Shown here: positions 1 to 64,000 of the stretch, piece after piece
How positions within the stretch are numbered: the first letter of the stretch is position 1
Layout: every line of letters begins with the position of its first letter
Origin: Chitinophaga pinensis
GTDB lineage: Bacteria; Bacteroidota; Bacteroidia; Chitinophagales; CAMDFR01
Length of the DNA stretch: 64,000 bases
Assembly (NCBI GenBank): GCA_945860705.1
Contig: CAMART010000005.1
Span: forward strand, 1-64,000
Reading direction: 5' to 3'
Notes under the pieces: generated by a model
Told to the model about the DNA's origin: nothing
Databases searched by the model: none
What the model saw: the letters and a program-made list of their open reading frames with translations, nothing else
Translations under genes and position numbers: made by a program

Positions 1-867
<867 letters not shown>

Positions 868-1033
868 TTAATTATTAGAATTAGCCAAAGGCTAAGAACT
901 GATGATTTAGTTGGATTAACCCCGTAATATCAATCTTATTTTGGTTTAGACCAAAATCTAGAGTGCTATATGCCGTCGTTACAGCTGTACAGAACAATTT
1001 ATTGGGCTGTTATAGATGTACGAACGGTATATT

Positions 1034-1098
1034 ACTATTTTTTTCAATAATGTAATTTATTGAAATACAAATAGTTTAACGAGCAGCATTTATGCTGC
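1034..1098. repeat. Two-hairpin intergenic element, copy 1
   Basis: A long A/T-rich stem (arms starting ACTATTT and ending AAATAGT, 1034-1075) is followed 7 bases later by a perfect hairpin GCAGCATTTATGCTGC (1083-1098) and then TTTTAGGGTTTT. The same architecture, with different but still complementary stem bases, occurs at 47135-47205. It ends directly at the stop codon of the thioredoxin-like gene, so it may also serve as that gene's 3' end structure. Confidence 0.55.
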
Positions 1099-1100
1099 TT

Positions 1101-1598
1101 TTAGGGTTTTACTGCCTCTATCAGTTCTTTTTTTAGTTTTTCTCCAGTCCAATCTTGCACATTCGTAGCCTTGTATACTACCTCTTGCTCTTTATTGATA
1201 AGGTATGAAGTAGGAAATGTGTGGATGCCTATTTCTTGTAAAGAGGTATTTATATGGTAAATTTTCATTGGTAATGCAGTATTATTTTTATAGTTTTTTA
1301 AGATTTCTACTGGTTCATCAGAAATCAAAATCATCTCTATTCCTTCACGTTGAAATGCGCCGTAAAGTATTGCTAATTCTGGCATTTCTTTTTTACAATC
1401 GATACACCAAGTGCCAAAAAAATTGATAAATACAGGTTTTTGTATTTGATTCCAGTCTATAGGATTATTGTCTAAATCTGTAAGTGAGAGATTGGGGAAA
1501 GTGATTTTTGGAGCAATATTGTATTTTTTGTATTGATAAAAAGCAATAAAGATTGAAAGTATAATCAAGATTCCAGTAATGATGTTGTTTTTATTCAT
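1101..1598 (-). CDS. Membrane-anchored TlpA/ResA-like thioredoxin
   Basis: A 165-residue thioredoxin-fold protein, probably held on the outer face of the inner membrane by one N-terminal segment (about residues 6-22) with the redox domain in the periplasm. The active site is W64-C65-I-D-C68, and the cis-proline loop FPTSYL (Pro129) is present, as in TlpA/ResA proteins that reduce or oxidise apocytochromes and other periplasmic thiols. The phrase FFGTWCIDCKKEMPEL is typical of the AhpC/TSA-TlpA group. No cytochrome maturation gene is nearby, so the substrate cannot be told. It lies 80 bases downstream of sodA, separated by a strong terminator, and is probably transcribed separately. Confidence 0.85.
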   Translation of the reverse strand: MNKNNIITGILIILSIFIAFYQYKKYNIAPKITFPNLSLTDLDNNPIDWNQIQKPVFINFFGTWCIDCKKEMPELAILYGAFQREGIEMILISDEPVEILKNYKNNTALPMKIYHINTSLQEIGIHTFPTSYLINKEQEVVYKATNVQDWTGEKLKKELIEAVKP

Positions 1599-1622
1599 TT
1601 GATTTTTTAGCTATTATATAAA

Positions 1623-1655
1623 AAAAGCAGTTACCAAAATTAAGTAACTGCTTTT
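1623..1655. terminator. Rho-independent terminator downstream of sodA
   Basis: Perfect 12-bp stem AAAAGCAGTTAC / GTAACTGCTTTT with a 9-base loop. On the minus strand it is followed by a T-run, placing it as the terminator of sodA. Confidence 0.8.
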
Positions 1656-1678
1656 GTATTATTTATTTGTAAATATAA

Positions 1679-2290
1679 TTATTTTATTGCTTCAGCAAAT
1701 CTTCTGTTTACTTCATCCCAGTTGATTACATTGAAAAATGCATTGATATAGTCCGGTCTTCTATTTTGATAGTGGAGATAATATGCATGTTCCCATACAT
1801 CGATACCCAAAACTGGAGTGCCAGGGCACTCAGCTATATCCATAGTAGGATTGTCTTGGTTTGGAGATGAGCAAACACAAATAGACTTATCTGCTTTCAC
1901 ACAAAGCCAGGCCCAACCAGAACCAAATCTAGTAGTTGCTGCTTTTGCAAATTCTTCTTTGAATTTATCGTATGAGCCAAAAGCTGTATTGATAGCATCA
2001 GCAACAGCACCTGTAGGGTTGCCACCTCCATTTGGCGACATGATAGTCCAAAACAAAGAGTGATTGAAATGACCACCTCCATTGTTTCTCACAGCTGGTG
2101 ATAGTTTAGAGATATTTTTCATCAGTTCATCTATGCTTTTGCCTTCCCATTCAGTACCAGCGATAGCTGCATTGAGGTTAGTCACATATGCATTGTGATG
2201 TTTTGAATGGTGGATTTCCATAGTGCGAGCATCTACATGAGGCTCTAGAGCAGTATACTCATAAGGTAATTTTGGTAATTCGAATGCCAT
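1679..2290 (-). CDS. sodA: Superoxide dismutase, Mn (or cambialistic) type
   Basis: Dismutates superoxide to oxygen and hydrogen peroxide in the cytosol. The 203-residue length is normal. The metal ligands are visible: His27 (MEIHHSKHH), His77 ([11 protein letters not shown]), Asp164 and His168 (DVWEHAYY). Gln145 in the NQDNP loop and the [11 protein letters not shown] form are those of Mn-preferring enzymes; Fe enzymes have Gln near position 70 instead. Metal choice cannot be settled from sequence alone because many Bacteroidota SODs are cambialistic. Monocistronic: its own terminator lies at 1623-1655. Confidence 0.96.
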
Positions 2291-2378
2291 ATTTTTTTAG
2301 TTTTTAGATTTATTAATATTGTGCGAAGTTAGGATATATTCATAACAAGATATTAGATATTTTAGTTCTATTATATAA

Positions 2379-3152
2379 TTACTCATCCCCCAAAAAAGGC
2401 AAGTTCTTCCTGATATCGTAGAGTTTTTCATAGTCATATAAAGCATAATTTATTTTTTCTTCATGGGCTGTTTGATAGAGTATTTCGCCTAGTGCATCAC
2501 AACTCATGCTATCGCCACTATGATAGATATCATTGCCATCTGTGCCTATTCTATTTACGCCTATTATGTAGGCTTGATTTTCTATAGCTCTAGCTTGAAG
2601 CAAGGTTTTCCATGCTGTATTTCTACGTTCTGGCCAGTTGGCAGGTATGATGAGTATGTCGTAGTCGTATATATTTTCTACTACTTTATTTCTAAGCCAA
2701 ATAGGGAAACGCAAATCATAACAAATTGCGGGGCGAATTTTCCAGCCTTTATATTCTATAGTTATATTATTTTCGCCTGCAGTATAGTGCTCATGCTCTT
2801 TGCCTAAGGAAAACAAATGTTTTTTATCATAATGTTTTATTTCGCCATCTGCTTGTACCCATACAAATCTATTGTAAAATTGATTTTGTTCTTTTAATAT
2901 TAGACTTCCACAAATCACAAGATTATATTTTTGTGCCATCACAGAAAGCCACATCATTGTGTCTCCACTCATGCGTTCGGCAAATTTTTCAGGCTTCATA
3001 CTAAATCCTGTTGTGAACATTTCTGGCAATACAACAATATCAGTGTCTTTTTCTATTTGCTCAAAATATTGAGTAAACATATTTACATTTTTTAATTTGT
3101 CTTCCCAATGAAGATTTGTCTGTATACTCGCTATTTTTAATATTTTTTTCAT
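2379..3152 (-). CDS. Omega-amidase, nitrilase superfamily (YafV/Nit2-like)
   Basis: A 257-residue carbon-nitrogen hydrolase. The catalytic triad is clear: Glu44 (PEMFTTGFS), Lys111 (DKKHLFSLG) and Cys144 (ICYDLRFP). The LFSLGKEHEHY phrase and overall length match the YafV/MtnU omega-amidases, which hydrolyse 2-oxoglutaramate or 2-oxosuccinamate. The gene lies immediately downstream of an aminotransferase of the methionine/glutamine/kynurenine type, the classical partner that makes the omega-amide substrate. Together they would form a glutamine transaminase/omega-amidase pair, as used in methionine salvage. Specificity is inferred from family and neighbour. Confidence 0.88.
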   Translation of the reverse strand: MKKILKIASIQTNLHWEDKLKNVNMFTQYFEQIEKDTDIVVLPEMFTTGFSMKPEKFAERMSGDTMMWLSVMAQKYNLVICGSLILKEQNQFYNRFVWVQADGEIKHYDKKHLFSLGKEHEHYTAGENNITIEYKGWKIRPAICYDLRFPIWLRNKVVENIYDYDILIIPANWPERRNTAWKTLLQARAIENQAYIIGVNRIGTDGNDIYHSGDSMSCDALGEILYQTAHEEKINYALYDYEKLYDIRKNLPFLGDE

Positions 3153-3154
3153 CC

Positions 3155-3308
3155 TATAAATCCAGTTAAAAGTTTCAAGTTAAAAGTTCAAAGTAACATA
3201 CCTGCTTGATAGAAGTTATGTTTAATTTTATTAGTTTAATGCCTGCCTGACGGCAGTCAGGTAATAAATTATTCAAAATTCAATAATTCAAATTTTTGTA
3301 TCTAGCAT
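3155..3308. repeat. Spacer of short degenerate repeats and one GC-rich hairpin
   Basis: The spacer between the omega-amidase and aminotransferase genes is made of low-complexity repeats of the kinds AAAAGTTTCAAGTTAAAAG and TATCTAGCATCTAGATTT, also seen at 18283-18362 and 20800-20900. It contains an imperfect hairpin at 3241-3261 (CCTGCCTG loop ACGG CAGTCAGG), a form often scattered between Bacteroidota genes. Confidence 0.5.
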
Positions 3309-4457
3309 CTAGATTTCATTTATTATCTCTATCCCTTTATCCAGTAAGTCATCTGTTTTGGCAAAACAAAAACGCAATACTTTATTATCAGTATTTTTAT
3401 TGTAGAAAGCAGAAAGCGGAATCGATGCAATCTTTTTTTCTATAGTTAATCGTTTTGCAAAATCTAAATCTTTCTCATCACTGATATTTTTATAGCTTAA
3501 TAATTGAAAATACGAACCTTCACAAGGCAAAATTTCAAATCTTGAATTTTTTATTCCTTTGATAAAATAATCTCTTTTCTCTTGATAAAATTTTGATAGT
3601 GTATTGTAGTCATCTGACTCATTCATATATTGCGCTATAGCATATTGTATGGGAGTATTTACAGCAAATACAGTGAATTGATGTGCTTTTCTAAATTCGT
3701 TTGTGAGTTTTGGAGGTGCAATAGTATATCCAATTTTCCAGCCAGTGACATGGTAACTTTTCCCAAACGAAAAACAAACAAAACTTCTTTCTCTTAGGTT
3801 TTTATGCATCAAAATACTTACATGAGTTTTTTTGTCAAATACTAAATGTTCGTATACTTCATCACTCAATATGAGTATGTCTGTTCCTTGTGTCAGTTTA
3901 TCAAGCATTTCTAAATCCTGCTTCTTCAAAATCTTTGTAGCTGGATTATTTGGGTTGTTGATGATAATCATTTTTGTTTTAGAATTAATCACTCTTGCCA
4001 CATGCGTCCAATTGATTTCATACTCGGGAAATTCTAATTCTATATATTTTGGGATACCACCAGCTAAAAGTATTGCAGGTGCATAACAGTCATACGCTGG
4101 CTCAAAAATAATCACTTCATCACCTTCTCGTATAGTAGTATTGATAGCAGAAAAAATAGCTTGTGTTCCTCCTGCAGTGATAGTGATTTCATCGTTTGGA
4201 TTTAATTCTATATTATACAGTTTTTTAGCCTTATCTGCTAAGGCTTTTCTTAGTTCATACACACCAGGCATGGGTGCATATTGATTCATGTCTTTTTGTA
4301 TATATTCATTTACTAGATTTTTCAATCGCTCACTACAGCTATAGTTGGGAAATCCCTGAGATAGATTGATAGCATTGTGTTCGTTAGCTAAGGCACTCAT
4401 TACAGAAAAAATAGTTGTGCCTACTTGAGGGAGTTTAGATTTTAACTGAATCATCAA
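3309..4457 (-). CDS. PLP aminotransferase, methionine/glutamine/kynurenine type (YbdL-like)
   Basis: A 382-residue fold-type I class I/II aminotransferase, transferring the amino group from methionine, glutamine or aromatic amino acids to 2-oxo acids. Visible features are the LSQGFPNY substrate loop, the NNPNNPATK motif, Asp199 (SDEVYEH, contacts the PLP ring nitrogen), the PLP-binding Lys233 (SFGKSYHVTGWKIGY) and the C-terminal RFCFAK with the carboxylate-binding Arg. This pattern matches YbdL and MtnE. The downstream omega-amidase supports use of glutamine or methionine. The start could be Met1 or Met2; both are adjacent. Confidence 0.9.
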   Translation of the reverse strand: MMIQLKSKLPQVGTTIFSVMSALANEHNAINLSQGFPNYSCSERLKNLVNEYIQKDMNQYAPMPGVYELRKALADKAKKLYNIELNPNDEITITAGGTQAIFSAINTTIREGDEVIIFEPAYDCYAPAILLAGGIPKYIELEFPEYEINWTHVARVINSKTKMIIINNPNNPATKILKKQDLEMLDKLTQGTDILILSDEVYEHLVFDKKTHVSILMHKNLRERSFVCFSFGKSYHVTGWKIGYTIAPPKLTNEFRKAHQFTVFAVNTPIQYAIAQYMNESDDYNTLSKFYQEKRDYFIKGIKNSRFEILPCEGSYFQLLSYKNISDEKDLDFAKRLTIEKKIASIPLSAFYNKNTDNKVLRFCFAKTDDLLDKGIEIINEI

Positions 4458-4502
4458 TTTGGTAGTTTTAAAAATTCAATTACAAGATACTAATTATTCT
4501 AT

Positions 4503-5507
4503 TTATGAAAAAGTGTTATAGCTTTTATTTGCAACTTTTGAAGCTAAAAAAAGTTTAGAGGTTTCTTCTATACTTTTTTCAATAGGAATAAATTCATGTA
4601 CGATAGTTTTTTTAATTTTCTCATTACTATATGCAGTTTTTAGATTTCCTAATATTAAAGTTTCTTTTGTTACCATTCGTTCTCTTCGACTAAAAATAAC
4701 TTGTAGTTTATCTACCACTATAGCTATGTATCCAAGTGTTTTACTTACTTTCATAGTGGGCACTTTTTTATTTAGTGATATAGCAATGGTAGAAAAGAAT
4801 TTTTTGAAATTTATATTTTCTGTACTGAGTATAAATTTATCATTCTTTATATCACTATTCATGAGTTTAATCATGCAGGTTACTACATCTCTTACATCAA
4901 TAAAACCTACAGAGCCATCCGTATAAAAAGGAAATCCATTGTTTACATTTTCAAAAAAATTTCCACTACCTTCTGTCCAGTGTCCAGCACCTATTATGGT
5001 ACTAGGATTTACAATGATAGTTTCAATGCCTTCTGCCATTGCTCTGTATGCTTCACGCTCTGCCATAAATTTACTTTTACCATAATGAGAAGGGTAGGGA
5101 TTATTACTCCATTCACTATTTTCATCTATTAGCTCATTTTCTTTTGGCACAGGTAGTGCGGCTACACTACTCACATGTATCATTTTTTTTATTTTGTATG
5201 ATAATGCTACGTTTACTATATTGGCTGTGCCTTCAGCATTGACTTTGTACATAGAGGCTCTTGTGTTTTCCTCAAAGCCTATTTTAGCAGCACAATGATA
5301 TACTTTAGTAGCTTCTTTCATAGCTATTTCAAGAGAAGGAATATCTAGGATATCGGCATCGTACCATATGATTTTATCTACATAATTTTCTAGTAAGTCC
5401 ATACGAGTATGACTTCTTTTTATACCTATCACTTGCTCACCATTATCTATGAGTTGCTTTGCAAGATAGGAACCTAAAAATCCTGATATACCAGTAATGA
5501 AATTCAT
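4503..5507 (-). CDS. Extended short-chain dehydrogenase/epimerase family protein
   Basis: A 334-residue NAD(P)-dependent sugar-epimerase-like protein of the extended SDR superfamily. The Rossmann motif TGISGFLG lies at residues 5-12, the catalytic Ser at 113-114 (HVSSVAA), and the Tyr142-x3-Lys146 pair in HYGKSK. The C-terminal half is variable, as expected for a substrate domain. The closest recognisable subgroup is the dihydroflavonol-4-reductase/3-beta-hydroxysteroid dehydrogenase-like branch common in Bacteroidota, whose substrates are mostly unknown. It lies 23 bases downstream of a methyltransferase gene and 45 bases upstream of the aminotransferase, suggesting a short leftward operon. 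Confidence 0.82.
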   Translation of the reverse strand: MNFITGISGFLGSYLAKQLIDNGEQVIGIKRSHTRMDLLENYVDKIIWYDADILDIPSLEIAMKEATKVYHCAAKIGFEENTRASMYKVNAEGTANIVNVALSYKIKKMIHVSSVAALPVPKENELIDENSEWSNNPYPSHYGKSKFMAEREAYRAMAEGIETIIVNPSTIIGAGHWTEGSGNFFENVNNGFPFYTDGSVGFIDVRDVVTCMIKLMNSDIKNDKFILSTENINFKKFFSTIAISLNKKVPTMKVSKTLGYIAIVVDKLQVIFSRRERMVTKETLILGNLKTAYSNEKIKKTIVHEFIPIEKSIEETSKLFLASKVANKSYNTFS

Positions 5508-5530
5508 ACTATAAAATTTGAAACGCTAAT

Positions 5531-6151
5531 CTACTTTCTTTTAAGCACAGATACTTGAAAATTTTGTATAGTATCAAAAGGTGTTTGATGTTCTATATAT
5601 TCTTGATGTAGTATATCAAAGTTTTCACCAAATGTTTTTTCTATGTCTTCATGGTTGTATTGCTTTATTTCCAGGCCGCTACATTTTAGTGGTCCATTTT
5701 TTGAAAATGTAGAAAGAATAAAATAACCATGATGTGTAATATTATTCGATACTATTTCTTTATAATGATTTATTTCATTGTCTTCTGTAAGAAAATGAAA
5801 TACCGCTCTATCATGCCAAAGATAATATTTTTCTGAAGGCTCGAAAGTGCTTATATCTGCTACTATCCAATTTATATTTGGTGTTAAATGACTAAAAGTA
5901 ATTTTGTTTTTTTCAATAGATTTTTGAGAAATATCTAATCCAGATAAATGGTGATATCCTTTTTGATGTAGGTTTTCAAGAAGTTTACTTTCGCCACATC
6001 CTATATCTATTATATTGGCATCTTTGGGTATAGATAAGTCACTTATTAATTTTACAAAATAAGTTGGCGTATCTATATACCAACTTACTTCTTCAAATTT
6101 TTTAGTATTATATACATTTTCCCAATGCGCATTTTTTGATATTCTTTCCAT
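5531..6151 (-). CDS. Class I SAM-dependent methyltransferase
   Basis: A 206-residue protein with the SAM-binding motif I at IIDIGCGES (residues 47-55) and the acidic motif II loop LDIS shortly after. The overall form (WENVYNTK..., ...VSWYIDTP) resembles the small cytosolic methyltransferases related to thiopurine/tellurite methyltransferases and eukaryotic METTL12-like proteins. The sequence does not show the substrate. Its start is only 2 bases after the stop of yaaA, so the two are very likely cotranscribed. Confidence 0.8.
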   Translation of the reverse strand: MERISKNAHWENVYNTKKFEEVSWYIDTPTYFVKLISDLSIPKDANIIDIGCGESKLLENLHQKGYHHLSGLDISQKSIEKNKITFSHLTPNINWIVADISTFEPSEKYYLWHDRAVFHFLTEDNEINHYKEIVSNNITHHGYFILSTFSKNGPLKCSGLEIKQYNHEDIEKTFGENFDILHQEYIEHQTPFDTIQNFQVSVLKRK

Positions 6152-6153
6152 AT

Positions 6154-6930
6154 TTATTCGCTTTTATCTCTTGTAAAAATCCATTTGTTTTCAGTTGACA
6201 ATTTTGGATTAAATATATATCCATGCATATCAAAGTTTTTTAAATCGTTACTTTTTTCTATTTTGTTTTTGATCATAAATTGTGACATGTATCCTCGAGC
6301 TTTCTTTGCAAAGAAACCAATCATTTTGTACTCGCTACCTTTCTTATCTTTAAACTCACAATGGATTGTAGGGAATTTTAGTTCTTTAGCTTTTACTACT
6401 TTAAAGTATTCTTCAGAAGCAAGATTAATTAAAGTTTTCTCTTTATGTGAAGATAAAGATTCTTCTATGTGGTTTTTCACAGTATTATCCCAAAATTGGT
6501 ATAGTGATTTACTCTTTCCTATGGAAATGGAAGTGCCCATTTCTAAACGATAGGGTTGTATCAGGTCAAGAGGTTTTAAGCAGCCATGCAGTCCAGATAG
6601 TATGAGTAAATGTTCTTGAGCAAAAGCAAAATCTTTTTCTTTAAATGTTTCTGCTTCCAATCCTAAATAGACATCTCCTTTGAATGCAAGAATAGACTGC
6701 TTAGCATTTTTTATATCAAATTCTTTATGCCAACTATGATATCTTTCTACATTTAGAGTAGCCAGTTTTTCGCTCAAATCCATTAATGTAGCTACTTTCT
6801 TTGAACTTAGTTTAGCAAGTTTGTCAATGATTATTTCAGATTTATCTAGCTGTGTAGGTATTGTATATTTTTTAGCTATTGACTTAGTTTCAAAATCAAG
6901 AGTCTTTGCGGGAGAAATTACAGCAATCAT
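6154..6930 (-). CDS. yaaA: YaaA/DUF328 peroxide-stress protein
   Basis: A 258-residue member of the YaaA family (UPF0246). In Escherichia coli YaaA lowers free intracellular iron during peroxide stress and so limits Fenton damage; the fold has been linked to DNA binding. The N-terminus MIAVISPAKTLDFE is the family signature, which fixes the start at 6930 rather than at an upstream in-frame ATG at 6957. Other landmarks are the ILSGLHGCLKPLDLIQPYRLEM and GFFAKKARGYM segments (positions about 105 and 215). The family's usual length is 255-260. It begins the probable yaaA-methyltransferase-SDR operon. Confidence 0.92.
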   Translation of the reverse strand: MIAVISPAKTLDFETKSIAKKYTIPTQLDKSEIIIDKLAKLSSKKVATLMDLSEKLATLNVERYHSWHKEFDIKNAKQSILAFKGDVYLGLEAETFKEKDFAFAQEHLLILSGLHGCLKPLDLIQPYRLEMGTSISIGKSKSLYQFWDNTVKNHIEESLSSHKEKTLINLASEEYFKVVKAKELKFPTIHCEFKDKKGSEYKMIGFFAKKARGYMSQFMIKNKIEKSNDLKNFDMHGYIFNPKLSTENKWIFTRDKSE

Positions 6931-6993
6931 ATTAGTTCGTTTTGCATTTGATAACAAAACTACTAAAGAATAAGTTTAAGTGTGAAAATACAT

Positions 6994-7572
6994 TTATGAT
7001 GTAGTAAATCTTCGACACGAGCACATAGTAGCTGTCCCAGATATGCCTACTAACCCAACTCCAAAACCTATGGCTAGTGCAATAGCATTTATTCTTACCT
7101 CTGTTGTAGGAGTCATTTCACCTAGTCTTGCAGTCTGAGAGCTTATATGATGCGTATTTCTAATGTTTGTAGTATCTGACCATATAAGTAAACTACCACT
7201 CAGTCCTGCCCCAATTTCTCCGCCTAGTGCGAAAATTGTAAGATAATCATTTAAATTAGTCCAATTTAAAGGTTCTGCACCAATTGAATATAAATTACTT
7301 AAATATAAATCTTGACTTCCTACAGCATTAATCATACTTCTTACAGTGGGCATAAAAAAATCCATAATAAAAGAAATAATTCTTCCAGCTGGTATACCTC
7401 TAAGACCTGCTCCTGCGCCACCACCTATACCATTGTATGATGCCGAATAGTTAGACCCACGACCATCTGTCAACTCAAAATTGAATCTACCACCACCACC
7501 TACTACTCCTGGTCCAACATATACCGCAGTACTTTGAGTACTAGTCAATCTCCAATCTGTTAATCCAGCCAT
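6994..7572 (-). CDS. Gly-rich orphan protein of unknown function
   Basis: I do not recognise this 192-residue protein. It has no signal peptide. It carries several glycine-rich hydrophobic stretches: VGPGVVGGGGRFNF near residue 18, GIGGGAGAGLRGIP near 48, ALGGEIGAGLSGSLLIW near 115 and IALAIGFGVGLVGISGT near 160. It ends in a CSC motif (TMCSCRRFTTS). Alternation of small and hydrophobic residues suggests a membrane-inserting or beta-stacking protein. The gene stands alone between yaaA and a histidine kinase, with spacers of about 60-80 bases on both sides. Third-position base use looks like its neighbours, so it appears to be a real gene. Confidence 0.65.
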   Translation of the reverse strand: MAGLTDWRLTSTQSTAVYVGPGVVGGGGRFNFELTDGRGSNYSASYNGIGGGAGAGLRGIPAGRIISFIMDFFMPTVRSMINAVGSQDLYLSNLYSIGAEPLNWTNLNDYLTIFALGGEIGAGLSGSLLIWSDTTNIRNTHHISSQTARLGEMTPTTEVRINAIALAIGFGVGLVGISGTATMCSCRRFTTS

Positions 7573-7652
7573 ATTTTTTTTTATTATGAAGCAATATTAT
7601 GAAATTAGTATTTAGCTATTACTCGGAAAATAGTTAAATTGTGATAGTTATT

Positions 7653-9248
7653 CTATTTGTTTAATACAATTGAAAACTTAGATCCAGTATCTATTTTACT
7701 TTCAATTTTTATTTCACCATTCAATTTATTGATGATTTTTTGAGAGATAGTAAGTCCAAGTCCTGTTCCTGAATATTCAGTTTTATTGAGTCTCGCAAAT
7801 GCTACAAATATTTTATCTAAATATTTTTCATCTATACCTATACCATTATCTACTACAGATATTATTGTGTTTTTCTCGCTGTTTTCTATACTGATTTTAA
7901 TAGTCGGAGTTTCAGATTTATTATATTTTAGTCCATTTAGAATAATATTTTGTAGCACCAACTCAAGCATTTGTTTATCTGCAGTAATCTCAATATCGTC
8001 ATCAATCAAAATTAAACTATTACGTTCTTCTAGATATAGTTGCAGTTTATTTTTAATATTATTTACTAGTACACTGATAGCTACATTTTCATATTTGAGT
8101 TTATGGTCGTGTAGCTTTGTATACGAAAATAAATTTGATACTAACTCGTGCATGTTTTCCGCAGCTTTGAGTGTAGTATCTATATATTCTTTGATATGTT
8201 CGTTACTGTCAGCTATTTTTTTCTGTAGCATTTTTTGATATATGATTATCATCCTCAGTGGCTCTTTCATATCATGTGCAGCAATGAATGAAAAAGTCAT
8301 CAAATCTTGATTTCTTGCTTCAAGTTCGTTGGTTCTATCATTGAGCAGATTTTGATTTTCTATACGTCTTGTTACTTTTCTTGAATTGAGCAATACTTGC
8401 TTTTCATCTACAAGTTTTATTTTAAATTCATACCAATCATATGAATTGTCTTTATTTAATAAATAGAATAAATATGCATTCTTTTCTATAGTTTTATTTT
8501 GCAAATCATTATTATACCTCTCTATTTCAGAGTAACTTATTTTATTGATTATTTTCAATACATTTTTACCAATCAAATCAGTTTGTTCATATCCGGCTTG
8601 TTCTTTTATAGAAGGACTTACATATAATATAGTTCCTTTGTAATCCTGAATACTTACTATATCTGAAGAGTTTTCTGCTAGTAATTTATACTTGGCATCT
8701 CGTTCTTCATTTTCTTTTCTTCTGCTATTGTTAATAGAAGATATAATAAATATTAATATGTAAACTGTAAGTGCGGTAATATAATAATCGCTATAATCAG
8801 AACTATTAGCATGTGTTGATACAATCAAAAGTAAAATAAAGACAGTAAAATTGATTAATTGAAATGATAGAAATCTTCTATAGCTTATGAAGTATAAACT
8901 AATCACTAAGTAATATACTAAGTATTGATAAGCAAATCTATCTTCAAATGAAGAAAGATAAGTTAGTATTATATTTACAAAATTGATTACATATGCTCCA
9001 GTAAACGCAAGAGTATTTATATTTTTCTGATTATTTTTTACGAAAAAAGAAATGATAAAAATTACAAGAAATATGAATGACTCACATATATTTATGTTTC
9101 TAAGTACATGAGAATCATTTCCTCTTATATGATGTTCAAATGTGCTGAATATTAAAAAATTAACTACTGCAGCTAGTATGATGATTCTAAAAGCTCGGAT
9201 GTCTTGCTTCTCTTTAGGGAATAAATATTCGTAAGCTCTTTTAAACAT
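7653..9248 (-). CDS. Membrane PAS-domain sensor histidine kinase
   Basis: A 531-residue sensor kinase. Residues about 20-172 form five to six hydrophobic segments with almost no periplasmic loops, suggesting sensing in or at the membrane. A PAS domain follows (about 185-295, with ENSSDIVSI and YVSPSIKEQAGY). The HisKA helix carries the phospho-acceptor His325 (FIAAHDMKEPL), and the ATPase domain shows the N box (QNIILNGLKYNKSE), the G1 box (VVDNGIGIDEKY) and the G2 box (GTGLGLTI). No receiver domain or regulator gene is attached, so the partner is unknown. A second, related kinase lies at 29418-30926. Confidence 0.9.
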   Translation of the reverse strand: MFKRAYEYLFPKEKQDIRAFRIIILAAVVNFLIFSTFEHHIRGNDSHVLRNINICESFIFLVIFIISFFVKNNQKNINTLAFTGAYVINFVNIILTYLSSFEDRFAYQYLVYYLVISLYFISYRRFLSFQLINFTVFILLLIVSTHANSSDYSDYYITALTVYILIFIISSINNSRRKENEERDAKYKLLAENSSDIVSIQDYKGTILYVSPSIKEQAGYEQTDLIGKNVLKIINKISYSEIERYNNDLQNKTIEKNAYLFYLLNKDNSYDWYEFKIKLVDEKQVLLNSRKVTRRIENQNLLNDRTNELEARNQDLMTFSFIAAHDMKEPLRMIIIYQKMLQKKIADSNEHIKEYIDTTLKAAENMHELVSNLFSYTKLHDHKLKYENVAISVLVNNIKNKLQLYLEERNSLILIDDDIEITADKQMLELVLQNIILNGLKYNKSETPTIKISIENSEKNTIISVVDNGIGIDEKYLDKIFVAFARLNKTEYSGTGLGLTISQKIINKLNGEIKIESKIDTGSKFSIVLNK

Positions 9249-9303
9249 ATATATAAAAGTAACAACTATATTGTTAAATCAAAATATATTTTAATATTGC
9301 CTA

Positions 9304-10746
9304 TCAATATTTGATGCATACATTTTTTGGTTCTGTAAAAAAACGCAAGGCTTCCCAGCCACCTTCTCTACCTACTCCACTAGATTTTACTCCGCCAAAC
9401 GGGGTGCGTAAATCACGTAGTAGCCAGCAGTTGACCCATACTATACCACTCTCTATTCTTTCAGCCACTCGATGTGCTTTTTGCAAATTATTTGTCCAGA
9501 TGCTCGATGCCAATCCATATTCAGTGCTATTTGCCATAGTCAATACTTCTTCTTCTGTATCAAATGGAGTGATAGTCACTACAGGTCCAAATATCTCTTC
9601 CTGATTCGTTCTGCATCTATAATCAAGATTTTCTATGATGGTCGGCTCTACAAAATAACCCTCTCTACATCGCTCATCATTTGGTATAAATTTATTTCCT
9701 CCAAATAAAATATTCCCTCCTTCTTCTTTAGCAAGTTGTATGTATGAAAGTATTTTTTCTTGATGTGCTTTACTTACTACTGCACCTATGTTCACATCTG
9801 TGAGTGGGTCGCCTATTTTTAGTTGACTTACTTTTTCTACAAATGCATTTTTAAATTTTTCGTAAATACTTTTTTGTACAAATATTCTAGAACCACACAA
9901 ACATATCTGACCTTGATTTGCAAATGAACTATGCACAGTAGTTTTGAGCATAGCATCAAAATCACAATCTTCAAATATGATATTCGGATTTTTTCCACCT
10001 AGCTCTAGTGATAGTTTTTTAAACATTGGTGCAGCAATACTTGCTATGTTTTTACCTGTACTAGTGCCACCAGTAAATGATATGGCTTTTATTTTTGGAT
10101 GAGATACTATAGCACTACCTACGTTTGGACCTGTGCCATGTAGTATATTCAATACCCCTGCAGGCAAGCCTGCTTCTATGCATATTTCTGATAGTAAGTA
10201 GGCGGTCATAGGGGTGATTTCACTTGGCTTAGCCACTACACAGTTTCCGGTAGCTAATGCAGGAGCTATTTTCCAAGTAAATAAATACAAAGGTAAATTC
10301 CAAGGAGAGATACAGCCTACTACGCCTATTGGTCTGCGAAGGGTATAGTTGATAGCTGTCTGTTCCATAAAGTGACTCTCACTTGCAAAATGCTCTATCG
10401 CCGTTGCAAAAAAATGAAAATTATCTACAGCTCTAGGTATATCTACGCTAGATGCAAGTTTCAGAGGTTTGCCATTGTCTACGCTCTCTGCTTTTGCCAG
10501 TTCGGGCAGTTTTTTTTCTATCAGTTCAGATATTTTTCTTAGGTATTTAGAGCGTTCCAGATTACTCAGGTTGCTCCATATAGGAAATGCTTTTGTTGCA
10601 GCATCTACTGCTAGTTGCACATCGGCATCTACGCTATCAGGTATTTGTGTATATACTTTGCCTGTTGCAGGCTCGTAGCCATCTATGTATTTATTATTTG
10701 TAGGAGCTGCCAAAGCTCCATTTATATAGTTTTTTAGTATTATCAT
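9304..10746 (-). CDS. NAD(P)-dependent aldehyde dehydrogenase (ALDH8/hydroxymuconic semialdehyde type)
   Basis: A 480-residue aldehyde dehydrogenase oxidising an aldehyde to a carboxylate. The catalytic set is complete: Asn150 (SPWNLPL), Lys173 (KPSE), Glu248 (LELGGKNPN) and Cys282 (NQGQICLCGSR). The WNLPLYLFTWKIAPALATGN and C-terminal GGVKSSGVGREGG segments resemble 2-aminomuconate/2-hydroxymuconate semialdehyde dehydrogenases and human ALDH8A1, which act in kynurenine or aromatic breakdown. No other gene of those pathways is in the window, so the substrate is only suggested. The gene is divergent from uppS. Confidence 0.9.
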   Translation of the reverse strand: MIILKNYINGALAAPTNNKYIDGYEPATGKVYTQIPDSVDADVQLAVDAATKAFPIWSNLSNLERSKYLRKISELIEKKLPELAKAESVDNGKPLKLASSVDIPRAVDNFHFFATAIEHFASESHFMEQTAINYTLRRPIGVVGCISPWNLPLYLFTWKIAPALATGNCVVAKPSEITPMTAYLLSEICIEAGLPAGVLNILHGTGPNVGSAIVSHPKIKAISFTGGTSTGKNIASIAAPMFKKLSLELGGKNPNIIFEDCDFDAMLKTTVHSSFANQGQICLCGSRIFVQKSIYEKFKNAFVEKVSQLKIGDPLTDVNIGAVVSKAHQEKILSYIQLAKEEGGNILFGGNKFIPNDERCREGYFVEPTIIENLDYRCRTNQEEIFGPVVTITPFDTEEEVLTMANSTEYGLASSIWTNNLQKAHRVAERIESGIVWVNCWLLRDLRTPFGGVKSSGVGREGGWEALRFFTEPKNVCIKY

Positions 10747-10880
10747 AATAGTGTAAAACTAAGGAAGAATTCATAAATCTATTCATAAATTAAGCATTAT
10801 ACCCATTCAAGATTAACAAATTTTATTCGTTAACAAAACTTAATTCTTTGACTTATAGTGTAAAATGCCGATAGATTTCC

Positions 10881-10889
10881 TATTTTTGC
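10881..10889 (+). promoter_or_regulatory. -7 promoter element before uppS
   Basis: TATTTTTGC matches TAnnTTTGY, 26 bases before the uppS start codon. No TTG lies at the normal -33 spacing, so the promoter is either weak or activator-dependent. It would drive the envelope operon. Confidence 0.45.
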
Positions 10890-10915
10890 CCTCTTTATAA
10901 GATTTTGATAAATTT

Positions 10916-11671
10916 ATGTCCTTAAAAGATAAGATAGACTTAAACAGATTGCCAAGCCATATAGCCATCATCATGGATGGAAATGGTCGTTGGGCAAAGG
11001 AAAAAGGCAAGAACCGTATCTTTGGACATAGCAATGGTGTAGAAAGTGTGCGTCAAGTTTCTGAATGTTGTGCTGAACTAGGTGTAAAACATATGACTCT
11101 TTATGCATTTTCTACAGAAAATTGGAATAGACCAAAACTAGAAGTAGTGGCACTTATGGAGCTACTTGTGATGACAATTCGTAAAGAAACTAAAACTTTG
11201 ATGGAGAATAATATACGCCTCAAAGCCATAGGAAACCTCAATACATTGCCATCTAGATGCTATAATGAATTGATGGAGAGTATTGAAATCACTAAAAATA
11301 ATACTCGTATGGAATTAGTGCTAGCACTAAGTTATAGCGGAAGAGACGAGATTATTCAAACTACTAAAAAACTAGCTACACAAGTAGCTAATGGAGAGCT
11401 CAATACAGAAGATATATCAGAGGAGTTGTTTAGTAGTCATCTTTTTACGCACGATATGCCTGACCCAGAGCTCCTCATCAGAACTAGTGGTGAACACAGA
11501 ATTAGCAATTTTTTGCTTTGGCAACTAGCCTATACAGAGTTTTATTTTACAGAAAAATATTGGCCGGAGTTTAGAAAAGAAGATGTATACGAAGCAATTA
11601 TCAATTACCAAAATAGAGAAAGAAGATTTGGCAAAACCAGCGAGCAAGTTTCAACTGGAGATGCAAAGTAA
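10916..11671 (+). CDS. uppS: Isoprenyl (undecaprenyl) diphosphate synthase
   Basis: Cis-prenyltransferase that elongates farnesyl diphosphate with isopentenyl units to undecaprenyl diphosphate, the lipid carrier for peptidoglycan and surface polysaccharides. The 251-residue protein shows the catalytic Asp21 in IIMDGNGRWA, the FGHSNG motif, the YAFSTENWNRP helix and the C-terminal DPELLIRTSGEHRISNFLLW segment that binds the homoallylic diphosphate. It is the first gene of a rightward operon with bamA 2 bases downstream, a gene order conserved in many Bacteroidota. Confidence 0.96.
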   Translation: MSLKDKIDLNRLPSHIAIIMDGNGRWAKEKGKNRIFGHSNGVESVRQVSECCAELGVKHMTLYAFSTENWNRPKLEVVALMELLVMTIRKETKTLMENNIRLKAIGNLNTLPSRCYNELMESIEITKNNTRMELVLALSYSGRDEIIQTTKKLATQVANGELNTEDISEELFSSHLFTHDMPDPELLIRTSGEHRISNFLLWQLAYTEFYFTEKYWPEFRKEDVYEAIINYQNRERRFGKTSEQVSTGDAK

Positions 11672-11673
11672 TT

Positions 11674-14313
11674 ATGAGAAAAAATAACAAGAAATACTTA
11701 CTAATATTAGTATCAATACTTTGTATAAGCACAAAGATATGGGCACAGGAGCCTAGTACGATAGATTACCTTTCACCCAAAGAATATGAAATAGGTACGA
11801 TAGACGTACAAGGTACGCAGTACTTAGACAAAAGCGTTTTGAAATCTATCTCTGGATTGAGACCAGGTATGAAAATAAATATACCAAGCGAAGATATATC
11901 TACAGCTATCAAAAATCTTTGGGATCAAAAACTTTTTGCAAAAGTTGATATCATACTTGATAGAACTGTTGGTAATACTGCTTTCTTAATTATTAAATTA
12001 GAAGAACGTCCTAGGCTTTCTAGATATATTTTCAAAGGTATTAAAGGTACAGATGTAGAAGAGCTAAGAAAAAAACTCAATCTAACATCTGGGCAAATAA
12101 TCACAGAAAATCTAAAATTCACATCCGCTAAAATTGTAAAAGATTATTTCTATGATAAAGGATTTTTAGGTGCTACTGTAGATATGGTAGAAGAAACCGA
12201 TTCTACATTTAGAGTAAATAGTAGAAAAATTGTTATCAATGTAAATAAAGGTGAAAAAGTAAAAATAAATGCGGTAAATTTTCATGGAAATGAAAGTGTA
12301 AGTCAAAGTAAACTCATGCGTCAAATGAAAGATACGCGTGAAAAACTAAAATTTGATATAGGCGAAATGCTCCGTGCAAAAGCCAATAGAAAAGACCCAA
12401 GAAAATACAGTTTTGCTCGAATGCTCGCTAATATTTCTCCTACTTATATTTTTGAATATATAGATAGATATGCCAATCTCAATTTTTTGAAAACTTCTAA
12501 ATTTGATAAAAACGACTACGAAAAAGATAAAGAGAAATTAATCACGATGTACAATAATCTTGGTTATAGAGATGCTAGAATTGTGAAAGATAGCGTGTAT
12601 TTAAAAGATGCAGCTAATATGAATATAGATATTTATATAGAAGAAGGAAGACAATATTACTTAAGAAATATTTTCTGGAAAGGCAATCAAAAGTATAATG
12701 ACTCTACCCTCAATTATACTCTCAATATCAAAAAAGGGACTATTTATGACCAAGCATTGCTAGACCAAAAACTTCAAATGAGTCAATCTGGAAATGACGT
12801 GAGTTCACTTTATATGGATGATGGATATTTATTCTTCCAAGTAAACCCAACAGAGGTGTTAGTAGAAAATGATTCTGTAGACCTAGAAATGAGAATGTTT
12901 GAAGGGGCACAAGCTACAATCAATAAAATAACAATTAGTGGCAATACTAAAACCAATGAACATGTTATTAGAAGAGAACTTCGTATTATTCCTGGAGATA
13001 AATTTAGTCGTGCAGATTTGATTCGTTCACAAAGAGAAATTTCTCAGTTAGGTTATTTTGATCCAGAACAAATAGAAATAGTACCAATACCTAATCCTGA
13101 AAATGGAACAGTAGATATCGAGTTTAAAGTGGTAGAAAAACCTAGTGATCAGTTAGAATTAAGTGCTGGTTGGGGTGGTAGAGGCAATGGTATCGTAGGT
13201 ACAGCTGGGGTTTCTTTCACCAATTTCTCTATTAAAAATATCTTCAAAAAAGAAGCATGGGCGCCACTTCCTACAGGTGATGGACAAAAGCTTTCACTCA
13301 GAGTACAGTCAAATGGTAAAGTTTATCAATCTTATAACTTCTCTTTTACAGAGCCGTGGTTAGGAGGTAAAAAACCAAACTCGCTATCACTTTCATTTTC
13401 TAGAACACACTTTAATAATGTAGACCCTACATCTAGAAAAGTAGATGGTTGGATTCGAACTACAAGTGCTACTATTGCATATGGTACCCGTCTCAAATGG
13501 CCAGATGATTATTTCACTTTTGTACCGTCTATCAATTATCAATTATACGGACTGAAAAACTGGACTACCAATAGTTTCTTATTCTCAGATGGATATTCTC
13601 ACAACTTAAATATCAATTTAGCTCTATCTAGAAACTCAATTGACCAACCGATATATCCTAGAAGAGGAGCTAACTTAGAAGCTTCAGTACAGTTTACACT
13701 TCCATATTCTCTTATGTTTAAATCTAGAAAACTAGATTATGAAAACAATGACTTACCTGCCAACCAAAGATATAAATGGCTAGAATACAATAAATGGAAA
13801 CTGAAAATAGATTGGTATGCGCCACTTTCAAAAAATCAAAAATTAGTTTTCAGAGCTACTGCTAAATTTGGATTTATGTTCACGTATAATCAAAAACTTG
13901 GCTTAACACCATTCGAAAGATTCCAAGTTGGGGGAGATGGTATCTCTACTTTCCGATTGACTCCCGTAGATATAATTTCATTGAGAGGTTATGATGTATT
14001 TACAGGTGATAATGGAGCTCCTATATACAATAAATTTAGTATGGAGCTTAGATATCCATTCTCACTCAATCCTTCTGCTACTATATTTGCATTGTTATTT
14101 GCCGAAGGAGGTAATGCTTATAGCGATATCAGAAGATATAACCCACTTAATCTAAAACGCTCTGTGGGTGCGGGTGTGAGGATATTCTTACCGATGTTTG
14201 GATTGCTAGGATTTGACTATGGCATAGGCTTTGATAATACTCCTAATAATGGTACAAACATATTTAGTAAATATGGACGTTTTAGAGTAATACTAGGGTT
14301 TGAGCCAGAATAA
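11674..14313 (+). CDS. bamA: Outer-membrane protein assembly factor BamA
   Basis: Omp85 family protein that inserts beta-barrel proteins into the outer membrane. The 879-residue product has a signal peptide ending near WAQEPS (about residue 25). Several POTRA domains follow (for example IDVQGTQYLDKSVLKSISGL, VNFHGNESVSQSKL and ITISGNTKTNEHVIRRELRI). After SDQLELSAGWGG (about 495) comes the C-terminal barrel, which ends in an aromatic-rich strand (FRVILGFEPE). The barrel includes the RGYD-type lid-loop motif (LRGYDVFTG). It is longer than the approximately 800-residue E. coli protein, as usual in this phylum, and is followed by two periplasmic chaperone genes. Confidence 0.96.
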   Translation: MRKNNKKYLLILVSILCISTKIWAQEPSTIDYLSPKEYEIGTIDVQGTQYLDKSVLKSISGLRPGMKINIPSEDISTAIKNLWDQKLFAKVDIILDRTVGNTAFLIIKLEERPRLSRYIFKGIKGTDVEELRKKLNLTSGQIITENLKFTSAKIVKDYFYDKGFLGATVDMVEETDSTFRVNSRKIVINVNKGEKVKINAVNFHGNESVSQSKLMRQMKDTREKLKFDIGEMLRAKANRKDPRKYSFARMLANISPTYIFEYIDRYANLNFLKTSKFDKNDYEKDKEKLITMYNNLGYRDARIVKDSVYLKDAANMNIDIYIEEGRQYYLRNIFWKGNQKYNDSTLNYTLNIKKGTIYDQALLDQKLQMSQSGNDVSSLYMDDGYLFFQVNPTEVLVENDSVDLEMRMFEGAQATINKITISGNTKTNEHVIRRELRIIPGDKFSRADLIRSQREISQLGYFDPEQIEIVPIPNPENGTVDIEFKVVEKPSDQLELSAGWGGRGNGIVGTAGVSFTNFSIKNIFKKEAWAPLPTGDGQKLSLRVQSNGKVYQSYNFSFTEPWLGGKKPNSLSLSFSRTHFNNVDPTSRKVDGWIRTTSATIAYGTRLKWPDDYFTFVPSINYQLYGLKNWTTNSFLFSDGYSHNLNINLALSRNSIDQPIYPRRGANLEASVQFTLPYSLMFKSRKLDYENNDLPANQRYKWLEYNKWKLKIDWYAPLSKNQKLVFRATAKFGFMFTYNQKLGLTPFERFQVGGDGISTFRLTPVDIISLRGYDVFTGDNGAPIYNKFSMELRYPFSLNPSATIFALLFAEGGNAYSDIRRYNPLNLKRSVGAGVRIFLPMFGLLGFDYGIGFDNTPNNGTNIFSKYGRFRVILGFEPE

Positions 14314-14348
14314 TAAATTAATTGTAAAACAATAAAGAAATAAAACAA

Positions 14349-14861
14349 ATGAAAAAACTAATAGTAGCTGTAGCGCTCATTCTAGGAATAGCTTTACAAT
14401 CAAATGCACAAAAAATAGCTTATGTAGATATGGATTATATCCTCAAAGCAATGCCTGCATACCAAAGAGCTCAAAAATCACTGGATGAAATGTCGGCAAC
14501 ATGGCAAAAAGATGTAGAAACTAAAATGCAAGAAGTGAGCAAAATGTATAATGCTTTTCAAAGCGAGCAAGTATTGCTTACTGAAACCTTGAAACAACAA
14601 AGAATGACTGCAATCGAGAATAAAGAAAAGGAAATCAAGCAATTACAAAAAGATAAGTTTGGTCCAAGTGGCGAGCTTTTCAAAAAAAGACAAGAACTTA
14701 TCAAACCTATTCAAGACCAAGTTTATAACGAAATACAAAAATTAGCGACAGAAAAGAAATATGATTTTATCTTTGACAAAGCAAATGGACCTTATATGCT
14801 TTATGTAAATCCACTTTATGATAAAAGTGATGAAATACTTCAAGGATTAGGTATAAAATAA
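14349..14861 (+). CDS. OmpH/Skp-type periplasmic chaperone, copy 1
   Basis: A 170-residue Skp family protein with a signal peptide (cleavage after QSNAQ, about residue 20), then KIAYVDMDYILKAMPAYQ, the usual first strand and helix of Skp. A long charged coiled coil spans residues about 40-125, and a C-terminal strand pair (YDFIFDKANGPYMLYVNP) closes the trimer body. Such proteins hold unfolded outer-membrane proteins on the way to BamA, encoded 35 bases upstream. A second related gene follows directly, so the pair probably arose by tandem duplication; the two differ clearly in sequence. Confidence 0.9.
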   Translation: MKKLIVAVALILGIALQSNAQKIAYVDMDYILKAMPAYQRAQKSLDEMSATWQKDVETKMQEVSKMYNAFQSEQVLLTETLKQQRMTAIENKEKEIKQLQKDKFGPSGELFKKRQELIKPIQDQVYNEIQKLATEKKYDFIFDKANGPYMLYVNPLYDKSDEILQGLGIK

Positions 14862-14902
14862 TTTATAAAACAAAAAGAATATTAATTAAACAAAAAAAGA
14901 AA

Positions 14903-15412
14903 ATGAAGAAACTAATTTTAGCAATCAGCATCTTGTCTGCTGTAGTGTTTGGTACAGAATTGAAAGCTCAAAAATTTGGTTATGTAAATAGTCAAGAACT
15001 TTTATTAGCTATGCCAGAAACAAAAAAAATGGATACTATGATGGCAAAAAAATCAGAGGAGTACCAATTACAAGTACAAAAAATGTATCAAGAATATCAG
15101 TCAAAAGCAGATAACTATCAAAAGAAAATGGCTGCAGGTGAAATGTCTAAATTGATACAAGAAGCTACAGAAAAAGAATTGGCTACTATGGAAACTAATA
15201 TTAGAGAATTTCAACAAAGTGCTGAAGAAGATTTAGATAAATATCAATCTCAATTAATAGCACCAATTCAAGAAAAAGCATTAAATGCGATTAAAACTGT
15301 TGCAAAAGCAAATGGTTTTTCATATATATTTGATGATGCAAGCGGTGCTATGCTTTATAAGCCAGAAGGTGATGACGTTACGGCTTTAGTTAAAAAACAA
15401 TTAGGTATTTAA
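14903..15412 (+). CDS. OmpH/Skp-type periplasmic chaperone, copy 2
   Basis: A 169-residue Skp family protein with a signal peptide ending at about ELKAQ (residue 22). The first strand reads KFGYVNSQELLLAMPETKKMD, a charged helical arm follows, and the C-terminus is FSYIFDDASGAMLYKPEGDD. Same length and plan as the preceding gene, but the arm is richer in Met and Gln, so clients may differ. Spacing of 41 bases on the left and 18 on the right keeps it in the bamA operon. Confidence 0.9.
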   Translation: MKKLILAISILSAVVFGTELKAQKFGYVNSQELLLAMPETKKMDTMMAKKSEEYQLQVQKMYQEYQSKADNYQKKMAAGEMSKLIQEATEKELATMETNIREFQQSAEEDLDKYQSQLIAPIQEKALNAIKTVAKANGFSYIFDDASGAMLYKPEGDDVTALVKKQLGI

Positions 15413-15430
15413 TTATAAAATTATTGACTT

Positions 15431-16258
15431 GTGAAACATCAAGCAAATCAAGCTATCGGAATATTTGATTCAGGAATTGGCGGCCTTACGGTCGCCAATG
15501 CTATTTCTAAGCATTTGCCTGATGAAGAATTGATTTATTTTGGAGATACCGCCAATATGCCTTATGGTGATAAATCAAAAGACTTGATAAAATCATATGC
15601 GCTTCAGATTACTGATTTTTTATTGAATGTAAAAAAATGCAAAGCAATTGTAATAGCTTGCAATACGGCATCAGCAGCTGCTTATGAATATTTGCGAGAT
15701 GTAAATAAAGGAATCACACCAATCATCAATGTTATAGATCCTATAGTAGAAGCAGTAGTAAACGATAATGATATTCATAAAATAGGTTTGATAGCTACAA
15801 AAACAACTGTAGAAGCAGGTGTATATCAAGAAAAACTTGCTCGAAGAAGACCCGATTTAGCACAAGCATCTATGGCTACACCTCTTCTTGCAAAGATGAT
15901 AGAAGAAGGATTCTACAATGATAATATCAGCCATGCTGTTATAGAAAAATATTTAAATGAGCCTATACTTGAAGGAATAGATGCTCTTATTTTAGGCTGT
16001 ACGCATTATGTGCTCATCAAAGATGAAATAAATACATTTTATGACCATAAAGTTAAATTATTTGATTCTACAGATATCGTTGCATTGAAACTAAAAGGGA
16101 TTTTAGAAAAAGAAAATTTGCTTAACGATAAAAGAGAGAATGAGAATATTTTTTATATCTCAGATATCACTGAAAATTTTAAAGAAAGTGCTAAGATGTT
16201 TTATGGAGAAAATATTAATTTAGAGCTTTACAAAATTTGGGATAAACCAGAAAACTAA
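15431..16258 (+). CDS. murI: Glutamate racemase
   Basis: Makes D-glutamate for peptidoglycan precursors. The 275-residue protein has the FDSGIGGLTV motif (Asp13, Ser14), the first catalytic cysteine Cys77 in ACNTASAAAYEYL and the second in ALILGCTHYVLI (about 188). The start is GTG; the reading frame has no better ATG upstream and this start gives the normal N-terminus. The gene is the last envelope gene of the uppS-bamA-skp-skp-murI operon, an arrangement common in Bacteroidota. Confidence 0.95.
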   Translation: MKHQANQAIGIFDSGIGGLTVANAISKHLPDEELIYFGDTANMPYGDKSKDLIKSYALQITDFLLNVKKCKAIVIACNTASAAAYEYLRDVNKGITPIINVIDPIVEAVVNDNDIHKIGLIATKTTVEAGVYQEKLARRRPDLAQASMATPLLAKMIEEGFYNDNISHAVIEKYLNEPILEGIDALILGCTHYVLIKDEINTFYDHKVKLFDSTDIVALKLKGILEKENLLNDKRENENIFYISDITENFKESAKMFYGENINLELYKIWDKPEN

Positions 16259-16269
16259 ACTTTATACAA

Positions 16270-17457
16270 ATGAAAAAACTATTGTTATTATTCATCATTT
16301 CATCAACTGTTTCCGTATTTTTTGCTCAAGGAATTAGCTTTGAACATGGTACTTTCGATGAAGCACTAAAAAAAGCTAAAGCAGAAAATAAATTATTGTT
16401 TATGGACTGTTATACCACTTGGTGTGGTCCTTGCAAAATGCTCCAAAATAATACTTTTCCAAATGCTGAAGTGGGTACATACTTCAATGAAAATTTTATT
16501 TCTTTTAAAATGGATTGCGAAAAAGGAGAAGGACCTACTATCTGTGGAAGATATGGCGTAAGCGCCTATCCAAGTCTGTTTTTTATAGATGGCGATGGCA
16601 AAGTAGTGCAAAAAACTATGGGTTATAGACCTCCAGAAAGTTTATTGGCTGAAGCAAAAAAAGCGATGGGTGGAAGTACCTCTTTGCTCAATGAATATAA
16701 AAACAAATACAATAGTGGAGAGAAAAACGAAGATGTTCTGAGAGGTTTAGTTACCAATCTTGCAAAGAATGGCGAATCTTTTGATAGTTATTGGAAAGAA
16801 TATTTGGCTTTACAAAAAAGTGAAAATTTATTGAATGATGTGAATGCTAAAATGATTTTTGAATTGACTAATTCTACAAATTCGCCTTCTATAAAGTATT
16901 TCAAAGATTTCAAAAGTTTCTTCATAGATAAATATGGCGCTGAAAGCTATGAAAGAAAACAAGAAAGTATTGTTGCTCGCACTATAAAAGAAGCAACTCA
17001 AAAAAATGACAAATCACTTTTTGCTGATGCAATCAATTTAGTGAAAGCTAATAAAATGTCAAGAGGTGATGAAGTGATAACAAAACAAAGTTTATTTTTT
17101 TATAGTGGAGTAAAAGATATGGTCAACTATGATAAAGTAGCGATGACTTACTTAAAGAAAACTAAAAATCTAGCACCTAATGTTTTTACAGAAATAATGG
17201 GCAACTATATTAGCAATATTGAGAATCCAAAACTTTTGACCAAGGCTATTTCTATATGCAGAAAAAGTGTCAATAAAGAAGATAAATTTTACAATAATAT
17301 TGCCTTGGCAAGTTTGCTATACAAAAATAAAAATCAAGCAGAAGCATTTGCTGTGGCACAATATGCATTGGATTTAGGTAAAAAAGAAGGAGTGAATTAT
17401 TGGCCAGCTCAAGAGCTTATCAATAAAATACAAATTGAACGAGGGTCAAAGAAATAA
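16270..17457 (+). CDS. Exported thioredoxin-fold protein
   Basis: A 395-residue protein with a signal peptide (about residues 1-20). A thioredoxin-like domain follows, with active site W51-C52-G-P-C55 and the cis-Pro segment YPSLFFIDGDG. After residue about 140 there is a predicted all-helical region of TPR-like character (repeated patterns such as NKNQAEAFAVAQYALDLGKK at the end). Such DUF255/thioredoxin_7-like proteins are frequent in Bacteroidota and are thought to act on periplasmic disulfides; the helical part may bind partners. It starts 11 bases after murI and so may share the envelope operon. Confidence 0.82.
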   Translation: MKKLLLLFIISSTVSVFFAQGISFEHGTFDEALKKAKAENKLLFMDCYTTWCGPCKMLQNNTFPNAEVGTYFNENFISFKMDCEKGEGPTICGRYGVSAYPSLFFIDGDGKVVQKTMGYRPPESLLAEAKKAMGGSTSLLNEYKNKYNSGEKNEDVLRGLVTNLAKNGESFDSYWKEYLALQKSENLLNDVNAKMIFELTNSTNSPSIKYFKDFKSFFIDKYGAESYERKQESIVARTIKEATQKNDKSLFADAINLVKANKMSRGDEVITKQSLFFYSGVKDMVNYDKVAMTYLKKTKNLAPNVFTEIMGNYISNIENPKLLTKAISICRKSVNKEDKFYNNIALASLLYKNKNQAEAFAVAQYALDLGKKEGVNYWPAQELINKIQIERGSKK

Positions 17458-17461
17458 TTTA

Positions 17462-17788
17462 CTATAACGAAAAACTTTCACCACAAGCACAAGTTCTACT
17501 AGCATTCGGGTTTTCAAAATAAAAACCTTTGCCATTGAGCCCTTCTGAAAAATCTAATGTAGTATTGACAACATATAAAAAACTACGCAAATCTGTCACT
17601 AGTTTGATGCCTTTGTCTTCAAAGGTTTGGTCATCTGCTTCCATTTTGTTGTCAAATTTAAGGTCATAGCTCAATCCAGAGCATCCACCACCTTTTACGG
17701 AGACTCTTACAAAGTAATCTTCGCTATAATTTTCTTTTTTGAAAACTTCTTCAATTCGTTGTTTAGCTATATCTGATACAAAAAGCAT
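17462..17788 (-). CDS. Iron-sulfur assembly A-type carrier (IscA/SufA/ErpA family)
   Basis: A 108-residue A-type carrier that delivers Fe-S clusters to target enzymes. All three conserved cysteines are visible: Cys36 in GGGCSGLSY, and Cys100 and Cys102 in TCACGESF at the C-terminus. Length and motif spacing are normal. No suf or isc genes are adjacent, so the exact subfamily (ErpA or SufA) cannot be fixed. The gene converges on the thioredoxin-fold gene, with only 4 bases between the stop codons. Confidence 0.93.
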   Translation of the reverse strand: MLFVSDIAKQRIEEVFKKENYSEDYFVRVSVKGGGCSGLSYDLKFDNKMEADDQTFEDKGIKLVTDLRSFLYVVNTTLDFSEGLNGKGFYFENPNASRTCACGESFSL

Positions 17789-17879
17789 GATTCGTTTTAT
17801 TTAGTACAAATTTAAACAAACTTATTATAATTATAGTTTCAAAAAACTTTACGTTCTTTGTGCTAGAAATATAGATACA

Positions 17880-18281
17880 ATGCAAAAAATAGAACATATA
17901 GGAATAGCCGTAGCAAATATAGATGAAGCTGAGGCTCGATATGAAAAATTACTCAATACTAAATCATACAAAAGAGAGGAAGTTGCTAGCGAAAATGTCA
18001 TTACTTCATTTTTTAAAATAGGGGAGAGCAAGATAGAGCTCGTAGCCTCTACTAATGAAGATGGTACTATTGCAAAATATATAGAAAAGAAAGGAGAAGG
18101 TATGCATCATATAGCATATGCTGTAGAAGATATAAATGCCGAAGTAGTACGTATGATTTCTGAAGGATTTCAACCAATATCTAAAGAACCTAAAAAAGGC
18201 GCAGATAATAAAATGGTTTTTTTCTTTCACCCAAAATCAGCAAATGGAGTGCTGGTGGAGTTGTGTCAGGAGATAAAATAG
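17880..18281 (+). CDS. mce: Methylmalonyl-CoA epimerase
   Basis: Interconverts the R and S forms of methylmalonyl-CoA in propionate and odd-chain fatty acid metabolism. The 133-residue vicinal-oxygen-chelate protein shows the metal ligands His6 (EHIGIAV), His76 or His77 (MHHIAYAVED) and a C-terminal Glu (VLVELCQE), with the family motif FFHPKSANGVLVEL. The following step needs a B12-dependent mutase, and a cobalamin adenosyltransferase gene is found about 4.4 kb away (22715-23260). Confidence 0.93.
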   Translation: MQKIEHIGIAVANIDEAEARYEKLLNTKSYKREEVASENVITSFFKIGESKIELVASTNEDGTIAKYIEKKGEGMHHIAYAVEDINAEVVRMISEGFQPISKEPKKGADNKMVFFFHPKSANGVLVELCQEIK

Positions 18282-18282
18282 A

Positions 18283-18362
18283 CGCTAGATTATAGATGCT
18301 AGATTCTAGACAATAGAAAAAACTTTGAACTTTAAACTTTTTACTTTAAACTTTAAACTTTG
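18283..18362. repeat. Low-complexity spacer repeats (CTAGATT and ACTTTAAACTTT)
   Basis: The spacer between mce and the HAD gene consists of CTAGATT-type repeats (18289-18310) followed by tandem ACTTTAAACTTT/ACTTTGAACTT units (18330-18366). The last unit supplies the TTG start codon of the next gene. The same repeat kinds occur near 3155-3310 and 20866-20900. Confidence 0.7.
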
Positions 18363-19052
18363 AACTTAAAAAAACATATATTCTTTGATTTAGACCATAC
18401 TTTATGGGATTTTGACACCAATTCAAATAATACTTTGAATGAACTATATCATCATTTTGAGTTGCATAAAAAAGGCGTGGAAGATATTGAAGAATTCATA
18501 TCTCACTATAAGATAGTAAATGACCGATATTGGAAATATTATAGACAAAATAAAGTAACTAAAGAACAACTGCGTGAAGGAAGATTTAGAGATGCCTTAT
18601 TGTTATTTGGTATTGAAAATAGTTTTTTAGCCAAGGAAATAGATGAATACTATGTGACAAGAAATCCATACCACAAAGTGCTCATGCCAAATGCTTTCGA
18701 AATACTAGATTATCTTAAAGAGAAAAAATATCAGATTCATATTATCTCAAACGGATTTAAAGAAATACAAAATATAAAAATAAAAAATTCTGGTTTGGGA
18801 GAATATATATCAGAGGTAGTGTTGTCAGAGGCTGTAGGTTACCAAAAGCCACATGCTAAAATATTTGAACATGCACTTTCTAAGGCTCATGCCCAAAAAG
18901 AAAATAGTATCATGATAGGCGATAATCTAGAGGCAGATATTCATGGTGCTCTACAGTATGGTATGGATGCTATCTATTATGATCCCGAAAATAAATCTGT
19001 TGAGAATGTAATTACAATTAGTTCTTTATTAGAATTAAAAAAATATCTATAA
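18360..19052 (+). CDS. HAD-superfamily hydrolase, YjjG family
   Basis: A 230-residue haloacid dehalogenase-like phosphatase. The nucleophile motif FFDLDHTLWDF (Asp10, Asp12) is at the N-terminus; motif II is IISNG (about 132), motif III Lys in YQKPHAKIF, and motif IV is IGDNLEADIHGA. The family includes nucleotidases that clean up non-canonical pyrimidine monophosphates (YjjG). The start is TTG at 18360: an in-frame stop lies just upstream, and any later start would lose the catalytic Asp. This start codon is part of an intergenic repeat. Confidence 0.85.
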   Translation: MNLKKHIFFDLDHTLWDFDTNSNNTLNELYHHFELHKKGVEDIEEFISHYKIVNDRYWKYYRQNKVTKEQLREGRFRDALLLFGIENSFLAKEIDEYYVTRNPYHKVLMPNAFEILDYLKEKKYQIHIISNGFKEIQNIKIKNSGLGEYISEVVLSEAVGYQKPHAKIFEHALSKAHAQKENSIMIGDNLEADIHGALQYGMDAIYYDPENKSVENVITISSLLELKKYL

Positions 19053-19102
19053 AAACAATTATAAAACTATCAGTTTATTCGGATATTTGCAGATAGAAAT
19101 AT

Positions 19103-19939
19103 ATGATAAACAATTTACTAAATAAAACATCAGCTGAGGATAAAGAAATGGGTTTTTTCGATCATATCGAAGAACTTCGTTGGCATATCATACGTTCGCT
19201 TATCGCTATCAGTATTGGTTCTATTGTGGTATTTGTTTTTTATAATTGGTTTTTTGAAAACGTAGTTTTTGCTCCTGCTAAATCTACTTTTATCACATAC
19301 GAATTTTTTTGTATGGTAGGTGAGAAGTTGCATATCGATCAAATATGCTTTCATTTTGATGATATAGAATTGTTGAATACCGATCTGTCTGGTCAGTTGA
19401 TGACACAGTTTACCACTTCGTTTATTGGAGGATTTATTATGTCTTTCCCTTATATATTTTGGGAAATATGGCGATTTATAAAGCCAGCACTTCAAGAGAG
19501 TGAGCTCAATAAAACTAGACCAGTCTTATTTTTTGTGAGTGTTCTATTTGCTATTGGAGTGGCATTTGGATATTATGTGATGACTCCTTTTTGGCTAGCA
19601 TTTGCACAGACTTATACGATTTCATCCTCTATCAAAAATTTATTTTCATTAGATAATTATATCTCAGGTGTATCTACGCTTGTATTTTGTTGTGGTTTGA
19701 TATTTGAGCTACCTGTGATAGTTTTCTTTTTATCAAAACTTGGATTGATGACTCCAGATATCATGCGACAATACAGAAGACACGCATATGTTTCAATAGT
19801 TATATTAGGAGCTGTTATTACTCCACAGACAGATGTTTTTAGCTTGGCTATGATATGTCTGCCTTTATGGGTGTTGTATGAAATGAGTATTTATGTTTCC
19901 GCACGTGTTGAAAAACAAAAATTGCAAAATGCACAATAG
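19103..19939 (+). CDS. tatC: Sec-independent protein translocase TatC
   Basis: The signal-peptide receptor of the twin-arginine translocase, a six-helix inner-membrane protein moving folded proteins to the periplasm. The 278-residue product has the N-terminal FFDHIEELRWHIIRS motif, the conserved Glu/Pro-rich cytosolic loop after FPYIFWEIWRFIKPAL, and the C-terminal ITPQTDVFSLAMICLPLWVLYE signature. Length is at the long end because of the first periplasmic loop. No tatA or tatB is in the window. rpiB follows 49 bases downstream. Confidence 0.95.
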   Translation: MINNLLNKTSAEDKEMGFFDHIEELRWHIIRSLIAISIGSIVVFVFYNWFFENVVFAPAKSTFITYEFFCMVGEKLHIDQICFHFDDIELLNTDLSGQLMTQFTTSFIGGFIMSFPYIFWEIWRFIKPALQESELNKTRPVLFFVSVLFAIGVAFGYYVMTPFWLAFAQTYTISSSIKNLFSLDNYISGVSTLVFCCGLIFELPVIVFFLSKLGLMTPDIMRQYRRHAYVSIVILGAVITPQTDVFSLAMICLPLWVLYEMSIYVSARVEKQKLQNAQ

Positions 19940-19988
19940 AATTGTACTTTAGCTTTTATTAAATTTCTCACACAAAAAATTTATAATT

Positions 19989-20417
19989 ATGAAAATATCA
20001 ATAGGCTCAGATCACGCAGGATTTGAATATAAAACAGCACTTATTTCATTTTTAAAAGAACTCAATCATACTATTTTTGACAAAGGAACGAATAGTGCAG
20101 AATCATGTGATTATCCAGACTATGCGCATCCTGTAGCTAATGACGTAGAAAATAAAGAAGCAGATTTTGGTGTACTGATTTGTGGAAGCGCCAATGGAGT
20201 AGCGATGACTGCCAACAAACATAAAGATATTCGTGCAGCTATAGCATGGAATAGAGAGTTAGCAGAAATGGCTCGTCATCACAACGATGCTAATATTATC
20301 TGCATACCAGCAAGATATATATCTATTGAAGAAGCTAAAGAAATCGTATTTGCTTTTTTGAAAAATGATTTTGATGGTGGAAGACACTTGAAAAGAGTCG
20401 AGAAGATAGCGTTGTAG
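19989..20417 (+). CDS. rpiB: Ribose 5-phosphate isomerase B
   Basis: Interconverts ribose 5-phosphate and ribulose 5-phosphate in the pentose phosphate pathway. The 142-residue protein carries GSDHAGFEYK at the N-terminus, the catalytic Cys65 in LICGSANGVAM, and the phosphate-binding HHNDANIICIPAR segment. Length is normal for RpiB/LacAB. It follows tatC and converges, with a single base between the stops, on a gene of unknown function. Confidence 0.95.
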   Translation: MKISIGSDHAGFEYKTALISFLKELNHTIFDKGTNSAESCDYPDYAHPVANDVENKEADFGVLICGSANGVAMTANKHKDIRAAIAWNRELAEMARHHNDANIICIPARYISIEEAKEIVFAFLKNDFDGGRHLKRVEKIAL

Positions 20418-20418
20418 A

Positions 20419-20790
20419 TTATATCAAGTTCATTACTTGAAAATATTGAATAATTTTTTTCTTGAGTAAGGCTTCTTGTTCACGAAGTTTGCCTTTAGGT
20501 ATATTGGTGAGTGTTTCGTAGTGAGGCCAGCCGTCTTTATCTAATCCAACAAATTTAAAAAATCCTTCATCTTCAAACAACGCACAAATAGCAATGTGCA
20601 TGAGGTCTTGTTTTTCTTCTTTCTCGTATTTTTCTTTTATTACACCAAGTTCATTGATGCCGATGAGCACCAGTATGGCGTTGATATCCGGGCGTTTACC
20701 AAACTGTTGTTTCACTACTTCACGCACCTTGAGCCAAAGCATCATCAGTTCTTTTTCGTCTTCCGTCTTATTTTCGTTGAGTAGAGGCAC
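20419..20790 (-). CDS. Conserved small protein of unknown function
   Basis: A 123-residue cytosolic protein that I cannot assign to a characterised family. It is highly charged, with a helical segment EKELMMLWLKVREVVKQQFGKRPDINAILVLIGINELG and a conserved-looking core ICALFEDEGFFKFVGLDKDGWPHYE, then a basic C-terminal helix. The composition and codon use match its neighbours, and comparable proteins are common among Bacteroidota, so it is probably real. Nothing in the sequence gives a catalytic function. Confidence 0.75.
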   Translation of the reverse strand: MPLLNENKTEDEKELMMLWLKVREVVKQQFGKRPDINAILVLIGINELGVIKEKYEKEEKQDLMHIAICALFEDEGFFKFVGLDKDGWPHYETLTNIPKGKLREQEALLKKKIIQYFQVMNLI

Positions 20791-20901
20791 CTTTTTTATT
20801 AATTAGCAAATAATCCAATTAGCAAATTAGCAAATTATTTGATTTGTAATGATTAAAAATATAAATAGTCTAATATCTAGCGTCTAAAATCTAGTATCTT
20901 A

Positions 20902-22557
<1,656 letters not shown>

Positions 22558-22714
22558 TTATTTTTAGGAGTGCAAAATTACGAAATATATACCTAAAATG
22601 CTTAATATAAAAGCCTTTTATGGAATATTAATACAAATGGTAAAACTTTTTGAGTATAAATATGATTAAATATGAATCTTTGTAATAAATAATAGAAAAA
22701 CGAAAATAGAATAA

Positions 22715-23260
22715 ATGAAAATTTATACAAAAACTGGAGATAAAGGACAAACATCACTGATAGGAGGCAAAAAAGTCTCAAAGGCACATTTAAAAATAGA
22801 ATCATATGGCACAGTTGATGAGCTCAATAGTTTTATTGGATTGGTTCGTTCAAGGTTTATAGATGATGAAAAAGAGTCTGAACGTTTGGTGCGTGTTCAA
22901 AATATATTATTTAATATCGGAGCTATGTTGGCTACAGAGGAGGGGAAAGAGAATAGTTATGTGCCAAAGTTAGATGAAACAGATATTGTTTTTTTGGAAA
23001 ATGGAATTGATAGAATGGATGCTATTTTAGAACCATTACAAAATTTTATTCTACCAGCTGGTTCAGATTTAATAGCCTATTGTCATGTATGTAGAACTAT
23101 ATGTAGAAGAGCAGAAAGATTGGTTGTAGCATTGGGCGAAACAGAGTCATTGGATATTTATATTCAAAAATATTTAAATAGATTATCGGATTATTTTTTT
23201 GTATTGGCTAGATACTGTGCATCTAAGCAAGGAATAGCAGATGTGATTTGGCAAAAATAA
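22715..23260 (+). CDS. Cob(I)alamin adenosyltransferase, PduO type
   Basis: Transfers adenosyl from ATP to cob(I)alamin, forming coenzyme B12. The 181-residue protein begins with the family signature KIYTKTGDKGQTSLIGGKKV, has the GTVDELNSFIGL helix and the C-terminal ICRRAERLVVALGE and YLNRLSDYFFVLAR motifs that bind ATP and the corrinoid. Family length is 175-195. Coenzyme B12 is the cofactor of methylmalonyl-CoA mutase, and an epimerase of that pathway is encoded at 17880. A TTTTG (about 22648) and AATCTTTGT (about 22675) before the gene resemble a promoter with one mismatch. Confidence 0.94.
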   Translation: MKIYTKTGDKGQTSLIGGKKVSKAHLKIESYGTVDELNSFIGLVRSRFIDDEKESERLVRVQNILFNIGAMLATEEGKENSYVPKLDETDIVFLENGIDRMDAILEPLQNFILPAGSDLIAYCHVCRTICRRAERLVVALGETESLDIYIQKYLNRLSDYFFVLARYCASKQGIADVIWQK

Positions 23261-23342
23261 ACTGTTGGTTACTAATGTTTTGGTATGTATTTTGCTGTTT
23301 ACTGTCATATAAATTATTTATAAAAAATTGTGCATAAAATCA

Positions 23343-23376
23343 TTTGGATATTCGCATATAATAAATTTACTTTTGC
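23343..23376 (+). promoter_or_regulatory. Consensus Bacteroidota promoter for the DUF2795 gene
   Basis: TTTG at 23343-23346 and TACTTTTGC at 23368-23376 with a 21-base spacer, an essentially perfect match to the Bacteroidota housekeeping promoter. The start codon is 32 bases further on. Confidence 0.8.
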
Positions 23377-23408
23377 AAACTTTTATTAATTAAAAACACT
23401 ATAGAACT

Positions 23409-23630
23409 ATGTTTTGGAGTTTAGAATTAGCATCGCACTTGGAAGACGCACCATGGCCAGCAATGAAAGATGATTTGATAGATTTTGCTATCCGTTCAGG
23501 TTCACCATTAGAGGTAATAGAAAACCTACAAGAACTTGAAGATGATGGAGAAGTATATGAAGGCATCGAAGATATTTGGCCAGATTATCCTACCAATGAG
23601 GATTTCTTATTTAATGAAGACGAATATTAA
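23409..23630 (+). CDS. DUF2795 small acidic protein
   Basis: A 73-residue acidic protein beginning MFWSLELASHLEDAPWPAMK, with the pattern AIRSGSPLEVIENLQELEDDGEVYEGIEDIW that marks the DUF2795 family, a short all-helical domain. Function is unknown. It has its own strong promoter (23343-23376) and its own terminator (23661-23698), so it is a highly expressed monocistronic gene rather than an operon passenger. Confidence 0.88.
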   Translation: MFWSLELASHLEDAPWPAMKDDLIDFAIRSGSPLEVIENLQELEDDGEVYEGIEDIWPDYPTNEDFLFNEDEY

Positions 23631-23660
23631 TACAATAAAAAATATATCAAATCATTAGTT

Positions 23661-23698
23661 TAGGGTCAAATATTAAAGTATTTGACCCTAATTTTTTT
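23661..23698 (+). terminator. Strong terminator after the DUF2795 gene
   Basis: A perfect 12-bp stem (TAGGGTCAAATA / TATTTGACCCTA) with a 6-base loop, followed by a run of eight T. Confidence 0.88.
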
Positions 23699-23753
23699 TA
23701 ATATTTGCTTTTAATTAAAAACTTCTATAATTTTATATTTAAATTAAAGTATT

Positions 23754-25475
23754 ATGAATAAGAATTTATTACTCATATTACTAACCACCACCACTAGTTT
23801 TTTTTCGTTTTCACAAAACGAATTGTACAATAACGGCGCATTGATATATATCAATGGACAATCTGGAACTAATAAGGCCTACAATCCTTCGGATATGCCT
23901 ACGCTCTATGTAAATGGAGAAGTTGTAAATGCATCAGGAAATTTAGAAAATGCGACAGGCGAGATACAAGTCACAGGAGATTTTACTAATAATGCTACGT
24001 ATACCACTACAGGTGATGAAGTGTTTTTGGGCTCGACTAGTTCAACTGTTAACGGTACTATGAATGGTACTGGTGCTAATAATAACTTTAGAAATTTATT
24101 TGTTGTAAAATCAGGCGCATTTTTAAACTTGAATACCAATACAAATGTCTCTAATTATATTGATGTAAATACAGGTATAATAAGAACAGATGTAAGTTCT
24201 CATGGTGCTGATGGAAGCGCATATCTAAATGAATTATATATGCTTAATACTACTCCAAGTGAATTAGTGACAGCTGGTTCAGGTGCTACTAGATATATTG
24301 AAGGTAAGTTGAAACGCGCTACAAGTACTGGTAATACGTATGTTTTTCCAATAGGTGCATCCGCAGCTACTCATGATGGTATGGAGCCTGTAAGTATGAC
24401 TATCAATTCTGGTGCAGGTGATATTTTAGGTTATATAAAACCAGCTACTTTTAATTATAATGATATGATATTTCAAGATATAGGTTCAGATCCTTCTGCA
24501 GGATTCAGTGCTTATTCTACATGTATTCCTGGTGTAGGTGGGGATGGTATCATGGATGCATTGCCGTTATCAAATTCTTTTCCTCAAGAATGGGTAATGA
24601 CTAATCCAAGCGGTGGAGCAGTTTCTAACTATAATATCACTGTAAATCCTGGTGCTATACTTGATGCTACTGTTGCATATACTAGTGTTTGTGGTGGTAC
24701 ATGGAAATATTTAGCAAAAAATGGAATACCTGGTGGAGATGGAAATACTATAGTTGCTGGACCTTGGGTTCCTACTGGATTAGGTACCTATTTGTCTTCG
24801 TTTAATGGTGTGACTCTGGCCCCTACAGGAAATACACTAAGTAGTCAATCTAGTTTTAGTTCGTTTAGATTACACGGACCAAGTAATATTGGAGGTGCTT
24901 TACCAGTATCATTAGTTTCACTTCAAGCAACTCCAATCAATAATGAATTTATTAGAGTAAATTGGGTGACAGCAACAGAAATCAATAACAAGGGTTTTGA
25001 AGTTTGGAAAAGTACAGATGCAATTAACTTTACAAATATTGGTTGGGTAGATGCACAAGGTGATGGAAATTCTACTACTAACTTAAACTATGCATTCGAC
25101 GATAGAGATGTAGTAGCTAACAAAATGTATTACTACAGACTTAGACAAATAGATAAAGACGAAACACCACATACTACAAGTATTGTTTCTGCATCTTTAA
25201 ATGGTACAAATATGGATGGTATTTTTATTGGAGATTTCTTTCCTAATCCATCAAGTATATCTAGTGCAGTTCTGATTACTTCTTCTAAAGAAATGGATAT
25301 AAATATTGCATTATATAATAATCTTAGTCAAGTAGTGACAAGTGAAAAAATACATGTAAATCCAGGAGTGAATACAGTAGAACTTCCACTAAATACTATA
25401 ACAGAAGGTGTATATCATGGTATATTCACAACTCCTTCAGGAAATATTTCAAGACAGATTATAATAACAAAGTAA
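23754..25475 (+). CDS. Secreted protein with T9SS type A sorting domain
   Basis: A 573-residue exported protein. A signal peptide (residues 1-20, ending FSFSQ) precedes Gly/Thr/Asn-rich sequence with little recognisable domain structure (pieces such as VNGEVVNASGNLEN and TGDFTNNATYTTTGDEVFLGS look like beta-helix or head-domain repeats). A fibronectin-like region around 400-470 (INNEFIRVNWVTATEINNKG) leads to a C-terminal domain of about 75 residues (FFPNPSSISSAVLITSS ... GVYHGIFTTPSGNISRQIIITK) typical of T9SS type A cargo. It would be released or anchored at the cell surface by the PorU machinery encoded at the right end of the window. Ligand unknown. Confidence 0.85.
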   Translation: MNKNLLLILLTTTTSFFSFSQNELYNNGALIYINGQSGTNKAYNPSDMPTLYVNGEVVNASGNLENATGEIQVTGDFTNNATYTTTGDEVFLGSTSSTVNGTMNGTGANNNFRNLFVVKSGAFLNLNTNTNVSNYIDVNTGIIRTDVSSHGADGSAYLNELYMLNTTPSELVTAGSGATRYIEGKLKRATSTGNTYVFPIGASAATHDGMEPVSMTINSGAGDILGYIKPATFNYNDMIFQDIGSDPSAGFSAYSTCIPGVGGDGIMDALPLSNSFPQEWVMTNPSGGAVSNYNITVNPGAILDATVAYTSVCGGTWKYLAKNGIPGGDGNTIVAGPWVPTGLGTYLSSFNGVTLAPTGNTLSSQSSFSSFRLHGPSNIGGALPVSLVSLQATPINNEFIRVNWVTATEINNKGFEVWKSTDAINFTNIGWVDAQGDGNSTTNLNYAFDDRDVVANKMYYYRLRQIDKDETPHTTSIVSASLNGTNMDGIFIGDFFPNPSSISSAVLITSSKEMDINIALYNNLSQVVTSEKIHVNPGVNTVELPLNTITEGVYHGIFTTPSGNISRQIIITK

Positions 25476-25496
25476 AATATATTTAAGTCATAATAA

Positions 25497-25526
25497 TAAA
25501 TGCTCCGAATTTCGGAGCATTTTTTT
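25497..25526. terminator. Bidirectional terminator between convergent genes
   Basis: Stem TGCTCCGAA / TTCGGAGCA (9 bp, 25501-25519) flanked by A-run and T-run on the two sides, between the T9SS cargo gene and the pirin gene. Almost the same GCTCCGAA hairpin ends another convergent pair at 40279-40306. Confidence 0.88.
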
Positions 25527-25543
25527 ACAACTTATATTTGAAA

Positions 25544-26263
25544 TTAACTCATCGGCACTTCTATTATTAATAGACTTGCATCATTATTCAATGATTTAAT
25601 ACTAATATTTGAAGTGTTTGTAAAACCAATCGCATCTCTAGTGTCTAGCTTTTCTTCATTGATAACAAAATCGCCTTTTATTATAAAAATATAAATACCA
25701 TTTCCTTCTTTTTTTAATTGATAATTTAATTCAAAATTATTCTCAAAGTCACCTATATGAAACCAAGCATCTTGATGTATCCAGACTCCCTCATCTTTTT
25801 CTTTTGGTGAAAGTATTTGTTGAAGTTTATTTTTTCTGTCATCAATATTCAATACTATTTGCTGATATCTAGGACTTACATTTATTTTATTTGGAATAAT
25901 CCATATCTGTAATAGTTTTAAAATTTCTTCATCACTTTTATTATATTCACTATGTATGATACCTGTTCCTGCACTCATTACTTGTATCTCACCATGTTTT
26001 ATTACTGCTTTATTTCCCATACTATCTTGATGTTCTAAAGCACCTTCGAGAGGAATAGTTATTATCTCCATATTATCATGTGGGTGTTTGCCAAAACCCA
26101 TTCCGGCATCTATACTATCATCGTTTAATACTCTTAAAGTTCCAAAACTCATACGTGCAGGATTGTAGTAATTTGCAAAACTAAATGAATGATAGGCTTT
26201 GAGCCATCCATGATCTGCGTGTCCTCGGGTGTTTGCTTTAAATATTGTTTTTGTAGGATTCAT
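25544..26263 (-). CDS. Pirin family protein
   Basis: A 239-residue bicupin. The N-terminal cupin holds the metal-binding motif FGKHPHDNMEIITIPLEGALEHQDSMG with His and Glu ligands, followed by VMSAGTGIIHSEYN, both pirin signatures. Bacterial members such as YhhW have quercetinase activity, while others act in transcriptional or redox regulation, so the natural function is open. It lies 3 bases downstream of a DUF952 gene and is probably cotranscribed with it. Confidence 0.92.
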   Translation of the reverse strand: MNPTKTIFKANTRGHADHGWLKAYHSFSFANYYNPARMSFGTLRVLNDDSIDAGMGFGKHPHDNMEIITIPLEGALEHQDSMGNKAVIKHGEIQVMSAGTGIIHSEYNKSDEEILKLLQIWIIPNKINVSPRYQQIVLNIDDRKNKLQQILSPKEKDEGVWIHQDAWFHIGDFENNFELNYQLKKEGNGIYIFIIKGDFVINEEKLDTRDAIGFTNTSNISIKSLNNDASLLIIEVPMS

Positions 26264-26266
26264 TTT

Positions 26267-26599
26267 TTATTGATTGATAATTTGAAATTGTTGATTTGCT
26301 TTTTTTGAAATTTTTTGAACGGATGAAATACTTGATTTAGGCAGCTCTCTATAAATATGTGGAAATAATTCTTTACCACCATCTAAATTTTCATATTTGA
26401 TATGTGTCTTTTCTAATCTGTCATCTATAATTAGTAAATAAATTGTTGATTCGTTTTTGTAATGTGTATTTGCGATTTTTTCAATTTGTTTTGCTGTGGA
26501 GCAATGAATAAAATTGTCGTTTTCATATCTACTAGGAAAGTAAATTTCTAAGGATAGACAGTTTTGCCATTCAGCTTCAGTACATATATGATAAATCAT
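26267..26599 (-). CDS. DUF952 family protein
   Basis: A 110-residue cytosolic protein matching the DUF952 pattern: MIYHICTEAEWQ at the start, a DNFIHCSTAKQIEKIAN core and LDGGKELFPHIYRELP near the end, with conserved His and Cys/Ser in the FIHCS segment. The family has a fold related to ADP-ribosyltransferase-like proteins, but no activity is established. The next gene (pirin) starts 3 bases downstream, so the pair forms a small operon. Confidence 0.85.
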   Translation of the reverse strand: MIYHICTEAEWQNCLSLEIYFPSRYENDNFIHCSTAKQIEKIANTHYKNESTIYLLIIDDRLEKTHIKYENLDGGKELFPHIYRELPKSSISSVQKISKKANQQFQIINQ

Positions 26600-26746
26600 T
26601 TATTCTTTTTTTACTTAAATGTAAAAAAATGCAGTTTAGTTCAAGGATATAGATTTTATTAGTTTAATATTTTTAGATTTTTTATACCTTTATTACTCCA
26701 AAGATTATTGTTTAAGTTTTTCTATTAATTTTAATAAGGTTCTATT

Positions 26747-29416
26747 ATGTCGAAATATTTACTATTGGTTATTATTTTTATTAGCAGTATTGCACAAGCA
26801 CAAGTAAGTCCGAGACCTACTGCTACACAACGCATCACACTGAATCCTGCAGACAAACCATTTTATCATGGCATAGCTAGTGGAGATCCCACACCAAATA
26901 GTGTGATGATATGGACTAGAGTCACTCCAGACAGCGGTGGTATTGGTGATGTGAAAATATATTGGCAAGTAGCTACTGATGTAAATTTTACTAATGTAGT
27001 AAGTTATGGATATGATTTTGCAAGAGAATATAATGATTATACATTCAAACATGATGTATGTGGCCTACAGCCAAATACTTATTACTATTACATGTTCAGA
27101 GCACTTGATAAAAATACTATCATTGGAAGAACTAAAACAGCTCCTGTAGGAGATAATGATAGTGCACGATTTGCAGTAGTTTCTTGTTCAAATTATGAAC
27201 ATGGGTATTTTCATGCATATAAAGAAATAGCAAACAGAAATGACTGTGATGGTGTGATACATCTTGGAGATTATATTTATGAATATGAAGTTGGAGGATT
27301 CAGCGCTGGACTCAGCGATAGAACAAATGAGCCAATCAATGAAATCATAACACTAGAAGATTATAGAACTAGACACTCTCATTACAAGTTAGATGCAGAT
27401 CTCAAAAGACTTCATCAACTACAGCCATTTATGACTGTGTGGGATGACCATGAAACAGCTAATGACTCCTACAGAGATGGTGCAGAAAACCATACTAATG
27501 GTTCTGAAGGCAACTGGCAAGATAGAAAAAGAAATGGAGTAGAAGCTTATAATGAATGGATGCCTCTTAGAAAGCCTGATCCTCTTGATACAATTCGAAT
27601 TTGGCGAAAATTGAAATATGGAAATTTAATGGATTTAATCATGATTGATTCAAGATTGTATGATAGAGATGAGCAATCATTAGCTAATAGAAATGATGCA
27701 AGCAGGAAGTTATTAGGCACACTTCAAAAAAACTGGTTAAAAACTCAATTAAGTGATACTACATCTAGATATAAAATTATGTGTAATCAAGTGATGTTTG
27801 CACCTCTTGAAGTATTTGGAATACCGGTAAATGCCGATCAATGGGATGGATATAATGCAGATAGACAAGAAATACAAAATCACATAAGACTAAATAGTAT
27901 AAAAAATGTGGTAGTACTTACTGGGGATATACATACTTCGTGGGCCAATGATGTGCCAGGGCCAGGTTATGTATCAAGCAGTGGAGCAAATTCAATCTGT
28001 ACAGAGTTTGTTACTACAAGTGTTACTAGTTCTAATTTCAGTTTGCCAGTGCCAGAGTCAGTTATTCGTACTTTGAATCCACATATGAAATATGTAAAAC
28101 TAACTGATCATGGATATTCAGTATTGGATATCAATAAAAATAGAGTTCAGAATGATTTTTTATATACTATACCAGTAGAGACACCTACTTATACAGCTTC
28201 ATGGGACAAGAGTTTTTATAAAAATAATAATGAAAACTTCTTAAGAAACACAACTACCCAGCTTAGCGGTCATTTGATTCCAGCTGTAAATCCACCATTA
28301 CTTGCAGACCAAACAATTTATATGAATGCTATAGACGATTCACTTTATTATATATTAAATAAAAATACGAATACAGCATTTTGCTTGCTTCCACCAGTGC
28401 CAAATTGTGGTGGATACAGTATTAGTTTATTAGATAGTACCAATAATGGATTATTAAATATGAGTATTGGTGATTCGTGTGGAACATATATTCCTAACAC
28501 TAATTACAGTGGATTTGATACTGCAAAATTTTTAGTATGTCAAAATAATCCATTCTATTGCGATACAGTTAAAGTGTATTTTCAAATAAATGGATTTATT
28601 AATAGAACGTATATTTTAGCAACAATCCCTATGGATAGTACTTACAATAGATGTATAAGTTACGATGATTTATATGGTAGTATAGCTAATAGCAATGTGA
28701 GTATATCACCTTCTCACGGAACAGCAACACTTAGCAATGACTCATGTATTACATATGTTCCGAATGCTGGATTTACAGGAGTAGATACAATAATGATTTA
28801 TGCATGTGACAGTATCACACCTATCAAATGCGATACAGTATATTTTATTATTACAGTAAAACCATCGTATAATATTCAATATATTTACGCCTATATTACT
28901 CCTGATAGTATCTATAAACCTTGTGTAGGTTTCGATGAATTAAGACCTCCATATACGAGTAGTACATTATACAATAACACATCACATTCTTTCACTACAT
29001 TAAGTGTCGATACTTGCTTGAATTATATTCCTGCAGTGGGTTTTAGAGGAAATGATACATTGGTCTTAATCGCTTGTAAAAGTGGTGTGCCTTTAAGATG
29101 TGATACGATTATATATATTATAAACGTAGATGAATCAAATGATGTTAATTTTATTAAAGAAAATTTAGTAGTATTTGGTGTGAATCCAAATCCTTTTGAT
29201 GACGAAATAGTAATACAATATTACCTATATAAAGATGCGACTATTGAAGTTAGTCTTACAGATATTCAAGGAAAGAAAGTGATTTCATCTAGCATACTAT
29301 CAAAAACAGGGTTAAATTACGGAAAAGTAAAAGGTGATGGAGTAGCAAAGGGAACTTATGTTTTAAGTTTAAAAGTAGGTAATGAAATTTATTCTAAGAA
29401 AATAGTAAAAGAATAA
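26747..29416 (+). CDS. PhoD-like alkaline phosphatase with Ig-like repeats and T9SS sorting domain
   Basis: An 889-residue secreted protein: signal peptide (1-18, ending IAQAQ), PhoD N-terminal Fn3-like domain (HGIASGDPTPNSVMIWTRVTP, about 41-130), then a metallophosphatase core with VVSCSNYEHGYFHAYKEIA, LGDYIYEYE, WDDHETANDSYRDGAE and VVLTGDIHTSWAND, the metal-binding motifs of PhoD phosphodiesterases/phosphatases. From about residue 560 come three repeats of about 75 residues with paired cysteines (CISYDDLYGS ... DSCITYVPNAGFTGVDTIMIYACDS), and finally a type A T9SS sorting domain (VNPNPFDDEIVIQ ... SKKIVKE). It probably liberates phosphate from organic esters at the cell surface. Confidence 0.92.
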   Translation: MSKYLLLVIIFISSIAQAQVSPRPTATQRITLNPADKPFYHGIASGDPTPNSVMIWTRVTPDSGGIGDVKIYWQVATDVNFTNVVSYGYDFAREYNDYTFKHDVCGLQPNTYYYYMFRALDKNTIIGRTKTAPVGDNDSARFAVVSCSNYEHGYFHAYKEIANRNDCDGVIHLGDYIYEYEVGGFSAGLSDRTNEPINEIITLEDYRTRHSHYKLDADLKRLHQLQPFMTVWDDHETANDSYRDGAENHTNGSEGNWQDRKRNGVEAYNEWMPLRKPDPLDTIRIWRKLKYGNLMDLIMIDSRLYDRDEQSLANRNDASRKLLGTLQKNWLKTQLSDTTSRYKIMCNQVMFAPLEVFGIPVNADQWDGYNADRQEIQNHIRLNSIKNVVVLTGDIHTSWANDVPGPGYVSSSGANSICTEFVTTSVTSSNFSLPVPESVIRTLNPHMKYVKLTDHGYSVLDINKNRVQNDFLYTIPVETPTYTASWDKSFYKNNNENFLRNTTTQLSGHLIPAVNPPLLADQTIYMNAIDDSLYYILNKNTNTAFCLLPPVPNCGGYSISLLDSTNNGLLNMSIGDSCGTYIPNTNYSGFDTAKFLVCQNNPFYCDTVKVYFQINGFINRTYILATIPMDSTYNRCISYDDLYGSIANSNVSISPSHGTATLSNDSCITYVPNAGFTGVDTIMIYACDSITPIKCDTVYFIITVKPSYNIQYIYAYITPDSIYKPCVGFDELRPPYTSSTLYNNTSHSFTTLSVDTCLNYIPAVGFRGNDTLVLIACKSGVPLRCDTIIYIINVDESNDVNFIKENLVVFGVNPNPFDDEIVIQYYLYKDATIEVSLTDIQGKKVISSSILSKTGLNYGKVKGDGVAKGTYVLSLKVGNEIYSKKIVKE

Positions 29417-29417
29417 G

Positions 29418-30926
29418 CTAGAAATTTATTGTAAATGTAGTGCCAATATTTGGAGTACTATCTATTGATATGGTACCACCCATGCTTTCTATTTGAGTTT
29501 TAGTAATGTATAGTCCTACGCCTTTTGCATCTTTATTGTTGTGAAAAGTTTTAAATAAGCCAAAAATCTTTTCTCCATATTTTTCAATATCTACACCTAT
29601 ACCATTGTCACTTATGGTCAGTACTGGTTTGTTTTTCGTTATCTTTAAATCAATTATTATTTCTAATTTTCTATTTCTATTTCTATATTTAATTGCATTG
29701 CTTATTAAATTAAATATGATACTTTCTAGATAAATAGGATTATAGTTAATAGTTACATCTTTAGATACATTTACTTCAATCTTTGCATCTACTTTTTCAA
29801 GATCGATAGATAGTAAATTTATTGATTTAATGATGAATTCATTTAAATTCAATATTTGATTGTCATTTACTGAATTATTTTGAATTTGTATGATATCATT
29901 CAAGCTATTAATAGTGCTATATAAATTGACAGCATTATCTTTTACTAAATTGATTATTTCTTTTTTATCATCATCTTTTTCTTTTCTATCAAATAACTGA
30001 AGAAGCATATTGATGTTTTTTGTATGTGTTTTTAAGTTATGAGATGCTATATATGTGAAATCAAGTAATTTTTTGTTTTGGTAGGTGATGTGCTCATTTG
30101 TTTTTATTAGATTGCTTTGAGTTTTCTTTAATTCAGTAATATCTGTTCCAATTCCTAAAAATCCAATAATTTCGTTTCTAATATTTTTTCTAGCAGTTAC
30201 TACTAGTTGTACAGAAAGATGAGAGCCATTGTTTCTAACATATGTCCAATCTTTAGATTCGTAAAGTCCTTGTCTAGCAAGCTCTACAAACACATCAAAT
30301 CCTTCTATTTTTTTATTGAATCTTTTGCTTAGATATTCTCCATGAGCAATTACTTCTTCTTCTAGATGTATTTTTTTTGGAGTTGCTATATCTATCATTT
30401 CATCTGCATTGTATCCGAGGAGTCTTTCAGCTCCTTTATTGAAGTGAGTTATTAGGCCTTCTAAATTTGTTCCTATTATAGAAATATTTGTACTTGCATC
30501 TAATAGGTTCTTTAAATTATTGGATAATCGTTCGTTTTCTATTTCTTTTTCTTTTAGTGTTGTAATATTATCTACGGAGCCTACTACTCTAGTTGGTTTT
30601 CCATTTTCATCCCAATCTATTATTTTACCTGAGCAATTAAGCCAAACTATAGAGCCGTCTTTATGATAATATCTAGATACACAACTCATAGAATTAATTC
30701 CACACTCAAGATTAATATTACTTAAAGAGTTTATTTTATAGTCTAAATCTATTTTATTAATTAATGTTGTCCAAGACTCAGGGGCTATTGTTATTTCATG
30801 TTCTTCATATCCAAGTATAGACTTAAAGGTTGGACTCATAAAATACTCATTGGTTAGAATATTCCAATCCCAATAACCAGATAAGGTGTCTTCGAGTATT
30901 ATTTTGTATATGTCGTTATTAATCAT
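29418..30926 (-). CDS. Soluble PAS-PAS sensor histidine kinase
   Basis: A 502-residue kinase without membrane segments. It has two PAS domains with PAC motifs (about 10-125, and 135-270, including NISIIGTNLEGLITHFNKGAERLLGYNADEMI). A HisKA-like helix carries the phospho-acceptor His in TYIASHNLKTHTKN (about 300), and the ATPase domain has NLISNAIKYRN, LTISDNGIGVDIEKYGEKIFGLFKTFH and GVGLYI. The SHNLK motif places it in a subgroup of Bacteroidota cytosolic kinases. The partner regulator is not in the window. It converges with the PhoD gene, leaving one base between stops. Confidence 0.9.
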   Translation of the reverse strand: MINNDIYKIILEDTLSGYWDWNILTNEYFMSPTFKSILGYEEHEITIAPESWTTLINKIDLDYKINSLSNINLECGINSMSCVSRYYHKDGSIVWLNCSGKIIDWDENGKPTRVVGSVDNITTLKEKEIENERLSNNLKNLLDASTNISIIGTNLEGLITHFNKGAERLLGYNADEMIDIATPKKIHLEEEVIAHGEYLSKRFNKKIEGFDVFVELARQGLYESKDWTYVRNNGSHLSVQLVVTARKNIRNEIIGFLGIGTDITELKKTQSNLIKTNEHITYQNKKLLDFTYIASHNLKTHTKNINMLLQLFDRKEKDDDKKEIINLVKDNAVNLYSTINSLNDIIQIQNNSVNDNQILNLNEFIIKSINLLSIDLEKVDAKIEVNVSKDVTINYNPIYLESIIFNLISNAIKYRNRNRKLEIIIDLKITKNKPVLTISDNGIGVDIEKYGEKIFGLFKTFHNNKDAKGVGLYITKTQIESMGGTISIDSTPNIGTTFTINF

Positions 30927-31034
30927 GAATAAATAAAAATAATATAAAAATATATTATATGCAAATAATAATGTGTATAAATCAAAATCATATAAATAAG
31001 TAGATTTCTTTTCTTTGTGTAAAATATTTAAATT

Positions 31035-32507
31035 TTGAATTCAATATTATTGTTAGCTATAGTTTTAATCTATTTTGTTGCATTGTTAGTGATTGCATAT
31101 TATGCATCTAAAGGTGCAAACAATGAATCTTTTTTTATAGGTAAGAAAAATTCATCATGGTTATTGGTAGCATATGGTATGATTGGTACATCGTTGAGTG
31201 GAGTGACTTTTATGAGTGTACCCGGAGGTGTCAATGCAGGTCACTTTGGTTATTTACAAGTTGTCATTGGATATCTTATAGGATATATGGTTGTTGCATT
31301 TGTACTGCTCCCATTGTATTACAAAATGAATCTTACTTCAATATACTCGTACTTAGAAAATAGATTTGGTATTGTTGCATACAAAACTGGCGCTTCATTT
31401 TTTATACTTTCTAGAACTCTCGGTGCTACCATTAGAATCTATCTTGTTATTAAAACTTTGCAGTTTATTATGCTCGATAGTTTTGGGATTCCATTTGCAC
31501 TCACTGTTTTTGTAATACTACTTATGATACTCCTATACACATATAAAGGCGGTGTAAAGACAATTGTAATTACCGATACGCTACAGACCACTTTTATGCT
31601 TCTAGCTCTAGTAGTTACTATAGGTGTTATTATGAGTCAATTAAATTTTTCAATGAATGATGTTGTAAGCTCTTTACAATCAAAAGGATATTCGCAGGTT
31701 TTTCATTATGACTGGAAAGCAAAAAATTATTTTCTGAAACACATACTTGGAGGTATGTTCATCACTATTGCTATGACTGGGCTTGATCAAGAAATGATGC
31801 AAAAAAATATTAGTTGTAAAAATCTTTGGGATGCTCAAAAAAATATGATATTATTTAGTACTATACTATTATTTGTCAATCTACTTTTTTTAATTTTAGG
31901 AGGAGTTTTATATGTTTATGCATCGCAAAATAATATAGCATTGCCTGCAAAAGGGGATGATTTATTTCCAATGATTGTACTAAATTATTTATCACCTATA
32001 GTAGGAATTATATTTATTATTGGATTGATTTCGGCATTATTTCCTAGTGCTGATGGTGCACTCACAGCGCTCACTTCCTCTTTTTGTATTGATATTCTCA
32101 ATATAAAATCTAGAACAGATATAAATGAAGCGCAAAAAGAAAAAATGAGAATCACTGTCCATTTGTCTTTAACAGTATTGTTTTTTGTAATTATAATTTT
32201 GTGTAAACTTATTGATAATGGAAATATCTTAGTGACTCTTCTTACTATTGCAGGATACACGTATGGACCACTTTTAGGACTTTTTGCATATGGTATTCTT
32301 ACCAAAAAAAATGTGATGAATCTCGCAGTTCCACTTGTATGTATTTTGTCTCCTACTATTTGTTATGTTTTAGATGTCAATTCAGTAAAATGGTTTAGTG
32401 GATATACATTTGGTTTTGAACTATTATTAATAAATGGAATCATTACATTTATAGGACTTTATATCAGTTCTTTATTTACCTCAAATAAACAATTAGAAAT
32501 ATCTTAA
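31035..32507 (+). CDS. Sodium:solute symporter family transporter
   Basis: A 490-residue SSS family membrane protein with about 13 hydrophobic segments. The N-terminus lacks a signal peptide and opens with a transmembrane helix (SILLLAIVLIYFVALLVIAYYAS). SFFIGKKNSSWLLVAYGMIGTSLSGVTFMSVPGG is the conserved TM1-TM2 core that includes Na+ site residues, and YTYKGGVKTIVITDTLQT and ISALFPSADGALTALTSSF are further SSS landmarks. The start is TTG; no better ATG lies upstream in frame. Substrate not determined; a LOG protein gene follows 14 bases downstream. Confidence 0.9.
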   Translation: MNSILLLAIVLIYFVALLVIAYYASKGANNESFFIGKKNSSWLLVAYGMIGTSLSGVTFMSVPGGVNAGHFGYLQVVIGYLIGYMVVAFVLLPLYYKMNLTSIYSYLENRFGIVAYKTGASFFILSRTLGATIRIYLVIKTLQFIMLDSFGIPFALTVFVILLMILLYTYKGGVKTIVITDTLQTTFMLLALVVTIGVIMSQLNFSMNDVVSSLQSKGYSQVFHYDWKAKNYFLKHILGGMFITIAMTGLDQEMMQKNISCKNLWDAQKNMILFSTILLFVNLLFLILGGVLYVYASQNNIALPAKGDDLFPMIVLNYLSPIVGIIFIIGLISALFPSADGALTALTSSFCIDILNIKSRTDINEAQKEKMRITVHLSLTVLFFVIIILCKLIDNGNILVTLLTIAGYTYGPLLGLFAYGILTKKNVMNLAVPLVCILSPTICYVLDVNSVKWFSGYTFGFELLLINGIITFIGLYISSLFTSNKQLEIS

Positions 32508-32521
32508 AATAAAATTATAAA

Positions 32522-33220
32522 ATGAATAATCCAATTACAGTGCCTAAAACATGGGCAGAAAGTGAACAGAAAGCTAGTAATTCTTGGCTAATGTTTAAAA
32601 TAATGAGTGAATTTGTAGATGGTTTTGAAAGGCTAGAAAATATCGGTCCTTGCATCTCTATTTTTGGTTCAGCAAGAACAAAATCGGGTACAGAATATTA
32701 TGAAAAATCTGTAGAAATAGCGGCTGCACTATCTCGTCAAGGATTTGGAATCATCACCGGTGGTGGTCCTGGTATCATGGAAGCAGGTAATAAAGGTGCA
32801 AAAGAAGCAGGTGGAAAATCTGTAGGACTCAATATTGAATTACCTTTTGAACAATATGCCAATCCATATTTAGACCATGATAAAGAATTTAATTTTAAAT
32901 ATTTCTTTGTGAGAAAAGTTATGTTTTTGAGATTTTCTCAAGGTGTAGTATTATTGCCTGGAGGCTTTGGTACATTGGATGAAATGTTTGAAACGCTCAC
33001 ACTTATTCAGACAGGAAAAATTAATAAAGTGCCAGTAGTACTGTATGGTAAAAAGTTTTGGTCAGGTCTGCTTGAATGGATAAAAAATACTATGTGCGAT
33101 ACAGAGCACAATATACATCCAGAAGATATGGATTTGATGAAACTAACTGATGATGTGGATGAAATCGTAAAAATATTTAATGACTATTACAGCAAATCAG
33201 AACTGAAACCTACTTTCTAA
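32522..33220 (+). CDS. LOG family protein (TIGR00730-type Rossmann fold)
   Basis: A 232-residue protein with the lysine decarboxylase-like/LOG motifs GGGPGIMEAGNKGA (near residue 80) and PGGFGTLDEMFE (near 140). Members hydrolyse nucleoside or cytokinin monophosphates to free base plus ribose 5-phosphate, or purine monophosphates (PpnN). This protein's substrate cannot be read from the sequence. It lies between the symporter gene and an M23 peptidase gene (3-base gap). Confidence 0.9.
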   Translation: MNNPITVPKTWAESEQKASNSWLMFKIMSEFVDGFERLENIGPCISIFGSARTKSGTEYYEKSVEIAAALSRQGFGIITGGGPGIMEAGNKGAKEAGGKSVGLNIELPFEQYANPYLDHDKEFNFKYFFVRKVMFLRFSQGVVLLPGGFGTLDEMFETLTLIQTGKINKVPVVLYGKKFWSGLLEWIKNTMCDTEHNIHPEDMDLMKLTDDVDEIVKIFNDYYSKSELKPTF

Positions 33221-33223
33221 TTC

Positions 33224-34912
33224 ATGACAAAAAAATATGTTTTATTCTGTCTGATTTTAGGTTGTTATCTTCAGTCGATTTCTCAGTCGTATCCCAAAAA
33301 TGATTTTGTAGCTCCATTAAATATTCCTCTATATTTAGCAGGGGTTTTTGGCGAATGTAGAGCCACACATTTTCATGCAGGTATTGATATTAAAACCAAT
33401 CAAGTAGAAGGATTACCCATATTTAGTATTGGTGATGGATATGTGTCACGTATCAAAGTGTCTGCTTTCGGATATGGCAATGCGCTTTACATCACACATC
33501 CAAATGGATATACTTCAGTGTATGGCCACTTACAATCATTTAGAGAAGATATAGCGCGCTACGTAAAACAAAAACAATATGAGCAAGAAACTTTTGAAAT
33601 AGATATTTGCCCATTAAACCATGAGTTGAAATGTAAGAAAGGCGAACAAGTAGCAAAGAGTGGAAATACAGGCGGAAGCAGTGGCCCACATTTACATTTT
33701 GAAATCAGAGATAGTTTTGAAAATACTATCAATCCCCAACTTTTTGGGATAAAAATCATCGATAATATTGCACCTACGGTCACTGGTATTGCTATTTACA
33801 ATCAAGGAAAAGATAGATTCAATACTGTGCCAATTATTTTGAGTACAAAATTAAAATCAACTTATTTTGCTCCATATAAGGATACAGTATTGCTCAATTC
33901 TGATGCTATTTCATTTGGGCTTGAAGCAGTAGATAAAATGAATAATAGCACTGGCAATAATGGTTTGTATGAAGTAGAATTAAAAATAGATGATATCTCT
34001 TATTATAAATTTCAAATGAATAAATTCCATTTTGATGAAACACGAAATGTACTTGCATATATTGATCAAGAAATAAAAAGTATGTTTAGCAGAAATTTTC
34101 AGAGATGTTATACTTTGCCCAATCAATATTTCACCCCACAAAAAAATAAAAATATCAATAGAGGAATTTATTACTTAGATGACGAAGCTTGTCATTTAGT
34201 TACTATTTACGTCAAAGATTTTCAGCAAAACACTTCACTCTTAAAATTTTATGTAAAAAAGGATTATGCCAGTACAGCATATAAAAATCTATCATATCCA
34301 TATCTTAGAGTGATCTATCCAAATAAAGATTATAGCTATGAAATGGGTGATGTAAGCATGAAAATCGGCACAAAAGCATTGTTTGATACCACCTATATTA
34401 ATATTCAAAAAACAAATAGTAACTCTATTTCTGATGTATATACAATTGGTAAAGCTACAGATTATTTTATGGTGCCTATCGAACTAGGATTGAGAGTGAA
34501 AAATATTCCAAGTTCCTTACTCGATAAAGTTATTTTATTGGAAAAATCTTCAGGCACTAAAAATTGTGGTGGAATTTATGAAAATGGATTTGTAGTGGGC
34601 AAAACAAAATCTTTTGGTTTGTTTTCGTTAGCCTTAGATACAACTGCACCTAAAATAACACCCATCAATATCACTTCAAATAAAATAATGACTAAAGAAT
34701 CCGCTATAAAAATAGCCATGGCTGATAATCTAAGTGGTATAAAATATTACGATGGTTTTATAGATGGGGATTGGGTTTTGTTTGAAAATACTGGCTCTGT
34801 ACTTCGGTATAAATTTGATATGCCCATGACAAATACTACACATGATTTGAAACTAGAAGTGATAGATGAGCGAAGCAATAAAGCAGTATATAATACGAAG
34901 TTTGTTTATTAG
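33224..34912 (+). CDS. M23 family metallopeptidase
   Basis: A 562-residue exported protein: signal peptide (1-20, SISQ), then at once the M23 (LytM) zinc domain with HFHAGIDIKTNQ (HxxxD), GNALYITHPNGYTSVYGHL and SGPHLHFEIRD (HxH), all metal and catalytic residues present. The long C-terminal part (from about 190) has Ig-like beta segments and a predicted outer binding module (IAMADNLSGIKYYDGFIDGDW). Such enzymes cut peptidoglycan cross-links or activate cell-wall remodelling. It starts 3 bases after the LOG gene. Confidence 0.92.
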   Translation: MTKKYVLFCLILGCYLQSISQSYPKNDFVAPLNIPLYLAGVFGECRATHFHAGIDIKTNQVEGLPIFSIGDGYVSRIKVSAFGYGNALYITHPNGYTSVYGHLQSFREDIARYVKQKQYEQETFEIDICPLNHELKCKKGEQVAKSGNTGGSSGPHLHFEIRDSFENTINPQLFGIKIIDNIAPTVTGIAIYNQGKDRFNTVPIILSTKLKSTYFAPYKDTVLLNSDAISFGLEAVDKMNNSTGNNGLYEVELKIDDISYYKFQMNKFHFDETRNVLAYIDQEIKSMFSRNFQRCYTLPNQYFTPQKNKNINRGIYYLDDEACHLVTIYVKDFQQNTSLLKFYVKKDYASTAYKNLSYPYLRVIYPNKDYSYEMGDVSMKIGTKALFDTTYINIQKTNSNSISDVYTIGKATDYFMVPIELGLRVKNIPSSLLDKVILLEKSSGTKNCGGIYENGFVVGKTKSFGLFSLALDTTAPKITPINITSNKIMTKESAIKIAMADNLSGIKYYDGFIDGDWVLFENTGSVLRYKFDMPMTNTTHDLKLEVIDERSNKAVYNTKFVY

Positions 34913-34966
34913 AAAACCTTATTGGTAAAAATGTTGTTAATGAGCATATCTAAAATATTAATAAAT

Positions 34967-35428
34967 ATGACCACACTAAAAGTAGGAGACAAAGCTCCAG
35001 CTATTAAATCTAAAGATGAAAACGGTAACGAAATAACTTTAGCACAATTTATAGGTAAAAAAGTAATCCTTTATTTTTATCCAAAAGACGATACTCCAGG
35101 ATGTACTGCTGAAGCATGCAGTTTCAGAGATAACTATAAGTTGTTGCAAAAATCTGGATTTGAAGTACTAGGAGTAAGTGTAGATGATGAGAAAAAACAT
35201 CAAAAATTTATCACAAAATACGAACTCAATTTTCCATTGATATCAGATACAGATAAAAAAGTAGTGGAAGATTATGGTGTATGGGGTCTCAAAAAATTTA
35301 TGGGTAGAGAATATATGGGTACCAATAGAGTCACTTTTATTATAGATGAAAAAGGCAAAATAGAACACATAATAGATAAAGTAGATACAAAAAATAGTGC
35401 ACAACAAATACTTGACTTATATAAATAG
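34967..35428 (+). CDS. bcp: Thioredoxin-dependent peroxiredoxin Bcp/PrxQ
   Basis: Reduces hydrogen peroxide and organic hydroperoxides. The 153-residue protein has the peroxidatic Cys46 and resolving Cys51 in DDTPGCTAEACSFRDNY, a CxxxxC pair typical of atypical 2-Cys PrxQ, plus Thr43. The ATG at 34967 gives the family's usual start (MTTLKVGDKAPAIKSKDENG); an upstream TTG at 34922 would add 15 non-homologous residues. It is followed by a hairpin at 35448-35473. Confidence 0.95.
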   Translation: MTTLKVGDKAPAIKSKDENGNEITLAQFIGKKVILYFYPKDDTPGCTAEACSFRDNYKLLQKSGFEVLGVSVDDEKKHQKFITKYELNFPLISDTDKKVVEDYGVWGLKKFMGREYMGTNRVTFIIDEKGKIEHIIDKVDTKNSAQQILDLYK

Positions 35429-35447
35429 CATTTTTGATATAATAAAA

Positions 35448-35473
35448 ACGTCTGTACAAGGATGCACAGACGT
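35448..35473. terminator. Hairpin after bcp
   Basis: Stem ACGTCTGT / ACAGACGT (8 bp) with a 10-base loop; the T-run is on the minus-strand side, so termination of bcp transcripts here is uncertain. Confidence 0.4.
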
Positions 35474-35631
35474 GTAAAGAACTCCCAAAACCCAAAAAAT
35501 TAAATCACGTTTGGCAAAACGCTTATTTATTATAAAGACTCAAAGTATTCAAAAAAGGTTGCAAAAGGATAGAAGATTTTTATAAAAAAGCACTAATATT
35601 AAGTAGATTTGTATTACTTATTTAAATAATA

Positions 35632-35681
35632 ATCTATATTTAGTTAAACGTTACTTAAGATAAAATATCTATATTTAGTTA
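35632..35681 (+). repeat. 15-bp direct repeats overlapping a start codon
   Basis: ATCTATATTTAGTTA occurs at 35632-35646 and again at 35667-35681, 35 bases apart, the second copy ending at the ATG of the following lipoprotein gene. A TAGATTTGT sequence at 35604-35612 fits a -7 promoter element. Confidence 0.6.
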
Positions 35682-36133
35682 TGAAAAAAACGCTTTTATT
35701 TTTTAGCCTCATCATAGTTGGCATATCTTTTTTATATGTAACTAATTCGTGCAGAAAAGAATTGATACCCCCTGATGGTGTAAATGAACCGATTACATTT
35801 TGGAATCCAGATACGAACTGGATAAGATTGAAGGAGGGCGATACTATTACAACTGTTGTTAGACTTACAACTGACAGACCCATTGATTCCTTTTCATGTA
35901 AGTACAATGTGTCTACTAAATTCCACGTTTTTGACCCAGCGCTTGACCCATTAGAAGAACTCTATACCAAAAGATTTTACCCAGACACTAACAACCTACA
36001 GGTAGTGAGCGAAGTTTTTCAAGTTCCAAATGATACTACTATCAATAAAACCGATGTAGTAAGGCTAGTGTATACCATGTTTGCCAGAGGCAATCAACAG
36101 TATCAAAAAACATTACGAATAGATATAAAATAA
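35681..36133 (+). CDS. Putative small lipoprotein of unknown function
   Basis: A 150-residue protein. The N-terminus is a lipoprotein signal (hydrophobic LLFFSLIIVGISFLYVTNSC, lipobox Cys at about 24). The mature part has no recognisable domain: NEPITFWNPDTNWIRLKEGDTITTVVRLTTDRPIDSF looks beta-rich and Asp/Thr-rich, like many exported Bacteroidota proteins. It is followed after one base by pdxH, so it may be the first gene of a small operon, although the functions seem unrelated. Confidence 0.7.
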   Translation: MKKTLLFFSLIIVGISFLYVTNSCRKELIPPDGVNEPITFWNPDTNWIRLKEGDTITTVVRLTTDRPIDSFSCKYNVSTKFHVFDPALDPLEELYTKRFYPDTNNLQVVSEVFQVPNDTTINKTDVVRLVYTMFARGNQQYQKTLRIDIK

Positions 36134-36134
36134 T

Positions 36135-36788
36135 ATGTTTGCAAATCTTACCAATAGAGATGATTTATCTGGCATGCGCAATACTTACGAATGTGCTGAA
36201 TTGCTAGAGGAAAATACACCAGTATCTCCTTTTATTCTTTTTAATACTTGGTTTGATGAAGCAAAAAAATCTACGATTTTAGAAGCAAATGCTATGGTAA
36301 TAGCTAGTGCAGATAAGAATGCTAAACCTAGCGCACGAATGGTTTTGCTTAAAAATATTTTTGATGAGAAAGGCTTTGTGTTTTATACTAACTATGAAAG
36401 TAGAAAAGGAATAGAGCTTAACGAAAATCCTCAAGTAGCTATTTTATTTCACTGGGATGAACAAGAAAGACAAGTGAGAATAGAAGGTGTAGTAGAAAAA
36501 TTGGATGAAAAACTCAGTGATGAATACTTTTTATCTAGACCTGTAGGTAGCCAGTTGGGAGCTATTGCATCTCCTCAAAGCCAAGTGATAGAAAATAAAC
36601 AAGAATTAGAGAACTTATTTGAACAAGCAAATAAATTGCAAAAAATAACCCGACCTATTAATTGGGGCGGGTATATTGTAGTTGCTAATAAAATTGAATT
36701 TTGGCAGGGTAGACCCAATCGAATGCACGATAGAATTGTCTACGAAAAAAATAATACTGCCTGGAAAAAATATAGACTAGCGCCTTAA
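36135..36788 (+). CDS. pdxH: Pyridoxamine 5'-phosphate oxidase
   Basis: FMN-dependent oxidation of pyridoxine or pyridoxamine 5'-phosphate to pyridoxal phosphate. The 217-residue protein has the substrate loop NAMVIASADKNAKPSARMVLLK, the FMN-binding FVFYTNYESRKGIEL, the GSQLGAIASPQSQVI segment and the C-terminal FWQGRPNRMHDRIVYEK ... WKKYRLAP that completes the active site. Length is normal. PLP made here serves the aminotransferase (3309) and Kbl (41308). Confidence 0.95.
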   Translation: MFANLTNRDDLSGMRNTYECAELLEENTPVSPFILFNTWFDEAKKSTILEANAMVIASADKNAKPSARMVLLKNIFDEKGFVFYTNYESRKGIELNENPQVAILFHWDEQERQVRIEGVVEKLDEKLSDEYFLSRPVGSQLGAIASPQSQVIENKQELENLFEQANKLQKITRPINWGGYIVVANKIEFWQGRPNRMHDRIVYEKNNTAWKKYRLAP

Positions 36789-36803
36789 TTTTTTAAGAGA
36801 ATA

Positions 36804-36980
36804 TTATTCAGTTTTAGCTTTTTTCTTAGTTGCTTTTTTAGCTGGTGCTTTCTTTTCAGCTTTTGGAGCTTTTTCTTTAGCTGTACCAGTAATATCTATT
36901 TTTGTACGTGCTGGTCTTGCATTACCAAATGAACCTACAAATGTTTTTCCTTTTAATGTTCTTCTATCACCTCTTCCCAT
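36804..36980 (-). CDS. 30S ribosomal protein bTHX
   Basis: A 58-codon gene on the minus strand, easy to miss because of its size. It begins MGRGDRRTLKGKTFVGSFGN, which is the bTHX signature (GxGDxxTxxGKxxxGSFG), then ARPARTKIDITG and a Lys/Ala-rich tail (KAPAKKATKKKAKTE) that binds rRNA in Thermus and Bacteroidota ribosomes. It starts at 36980 with ATG and stops at 36804. A TATATTTGT element (37019-37027) lies 38 bases upstream. The neighbours are pdxH (convergent) and an exported basic protein (divergent). Identity is by sequence pattern. Confidence 0.88.
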   Translation of the reverse strand: MGRGDRRTLKGKTFVGSFGNARPARTKIDITGTAKEKAPKAEKKAPAKKATKKKAKTE

Positions 36981-37018
36981 CTTTAATGTTTTTGTCTTTT
37001 AATAAGTTATATGAAAGT

Positions 37019-37027
37019 ACAAATATA
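37019..37027 (-). promoter_or_regulatory. -7 element before the bTHX gene
   Basis: On the minus strand TATATTTGT matches TAnnTTTGY. No TTG is visible at -33, so this is a partial match. Confidence 0.4.
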
Positions 37028-37079
37028 CTGAATTCTAATCTTTAAAAAACAGAATTGCTTTATCTTTATCCTATTATTT

Positions 37080-37547
37080 ATGAAACAAATTCCGATAAGA
37101 GCTATTATTTCTCTGTTTTTGGTTTGCATACTAATAGTATGGACTTCTAGTTCATGTATGAATAAAAAAAGATGCCCTGGAGTGCACAGATATACGACAC
37201 AGGGTGGAGCAGGACTAAAAGACAGCAGACAGAAAGGAACTGGAATAGCTTACCATAATCATGGGGGAAAAAGTAAGAAAAAATATAGTACTACTAGATT
37301 TGGAGGCGCATCATTAAAAGATAGCAAACTCAAAGGTACTGGTATAAAATACCATGGAGGTGTAATGGTAGATAGGCGTGAAAGCCCAAAACAAAGTGGA
37401 AACGCGCCTTGGACCAAAAGCTATAAAAGACAAAACAAACGAAAAGCACAAAGCGGTATTATTCCTAAAAATCTTAAAAAACCACCTACACCTAAAAAGA
37501 AAAAGTCTACTAGTAAAAAGACTACTAAAAACAAGTATAATCAGTAA
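37080..37547 (+). CDS. Basic exported lipoprotein with internal repeats
   Basis: A 155-residue protein not recognised. A lipoprotein-type signal (IISLFLVCILIVWTSSSC, Cys near 26) precedes two imperfect repeats: GGAGLKDSRQKGTGIAYH and GGASLKDSKLKGTGIKYH, each followed by a Gly/Arg/Lys spacer. The C-terminal 50 residues are extremely basic (NKRKAQSGIIPKNLKKPPTPKKKKSTSKKTTKNK). Such a tail suggests binding to an anionic polymer such as LPS, DNA or peptidoglycan. Comparable proteins with LKDS-KGTGI repeats occur in Bacteroidota, but no function is known. Confidence 0.72.
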   Translation: MKQIPIRAIISLFLVCILIVWTSSSCMNKKRCPGVHRYTTQGGAGLKDSRQKGTGIAYHNHGGKSKKKYSTTRFGGASLKDSKLKGTGIKYHGGVMVDRRESPKQSGNAPWTKSYKRQNKRKAQSGIIPKNLKKPPTPKKKKSTSKKTTKNKYNQ

Positions 37548-37627
37548 TGTCAATAATGCAGTATTTGATTGATAATTTATATAATTCTGCGCCCTCGTAT
37601 TAAAAATTAATAGTATTTTAGCATCTT

Positions 37628-39124
37628 ATGTTAAGACAGAATCTCAATCAAAAACTCTTACAAAAATTATCTCCACAGCAAATACAGCTGATGAAGCTAT
37701 TGCAGGTGCCTACAGATCAACTAGAACAACGAATAAAAGAAGAACTTGAGATCAATCCTGCATTGGAAGAGCTCAATCAAGATATATTTGATGCCGAAAA
37801 ATCAGACAATGATACTATATCTTCAGACAATGAAATGGATAGCTCAGAAAGTATGGATGATGCATCAGATTATTCAGATGAAAATATAAATCTTTCTGAT
37901 TATTTTGATGAGTCTGATAATACTGCTTCATACAAGTACAACAGTATGGACTATAATCCAGATGATGATGATGATAGGTCTAATCCTATCTCTATTCATA
38001 TTACTTTTCATGAATATTTAGAGCAACAGTTAGGACTCGTTCCATTAGAGGATAAGTATTTTCAAATAGCGAAACAAATCATCGGTAGCATAGACGAAGA
38101 TGGATATATGCGTAGAGAAATAGATGCAATTGTAGATGATTTAGCTTTTTCATCTAATATTATGACTGATGAAAAAGAGATTCTAGAGCTCCTATTTGAA
38201 ATACAAAAATTTGACCCAGCAGGTGTTGGTGCTAGAGATTTAAAAGAATGTCTATTGCTTCAGCTTGATAGAATAGAACAAAAAAATGTATATATAAATT
38301 TAGCTATAGAAATTCTTACCAATTCATTTGAAGAGTTTACTAAAAAACATTATGACAAACTTCAAAAAATATATGAAGTAGATGATGTTATTTTTAAAAA
38401 ATCGATTGAAGAAATATTAAAACTTAATCCTAAGCCAGGAAGCGCATACAATGAAGGTGGTGCGAAAAACACCCAACATATTATTCCGGATTTTTTAATA
38501 GAAAATATCAATGGAGAATTAGTACTAAGACTCAATAGTAAAAATGCACCTGAGCTTCGTGTGAGTGATTCATTCAGAGAAATGCTTACTGACTATAACA
38601 GAACTAAAGAAAAAAGTAAGCAACAGAAAGAAGCTGTGATGTTTATCAAACAAAAAATAGATGGAGCAAAATGGTTTATAGATGCTGTGCGTCAAAGGCA
38701 ACAAACATTGCTCAAAACAATGAAAGCAATCATGGAGTTTCAATATGATTATTTTTTGAGTGGTGATGAAACAGAGTTGCATCCTATGATATTAAAAGAT
38801 ATAGCGGCACTTACTAATTTAGATATATCTACTGTATCACGTGTAGCCAATAGTAAATATGTACAAACTGAATTTGGAACTTTCTTACTAAAAAACTTTT
38901 TTAGCGAATCATTGAGTACAGATAGTGGCGAAGAAGTAAGTACTCGTGAAGTAAAAAAAATACTTACAGACCACATTGGTGCTGAAGATAAAAAGAAACC
39001 ATTGAGTGATGAGAAACTCACTCAAATTCTCAATGATGCAGGATACAATATAGCTCGTAGAACTGTAGCCAAATATAGAGAGCAACTCAATATACCAGTA
39101 GCACGATTAAGAAAAGAATTATAA
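37628..39124 (+). CDS. rpoN: RNA polymerase sigma-54 factor
   Basis: Alternative sigma factor that reads -24/-12 promoters and needs AAA+ enhancer-binding activators. The 498-residue protein has the Gln/Leu-rich Region I (QLMKLLQVPTDQLEQRIKEE), an acidic Region II (residues about 50-125, EEKSD-rich with DDDDDR), the core-binding domain, the helix-turn-helix and the RpoN box ARRTVAKYRE near the C-terminus. No activator gene is visible here. A PAP2-like gene follows after 3 bases. Regulated genes cannot be told; sigma-54 in Bacteroidota is usual. Confidence 0.96.
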   Translation: MLRQNLNQKLLQKLSPQQIQLMKLLQVPTDQLEQRIKEELEINPALEELNQDIFDAEKSDNDTISSDNEMDSSESMDDASDYSDENINLSDYFDESDNTASYKYNSMDYNPDDDDDRSNPISIHITFHEYLEQQLGLVPLEDKYFQIAKQIIGSIDEDGYMRREIDAIVDDLAFSSNIMTDEKEILELLFEIQKFDPAGVGARDLKECLLLQLDRIEQKNVYINLAIEILTNSFEEFTKKHYDKLQKIYEVDDVIFKKSIEEILKLNPKPGSAYNEGGAKNTQHIIPDFLIENINGELVLRLNSKNAPELRVSDSFREMLTDYNRTKEKSKQQKEAVMFIKQKIDGAKWFIDAVRQRQQTLLKTMKAIMEFQYDYFLSGDETELHPMILKDIAALTNLDISTVSRVANSKYVQTEFGTFLLKNFFSESLSTDSGEEVSTREVKKILTDHIGAEDKKKPLSDEKLTQILNDAGYNIARRTVAKYREQLNIPVARLRKEL

Positions 39125-39127
39125 TAA

Positions 39128-39826
39128 ATGAATGTAGCAAATATTAATGATGGTGTTCCAGCTCGAAATACAATGAAGTATTGGTTTGCACGCATTTTTT
39201 CAAATTTATTTCATCCGTTTTTTATTCCTACCTTGAGTATGTTTGTTTTGTATTTCTGCTTTCCTTATAGGTTTGCAGAGTATGAATACAAAACCAAAGT
39301 AGTATCTATAGGTTTGATATTTGCTATTACGGTTATCTATCCTACCATTGCTATAGTGGTGATGAGTAAGTTGGGTATGATTAATAGTATAAATTTAAGA
39401 GAAAGAAAAGATAGAATTATCCCTTATGTTGTCACGCTTACTTTTTATACTTGGATTTGCTATATGGCTCTGAAACCAAGCAATAACAACATGCTATTCC
39501 CAAATGATTTTATCTTTAGTCATATGATGTTAGCTATGACTTTGTCTATTATTATAGCTTTTGTAGCTAATAATTTTTTAAAAGTAAGTATGCATATGTT
39601 AGGTCATGGAGGTTTTGTTGGTTTTCTTCTTTTTACAGCCAAATTTTCTCCAGTCAATTACGAATGGATTTTTGTTTTGGCTCTATTAGTAGCAGGATGT
39701 GTAGGTACAGCAAGGCTTATACTAAAAGCACATACTCTTAAAGAAATTATAGCAGGATTTAGTATAGCTATCCTAGCAGAATATATAGTATTTGTAATCT
39801 TACCAGCTTGGGGTATATTTAGTTAA
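39128..39826 (+). CDS. PAP2-like integral membrane protein
   Basis: A 232-residue protein with about six hydrophobic helices (HPFFIPTLSMFVLYFC, VSIGLIFAITVIYPTIAIVVM, and so on). HMLGHGGFVGFLLFTAKF and the RLILKAHTLKEIIAGFSIAI region recall the Bacteroidota membrane proteins often called phosphatidic-acid-phosphatase related. The classical PAP2 catalytic triplet is not clear, so enzyme activity is doubtful. The start lies 3 bases after rpoN, so translation may be coupled. Role unknown, possibly lipid or undecaprenyl metabolism. Confidence 0.65.
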   Translation: MNVANINDGVPARNTMKYWFARIFSNLFHPFFIPTLSMFVLYFCFPYRFAEYEYKTKVVSIGLIFAITVIYPTIAIVVMSKLGMINSINLRERKDRIIPYVVTLTFYTWICYMALKPSNNNMLFPNDFIFSHMMLAMTLSIIIAFVANNFLKVSMHMLGHGGFVGFLLFTAKFSPVNYEWIFVLALLVAGCVGTARLILKAHTLKEIIAGFSIAILAEYIVFVILPAWGIFS

Positions 39827-39968
39827 TAAAAAATATTGTAATACCCATAAAGTATTCAATGTCTAAATTGTAGAATATAAACTATTTTTTAGAAGTATAT
39901 TTAATTACAAATTTAGTCACAAAACCCCACAAAATAAAGCTAAGCATATGTCATCGAATAGTTTTTTC

Positions 39969-40100
39969 TACAAAACAAACTTACTTATATGCTGAGCATA
40001 ATGCGTCATTAAAATGTTATGGCAGAAGAAATGGACATGGATAGATAAACATCAATGCCATAACTTATTTTAATGAGTATAAGTAAGTGTAGATTTTGTG
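39969..40100. repeat. Long imperfect inverted repeat (possible MITE or structured RNA)
   Basis: The left arm (39969-40024) and right arm (40056-40100) pair over about 40 bases, including ACTTACTTATA / TATAAGTAAGT, CATTAAAAT / ATTTTAATG and TTATGGCA / TGCCATAA. The left arm contains an extra ATGCTGAGCAT-type piece that bulges out. The loop is about 31 bases. Confidence 0.6.
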
Positions 40101-40110
40101 AAAAAAGGAT

Positions 40111-40168
40111 TCGCAGACTTGAATTTTTGTTTCTTTTGTTTCAAGACAAAAGAAATCGCCGAAGGCAA
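40111..40168. repeat. 58-bp hairpin repeat, copy 1
   Basis: Contains TTTCTTTTGT-TTCAAG-ACAAAAGAAA, a perfect 10-bp stem with a 6-base loop, followed by the small hairpin GCCGAAGGC. The copy at 43369-43426 differs at only one of 58 positions. Similar sequences are scattered in other Bacteroidota genomes as far as I recall. Confidence 0.85.
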
Positions 40169-40278
40169 TTTTAGGTAAACACTATAAATGTAATTGTTTT
40201 ATAGTATACGGTAAACATCAATAATCCAATAGTATTATATTAATCATGTATGAATAAATTATTTCTATGAAAATAAAA

Positions 40279-40306
40279 AAGCTCCGAAAATTCGGAGCTT
40301 TTTTTT
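40279..40306. terminator. Bidirectional terminator
   Basis: Stem AAGCTCCGAA / TTCGGAGCTT with a 2-base loop, flanked by A-run and T-run, downstream of the DUF3127 gene on the minus strand and of the PAP2-like gene on the plus strand. Confidence 0.88.
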
Positions 40307-40322
40307 AAGTTGATGTCTATAT

Positions 40323-40736
40323 TTAGAATGGTAAATCATCAGATATTTCGCTATTCAAATCGCTAGATGGCATAGTAGCATTATTGCTCAGTACTTCTTG
40401 GCTAGAAGAATTGTTGTAGTTTTGGCTAGGGGCAGATGCTCCATTATTGCTAGGTGTAGCTGATGCGCCACTTGGATTTTTTTCTACTTTCCATCCTTGT
40501 AAACTCACATAATACTTACCTTGGTATTCATTGCCTCTTACATTGAATGATACTTTTACCATTTCACCTACAGCACAAGATTGTAGGATGTCAGCACGTT
40601 CTTTTACCATTTCAAATTTTACATGTTGTGGATATTGCTCTTGTGTAGTGATTACAAATTCTCTCTTAGAAAATCCACTTGGAAATGTTTGCACATCAGA
40701 AATTTCTTTAATAGTTCCTGTTAATTCTAAACTCAT
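40323..40736 (-). CDS. DUF3127 single-strand-binding-like protein
   Basis: A 137-residue protein. Residues 1-90 form an OB-like beta domain (MSLELTGTIKEISDVQTFPSGFSKREFVITT ... KVSFNVRGNEYQGKYYVSLQGWKVEK), the DUF3127 signature. The remaining 45 residues are a flexible Asn/Ser-rich tail ending in acidic DLNSEISDDLPF, like the tail of SSB proteins that recruits partners. By analogy the family may bind single-stranded DNA or RNA. A TAACTTTGT -7 element (40775-40783, minus strand) precedes it. Confidence 0.9.
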   Translation of the reverse strand: MSLELTGTIKEISDVQTFPSGFSKREFVITTQEQYPQHVKFEMVKERADILQSCAVGEMVKVSFNVRGNEYQGKYYVSLQGWKVEKNPSGASATPSNNGASAPSQNYNNSSSQEVLSNNATMPSSDLNSEISDDLPF

Positions 40737-40774
40737 TTTTACGTATTTTTATTTGTTATTAATTATTAATTGAA

Positions 40775-40783
40775 ACAAAGTTA
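40775..40783 (-). promoter_or_regulatory. -7 element before the DUF3127 gene
   Basis: Minus-strand TAACTTTGT matches TAnnTTTGY, 38 bases upstream of the start codon; no clear -33 TTG. Confidence 0.5.
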
Positions 40784-40825
40784 CTTGAAAATTTTTTATT
40801 TTAAAAGTTTAGTAAATAGATTATT

Positions 40826-41290
40826 ATGAACAAAAACCATCCGTATACACTTCAAATCAAATGGACAGGCAATAGGGGAATGGGCACTACTAAGTATGAT
40901 GCCTATGATAGAAGTCATCAAGTACTAGTAAAAGATAAGGTGCTGATAGAGGCTTCATCTGACGGTATTTTCAGAGGCGATATCACCAAGCACAATCCAG
41001 AAGATTTTTTTCTAGCCTCTTTGGCCTCTTGTCATATGCTTTGGTATTTGCATTTATGTGCAGATGCAGGAGTCGTAGTAGAGTCATATGAAGATGAACC
41101 TACAGCTATATTGAGTATCAATGAAAAAGGTATTGGTAAGTTCAGTGAAGCTACTTTATATCCAAAAATAAAAATTAGTGATATCAGTAAATCTTCTTTA
41201 GCTATAGATTTGCATCATAAAGCAAATGAATATTGTTTTATTGCTAATTCGTGTAATTTTGCAGTAACACATCAAGTAACTATTTTATAA
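40826..41290 (+). CDS. OsmC family peroxide/thiol protein
   Basis: A 154-residue OsmC/Ohr fold protein. One reactive cysteine lies in [30 protein letters not shown] and the second near the C-terminus in [10 protein letters not shown], the pair that reduces organic peroxides. The [15 protein letters not shown] segment is characteristic of the YhfA-like branch. Seventeen bases separate it from kbl. Substrate range is unknown. Confidence 0.88.
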
Positions 41291-41307
41291 AAAATAAAAA
41301 ATATATT

Positions 41308-42498
41308 ATGTACGGAGGATTACAACAACATTTACAAAACGAATTAAAATCTATAGAAGAAGCAGGATTATACAAAAGAGAGCGAATTATTTCTTCTCCC
41401 CAAGATGCAGTGATCACTTTAAGCGATGGAAGTGAAGTGCTCAATTTTTGCGCTAATAATTATCTGGGTCTTTCGTCACATCCTAGAGTTTTAAGTGCGG
41501 CTAAAAAAGCAATAGATACGCATGGTTTTGGTATGAGTAGTGTACGTTTTATTTGTGGTACACAAGATATTCACAAAACACTAGAACAAAAATTAGCCAC
41601 ATTTTTAGGTACAGAAGATACCATTTTATATGCAGCTGCGTTTGATGCGAATGGAGGTGTGTTCGAGCCTTTATTTGGTGAAGAAGATGCGATTATTTCA
41701 GATGAGCTCAACCATGCATCTATTATTGATGGAGTGCGTTTATGCAAAGCAGCTCGTTTTAGATATAAAAATAATGATATGGCTGACTTGGAAAGATGCT
41801 TGCAAGAAGCAACAGCCAATCGTTTTAAAATAATAGTAACTGATGGAGTTTTTAGTATGGATGGCTATGTAGCACAGCTCGACAAAATATGCGATCTAGC
41901 AGATAAATATAATGCATTGGTGATGGTAGACGAATGCCACGCAAGTGGTTTTATTGGTAAAACGGGTAGAGGTACTATAGAACTAAAAAATGTGATAGGT
42001 CGTGTAGATATCATCACAGGTACACTGGGCAAAGCATTGGGTGGTGCTATGGGTGGATTTACATCAGGTAGAAAAGAAATTATAGATATACTTCGTCAGC
42101 GTTCAAGACCATATTTATTCTCTAATTCTCTTGCGCCAAGTATAGTAGGTGCGAGTATTGAAGTGCTAGATATGTTGAGTGAAACCACTGAGCTGAGAGA
42201 TAAACTTGACTGGAATATCAAGTATTTTAAAGAAGGAGTAAAAAAAATAGGAATAGACTATAAAGATGGGGAAAGTGCTATTGTTCCGATTATGCTCTAT
42301 GATGCAAAACTATCACAAGTGTTTGCCGATAAATTATTGGCAGAAGGAATATATGTAATTGGTTTCTTCTTTCCTGTAGTAGCCAAAGGACAAGCACGTA
42401 TAAGAGTACAATTAAGCGCAGCTCATACACAAGCTCATCTTGACAAAGCACTGGCAGCTTTTGAAAAAATTGGTAGAGAGTTAGGGGTGGTGAAATAG
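41308..42498 (+). CDS. kbl: Glycine C-acetyltransferase (2-amino-3-ketobutyrate CoA ligase)
   Basis: PLP enzyme that cleaves 2-amino-3-ketobutyrate with CoA to glycine and acetyl-CoA in threonine catabolism. The 396-residue protein has [16 protein letters not shown], the substrate and PLP contacts [10 protein letters not shown] and [12 protein letters not shown], and the PLP Lys in [15 protein letters not shown] (about 244). C-terminal [24 protein letters not shown] is diagnostic of Kbl rather than other alpha-oxoamine synthases. Threonine dehydrogenase, its usual partner, is not in the window. Confidence 0.94.
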
Positions 42499-42517
42499 GC
42501 TTTCCGTTATTTATAAG

Positions 42518-42526
42518 TACCTTTGC
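42518..42526 (+). promoter_or_regulatory. -7 promoter element before the phnA-like gene
   Basis: TACCTTTGC is an exact match to TAnnTTTGY, 20 bases before the start codon, implying a short leader. A TTG at -33 is lacking. Confidence 0.5.
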
Positions 42527-42545
42527 ATTCAATCCAAAAAGACAT

Positions 42546-43124
42546 ATGTCAGTAGAACAACAAGTAATAGCTCGAAGCAATCAACAATGTGAGTTATGCA
42601 AATCAACAAATAATTTGAGCATCTATGATGTGCCACCAAGTACCGATAAACAAGCAAGTAATTCTTTGTATGTATGTGATAAATGCAAAGCACAATTAGA
42701 TAAAAAAGAAGAGCTAGATATAAAACATTGGGCTTGCCTTAATGAGAGTATGTGGAGTGAAGTGCCTACAGTTCAGGTAGTTTCATGGAGAATGTTGAAT
42801 CGTCTGAAAAATGAATCTTGGGCAAGTGATGCTTTAGATATGATGTATCTAGATGATGATACTTTAGCATGGGCAAAAGCAAGTGGCGATCATGAAAATT
42901 CTGCTGGAGTAGATTTTCACAAAGATAGCAACGGTACTATTTTAGCCAATGGCGATAATGTAGTCTTGATAAAAACTCTTGATGTTAAAGGTTCATCAAT
43001 AAGCGCAAAAGTTGGAACTGTGGTTAAAAATATTCGTTTAGTAGCAGATAATGTAGAGCAGATAGAAGGAAGAGTAGATAGTCAATTGATAGTGATACTG
43101 ACCAAGTATCTTAGAAAAAATTAA
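42546..43124 (+). CDS. PhnA-like zinc-ribbon protein
   Basis: A 192-residue protein with an N-terminal zinc ribbon (CELCKSTNNLSIYDVPPS, and CDKCKAQLDKKEE) and a C-terminal PhnA domain (DSNGTILANGDNVVLIKTLDVKGSS ... TVVKNIRLV...QIEGRVDSQLIVI). Despite the name, PhnA (YjdM) has no proven role in phosphonate metabolism, although a related enzyme is phosphonoacetate hydrolase. The middle region is specific to the Bacteroidota form. It appears to be transcribed alone. Confidence 0.9.
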   Translation: MSVEQQVIARSNQQCELCKSTNNLSIYDVPPSTDKQASNSLYVCDKCKAQLDKKEELDIKHWACLNESMWSEVPTVQVVSWRMLNRLKNESWASDALDMMYLDDDTLAWAKASGDHENSAGVDFHKDSNGTILANGDNVVLIKTLDVKGSSISAKVGTVVKNIRLVADNVEQIEGRVDSQLIVILTKYLRKN

Positions 43125-43266
43125 CATAATTATGCATAATTTTTTATAGTGTTTTAAATAGTAGAATCTTAAAAATTACTATAGAATATATAAGTTATAA
43201 TTTGGATGACCTCGAAATAAACAAATTACAAAACAAAAGATTTTTTGGCGTGGATTTATGCATTTT

Positions 43267-43331
43267 AAAAAAGTAGGCTATGGTTAACTTTTAATTATAC
43301 TGTAATTTAAAATACAGCCTACATTTTTTTT
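43267..43331. terminator. Large hairpin flanked by A-run and T-run
   Basis: AAAAAAGTAGGCT and AGCCTACATTTTTTT pair, enclosing a weak internal stem CTGTA / TACAG. Placed between the phnA-like gene and ligA (convergent), so it probably terminates both. Confidence 0.55.
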
Positions 43332-43368
43332 AAATGAAAAAAGATTGCAGTTTTTGTATTTGATTATT

Positions 43369-43426
43369 TCGCAGTCTTGAATTTTTGTTTCTTTTGTTTC
43401 AAGACAAAAGAAATCGCCGAAGGCAA
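43369..43426. repeat. 58-bp hairpin repeat, copy 2
   Basis: 57 of 58 bases equal the copy at 40111-40168, in the same orientation. The only change (GCAGT versus GCAGA) lies outside the main stem. Confidence 0.85.
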
Positions 43427-43501
43427 AAATGAGTATGTCTAATAGTTTTTTGCTATATATAAACATTTATTACTGTCTAAATAGGTATTCTAAAAATAAT
43501 A

Positions 43502-45613
<2,112 letters not shown>

Positions 45614-45616
45614 TTA

Positions 45617-46744
45617 TTAATCCATAAAGATAAAATCTTCAAAATTATTTTTGCTGATAATATTCATTTCTTTAGGATTATAGGTGTCTACAAAAGCGGT
45701 TGCGAATTTTGTTTTTGCTTTTTCACTCCATTTAAACTCATAAGCATATATCGCTCCATTTCTTTCCTCAATATAATCTATTTCGTTTTGTGCATGATTT
45801 CTCCAAAAAAATTTATTACAAGTTATTTGTTTATAGTCAAGATATTTCCTGCGTTCTGCCATTAAAAAATTTTCCCATAGTGCACCTACATCTTGTCGCA
45901 TATCAAGACTATTATAATTTGCTATCAATGCATTTCGTATTCCGTTGTCATAAAAATAAATCTTTCTACTACTTTTCAATTCATTACGCAGGTTTCTACT
46001 AAAACTAGGTAATCTAAAAATAATATAGGATTGTTCTAATAGTACTAAATATTTTTCTACTGTTTCATTATTAAGACTTACTATCTGACCTAGTTCATGA
46101 TATGATACTTGATTGCCTATTTGAAAAGCCAATGCTTGTAGTAGTTTTAATACTTTATCTGGTTTTTTTATTTTATCCCACATGAGTATGTCTTTATACA
46201 AAAAACTATCACTTAGTGATTTTAAAATAGGAATACTTTCTTTCTCAGCATTTACTACTTCAGGGTAATAGCCAAAAATCATTCGTTCTTGCAAAAGACT
46301 TCTTTCACTGATAAGATCGGTATTAGTTACCATTTCTGTATAAGAGAGTGGATGTAACTGATATTCCCATTTCCTACCTGTAAGTGGCTCATTTACTTCA
46401 TTAGCCAGTTCAAAAGAAGATGAACCAGTAGCTATTACTTGTATATCTGGTATATGATCAGCACATAGTTTTAATTTTATTCCAATGTTTTTTACACGTT
46501 GTGCTTCATCTATGATTACTACATCTTTGGATTTAAATAGTCTTTTTAGACTGGCCACACTAGCACTTTCTAGTACTGATTTTACTTCAGGTTCATCTGC
46601 ATCTAGCCACAGTGGATGTTTATATTTATTACACAAATTTTTGAGCAAAGTAGTTTTGCCAGTTTGTCTAGCACCCATAAGGATAATTACTTTTCCTTTA
46701 TTTAATTTTTTAAGAATGGTTTTTTCTAAAATCCTTTCTATCAT
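45617..46744 (-). CDS. DUF4143 AAA ATPase
   Basis: A 375-residue protein with an AAA_14 ATPase domain (Walker A GARQTGKTTLL about residue 23, Walker B DVVIIDEAQRV about 77) and a C-terminal DUF4143 domain, which often resembles a nuclease fold (EIDYIEERNGAIYAYEFKW has the acidic-E-K pattern of PD-(D/E)XK enzymes). The family is widespread and mobile. The start at 46744 is chosen because a TATATTTGT -7 element lies just upstream at 46767-46775; the longer frame to 46810 would run through repeats. A 34-bp perfect palindrome (46822-46855) sits upstream of the promoter. Function unknown. Confidence 0.88.
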   Translation of the reverse strand: MIERILEKTILKKLNKGKVIILMGARQTGKTTLLKNLCNKYKHPLWLDADEPEVKSVLESASVASLKRLFKSKDVVIIDEAQRVKNIGIKLKLCADHIPDIQVIATGSSSFELANEVNEPLTGRKWEYQLHPLSYTEMVTNTDLISERSLLQERMIFGYYPEVVNAEKESIPILKSLSDSFLYKDILMWDKIKKPDKVLKLLQALAFQIGNQVSYHELGQIVSLNNETVEKYLVLLEQSYIIFRLPSFSRNLRNELKSSRKIYFYDNGIRNALIANYNSLDMRQDVGALWENFLMAERRKYLDYKQITCNKFFWRNHAQNEIDYIEERNGAIYAYEFKWSEKAKTKFATAFVDTYNPKEMNIISKNNFEDFIFMD

Positions 46745-46766
46745 TTTATGGTATTTTATTTTATTT

Positions 46767-46799
46767 ACAAATATACTAAATACAGATATCAATCCGCAA
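46767..46799 (-). promoter_or_regulatory. Promoter of the DUF4143 ATPase gene
   Basis: Minus strand: TTG at 46797-46799, 21 bases, then TATATTTGT at 46767-46775. Both elements fit the Bacteroidota consensus. The -33 TTG lies inside a 15-bp copy (46790-46804) of the arm of the adjacent palindrome, so the same sequence may be a regulator site. Confidence 0.65.
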
Positions 46800-46855
46800 T
46801 ATTTATACAAATTTTACGATTCAATCCGCAATATTTAGCTAAATATTGCGGATTG
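46790..46855. promoter_or_regulatory. 34-bp perfect palindrome plus an extra half-site
   Basis: The sequence at 46822-46855 is a perfect palindrome with arms CAATCCGCAATATTTAG / CTAAATATTGCGGATTG. A third half-site, CAATCCGCAATATTT, lies at 46790-46804 in the same orientation as the left arm. It probably forms an operator of the DUF4143 gene, or a recombination or insertion site. A related TAAATATTGTGGTTGG is found near 51764-51783. Confidence 0.7.
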
Positions 46856-46860
46856 GCAAG

Positions 46861-47220
46861 TGAAGATTATTATTAGGAGCTTTTTCCTGCTTCCCGAAGG
46901 TTCGGGACGCTTGTATCTTTGCTTACTGCGTAGCAGAGGATACCGCTTCTATCAGGGCTAATAAAAAATCGCACATATTTTTTACTATACATTGAAATGC
47001 TGAGGTAGGAAGCATCTTTGCTCCTCAATCTGTCGCTCGGCTCCAGCCGAGTGACTTTTATTATTAACCCAAATTATGCGATAGGATTTGAGGGACGAGA
47101 ATTCTAGCGTGTTAATTGGGTTTATCCCGTATTAGTGTTTGTTTTAATAAATTTTAATTTATTGAAATACAAACACTTTGACCATTCAGCATTTCTACTG
47201 CTGAATTTGGGATTTTTGCT
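46861..47220. repeat. Composite of structured intergenic repeat elements
   Basis: On the minus strand 46870-46972 reads ATTAGCCCTGATAGAAGCGG ... GATACAAGCG ... GAAGCAGGA ... CTCCTAAT, with possible stems ATTAG/CTAAT, CCTG/CAGG, GTATC/GATAC, CTGC/GCAG and CCCGAA/TTCGGG, like a branched structured RNA. It is followed by a hairpin with arms CTCGGCT / AGCCGAG near 47037-47057 and a second copy of the two-hairpin element (47135-47205). The mixture recalls repeats I remember from many Flavobacteriia intergenic regions. Confidence 0.55.
47135..47205. repeat. Two-hairpin intergenic element, copy 2
   Basis: Stem GTGTTTGT / ACAAACAC (47135-47176) then, 8 bases later, TTCAGCA / TGCTGAA (47185-47205). 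It shares AATTTATTGAAATACAAA with copy 1 at 1034-1098, but the stem ends differ by paired changes. Confidence 0.6.
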
Positions 47221-47319
47221 CTTAGCAAATGCTAAAAAAAATTGTTTTATGTAAAGAGTTACAAACGCTATATTATAGCATCGTCGTTACACTTCGTTTA
47301 AACGAGGACGAGAGAGGGG

Positions 47320-47477
47320 TTTGTGAGATTGCTTCGTTTTTAATGCCCAAGTCAGCAATAAAACCTCGCAATGATAAGCCGGTTGGAGAGTGAGGCGAAG
47401 CCTCACATCACGAAGCATTCGTTATTGCGATGAGGAACGAAGAAGCACTTGTCTGCCGAAGGCATGAATCTCACAAA
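47320..47477. repeat. 158-bp element with inverted ends
   Basis: The ends TTTGTGAGATT (47320-47330) and AATCTCACAAA (47467-47477) are perfect inverted repeats of 11 bases. Inside lies a hairpin GTGAGGC-gaa-GCCTCAC (47390-47406) and the motif ATTGCGATGAGGAACGAAG, known to me as a common repetitive type in several bacterial phyla. No transposase; it could be a MITE-like or REP-like element. Confidence 0.55.
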
Positions 47478-47628
47478 GCACAAGCAAAAAACTTGCCCTA
47501 CTTTTGTCTTAGACACACGACTACGATATTGCGAAAATAAATCTTTAGAATTATATTGGATTAAAAAATGTAAGTCAAAGACTTACTATCATCACAGAGT
47601 AGTTATAGACTACGCCGAAATGGGGCAA

Positions 47629-47773
47629 ATAAACTGCCTCTTAGAGGCAAACTGTTTATAAGAAAGACAACAAAATAAACTTGAGCTCCGTAGGTGCGAC
47701 CTGAAACTGTATGGTATACCATCAATAATAGGACTATATTTCTCTTCAGTGAGGAGACTAACGACTGCGTGGA
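47629..47773. repeat. Tandem intergenic repeat, copy A (145 bp)
   Basis: Unit starting ATAAACTGCCTC, with GAGCTCCGTAGGTGCGACCTG and ending GACTAACGA...GCGTGGA. Copy B (47851-47993) agrees over most of the length. Between them lies a further short fragment (about 47812-47839). The unit includes the hairpin GCCTC-tta-GAGGC. Confidence 0.75.
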
Positions 47774-47850
47774 GCATCCTAGTTACACTTCGATAACCGA
47801 GGACGAGTTTTAATATGTCTGGTGTGCCACCAGCCAAGGAAGAGAGCCAT

Positions 47851-47993
47851 ATAAACTGCCTCATAGAGGCAAACTGTTTATAAGAAAGACAAAATAAACT
47901 TGAGCTCCGTAGGTGCGACCTGATAATGTCTGGTCTACCATCAACAATTGGATTAGATTTTCTTGTCAGTGAGAAGACTAACGAGGGCGTGGA
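47851..47993. repeat. Tandem intergenic repeat, copy B (143 bp)
   Basis: The second copy of the unit at 47629-47773. It runs to 55 bases before the start of the HEPN-motif gene. The translated reverse strand of both copies gives similar pseudo-peptides, which explains a spurious open frame here. Confidence 0.75.
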
Positions 47994-48047
47994 TAATTTA
48001 ATAAAATTCATGTTGTATATTTGATAAAAATAAATAATATAATAAAA

Positions 48048-48845
48048 ATGGAAACGAAGAATAAGTTTAGAGAAATTGAAGTTTTGCCATTGATTAATTT
48101 AGATAATATAGATATTAAAGTTAGTACATTCACTGAGAAAAAAATTACATTTAAAAATGAAGAACAATATAGAGAAGTAATTGGAAAACTACAAAATATT
48201 ATTAATAAAAACCCTAATGCTATTGTTAAGACAAAAGTTGGCAATATGCAAACAGTTACAACACGTATTAAAAGTACTAAAAATAAGAAAAAAGTATTTA
48301 TGTTTCCAGAACCAAATCCAGTATGTATTTATTATAATAGCGCCATTAAGCATTTGGAGAATAGCAACTTAATAAAAAAAGACTTGTTTGAAGTGAAAAA
48401 CGGATTTAATTCTAATGATAATTTTGTGGAGTTTTCTAAATATTATTCAGAAATATCACAAGGAATTATTTTACTTGTAACAACATTGGAAGGATTCTTA
48501 AATCAGTTATTGCCAGATGATATTGAATTTTTATATTTAGAAAAAAAACATAATAAATCACATATTGAAATGCTTGATATTTCGACTAAAATAAGAAAAG
48601 TGGTTAAGCATTTACATAATATTGATTTCTATGTAACAAATCCTACTGAATACGACAATATTTCTTTGCTTGTTAATTTAAGAAATGATTTAGTGCATTT
48701 AAAAACAAATATCAAAAGCAATTTAACGGTCTATCAAGATTTATATAAAAGATTGATTGATATTGACCTTATAAATATATCTGAATCGGTCTTTATTTTT
48801 ATTAATAAAATAGTTCCAAATTATTTTATAGAAAAATCATTATAA
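48048..48845 (+). CDS. Putative HEPN-motif protein
   Basis: A 265-residue cytosolic protein, Lys/Asn-rich and A/T-rich in codon use. I do not recognise a named family. The C-terminal half is predicted all-helical (ISQGIILLVTTLEGFLNQLLP and onward), ending with R212-N-D-L-V-H217-LKT. The R-x4-6-H motif on a helix is the catalytic signature of HEPN RNases found in toxin, defence and RNA-processing proteins. The N-terminal 120 residues form a separate unknown domain. An ATG at 48048 is preferred over a TTG at 48021. A small gene follows 21 bases downstream and may be its partner. Confidence 0.6.
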   Translation: METKNKFREIEVLPLINLDNIDIKVSTFTEKKITFKNEEQYREVIGKLQNIINKNPNAIVKTKVGNMQTVTTRIKSTKNKKKVFMFPEPNPVCIYYNSAIKHLENSNLIKKDLFEVKNGFNSNDNFVEFSKYYSEISQGIILLVTTLEGFLNQLLPDDIEFLYLEKKHNKSHIEMLDISTKIRKVVKHLHNIDFYVTNPTEYDNISLLVNLRNDLVHLKTNIKSNLTVYQDLYKRLIDIDLINISESVFIFINKIVPNYFIEKSL

Positions 48846-48866
48846 CAAACTCCTTAAACATAAAAT

Positions 48867-49181
48867 ATGATTACAATAGAAGAAATATATAGCTTTTTAT
48901 TAGGCACAACATTTATAGAAAATAATGGTAATGAAATATATAAATATCGTTTTTACGATAAACAAAAAAAAGTTTCCGTTATTATAAACAATAAAGATAT
49001 TGTATCGAAAATTGGTTTTAAAGTTTACAAGGCTGGTAGTAAATGTATTCTTAAAATAACCCCAAAAGAATACGAAATAATTAAAGCAGAATACTTAGAA
49101 AATGGACTTAAACAACTTACATTGATATTAGAAGGTAATGACGTAATATTGACTGAACATAATTATAAACCAATTAATTAA
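48867..49181 (+). CDS. Small protein of unknown function, partner of the HEPN-motif gene
   Basis: A 104-residue protein with no recognised domain. It starts MITIEEIYSFLLGTTFIENN and appears mixed alpha/beta (KVSVIINNKDIVSKIGFKVYKAGSKCILKI; LKQLTLILEGNDVILTEHN). It is not membrane bound. Its close spacing after the HEPN-motif gene and the similar A/T-rich codon use suggest one operon, as in toxin-antitoxin pairs, but no antitoxin family can be claimed. A 97-base spacer separates it from the LRR gene. Confidence 0.6.
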   Translation: MITIEEIYSFLLGTTFIENNGNEIYKYRFYDKQKKVSVIINNKDIVSKIGFKVYKAGSKCILKITPKEYEIIKAEYLENGLKQLTLILEGNDVILTEHNYKPIN

Positions 49182-49278
49182 TAGTTCTGTTTTTTTATTT
49201 ATTTTTATTTTGTAACGCAGGTAGTTTTTCATATTCTGTCGTTATAAACCATTTCAAAAAACCACTTCATAGCACAAA

Positions 49279-50274
49279 ATGACAGGCGACAATAAAAAAG
49301 AATACTTGTTAACCCCAATTGGCTCGACTAACATAGAAAGAGTGAGTAATAGCTTGGCTATTACTCAAAAAATTTTGAACGAAACACAACAAAGACTTGA
49401 CCCTCTGCAATGGTGGCAAAGTGTAGATGATGAAATGAAAATGGTATTCTATGGTAATATTAAATATAGTGAAGAGATTAAAAAGGATTTTCATTGTGAT
49501 GTTTTATATTCAAAAAGAAAACTATTAGAAGAACATATAGAAGCTATAAAAAATTTAGATATTGTAATTATAAAAAATATATTGCAATTAAAATATCTTC
49601 ACGCAAGTGGATTTAATTTAACTAATATAAAATATATAAAGGAATTAAACAATATAACAAAATTGTATTTAAATTCCAGTGAATTATCTGATATTAGTTC
49701 GCTTGCCACATTAAATAATTTAACATATTTATCTTTAAGTTCTAGTAAAATATCCGATATTAGTCCTCTTACTTCATTAACAAATTTGATAGAACTAGAT
49801 TTAAATTATAATGAAATATCGGACTGTAGACAGCTTAACTCATTAATTAATTTAACAACCTTAGGTTTGACCGCTAATAAAATATCCGATATTAGTCCGC
49901 TTAACAAGTTAATTAATTTGACATCTTTAGGTTTATTGCTTAATCCAATTTCGGATATTAGTCCGCTTACCTCATTAATTAATTTGACAAACCTAAATTT
50001 AGGTTATAATGAAATATCGGATATTAGTGAACTTAAATCATTAACAAATTTGACTGAACTAAATTTAGACTATAATCAGATATCAGATATAAGTCCACTT
50101 ACATCGTTAACTAAATTAACACGTTTAAGTTTTGTCAATAATCAAATATCTGATATTAGACCACTTGCAACATTAACTAATTTGAAAGAACTACATTTAG
50201 GTTTTAATCCAATATCAGATCAACAGAAAGACTATTTAAGAACTAAATTACCAAATTGTCTTATTAAATACTAA
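49279..50274 (+). CDS. Cytosolic leucine-rich-repeat protein
   Basis: A 331-residue protein without a signal peptide. Residues about 1-105 form a separate helical domain (LTPIGSTNIERVSNSLAITQKILNE ... WWQSVDDEMKMVFYGN). It is followed by nine 22-residue leucine-rich repeats with consensus LTNLTxLxLxxNxISDISPL, the internalin/SDS22 type, and a short cap (DQQKDYLRTKLPNCL). Repeats are also near-identical in DNA (AATATCCGATATTAG-like), so repeat number may vary by recombination. LRR proteins recognise other proteins; lack of export suggests an intracellular partner or prey. It starts 97 bases after the small gene and ends 18 bases before the PLD-J gene. Confidence 0.85.
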   Translation: MTGDNKKEYLLTPIGSTNIERVSNSLAITQKILNETQQRLDPLQWWQSVDDEMKMVFYGNIKYSEEIKKDFHCDVLYSKRKLLEEHIEAIKNLDIVIIKNILQLKYLHASGFNLTNIKYIKELNNITKLYLNSSELSDISSLATLNNLTYLSLSSSKISDISPLTSLTNLIELDLNYNEISDCRQLNSLINLTTLGLTANKISDISPLNKLINLTSLGLLLNPISDISPLTSLINLTNLNLGYNEISDISELKSLTNLTELNLDYNQISDISPLTSLTKLTRLSFVNNQISDIRPLATLTNLKELHLGFNPISDQQKDYLRTKLPNCLIKY

Positions 50275-50292
50275 TTTTACTAATAATAATAA

Positions 50293-51639
50293 ATGCAAAC
50301 TGAAGCAGTATTTGAAAATATAGCTGAACGGATTCAAGTGGAAATTAGCAAGGCGCAGAAATCTATTTTTATTGCCGTTGCTTGGTTTACCAACAAGAAT
50401 CTTTTTAATGAAATAGTAAACAAAGCAAGAAACAGCTGTACCGTTTCGCTCATTATTTCTAATGATGATATTAACCTTAATTCAGCTATTGATTTTGAAC
50501 AGTTACTTACTTACAAATCGAAAGTATATAAAATCGGTAATGGTGATATAGAATTAATGCATAATAAATTTTGTGTTATTGATTATAGTACGGTCATTAC
50601 AGGTTCTTACAATTGGAGTTATAAAGCAGAAAATAATTTTGAGAATATAATCATTACAAGTAATGATACAACACTAGCCGAACAGTTTATCACAGAGTTT
50701 AATAATATTCGTAGACATTATTATCCAGATGTAGTGAATGAAGAAATTGTTTTTCCATTAAATAAAATCATTAAGCGATTAGAAATCCTCAACAATTATA
50801 TACTGCTCGAGGATATTGAAGAGTTGAAAAAGGAAACCTCAAAACTTAAGGAATACGATTTTAACTCCGACTTACAAGATATTATTCTTGATGTAAGGAA
50901 AGAAGAATTTGCATCAGCAATTAGTAAAATTCAAAGTTTTATTTCAAAAAATAAGCAACTTTCCATCTGGACAGACCCTGAAATTGCAGCACTCAAACTT
51001 GAAATCAAGAATTTAGAAAACCAACTAAATGGATATGACAATGAAAAGATAGAACTTGAAAAGTTACTTTCTGATTTTCAACATCGCCACACGATTGAAT
51101 TAGGAGACATTATACTTGATATTTTGAAATTGCGTAAACTGAAATTCAAAGAAGATAAAACAAAATATGAAGAAGCTGAAAATGACGAAAAGCAATATCG
51201 TGAACAATTCAACACCGAAAAAGAGAAGGAAATTTTTGAACTAACAGAGGAGCAAAAATTAGAGCTCAAAAAGAAATTTAGGAAAGCGACCATTTTATGC
51301 CATCCAGATAAAGTGGCTAATGAATTTACGGAAGCAGCCCAAAGAATTTTTATTGAACTAAAGCAAGCATATGATGCAAATGATTTAAAAAAAGTATCTG
51401 ATATACTTGAAGAACTGGAGAAAGGCAATTTCTTCAAGAATAAATCTGATACAATTCAAGAAAAAGACTTATTGAAAGCAGCTATTGCTAAATTAAAAAG
51501 ACAGATTAAAACTCTTGAAGCAGAAATTATTACCATAAAGGAAAGTGATACGTTCAAGACAGTAATCAGTATAGAAGATTGGGACGAATATTTCAACATA
51601 ACAAAGGAAAAATTAAAGCGAGAGCTTGAAGAACTATAA
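50293..51639 (+). CDS. PLD nuclease - coiled-coil - J-domain fusion protein
   Basis: A 448-residue protein with an unusual domain order. Residues 1-145 form a phospholipase D-like domain with a single HKD motif, H90-N-K92-x4-D97-x6-G104-S-x-N107, the form of bacterial Nuc-type endonucleases that act as dimers. Residues about 160-315 are helical and coiled-coil. Residues about 318-372 form a J-domain with the His337-Pro-Asp339 tripeptide in ATILCHPDKV and a helix III-like segment QRIFIELKQAYDAND. A further coiled coil follows (KAAIAKLKRQIKTLEAEI). A J-domain would recruit DnaK to the nuclease. Only 18 bases separate it from the LRR gene. Confidence 0.82.
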   Translation: MQTEAVFENIAERIQVEISKAQKSIFIAVAWFTNKNLFNEIVNKARNSCTVSLIISNDDINLNSAIDFEQLLTYKSKVYKIGNGDIELMHNKFCVIDYSTVITGSYNWSYKAENNFENIIITSNDTTLAEQFITEFNNIRRHYYPDVVNEEIVFPLNKIIKRLEILNNYILLEDIEELKKETSKLKEYDFNSDLQDIILDVRKEEFASAISKIQSFISKNKQLSIWTDPEIAALKLEIKNLENQLNGYDNEKIELEKLLSDFQHRHTIELGDIILDILKLRKLKFKEDKTKYEEAENDEKQYREQFNTEKEKEIFELTEEQKLELKKKFRKATILCHPDKVANEFTEAAQRIFIELKQAYDANDLKKVSDILEELEKGNFFKNKSDTIQEKDLLKAAIAKLKRQIKTLEAEIITIKESDTFKTVISIEDWDEYFNITKEKLKRELEEL

Positions 51640-51722
51640 CTTGAAATTGAGGAATAACATTATAACGAAATAATGAAAAACGACTTTATGAAACAATTTT
51701 GCATGGTAAGGCTTTTCCATTG

Positions 51723-51781
51723 GTTGGTATTACATTTTCTACCAACCAATACACATTTTTTTACTAAATATTGTGGTTGGT
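51723..51781. repeat. Inverted repeats near the right side of the PLD-J gene
   Basis: TTGGTTGGTA and TACCAACCAA (51721-51750) form a 10-bp stem with a 10-base loop. Just after is TAAATATTGTGGTTGG (about 51766-51781), which is close to the arm of the 34-bp palindrome at 46822-46855. Confidence 0.6.
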
Positions 51782-51820
51782 GAAATATAACGCTAACTAC
51801 ATGATAAAATTTTTTATTTA

Positions 51821-52126
51821 ATGTTACAAACTACTTTAAAAATAATTCTTTCTATATTATTACTAATCTGCCTTTTTGATATGCCCTACGGCTATTTTCA
51901 ATTGGTTCGCTTTATTGCGCTTTTATCTTTTGGCTTTTTAGCATACATTTCTTACCAAGAAAACAATAATCTATTTACAAGTATTTATGTTAGCTTGGCT
52001 ATTCTGTTTCAGCCTCTAATGAAAATAGCTCTAGGAAGAGAAATTTGGAATATAGTAGATGTAATAGTTGCATTATTCTTAATTGTATCTATATTCTTAA
52101 AGAATACATCTATTATGAAATCTTAA
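51821..52126 (+). CDS. DUF6804-like small membrane protein
   Basis: A 101-residue protein with three to four hydrophobic helices. The phrase CLFDMPYGYFQLVRFIALLSFGFLAYISYQE and PLMKIALGREIWNIVDVIVALFLI match the DUF6804 pattern of small Bacteroidota and proteobacterial membrane proteins of unknown function. The conserved Arg and Gly residues are in the loops. It lies 180 bases after the PLD-J gene, so it is probably not in the same transcript. A GAGTCT-cc-AGACTC hairpin lies 23 bases downstream (52149-52162). Confidence 0.8.
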   Translation: MLQTTLKIILSILLLICLFDMPYGYFQLVRFIALLSFGFLAYISYQENNNLFTSIYVSLAILFQPLMKIALGREIWNIVDVIVALFLIVSIFLKNTSIMKS

Positions 52127-52148
52127 TTAGATTCATTATTTAATGCCC

Positions 52149-52162
52149 GAGTCTCCAGACTC
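52149..52162. terminator. Small hairpin after the DUF6804-like gene
   Basis: GAGTCT-CC-AGACTC, a perfect 6-bp stem with a 2-base loop. There is no T-run, so termination is uncertain. Hairpins of the form GAGTCTggAGACTC are frequent in Bacteroidota spacers. Confidence 0.4.
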
Positions 52163-52180
52163 CGATTTAGTGATTATAAT

Positions 52181-52275
52181 TTTAAATATTTAAGTTGCTA
52201 TAAATCAAGCCCTCATTTTTTACGCACATACTAATTTATTTATAAAAGCATTTCTATTTTTACAAGATGAAAAAT
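52181..52275 (+). repeat. 95-bp duplicated leader, copy 1 (before the KilA-N gene)
   Basis: The block TTTAAATATTTAAGTTGCTA ... TTTACAAGATGAAAAAT is present at 52181-52275 and at 53113-53207, with 89 of 95 bases identical and no indels. In this copy the ATG (52267) opens only a four-codon frame (MKNI, stop TGA 52279-52281) that overlaps the real start ATG at 52278 by ATGA. Confidence 0.9.
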
Positions 52276-52277
52276 AT

Positions 52278-53108
52278 ATGACGATGGCAAAAAACAAAAA
52301 AATAAATGTACAAGGATTAGATATCGTTATCTATCAAGAAAAAGAAAGTGATTATATTTCGCTTACTGATATTGCAAGGTATAAAGATGCCGTTAATACA
52401 GATTCAATTATTCAAAACTGGATGAGAAATAGAAATACAGTTGAGCTTCTAGGCTTTTGGGAAACTATTTATAATCCAAATTTTAAACCCCTCGAATTCG
52501 AGGGGTTTAGAAAACAAGCTGGATTAAATAGTTTTGTGTTAACACCTAAAAAATGGATAGAAACCACCAATGCAATAGGCATAGTTTCTAAATCTGGAAG
52601 ATATGGTGGCACATTTGCTCATAAAGACATAGCTTTAGAATTCGCCTCTTGGATATCTATTGAATTTAAACTCTTTGTAATCAAAGAATTTCAGCGTCTA
52701 AAAGAAGTTGAAAATAATCGTATGCAATTAGAGTGGAATCTGCAAAGAACTATTTCAAAAATAAATTATCGAATACATACAGATGCTATCAAAGAGAATC
52801 TAATACCTGTTGCAATCAATAAAGCACAAATAAATTTTATATATGCAGACGAAGCAGATCTATTGAATGTAGCACTATTTGGCATCACAGCAAAACAATG
52901 GAGAGAGCAAAACCCAACAGAAAAAGGTAATATAAGAGATGAAGCCACCATAGAACAGTTGGTAGTGCTTAGCAATATAGAAAGTATCAATGCATTGCTT
53001 ATCTCACAAGGGTTGGCACAAAAAGAGAGGCTTATTCAGCTCAATAAAGTAGCTATTGCTCAAATGAAATCATTGCTTCTAAATACTACTATCAAAAAAC
53101 TAAAATAA
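52278..53108 (+). CDS. KilA-N domain protein
   Basis: A 276-residue DNA-binding protein. Residues about 8-140 form a KilA-N domain (YISLTDIARYKDAVNTDSIIQNWMRNRNTVELLGFWE; GLNSFVLTPKKWIETTNAIGIVSKSGRYGGTFAHKDIALEFASWISIEFKLFVIKEFQRLK), a fold of phage and large DNA virus origin. A helical C-terminal part (150-276) is shared by Bacteroidota members. No clear catalytic residues. The gene starts at ATG 52278 in an ATGA overlap with a four-codon upstream frame, and its leader is shared with the next gene. A perfect 26-bp palindrome lies inside the coding sequence (52484-52509). Confidence 0.88.
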   Translation: MTMAKNKKINVQGLDIVIYQEKESDYISLTDIARYKDAVNTDSIIQNWMRNRNTVELLGFWETIYNPNFKPLEFEGFRKQAGLNSFVLTPKKWIETTNAIGIVSKSGRYGGTFAHKDIALEFASWISIEFKLFVIKEFQRLKEVENNRMQLEWNLQRTISKINYRIHTDAIKENLIPVAINKAQINFIYADEADLLNVALFGITAKQWREQNPTEKGNIRDEATIEQLVVLSNIESINALLISQGLAQKERLIQLNKVAIAQMKSLLLNTTIKKLK

Positions 53109-53112
53109 TTTT

Positions 53113-53207
53113 TTTAAATATTTAAGTTGCTAATACTCAAGCCCTCATTTTTTACCCACATTCTCATTTATTTATAAAAGCATTTCTATTTTTACAAGAT
53201 GAAAAAT
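53113..53207 (+). repeat. 95-bp duplicated leader, copy 2 (before the QLSLF gene)
   Basis: See copy 1. Here the ATG at 53199 is the start codon of the downstream gene (MKNNQQLSLF), showing that the duplicated segment carries promoter or leader and the first three codons. Confidence 0.9.
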
Positions 53208-54152
53208 AACCAGCAACTTTCTTTATTTGCAGAAGAAGATTTAAAACAGCCTAGCATTACTCAGAAAGATGCATTCTTGCATTATATGTCTAGAATGGAG
53301 GTAGATATGCTCGAGTATGTACTCGATGATGAAAATACTTATAATGAATGCACAAAAGCTGTATTTCTTGAGAAACTAAATGAAACAGTTGCTGATTTCA
53401 AAAAAAAGGGCAATGACAATCTTATATATAATATAGGATATTGTGCGGCTTCATCTTGTAACCTTGCTTGCCAAGGTTATATTTTTAAATGCAATAAAAC
53501 TAAGGATACTTTTAGTCTTATTATCGAAGAGGAAAATCGAAAAATAATAGATATTTTTGAATGTACAAGGTTTGTTTCTATAAAAAAAGAATTCGTTTTT
53601 GCTAATCAATCAAATATTAATATCTATAACGAAGATAAAGTTACTTTTAAAACAGAAGTGGGAGTCTTTATTTATTTTCAAAAAATAGATAAAGCTTTAG
53701 AAGAAATAAAAACTATTTTAAAATCTCCTATAGATTTAAAAATGACGAATTATTGGGTTAATAATATTAAAGATTTAATATATGAAATAGATAAAGAAGA
53801 GCGTTTTATCAAAAAATATTATGACATTACAGAGATTTATAGAGTAGTAATTTCTTTGAATAAAGTATTTCCTCGATCCTCTGAAATTGAAAAATTATTA
53901 TTAGAATCAATTGCTAACTCATTAGATTTAAAAGATATGAAAAGTATGCAGCAATGGGGTAAGGACTATCAACTAAAAGATGATTATGATATAAGTAATC
54001 TATGTACAAATATTACATATAATAAAAAGAAAAAAACATATACAGCAAATCTATCTGATATAATAATATTCGATTTGGATAGTGATATCATAAAGCCTAT
54101 TTTTCGATATTATGAGATAAAAATGTCAATCCCTATTGAGTATCCTTTCTAA
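53199..54152 (+). CDS. Orphan protein with N-terminal QLSLF (clamp-binding-like) motif
   Basis: A 317-residue soluble protein that I do not recognise. Residues 6-10 are QLSLF, identical to the consensus motif (QLxLF) by which polymerases and repair proteins bind the beta sliding clamp. The rest is mixed (IGYCAASSCNLACQGYIFKCNKTKDTFSLIIEEENRKIID ...) with no catalytic signature; the ITEIYRVVISLNKVFPRSSEIEKLLLE helix and the final beta segment are regular. The KilA-N gene upstream carries the same 95-bp leader, which suggests shared control. Phage or plasmid origin is possible. Confidence 0.65.
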   Translation: MKNNQQLSLFAEEDLKQPSITQKDAFLHYMSRMEVDMLEYVLDDENTYNECTKAVFLEKLNETVADFKKKGNDNLIYNIGYCAASSCNLACQGYIFKCNKTKDTFSLIIEEENRKIIDIFECTRFVSIKKEFVFANQSNINIYNEDKVTFKTEVGVFIYFQKIDKALEEIKTILKSPIDLKMTNYWVNNIKDLIYEIDKEERFIKKYYDITEIYRVVISLNKVFPRSSEIEKLLLESIANSLDLKDMKSMQQWGKDYQLKDDYDISNLCTNITYNKKKKTYTANLSDIIIFDLDSDIIKPIFRYYEIKMSIPIEYPF

Positions 54153-54163
54153 GGATTATTTCC

Positions 54164-56662
54164 CTACCTTATCAACGTCACCGTACCAGTATACTTCTCT
54201 ATATTGTTGTTTACAGTGTTTCTTACTTGTATATAATATACATAACTACCTAGTGGTTGTTGCATTTCTTTGAAGCTACCATCCCATCCTCTAGATATAT
54301 TTTTATTTTCAAATACTAGCTCACCCCATCTATTAAATATTTGCATGTTTTCTAAATCTAGATTTGTAGTGACTAATATTTTAAATATATCATTCAATCC
54401 ATCACCATTTGGAGAGAATGCATTTGGAATCGCAAGATACGATGAGTCGTTATATTCATTCACACAGATAGTGATGGTATCATATCCAGAGCATAGTTCG
54501 GGATTGATACCTCGCACAAAATAAGTAGTTGTACTCGTAGGTGATACAGTGATACTTGAGCTATTTGTACCATTGCTCCAAAAATAATCAAATCCACCAG
54601 AAGCAGTCAATGTAATAGATTCTCCTACAGTGATACAGGTATCTGCACTTAGAGTGATAGTTGGTGTAGGTTTCACAGAGATATTTACAGTATGAGTACT
54701 ATCACATCCAAATCTATTCGTTCCGATTGTAGTCCATGAAGTGTCTCTACTGTAGAAGTTTCCTAAATATGCTTCGCCTATACATAAATCTTGGTTTACT
54801 ATGGTGTTTTGATTTGGGCTTACTATTAAGTTGGTACGGAGTACACTATCGCAACCAGCAAGTCCTACCAATGTATCGTAATATGCACCAGAAGTATTTC
54901 TATAGATGCCACCAAGTAGTATAGAGTCGCCATTGCAGATACTGATACTTCTAGTAAATGTTGCATTTACAACTACTACATTGCTTCTCACGATACTATC
55001 ACAAAGCAAGAAATTGCTCAGTGTATCGAAGAATGTACCAGATGTATTGTGTATTGCAGTTCCTACTCGTATGCTGGTACCTTGACATAATACAGTATCA
55101 ATCGTTTTGGTGCTTATAGGTCTTACTACAAGATTTAAAGTTACAATACTATCGCATCCTACACTATTTGTAAGCGTATCATAAAAAGTACCTGATGAAT
55201 TATAGGTGCTTGTTCCGATGCGTATATTTTCACCAGTACAGATAGTAGAGTTTTGAGTGAAAGTAGAGTTGGCGTTTACAATAAGATTTAAAATCAATGT
55301 ACTATCACATCCACTAATTGTAGTGAGTGTGTCAAAGTATGAACCATTGCTACATCTTAGTATTCCACCAAAAAGAATACAATCGCCCGAACAAACACTT
55401 CTATTGATAGTGCCTGAGAGGTTTGGATTTACGGTCAAGATAGTGGTAAGAATACTATCGCAACCACTCGTAGCTGTGAGGGAATCATAGTATGTACCAT
55501 TGATAAATCTATTTGCTCCGCCTGCAAAAAAACTTTGACCATTACAAATAGAAATATTTCTACTAGATGTTTTAATGGTATCTACTCTCAAGGTAGTATT
55601 AAGTATACTATCGCAACCTAGAGAAGAAACTAAAGTATCTCTATACAATGCAGGAGTACTTCTCGGAGTGCCAGCTATTATTACCGTTTCACCAAAACAA
55701 ATAGTGATTGTTTGAGACATTGTAGAAGTAGGTATGATGCTTAAGTTAGTTCTTTTGATGGTATCGCATCCAGCACCAGATATAGTGTCGTAGTAGGTGC
55801 CAGCACTTATCTGTATACCGCCACCAGCAAATATGGCACTTCCATTACAAATACTTGTATCTTTTGTTATGTTCACACTAGAAAAAGGAAGGCAAGAATT
55901 TTTCATAAAGTTGATATACGTCGCATTAGCTAGTGTATTGGCTAATCCTGGAGTTTCTAATGGACTTCCTGGCCATAATGAATCTTTTGAAAAATTTGCA
56001 GCATTAAAAGGATTATTGTCTATAGAGTTTGTAAAACGTACCACTCTATTGCTCATGCCACCTGCAAAATATACATCATTAGAATCTAGATTATTTCCCC
56101 AACCTATTGCATGATAGGGCCCATTGATAGCAAGAGGATTTACCGTATGAAAAGCATCATTTGAATTATTCATAGAAAGCGTACTCCAGTTGCCCGATGA
56201 AGTGTATGGAGCAGCTGCATAAGTTGTAAAAGTGAGCGTACCAGTTGGCATAGTAGTATTGTGGTCTAGTAAATTTGATGATCCTGGTAGAATATAAATG
56301 CAATCGTGATTACTATCAGTTTCGTCATCTGCTGGAAGAGCAGGATTTGGATCAGATTCGTTGTAGATTACTATCAATGAACCCATTCGTACATTTGCCC
56401 ATTGTGCAGCATTTGAAAATCTCTTATGTCCAAATGCAATACCAGTTCCAGAGCCAACTGCATGCCAAGAGTTATTGTCATCAAAAACCCATCCTCTTAA
56501 ATCTACTGTTGAGCTCGCACATGTAGGATTGCCTATTACCAAAAACTCTACATATTCTTGAGAGCCAGCAGGACCTTGTGATACTTCATTTATTATCAAT
56601 TGAGCTTTTGTTATTGTGGTGCTTAAAATCAGTAAAAATAAAATTTTAGAAATATTCTTCAC
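54164..56662 (-). CDS. Repeat-rich surface protein with lamin-tail domain and T9SS type B (CHU_C) sorting domain
   Basis: An 832-residue exported protein. Signal peptide (1-20, TTITKAQ), then a lamin-tail-like domain (LIINEVSQGPAGSQEYVEFLVIGN, about 22-150). Eight repeats of about 48 residues follow (about 265-650), each with two Cys in the pattern SICNGxSxxxGGxxRxxSGxYYDTLxxxxGCDSxxxTxLxVxP. Then an Ig-like PKD-type module, and the C-terminal CHU_C/gliding-associated domain (IPNAFSPNGDGLNDIFKI ... FNRWGELVFENKN ... GWDGSFKEMQQPLGSYVYYI) that directs export by T9SS. Probably a surface adhesin or matrix protein. The stop is 11 bases from the convergent QLSLF gene. Confidence 0.9.
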   Translation of the reverse strand: MKNISKILFLLILSTTITKAQLIINEVSQGPAGSQEYVEFLVIGNPTCASSTVDLRGWVFDDNNSWHAVGSGTGIAFGHKRFSNAAQWANVRMGSLIVIYNESDPNPALPADDETDSNHDCIYILPGSSNLLDHNTTMPTGTLTFTTYAAAPYTSSGNWSTLSMNNSNDAFHTVNPLAINGPYHAIGWGNNLDSNDVYFAGGMSNRVVRFTNSIDNNPFNAANFSKDSLWPGSPLETPGLANTLANATYINFMKNSCLPFSSVNITKDTSICNGSAIFAGGGIQISAGTYYDTISGAGCDTIKRTNLSIIPTSTMSQTITICFGETVIIAGTPRSTPALYRDTLVSSLGCDSILNTTLRVDTIKTSSRNISICNGQSFFAGGANRFINGTYYDSLTATSGCDSILTTILTVNPNLSGTINRSVCSGDCILFGGILRCSNGSYFDTLTTISGCDSTLILNLIVNANSTFTQNSTICTGENIRIGTSTYNSSGTFYDTLTNSVGCDSIVTLNLVVRPISTKTIDTVLCQGTSIRVGTAIHNTSGTFFDTLSNFLLCDSIVRSNVVVVNATFTRSISICNGDSILLGGIYRNTSGAYYDTLVGLAGCDSVLRTNLIVSPNQNTIVNQDLCIGEAYLGNFYSRDTSWTTIGTNRFGCDSTHTVNISVKPTPTITLSADTCITVGESITLTASGGFDYFWSNGTNSSSITVSPTSTTTYFVRGINPELCSGYDTITICVNEYNDSSYLAIPNAFSPNGDGLNDIFKILVTTNLDLENMQIFNRWGELVFENKNISRGWDGSFKEMQQPLGSYVYYIQVRNTVNNNIEKYTGTVTLIR

Positions 56663-56745
56663 GTTTCAGTATTTATATATGAGTTGCAAAATTAAACCTT
56701 TCATCTTATAAGAATATTAATAAGATGTAAAAAATTTAATAAATG

Positions 56746-56781
56746 TTGCAAACATTAGACCCACAGAATGAGTATATTTGT
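56746..56781 (+). promoter_or_regulatory. Probable promoter of the YjbR-like gene
   Basis: TTG at 56746-56748 and TATATTTGT at 56773-56781, spacer 24 bases, 7 bases before the start at 56788, which implies an almost leaderless message. Confidence 0.45.
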
Positions 56782-56787
56782 AAGCAT

Positions 56788-57147
56788 ATGGATATAGAAT
56801 ATTTTAGAGAATATTGTTTGTCTAAAAAAGGTACTACAGAATCATTTCCTTTTGGGGGCGATACATTAGTCTTTAAAGTAATGGGTAAAATGTTTGCGCT
56901 TACTGGAGTTGATAATCTTACACTGAGTATTAATTTAAAATGCGATCCAGAATATGCCCTAGAATTAAGAGCAAACTATGAAGCAATTACTGGCGGATAC
57001 CATATGAATAAAAAATACTGGAATAGTGTAGACTGTGCACATCCACAATTAAAAGATGATTTGATAAAAAAACTGATAGACCATTCGTATGAAATGGTAG
57101 TTGCTGGATTAACAAAAAAACAAAAACAAGAATTAGAACAATGCTAG
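56788..57147 (+). CDS. YjbR/MmcQ family DNA-binding-like protein
   Basis: A 119-residue MmcQ/YjbR (DUF419) protein. The start at 56788 gives MDIEYFREYCLSKKGTTESFPFG, the usual N-terminus; an in-frame ATG at 56743 would add 15 residues of promoter-derived sequence. Family landmarks are DTLVFKVMGKMFAL, LKCDPEYALELRANYEAITGGYHMNKKYWN and a C-terminal ELIDHSYEMVVAGL-type helix. The fold resembles a double-wing DNA-binding domain, but no role is proven. It overlaps the following gene by 7 bases. Confidence 0.85.
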   Translation: MDIEYFREYCLSKKGTTESFPFGGDTLVFKVMGKMFALTGVDNLTLSINLKCDPEYALELRANYEAITGGYHMNKKYWNSVDCAHPQLKDDLIKKLIDHSYEMVVAGLTKKQKQELEQC

Positions 57148-57464
57148 ATATTATTTTAATAATCATTTTCAGTATACAATTAAACAAATATTGTAAAGAA
57201 AAAAATCTTAAACCATTTTTCTGGATATATAGATATATAAGCTTAATCATCAGTTTTGATATTGTAATTGCTATTATAGCCTATAAAAAATATGGTATGC
57301 AACTGCAAAATGATATGCCAAAATTAATGGTAATTGAGCTTATTAGCTTATCCATCATTGTGGGTCTTTTTTTTCTTATGAAAAGAAATATAAAAAACAC
57401 AATAAGCATATCTGATGATAAACCATATGATACTCCACCTAAAGATTTATCTTATTTTAGATAA
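57141..57464 (+). CDS. Small membrane protein of unknown function
   Basis: A 107-residue protein with an N-terminal helix (LDIILIIIFSIQL), a second (YISLIISFDIVIAIIAY) and a third (VIELISLSIIVGLFFLM), and a polar C-terminal tail (NIKNTISISDDKPYDTPPKDLSYFR) probably in the cytosol. No family recognised. Its ATG overlaps the end of the YjbR gene, and the next gene starts 16 bases further, so the three form an operon. Confidence 0.65.
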   Translation: MLDIILIIIFSIQLNKYCKEKNLKPFFWIYRYISLIISFDIVIAIIAYKKYGMQLQNDMPKLMVIELISLSIIVGLFFLMKRNIKNTISISDDKPYDTPPKDLSYFR

Positions 57465-57480
57465 TCATTTTTCTATTTAA

Positions 57481-58527
57481 GTGAAACAAAGAGAAGTTGA
57501 TTTTTTAATTGTTGGGCAAGGTATTGTTGGTACTATGCTGGCGTTTTTTTTATTGAAAAAAAATCAGCAAGTATTAGTAATCGATAAAAAAATACCGGGT
57601 TCAGCATCACAACATTCGTCCGGAATAATTAATCCCATCACTGGTAGAAGATTTGCAAAGACTTGGCAAATCGACACATTGCTTCCATTTGCAAGAGAAA
57701 CATATAAAGAGCTAGAAGTATTGCTCCAATCTGAATTTGTTGAAGATATTGATATCATAAAACCAATTACATCTACAAAAGAAGAAAACGACTTATCTAT
57801 AGATTTAGGTTCTGAGGAGCATGCGCCTTATTTTCCTATGCAAGAAAAACTATTTTTAGATAAAGAAAAATATAATAATTCACTTGGAGCATACAAAATA
57901 AAACAGGCATTAAAACTAAATATTGCACATCTATTAAATTCATTTAAACAGTATTTGATAAATATAGATTCTTACCAAGAAGAATTATTTGAATATGAAA
58001 AACTAGATATAGAGAATTCTATGTATAATGATATGCATTTCAAGAAAATAATTTTTTGTCAAGGCTTTGCAAATATTCACAATCCATTTTTTAATGACAT
58101 AGATATTATACCAAATAAAGGAGAGTATCTGATAATACAAACAAAAGAAAAACATCAGTTGAAAGAAACGATTACATCAAACGGAATTATATCGCCATTG
58201 TCAGAAGATACATTTTATATAGGAGCTACTTATGAATGGGTTGGGGATGATGTATCTATCACCAAACAAGGTAGAAAACATCTTTGTAATGTATTTGAAA
58301 ATATTTGTAAAATGCCTTATGAAATAATAAAACAAGGAGTAGGACTTCGTCCTGCCATACAAGCTAGAAGACCGATCATAGGTATGCATGCACAATATAA
58401 AAATATTGGAATAATGAATGCTATGGGTGCTAAGGGCACATCATTAGCTCCATATTATGCAAGTCAGTTTTCACAATTTTTATTAGAAGGAAAAGAACTA
58501 GATAAAGAAGTATCACTAAAAAAATAA
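57481..58527 (+). CDS. DAO-type FAD-dependent oxidoreductase
   Basis: A 348-residue flavoprotein of the D-amino-acid oxidase/glycine oxidase (ThiO, MnmC-C) superfamily. The dinucleotide motif is at the N-terminus (DFLIVGQGIVGTMLAFFLLKK, Gly at 12, 14 and 17), followed by the ribose acidic Asp (VIDKK), SASQHSSGIINPITGRRFAK and a C-terminal FAD segment (VGLRPAIQARRPIIGM ... MGAKGTSLAPYYASQF). Substrate, probably a primary or secondary amine, cannot be assigned. The start is GTG. It ends in a terminator (58528-58549) and converges on gldJ. Confidence 0.85.
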   Translation: MKQREVDFLIVGQGIVGTMLAFFLLKKNQQVLVIDKKIPGSASQHSSGIINPITGRRFAKTWQIDTLLPFARETYKELEVLLQSEFVEDIDIIKPITSTKEENDLSIDLGSEEHAPYFPMQEKLFLDKEKYNNSLGAYKIKQALKLNIAHLLNSFKQYLINIDSYQEELFEYEKLDIENSMYNDMHFKKIIFCQGFANIHNPFFNDIDIIPNKGEYLIIQTKEKHQLKETITSNGIISPLSEDTFYIGATYEWVGDDVSITKQGRKHLCNVFENICKMPYEIIKQGVGLRPAIQARRPIIGMHAQYKNIGIMNAMGAKGTSLAPYYASQFSQFLLEGKELDKEVSLKK

Positions 58528-58549
58528 AGCCCCGACTTTCGTCGAGGCT
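58528..58549 (+). terminator. Terminator hairpin after the oxidoreductase gene
   Basis: AGCCCCGAC-tttc-GTCGAGGCT, 9 bp with one mismatch, directly after the stop codon, followed by a short T-containing run. Confidence 0.55.
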
Positions 58550-58582
58550 GATAGTGTTTTAAGGTTAGGTAAAATACTATTT

Positions 58583-60070
58583 TTATTTTTTACGTCCTTT
58601 CGGTCCGCCTTTGAAGTAGTTACCTGCTTTAGAATCATTTCCAGCTGGAGCACCAAGTCTATCCATACAACATCTAAATCCGATATCATCTGTACTTAAT
58701 TCTTCACTCAAATATCTTCTAGAACCTGGAGCAATGAAGTATGCTCTATCTTTCCATCCACCACCTTTGTATACTCTAGCTCTATCATCTACAAGTGAAG
58801 AGTTACCATAATTATATTTAGTCCAAGAATTATCATCTCCATCATTGAAGTTGATTACATCACCTTTTTTGTAGTTTCTTCTGTTTACATTCTCATCAGG
58901 AGTTACTACACGTTTAGTGATTTTACCTAATGAATCTTTTTCTACTGGAATACCTTCTGCATCTAGCACAGTTGTTTTGTATACGTTACCTCTGAAAGAT
59001 CTGAAGTCGTTCATATCAGCGGTAGTCATAGGTCTGTACACGTCCATTACCCACTCGTTCACATTACCAGACATGTTGTATAAGCCGTAATCATTTGGAT
59101 AAAACGAACGAACTGGTGCAGTCACATCGGCATTGTCATTCAAGTTACCTGCGATACCCATGTTATCACCATTCCCTCTTTTGTAGTTAGCTAAGAAATC
59201 ACCTTGCCAAGTTCCGATTTTTGGATATCTAGTACTAGTTCCATTCCATGGATATACTCTTTGGTCAGAAAATCTTTCTTCATCTTTATAAGGTAAGTTT
59301 CCGATTAAGCCTTTTGCTGCAAATTCCCATTCTGCTTCTGTAGGTAGTCTGTAAATAGGCAATAATATACCATCTTCCATTCTTACTTTTCTTTCTCCAG
59401 AGCTATTAGGATTCAAATCTTTTAATGGTTTTTTCACCATACCTTCATACTGACCAATTAGATAAGCTTCAGTATTGAAGTTGTCTTCATTTACTTGGTT
59501 AGGATTTAGTTCAAGCACACCTTCTCTTACAAGTATCATTTCATTTACTCTATCACTTCTCCAAGCACAGAAGTCAGTAGCTTGTAGCCAACTTACTCCT
59601 ACTACAGGATAGTCGCTATATGCAGGGTGTCTTAAGTAATATTCTACATATGGCTCGTTATATGCTAGCTCATCTCTCCATACAAGAGTATCTGGCATAG
59701 CTCTTTTTATTACAGACGGATAATCCGTTCCATATACTCTTTCTAGCCAATATAAATACTCACGATAGTGAACATTTGCTACTTCTGTTTCATCCATATA
59801 AAATGAACTCACTGTAGCTTTACGAGGTACATTATTGTGCTCAAATAAGACATCTTGTTCGTTATGTCCCATTACAAACTGTCCACCTTCTACAAGCACC
59901 AAGCCTGGTCCAGTTTCTTGTCCCTCATATTTATGGGTTTCAAAACCTCCCCATTTAGAATTGTTATTTTCCCATCCAGTCATGCTACTTTTTTCTTTAG
60001 CACATGAGCTAGAAAAAATAACAATAACTGTAGTTGCTACTGACATCAAATACAAATTCAGTCTTTTCAT
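58583..60070 (-). CDS. gldJ: Gliding motility / T9SS lipoprotein GldJ
   Basis: A 495-residue outer-membrane lipoprotein of the SUMF1/formylglycine-generating-enzyme fold, needed for T9SS function and gliding. The start at 60070 gives MKRLNLYLMSVATTVIVIFS and the lipobox Cys in SSSCAKE (about 23); an in-frame start at 60163 would overlap the porP-like gene and spoil the signal. GWENNNSKWGGFETHKYEG, LVLVEGGQFVMGHNEQDV, FYMDETEVANVHYREYL, LRHPAYSDYPVVGVSW and GFRCCMDRLG are family features. GldK/PorK is a paralogue, but the GW-xx-N...GGF start is that of GldJ. The neighbouring porU gene is the expected partner. Confidence 0.9.
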   Translation of the reverse strand: MKRLNLYLMSVATTVIVIFSSSCAKEKSSMTGWENNNSKWGGFETHKYEGQETGPGLVLVEGGQFVMGHNEQDVLFEHNNVPRKATVSSFYMDETEVANVHYREYLYWLERVYGTDYPSVIKRAMPDTLVWRDELAYNEPYVEYYLRHPAYSDYPVVGVSWLQATDFCAWRSDRVNEMILVREGVLELNPNQVNEDNFNTEAYLIGQYEGMVKKPLKDLNPNSSGERKVRMEDGILLPIYRLPTEAEWEFAAKGLIGNLPYKDEERFSDQRVYPWNGTSTRYPKIGTWQGDFLANYKRGNGDNMGIAGNLNDNADVTAPVRSFYPNDYGLYNMSGNVNEWVMDVYRPMTTADMNDFRSFRGNVYKTTVLDAEGIPVEKDSLGKITKRVVTPDENVNRRNYKKGDVINFNDGDDNSWTKYNYGNSSLVDDRARVYKGGGWKDRAYFIAPGSRRYLSEELSTDDIGFRCCMDRLGAPAGNDSKAGNYFKGGPKGRKK

Positions 60071-60138
60071 ATTTATTTTTTGTGTTTTAAAATAGTCTGC
60101 TAAAATAATACCTTTTTTGTTAATAACTATAATTTTTT

Positions 60139-61167
60139 CTAAAATTTTAATATTTGAGGACAAGAAAGTATCCCACTTCTGCTTTTTGGGTTGAGTGAAC
60201 TATCATCTTTTCCTAAATTAAAAGTCATGGTCAATTCATGTGAACCACCCGTGGCTCTTGCTAATTTGCCCATTGTAATGTCATAACTATATCCCACTCT
60301 AAAGATTCCTTTTTTTAGCCCTACTAATACTATAACGGCATCTGAGTTCTTTATATTGTGTCTAAACCAAATTCCAGTATAAATTAATTTTACATTTAAA
60401 AGAGCCCCAACACTTATTTGATTGAAATTTTTCTGCCTTACATACAATACATTAGGAGAAAAATAAATGTTATCAATCCTAAGTTTTCTCAATTTTATAG
60501 GTATTATAGCGCCTCCATGTATCGAATATTTCATGGGTATACGTGCTTTATCGTTATTTGTTACACCTTCTTTTGGTCTTAAAATATGTCTTACAGATAC
60601 CCCACCATAGTACTTATTTGTAAAAAATAATGCACCTGCACCCATATCAAAGATATTTTTACTGAAATTATCTGGGGTGATTTCTAAAGTAGGATTTGGT
60701 ACTCTAAAACTCTGATAAAATCCTTTTAAAGGAACTATCTGGTCTCCATACAAAAGCTGATACCAATCGATACTTCTGTTTGTATATGAGCCTTCTAGAG
60801 CAAAACGTAGTCCCATTTTCTTATTTAATCTTAGTTGGTAGGCATATGCCAGATTTACACTATTTGCAGCCCAAAGGTTATTGGCTATTCTGTCAGAACT
60901 AATCCAAACTCCTACACTACTTCTTATTTTTTCGAAATGCTGGTCGTATCCTCCTGCATAGGTAGCAAATCCACCGTTGAATCCAGCTCCAAGGCTTGGC
61001 CATTGGTTTCTGTAGGCTAGAGTAAAACGTGGAGCATTGGCAGTACCTGCCATAGCAGGATTTAGATGTAAAGGCAAAGAAAAATATTGACTATACTCAA
61101 CGTCTTGAGCTTTTACCTCGTCTAAACAAAATAGAAGCAGAATGATTATATATTTATAGTTTCTCAA
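60139..61167 (-). CDS. PorP/SprF-like type IX secretion outer-membrane protein
   Basis: A 342-residue protein with an N-terminal signal (MRNYKYIIILLLFCLDEVKAQ) and a predicted outer-membrane beta-barrel. QDVEYSQYFSLPLHLNPAMAGT and YRNQWPSLGAGFNGGFATYAGGYDQH are the hallmarks of PorP/SprF, which couple secretion and cell-surface adhesin display and bind PorE/PorK-type complexes. The start codon is TTG with no ATG upstream in frame. It lies 68 bases before gldJ in the same orientation, so the two are probably cotranscribed, and divergent from porU. Confidence 0.9.
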   Translation of the reverse strand: MRNYKYIIILLLFCLDEVKAQDVEYSQYFSLPLHLNPAMAGTANAPRFTLAYRNQWPSLGAGFNGGFATYAGGYDQHFEKIRSSVGVWISSDRIANNLWAANSVNLAYAYQLRLNKKMGLRFALEGSYTNRSIDWYQLLYGDQIVPLKGFYQSFRVPNPTLEITPDNFSKNIFDMGAGALFFTNKYYGGVSVRHILRPKEGVTNNDKARIPMKYSIHGGAIIPIKLRKLRIDNIYFSPNVLYVRQKNFNQISVGALLNVKLIYTGIWFRHNIKNSDAVIVLVGLKKGIFRVGYSYDITMGKLARATGGSHELTMTFNLGKDDSSLNPKSRSGILSCPQILKF

Positions 61168-61226
61168 AAAAAATGTATAAACTTGTTAATTATTTACAAT
61201 AAGCTATTTAAATTGTCGTTTTACTC

Positions 61227-61259
61227 TTGAATTTAAAAAAAAGGAGATAAAACATTTGC
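61227..61259 (+). promoter_or_regulatory. Probable porU promoter
   Basis: TTG at 61227-61229 and AACATTTGC at 61251-61259 with a 21-base spacer; one mismatch to TAnnTTTGY. The start codon lies 26 bases downstream. Confidence 0.5.
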
Positions 61260-61284
61260 AATTTTACGATAAACGAATTTTAGA

Positions 61285-64000
61285 ATGAAAAATTATAGTC
61301 ACTTAAAAATAGTATGTTGTCTTTTTATATGTACAGCATTTCTATATTCAAACGAAATATTTGCAGAAAAATTGCGTGTAAAGATAGAATGGAAAAATAA
61401 ATTAGATACACTTCCTCTTCTAGATCTTACAAAAATAAATGTTTTAGCACTCACTAAAGATGGAAATAATACACTAGAAAATCATTTTTTAACTAAATAT
61501 GCTTCTAAAATACCTGTGTCAAAAGTAGGCGAAGCTACCGCCGTTCTTACAAATTTAGTATTCAAGCCATATACAGGGGCAGATTTTGAAGGTAAAAATT
61601 TTATAACAAATCAATTTTCTGCAAAAATTGTCACTTCGTTTTATAAAAAATCCCCTCAAGGTATTTTAGAAATTGACCCTATCAGAAAAAATAGCATTAC
61701 AGGCAATATAGAACTACTCACAGAATGTGACGTAGAATATACCATAAATACTAATACTTCTTCATCAAGAGGTGGTAGCGGTAGTAGAGGTTTTGTAGCA
61801 AACTCAGTATTATCATCCGGCAATTGGTACAAAGTAGGAATAGAAGCTAGTGGGGTCTATAAAATAGATTTTGATTTTTTGACCAATGTGGCAAAGATTC
61901 CAGCTAGTGATTTAAATTTTGCTACACTTGGAATTTTTGGAAGAGGTGGTGCTATGTTGCCAGAAAAAGTAGGTGATGCAAGAGTAGATGATCTGAAAGA
62001 ACTTTCTATAAAAATAGTAGACAATAATAATAATGGAAAACTAGAAGCTGGAGATTTCTTTGTGTTTTATGCAGAAGGGTCTACAGTATGGAGTTATGAT
62101 AATGTGTCTAATTTATTTGTTCATAGCAAAAATTTATATAGTTACAAAGCGTTTTATTTTATCACAACAAATAGAGGTACTAGAAAGTCTTTTTCTACAC
62201 AAGCTTCTACTGTAGGGGGCACTCCTATATCTAGTTTTGACGACTACGCATTTTTTGAGGATGAAAGAAATAACTTACTAAAATCTGGTAAATTATGGTA
62301 TGGCGAAAAAATGAGTAATGTAAATAATGTACTGACTTATAATTTTGATTTTCCAAATATAGATGGTAGTGAACCCTTTAAAGTAAGGTCTCATATAGCA
62401 GCTCGTTCTGTACTTGCAAATACACAAGTAAGTTTGAGTATCAATAGTGTCAATTTTCTTACTCATAATGTAGGTGTAGTACCAGGTACATATACAGCAG
62501 ATTTTGCAGCAAATAATTTAGCTACAGCTTCTAGGAATATAAATACTAGTGCAATAACAGCTACTTACAATTTTTCAAATCCAGATAATAGTGCAAATGC
62601 ATGGATAGATTATTTAGAAATAAATGCCCGTAGACAATTGTCTTTTACTAATAAATACATGCTTTTTAGAAATAGTAGAAATATTTCCGCAGGAGCAATA
62701 TCGAAGTTTCAGTTAAGCAATGCAGGATCAAATATTGCAGTTTGGGATATTACTGATATGTTTGATGCAAAAGATCAACAAGTTAATCTTGTAGGAAGTA
62801 CTTTAGAATATTCACTTACAACACCGATTATTAGAGAGTTTGTAGCTGTAGATATGAATGCTATTTCTACTTTGAGTCTTCCAAGTTTTGTTGAGAAAGT
62901 AAACAATCAAGACTATCATGCAGTGGCAAGTAGCCATCCAGACATGGTCATTGTGGTATCAAATGAGCTAAGTAGTTATGCTACATCCTTAGCAAATTTC
63001 CATCAAACAAGAGATGGCCTGTCTGTATCTGTAGTGAATACTCCTCAGCTTTATAACGAGTTTTCTGGCGGTATCAGCGACCCTACAGCTATAAGAGATT
63101 TTATGAAAATGCTCTATGAGTCTGCAGGAAGTGACCCAGCTCTATTACCCCAATATCTTTTGCTATACGGAGATGCTTCATATGATCCACAGACTGGAAG
63201 GTCTCAAACAGAAAACACGTTGATTCCTACTTATGAAAGTGTAAATAGTTTATCACCTGTTGGCTCATACTGTTCAGATGATTTTTTTGCATGTTTAGAT
63301 GATGTAGAAGGTGCTGATATGAGTTCAAGTGGCAATATCATGGATATAGCAGTAGGAAGACTAGTGGCAAGAAGTGCATCAGACGCACAAGGAATAAATA
63401 ATAAGATATTTAATTATGTAGCTCCTGCTTCTTATGGTAACTGGAGAAACTCTGTTTCATTTATAGCAGATGACGGAGATAGCGAAACGCATATAGCAGA
63501 TGCTAATAACGTTTCGAATAATATGGCGTCTAGATATCCTGTCTATAATATCGATAAAATATATTTAGATGCTTATCGCATGGAATCTACGCCAGCTGGT
63601 AATAGATATCCTGATGTAAATAATGCTATTCAAAATAAATTATTTCAAGGTTCATTAATCGTAAGTTGGGTAGGTCACGGAGGTGTTCAAAACTGGGCTC
63701 ACGAGCGTATTTTTGATGTGTCAGATATAGAAGGACTTAGAAATTTTGATAGGCTACCACTTTTCTTTACAGCAACTTGTGATTTTAGTAAATTTGATGA
63801 AGAAGGCATCACTACAGCTGGTGAAAAACTTTTGCTTAATAGCCAAGGTGGTGCTATAGGTCTTGTTACTACTGTGAGATTGGTCTATTCATATGCAAAT
63901 AGCGTTTTAAATAATGCATTTTTTAATAGAGTGTTTGAGCCATATGCTGGTAGAAATCCTACTATGGGTGAGTTAGTAATGGAAACAAAAAATCTTATGA
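61285..64000 (+). CDS. porU: T9SS C-terminal signal peptidase PorU, N-terminal part (cut by window edge)
   Basis: PorU is the surface sortase-like C25 cysteine protease that removes T9SS sorting domains and attaches cargo to anionic LPS. The gene starts at ATG 61285 and gives at least 905 residues before the edge. A signal peptide (1-28, FLYSNEIFAE) and an N-terminal beta domain precede a C25 domain. PDMVIVVSNELSSY, LPQYLLLYGDASYDP, VGHGGVQNWAHE (catalytic His) and FFTATCDFSKFDEE (catalytic Cys) are visible in the right order. It is divergent from the gldJ/porP-like pair, and its cargo candidates in this window are at 23754, 26747 and 54164. Confidence 0.93.
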   Translation, partial: MKNYSHLKIVCCLFICTAFLYSNEIFAEKLRVKIEWKNKLDTLPLLDLTKINVLALTKDGNNTLENHFLTKYASKIPVSKVGEATAVLTNLVFKPYTGADFEGKNFITNQFSAKIVTSFYKKSPQGILEIDPIRKNSITGNIELLTECDVEYTINTNTSSSRGGSGSRGFVANSVLSSGNWYKVGIEASGVYKIDFDFLTNVAKIPASDLNFATLGIFGRGGAMLPEKVGDARVDDLKELSIKIVDNNNNGKLEAGDFFVFYAEGSTVWSYDNVSNLFVHSKNLYSYKAFYFITTNRGTRKSFSTQASTVGGTPISSFDDYAFFEDERNNLLKSGKLWYGEKMSNVNNVLTYNFDFPNIDGSEPFKVRSHIAARSVLANTQVSLSINSVNFLTHNVGVVPGTYTADFAANNLATASRNINTSAITATYNFSNPDNSANAWIDYLEINARRQLSFTNKYMLFRNSRNISAGAISKFQLSNAGSNIAVWDITDMFDAKDQQVNLVGSTLEYSLTTPIIREFVAVDMNAISTLSLPSFVEKVNNQDYHAVASSHPDMVIVVSNELSSYATSLANFHQTRDGLSVSVVNTPQLYNEFSGGISDPTAIRDFMKMLYESAGSDPALLPQYLLLYGDASYDPQTGRSQTENTLIPTYESVNSLSPVGSYCSDDFFACLDDVEGADMSSSGNIMDIAVGRLVARSASDAQGINNKIFNYVAPASYGNWRNSVSFIADDGDSETHIADANNVSNNMASRYPVYNIDKIYLDAYRMESTPAGNRYPDVNNAIQNKLFQGSLIVSWVGHGGVQNWAHERIFDVSDIEGLRNFDRLPLFFTATCDFSKFDEEGITTAGEKLLLNSQGGAIGLVTTVRLVYSYANSVLNNAFFNRVFEPYAGRNPTMGELVMETKNLM

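Follow-up and report, generated by a model that had tools for sequence, protein, structure and literature searches.

Structured miniature elements are already known among bacteria, and several of them resemble the element described below by description, with no homology shown to bcr1, ERIC, CIR or the MITEs of P. gingivalis. The bcr1 repeats of the Bacillus cereus group are intergenic and multicopy, 147-167 bp long, with a conserved predicted structure (PMC2267715), are regarded as MITE-like (PMC3446304), and have a mobility tied to a TTTAT motif (PMC6542083), which is also found among the targets of our element; they differ in belonging to another phylum, the comparison made here covering size, predicted structure and target motif. 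ERIC (IRU) is also a mobile intergenic repeat, having 7 bp terminal inverted repeats, a target site duplication and stem-loop transcripts, and the account in PMC2229807 describes TA ends for it, in contrast to the 5-bp NTWAN repeats and CCC/GGG ends of our element, for which ERIC membership was thus rejected. The CIR repeats of Caulobacter and Brucella share the plan of 5' and 3' long stem-loops, as two arms and a linker, but are depicted in the same account with TA ends and GANTC motifs and without a terminal inverted repeat (PMC2229807). In the same phylum as our element, P. gingivalis harbors the MITE-like BrickBuilt, 464/PgRS, MITE293 and MITE700; according to PMC4596501, BrickBuilt is wholly intergenic and carries IS5-family ISPg-like ends and 23-nt tandem repeats, whereas our element has no such tandem repeats. 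The REP/RAYT repeats, reported as 20-40 bp palindromes tagged GTAG/CGTC (PMC3733652), were discarded because our element measures 142-157 bp, with CCC/GGG ends and a 5-bp duplication. An integron attC origin was likewise set aside, as no tandem cassette array occurs in the 43 stretches read and the copies are scattered over many contigs. Regarding Tn3, its ends are about 38 bp long and start with GGGG, and the TIMEs derived from it have a 5-bp target site duplication. These TIMEs are, as our element appears to be, non-autonomous miniature transposons (PMC4133298, PMC13367494), but our element has no Tn3-type ends. Among open-licence papers, no published description was found for this Bacteroidota group, and the element apparently represents a family not described before, of a kind already known, whose fold is more strongly conserved than a MITE requires.

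In the window, the whole stretch of 64,000 nucleotides analysed here, the first-pass annotation had reported two distant copies of a two-hairpin element, at 1034-1098 and 47135-47205. Both are present as written, sharing an 18-mer at 1054-1071 and 47156-47173, and the four stem pairs and the 7- and 8-base spacers were confirmed in both copies. An alignment that included the flanks shows that each of them forms the 3' half of a longer, dispersed repeat, which measures 142-157 bp where nothing interrupts it and runs from CCCAAATTA to TTTGGG. The full element has the order CCCAAATT..TTGGG, a 5-base NTWAN linker and CCC..GGG, and 5-bp direct repeats of the form NTWAN flank it, before the 5' CCC and after the 3' GGG. 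In domain I the strand forms one long hairpin with CCCAA/TTGGG as its closing stem; domain II, on the 3' side, is a CCC/GGG-closed three-way junction that includes stems 1 and 2. Copy 2 (47068-47211) is whole, and copy 1 spans 862-1106, split by another repeat. Their features are given below, where R1 is a covariance model built from copy 2 among others, partly from copies of its own genome, and A2 is a structure-blind MAFFT alignment:

857 to 861, no strand: left target repeat of copy 1 (TTTAA), from the sequence.
862 to 926, plus strand: copy 1 from domain I through the linker into domain II (GCCAAATTAATTATTAG...TTGGATTAACCCCGTA); R1 match 862-1006, 36 bits.
927 to 1029, plus strand: insertion of a second repeat family within copy 1, seemingly with a flanking TA at each end (925-926, 1030-1031).
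1030 to 1106, plus strand: rest of domain II of copy 1, including stem 1, which starts at 1034, and stem 2, which ends at 1098; R1 match 973-1104, 31.7 bits.
1107 to 1111, no strand: right target repeat of copy 1 (TTTTA), from the sequence.
47063 to 47067, no strand: left target repeat of copy 2 (ATTAA), from the sequence; three of its five bases agree with ATTTT on the right side.
47068 to 47211, plus strand: whole element, copy 2; R1 match 156.2 bits, model positions 1-144; alignment A2; fold z -5.25.
47068 to 47120, plus strand: domain I of copy 2, the CCCAA...TTGGG long hairpin; A2 columns 2-67, helices 1 and 2.
47121 to 47125, plus strand: linker of copy 2, TTTAT (5-base NTWAN, between GGG and CCC), from the linker tally.
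47126 to 47211, plus strand: domain II of copy 2, the CCC/GGG three-way junction with stem 1 (P5) and stem 2 (P6); helices 3-7.
47212 to 47216, no strand: right target repeat of copy 2 (ATTTT), from the sequence.

Copy 1 has the start of the enolase gene (1-801) on one side and a thioredoxin-like gene (1101-1598) on the other. Its 3' end overlaps, at 1101-1106, the last codon and stop of this minus-strand gene, so that the insertion supplies the end of the gene. In a tree that left out L173 and to which copy 1 was added with its parts joined, the two window copies fall in different subfamilies, copy 1 with elements of genomes G026 and G038 and copy 2 with most copies of its own genome; the support for copy 1 beside the G026 copies is only 89/89, on a long branch. 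The repeat that splits copy 1 (927-1029) also folds (z -4.4) and has five further matches in the genome, at C2:36525, C32:22630, C2:151023, C2:151603 and C1:230328, the last one partial. It comprises ATACC...GGTAT units with an apparent TA target and has a comparable layout, with two folded units next to each other, and three of its six matches sit within copies of the first element, where it also splits the copies at C2:36446-36694 and C2:150882 (loci L044 and L047).

The element is a multicopy one, as its core 16-mer, TTTATTGAAATACAAA, is found at 13 exact places in the 2.94 Mb genome, and at 83 places with up to two mismatches vs 33 for the reversed pattern. BLAST and the covariance model together define 21 loci, comprising 17 uninterrupted, one decayed (C6:59890) and three split (C2:150882, C2:36446-36694 and C5:862-1106), all three by the second repeat family; R1 lists 48 matches in this genome at E <= 1, the remainder overlapping the 21 loci. 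The covariance-model search of the genome and other Bacteroidota, suggested by the first-pass annotation as a check, also detected the element at E <= 0.001 in 8 of the 396 genomes of the order: its own, four of one genus (G006, G026, G038 and G050), G011 from another family, and G017 and G177, each with a weak single match. A diverged element is thereby present in four genomes of a second family and one of a third within the same order, and none of the three same-genus genomes matches R1, a patchy distribution that fits a mobile element. Same-site copies are common to G006 and G050 (L082/L083, L088/L089), indicating that some copies were inherited. Several copies lie within about 1,000 bases of contig ends (C5, C10, C31 and C32 of G026; C51 of G050; C26 of G006), as expected of repeats that break assemblies. 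No match was found in phages or by the pattern scan of IMG/VR, and among plasmids two Ligilactobacillus records matched over 28% of the query, which was judged to be chance.

Regarding mobility, the flanks of 34 elements were reduced to 28 distinct pairs, after dropping repeated flank pairs and two with a cut right flank. Identical 5-bp flanks occur in 14 of these 28 pairs vs a shuffled mean of 2.8, and base agreement reaches 123/140 vs 89.6, the observed values being attained by none of 5000 shuffles of the right flanks, a procedure that ignores the kinship of the copies; repeat lengths of 4, 6, 7 and 8 do not stand out. In the 17 uninterrupted copies of the genome, positions 1 and 3 of the duplication agree on both sides in all cases. 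Because shuffling ignores kinship, the sites were tested directly in the three same-genus genomes, where the joined flanks of eight copies were searched with one repeat kept. In the sister species G002, four of the eight joined pairs, including that of L036, match across the junction, and the sites of L046, L035 and L041 are continuous without the element (BLAST of the joined flanks, 71-74% identity), the exact join being less certain for L041, whose junction lies in low-complexity sequence. These uninterrupted orthologous sites indicate that the element is an insertion in its own lineage, with a 5-bp target duplication as in a MITE.

The remaining MITE features are also present. The consensus outer ends are CCCAAATTACGCAATAG and, inverted, CCCAAATTCAGCATTAG, as tallied in those elements (33 of 43) with a linker of the expected pattern, and both fit one pattern, with 14 forward and 14 reverse matches in G000 and none for the reversed control, hence a terminal inverted repeat, despite the two ends of a single copy agreeing on average at only 11.5 of 17 positions. 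In these 33 elements the linker is mostly of the NTWAN form, being TTTAT in 12, TTTAA in nine and other sequences in 12, and itself resembles the target sequence. Moreover, the element is short (142-157 bp), multicopy (21 loci), non-coding and intergenic, as 42 of the 43 elements overlap no ORF of at least 90 aa. The outer ends are alike yet are paired elsewhere in the domain fold, as expected for a transposase reading duplex DNA. Single-sequence folds also show the outermost bases in a different pairing.

Taken together, we consider the element to be a non-autonomous, MITE-like transposon moved by a transposase in trans, with a probability of roughly three in four. In such a mechanism, the transposase would bind the outer ends as duplex DNA, make 5-bp staggered cuts and paste the element between genes. 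The plus strand would then fold, either once transcribed or while present as single-stranded DNA in the course of replication or transposition, and this fold may be necessary for spreading or for harmless residence, in which case stems would change in pairs and tips would accept mainly new palindromes. Regarding the partner, which would be expected to have the ends CCCAAATTnnnCnnTAG, the exact 5'-end pattern occurs at 16 places in the genome, all known element copies, with no autonomous partner among them. The both-ends pattern in six genomes led to 20 regions with paired or unpaired ends, in which the elements were whole, decayed or had suffered deletions, or nothing could be recognised. Multicopy insertion sequences tend to drop out of draft assemblies. 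Since IS1380/piggyBac-type transposons have CCC ends and TTAA-like targets, a derivation from IS1380 (PF13701), the only transposase family searched for, was considered and rejected, as this domain has no match in the own genome and is absent from five of the seven carriers; it matches in the other two, one above the cut-off. An insertion preference beside terminator-like hairpins is not claimed either: one is found within 70 bp of 8 of the 17 own copies vs 78 of 600 random intergenic points, but of only 3 of 26 copies in the relatives.

Ordinary MITEs need only their ends, so transposase binding alone does not explain the strong conservation of the inner helices, which may have been kept because movement requires a folded strand, because a transcript is functional, or because mutation corrects palindromes. 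Each strand of each window copy folds better than 200 of 200 shuffles (z -5.0 to -6.7). In A2, which holds 29 of 34 elements (L083 and L089, as near-copies, and L096, L097 and L103, with long inserts, were left out), the 41 pairs are standard in 90.4% of cells vs 81.8% when shuffled and 30-45% when slid, the latter contrast being favoured by a structure drawn partly from single folds of the same rows. Double changes affect 21 pairs vs 12.3 in shuffles, and the covariation score is 0.260 vs 0.107; none of 500 shuffles reaches any of the five measures, a contrast inflated by kinship of the rows, to which two of the measures (pair or type counts) are less prone. Helix 4 is the weakest, with 66.4% standard pairs. 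Thus, complementarity is kept in the other copies, as the compensatory changes noticed at the outset had implied, and whole stems are replaced with pairing kept across bacterial families. What does not stand is the reading as a two-hairpin RNA unit, since the part first described is half of an element that is mobile, carries repeats at its termini and duplicates 5 bp of target. The resemblance of two AT-rich hairpins by chance, conceivable in a region that is AT-rich and stem-rich, has practically no probability left, being refuted by the 13 exact core copies, the 21 loci and the covariation.

The mispairs point to the strand involved. G.T exceeds A.C both in A2 (48 vs 13 cells; 21 vs 8 pair-types, binomial p 0.012) and in A3, the alignment fitted to the model (77 vs 26 cells; 30 vs 16 pair-types, binomial p 0.027), suggesting that one strand folds. 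In addition, the plus strand is more stable than the other in 42 of 43 elements as RNA and in 38 of 43 as DNA, and both observations give moderate support to a folding of one strand.

This strand-biased fold, as well as the covariation, would be expected from a dispersed functional RNA, such as an sRNA or an mRNA-end element, spread by old mobility and now kept for its role in a transcript, e.g., in protection from or processing by RNase. Published structured repeats are indeed transcribed, as described for the bcr repeats, found within mRNA in 84 of 165 and 62 of 155 copies of two B. cereus strains (PMC3446304). We consider this possibility rather unlikely, because the orientation of the 17 own copies to their neighbour genes is random (5/5/4/3), which argues against a fixed place in transcripts, and the element is missing from the same-genus genomes, with empty sites in G002. 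The comparison with Rfam that had been proposed was also negative, with no match to Rfam 15 in the window and five below-threshold matches to unrelated families in six loci.

In several copies (L094, L095/L134, L100, L101, L108/L126, L121, L131, L137, L097, L167, L172 and L096), the hairpin tips or the linker are swapped for, or extended by, other palindromes, e.g., CCCGTACGTACGGG and CCCGCACGTGCGGG, and the same palindromes recur at different places in different copies. Such exchanges are compatible with selection for pairing as well as with fold-back mutation, in which palindrome template switching would copy one arm onto the other, producing double changes in a single step and keeping the pairing of an otherwise ordinary MITE with palindromic insides. 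The replacement of whole tips by near-perfect palindromes at several places (CCCGTACGTACGGG, CCCGCACGTGCGGG, GTCCCGAAACTTCGGGAC) is what template switching would produce; however, more G.T than A.C mispairs are not what the copying of arms would give, and such copying would erase a conserved unequal feature, the extra unpaired TA in TTGTTTCAA/TTGAAATACAA. As both features fit selection better, an origin of the pairing by mutation is unlikely. The selection for structure claimed at first is therefore favoured by the mispair excess, but this bias is modest and palindrome-correcting mutation persists as a rival.

It is quite improbable, in our estimation, that the fold itself is the mobility signal, i.e., that the substrate is a folded single strand (ssDNA or RNA) with two helical domains, each ending in CCC/GGG beside a 5-base NTWAN and being separately movable or losable. 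The hints are two examples only, one in which domain I stands alone with TTTAA on each side (L168, G006:C10:69550-69614) and one in which domain II does so with TTAAA on each side (L165, G038:C108:34879-34963); a search for further lone domains gave nothing convincing. Hairpin-reading Y1 systems are not known to leave a target duplication, so, if true, this would be a small structured element using a shape-reading pathway that, unlike Y1, does leave one. Returning to the MITE-like transposon moved in trans, it adds a repeat family with its annotation, together with a covariance model, to what is available for a group of Bacteroidota, and lets the question of why small bacterial repeats conserve their fold be tested through covariation, strand bias and assays of transposition. 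Besides both families, the window contains another small palindromic repeat at 46790-46855, made of tandem and inverted CAATCCGCAATATTTA units with 17-nt perfect arms and no spacer.

Follow-up and report, generated by a model that had tools for sequence, protein, structure and literature searches.

Modular conflict systems in which sensors and effectors are combined through adaptor segments are already known (PMC7159879). For example, in the EAD-coupled ternary conflict and GAP1-N2 systems, short adaptor segments join variable repeats to effectors, and in some of these systems DnaJ is fused to a component (PMC7159879). An NLR-like defense protein, bNACHT25, needs host DnaJ as well as the contact that DnaJ makes with DnaK (PMC12169576). 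Moreover, sections of two further papers report TerY-P, a triad of the vWA protein TerY, a PP2C and an STK, as an anti-phage system, and these sections mention no J-domain hub (PMC7699616, PMC11090510).

The stretch of DNA analyzed here (64,000 nucleotides, hereafter the window) encodes a protein, which we call the hub, that combines a PLD/HKD domain with coiled coils and a J-domain in one chain, together with an adjacent partner protein that begins with a short tag. EADs act homotypically, whereas the tag is found in the window's partner only and is not detected in the PLD-J hub itself, so the arrangement is not a homotypic one; nor was a vWA-MoxR or GTPase core seen next to the pair. As in the hub proposal developed below, infection recognition, DnaJ/DnaK and DNA degradation belong to one proposed pathway for bNACHT25 (PMC12169576), but bNACHT25 uses the host's own DnaJ, whereas the hub has a J-domain built in and no NACHT ATPase. 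Several hub members share operons with genes of the TerY-P kind, while the window genome holds no TerY at E 1e-15, and hence no such triad. Nuc, NucT and Zucchini (PLD6) resemble hub residues 1-145 in their single HKD motif and fold (Z 18-19), yet they are stand-alone nucleases, whereas the PLD domain of the hub is fused to other modules and can be absent. The hub has in common with J-domain co-chaperones (PF00226) an HPD loop between two helices, a basic helix II and conserved aromatic and leucine positions in helix III; it differs from them in its sub-threshold Pfam score, its weak helix I, the position of its J-domain between coiled coils and a partner supplied in trans by the tagged protein. 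Finally, DrmC of DISARM has a PLD domain in common with the hub (PADLOC E 3.6e-8), but the hub scores 13.2 bits against a cut-off of 133 for the NCBIfam DrmC equivalog. No description of a PLD-J fusion or a J-hub system was found in the open-access literature, and a bacterial gene pair with a constant J part, a tag carrying interchangeable recognition domains and an optional nuclease has apparently not been described so far.

A conserved fusion of PLD and J domains

An initial annotation of the window had proposed that a PLD-family nuclease domain and a DnaJ-type J-domain occur in one polypeptide. This fusion is real and conserved, as judged from its Pfam match to PLDc_2, a DnaJ profile-profile match at 96.8% and the existence of full-length homologs. 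The gene is present as a single copy in the window genome, and the AF2 model of the 448-aa protein has a mean pLDDT of 79. Its features are as follows.

50293..51639, + strand: PLD-J hub protein, 448 aa (PLD 1-145, MID 146-230, CC1 231-312, J 313-380, CC2 381-448)
50293..50727, + strand: PLD/HKD nuclease-type domain, residues 1-145 (PLDc_2 E 3.1e-22; Nuc/NucT/Zucchini fold, Z 18-19)
50560..50613, + strand: catalytic motif H90-x-K92-x4-D97-x6-GSxN107, invariant in 36/36 PLD-bearing members
50983..51228, + strand: coiled coil CC1, residues 231-312 (AF2 helix 229-284), part of the module retained in PLD-less loci
51229..51432, + strand: J-domain, residues 313-380 (DnaJ matches in 25/25 members; hhalign 96.8%)
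51301..51309, + strand: HPD tripeptide, residues 337-339, in 50/50 members
51433..51636, + strand: coiled coil CC2, residues 381-448 (AF2 helices 390-417 and 430-447), retained in PLD-less loci

Residues 17-139 match PLDc_2 (PF13091) in Pfam at E 3.1e-22, with 79.3 bits against a cut-off of 27, the N-terminus is also matched by NucT profiles, and its sequence neighbors in the PDB are Zucchini, NucT and Nuc. The HKD residues do lie in a PLD fold: the modeled residues 1-145 match Nuc (1byr) with Z 19.3 and an rmsd of 2.2 over 141 residues, NucT with Z 18.6 and mouse Zucchini with Z 18.0. FAM83 structures and SACK1 are also among the matches of this domain. The motif H90-x-K92-x4-D97, followed by G104-S105-x-N107, occupies the positions first assigned to it; HKD is invariant in a 25-row alignment, and HKD together with GSxN is complete in all 36 of the wider set of PLD-bearing relatives. 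In Nuc-type enzymes the HKD domain acts as a dimer.

The J segment is matched at lower scores. Residues 322-361 match DnaJ (PF00226) at E 1.5e-5 and 25.4 bits, which is below the Pfam cut-off of 27.8. The same family matches the J segments of 25/25 aligned relatives (best E 2.6e-7), a profile of those segments retrieves solved J-domains at 1.9e-5 to 2.2e-5, and in hhalign the match to a set of four ordinary J-domains, which includes the window genome's own DnaJ, reaches 96.8% with E 2.4e-10 over 51 columns. The PDB sequence neighbors of residues ~322-375 are the J-domains of auxilin and DnaJ. In the AF2 model the segment forms a helix (319-335), the HPD loop and two further helices (343-361 and 365-377), with helix I weak or replaced. 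When the J segment was modeled in isolation (pLDDT 66), Foldseek and VIA-align matched it only to designed bundles and SCIN-type three-helix bundles with weak E-values (best E 0.36), and a J-fold was absent among these matches. The assignment of a J-domain is thus upheld by sequence profiles and by the helix-HPD-helix arrangement, but not by structure search of the isolated segment. Coiled coils on both sides of it, as had been suggested, are seen in the model as long helices (229-284 and 390-417), one on each side.

The tripeptide H337-P338-D339 is likewise where it was first reported, and HPD is kept in 50/50 J-proteins. Within the 25-row alignment, where identity falls as low as 45%, HPD is invariant, the F-R-K region preceding it is invariant or nearly so, and F329-R330-K331 and F353 are invariant or conserved above 90%. 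These residues align with the positions at which DnaJ is known to contact DnaK, namely the aromatic-basic-basic run before HPD and the phenylalanine of helix III. A chance occurrence of HPD is ruled out by its invariance across relatives. Recruitment of Hsp70 by the hub is plausible, given the invariance of HPD and of the basic helix II and the presence of a DnaK gene in the window genome, and the fusion is, by its sequence, catalytically intact at both motifs (HKD and HPD).

A partner protein with an N-terminal tag

The lone fusion protein was dropped as the whole finding after its tagged partners surfaced. Across Bacteroidota, the gene that flanks the hub gene varies by locus, yet the start of its protein is alike. 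In the window, this gene and its tag are located as follows.

49279..50274, + strand: tagged partner, 331 aa, N-terminal tag plus leucine-rich repeats, 18 bp upstream of the hub gene (tag E 3.3e-21; LRR_4 E 2.2e-38)
49279..49401, + strand: putative docking tag, about residues 1-41, ~40 aa (consensus SLIPI...LVRVgNSIeITNKILsE)

Alignment of the partner genes gives a consensus of N.SLIPI....LVRV.NSI.ITNKIL.E over ~40 aa. The domains behind the tag were classified with Pfam for representatives and from sequence and clustering for the remainder. They are leucine-rich repeats in the window, L011, L020, L023 and L028; WD40 in L002, L003, L005 and L006; a PQQ propeller in L009; TPR in L007, L008, L012-L014, L016, L017 and L019; FISUMP in L004, L010 and L026; tryptophan-rich 'LPWS...KWDW' repeats (W-repeats) in L018, L021 and L029; PrimPol plus an RNase_T exonuclease in L024 and L025; and WG repeats in L125. 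The tryptophan-rich repeat, LPWSxELIxKYxxKWDWxxLSxN, has no convincing Pfam match and was observed at L018:9366-10550, L021, L029, L130:4975-6294 and L078:708-2048.

The tag profile finds 32 places in 25 of the 29 hub-holding genomes, every one of them adjoining a hub gene or lying at a contig end, and a second tag in one genome (G399) pointed to a second hub (L073). Among 395 sampled Bacteroidota genomes the tag occurs in one, which is the window genome; there it is found at 49279 only, plus one non-significant place. With a widened profile, itself trained on many of the sequences counted, 46/46 tagged genes of the collected loci are co-directional with the hub gene, 23 upstream and 23 downstream, mostly at -20 to +50 bp. 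The original 25-row profile, which was not trained on them, detects the tags of L116-L120, L122 and L123 at 5e-4 to 3e-10. The hub gene is typically accompanied by genes for one to three tagged proteins; at one hub locus (L015), no tag is present within its ~12 kb.

Constant and exchanged parts

Nine further distinct loci (L115-L123) comprise seven with tagged partners and two, L115 and L121, in which vWA and PP2C genes take their place. A PLD domain is missing from the hub in six of these seven tagged loci. Such hubs keep MID-CC-J-CC in L117, L118, L119 and L122 and only CC-J-CC in L120 and L123, and HPD is intact in all PLD-less members. No PLD remnant was found by tblastn in six PLD-less loci, which excludes a frameshifted PLD there, and at four of these loci (L129, L130, L132 and L133) the gap to the neighboring gene is too short to hold one. 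Because J-module and tag persist together in six loci devoid of PLD, the tag follows CC-J-CC and not the nuclease. The constant unit is therefore the coiled-coil-J-coiled-coil region plus the tagged partner, and the nuclease is optional. It follows that the original description of the protein as a nuclease with a J-domain stands for the fusion and its two intact motifs, but not for the unit as such, whose tagged partner lies outside the coordinates first given and had not been linked with the J-module. The earlier idea of a nuclease with a chaperone recruited to its target fits better if it is the tagged partner, and not the nuclease, that specifies the target.

The recognition domains differ even between loci whose hubs are closely similar. 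Two loci (L002 and L004) have hubs that are 96% identical and tags that are 78% identical, followed by WD40 in one and FISUMP in the other, without real similarity; the hubs of the window and L002 are 89% identical, with LRR against WD40 partners. Among members of the window's genus, identity is 92% for the hub and 56-61% for the LRR region, which also varies in repeat number (331, 374 and 442 aa), and two adjacent partner paralogs in L011 are 93% identical over the tag but 57% over the LRR. An IQ-TREE phylogeny of the CC-J-CC region, with an uncertain root and many poorly resolved deep forks, requires 21 changes of partner class and three of PLD presence. Tag and hub thus stay associated, and it is the recognition domains that are swapped. 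We hold these organizational claims, namely the architecture, the tag-hub association, the domain exchange and the optional PLD, with high confidence.

Distribution and signs of mobility

One scan of GTDB genomes yielded 29 related loci. Almost every one is full length, and wherever the title tells, the source is a member of Bacteroidota; many of the collected loci derive from MAGs. Hub members occur in 14/395 class genomes in the sample (E 1e-40). Several relatives in distant lineages are 85-89% identical to the hub, for example in a Lunatimonas isolate (86%) and a Paludibacter MAG (87%), and this high identity therefore suggests that the hub gene has moved by horizontal transfer. A congener, labeled Saprospirales (L011/G423), has a hub 92% identical to that of the window. 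An alignment search recovered two full-length members on IMG/VR contigs, one near endolysin genes and the other near an integrase gene, whereas a scan of IMG/VR with the single window protein gave no members. Plasmid and phage records gave matches to the PLD domain only, none spanning 80% of the hub.

Two disrupted loci were observed. In one genome (G154; L033, L078) the PLD-J gene is apparently split, with an N-terminal part followed by a transposase end, and the C-terminal hub part and a tagged partner begin another contig. In Tenacibaculum piscium (L027:8001-9406), PLD residues 1-260 are joined to a tag-like remnant, LRR lies in another frame and the J-domain is lost, so that this hub is probably degenerate.

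Neighboring genes

At four loci, TerY-P-type triads stand in place of the tag gene: PLD-J genes (L135, L087 and L136) and a CC-J-CC gene (L076) have vWA, PP2C and kinase genes in the same cluster. PADLOC recognizes TerY, PP2C and STK_OB in L135 and L076 and TerY plus STK_OB in L087, and the vWA/PP2C set of L136 is too divergent for its TerY and PP2C profiles. TerYs from J-free settings start with the vWA domain (MAYSAEISR...), and those of L135, L087 and L076 have 31-37 extra N-terminal residues. The possibility that this extension is the tag was rejected, since the similarity is significant for L087 only (3/2000 shuffles) and not for L135, L136 or L076.

Two genes near the window pair might be accessory.

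51821..52126, + strand: DUF6804 small protein, probable accessory, directly 3' of the hub gene (PF20619 E 2.2e-32)
48021..48845, + strand: possible HEPN-type accessory with RNDLVH, a weak candidate (HEPN_Apea E 0.006, below cut-off)

DUF6804 also adjoins hub genes in L010, L011 and L135, in the last case with DUF4407, and is possibly a membrane protein, given its hydrophobic sequence. At 52278-53108, the window encodes a KilA-N protein with a full-length match to PDC-S22 (E 1e-136), and neighbors of other loci match HEC-01A/B, PDC-S15 and PDC-S32; the PDC and HEC entries of PADLOC are candidate systems. A scan for defense genes that covered 130 neighbors gave a table filled by kinase profiles. 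A Ser/Thr kinase gene was observed upstream of the tagged partner, which is of the WD40 or FISUMP class, in four near-identical loci (L002:5583-6962, L003, L005 and L004:361-1740).

Proposed mechanism and alternatives

We see about an even chance that the two genes form a modular conflict system, probably directed against phages, built around the J-domain hub and employing DnaK and HKD steps. A role in phage defense is inferred from neighborhood, mobility and modularity. In such a system, the tag would dock on the hub at its coiled-coil/J region, and the repeats (in the window, LRR) would bind a cue or target, for instance a product of the phage or a host protein that has been perturbed. Through its HPD, the J-domain would then engage host DnaK, which would remodel the bound target or complex. 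In forms with PLD, the released and dimerized HKD domain, sited beside the coiled coils, may cleave nucleic acid; in forms that lack PLD, the action of the chaperone or some other effector would have to suffice. In some members, the TerY-P kinase/phosphatase triad might feed the hub instead of the tagged repeat. A chaperone step in phage sensing is plausible because bNACHT25 needs DnaJ and its contact with DnaK (PMC12169576).

More tentatively, the hub may define a new bacterial immune class in which swappable repeat receptors, docked through a universal tag, would steer host Hsp70 onto proteins or complexes of the invader, with the nuclease or kinase triad as optional output. If true, this would constitute plug-and-play recognition, with one constant hub that recruits the chaperone and a docking peptide on which LRR, TPR, WD40, FISUMP, WG and propeller domains can be mounted, and a design centered on a J-domain and docked by tags would count as a new class if its function were shown. 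It would also make testable whether Hsp70 takes an active part in phage defense or is no more than a host factor under guard, and how immune effectors exchange repeat receptors, a process for which the tag could serve as an experimental handle in laboratory strains.

Alternatively, the hub could be a specialized Hsp70 co-chaperone with interchangeable client adaptors, engaged in proteostasis or in RNA or ribosome quality control, with PLD clearing client-bound nucleic acid. The J-module is invariant where the nuclease is not, HPD is intact in 50/50 members, and TPR, WD40 and LRR are frequent as client adaptors. Housekeeping genes, however, would not be expected to show the patchy spread (14/395 class genomes at E 1e-40) and high identity across distant orders seen here, nor the divergence of repeats within a genus, the IMG/VR copies and the TerY-P neighbors, and we consider this explanation unlikely. 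Less likely still is that only a structural remnant of a J-domain is left, a spacer of three helices whose HPD turn no longer works with DnaK, so that the system would be a plain sensor-nuclease pair. Such a remnant would account for the DnaJ score under the Pfam cut-off, the weak helix I and the lack of a J-fold in Foldseek/VIA-align, but not for an HPD and preceding F-R-K that are invariant, or nearly so, down to 45% identity, for HPD being kept in PLD-less members, where a spacer would drift, or for the hhalign value of 96.8%.

A selfish or toxin-antitoxin-like mobile unit, with the hub as toxin and the tagged protein as neutralizer, is very improbable: the two-gene co-directional layout, the mobile distribution and the contigs with integrase and endolysin genes suit it, whereas the diversity of partners, their number of up to three per hub and their long repeats suit recognition over neutralization. 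Equally doubtful is a membrane or scaffold output, with an HKD domain that has a phospholipid as its substrate or serves for binding only, as FAM83 proteins do: the FAM83 structures and SACK1 among the matches and the frequent proximity of DUF6804, possibly a membrane protein, suit it, whereas the complete HKD and GSxN in 36/36 and the best fold and sequence neighbors, the nucleases Nuc, NucT and Zucchini, speak against it.

Other observations

Proteins consisting of a solitary J-domain and coiled coil were found in conserved chromosomal settings (L077, L081 and L088; L046, L047, L049 and L052), and one such group adjoins a WD40-like protein of 751 aa. It is possible that these are housekeeping relatives of the hub. 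By eye, R-x4-H motifs are visible in unrelated neighbors, as RNDLVH in the window, RCGLLH at L018:10551-11180 and RNNLYH at L024:10792-11676; these genes are reminiscent of HEPN RNases, the sole Pfam score being the sub-threshold one of the window gene. The flank of the window locus also carries a short 32-bp tandem repeat at 46772-46845.
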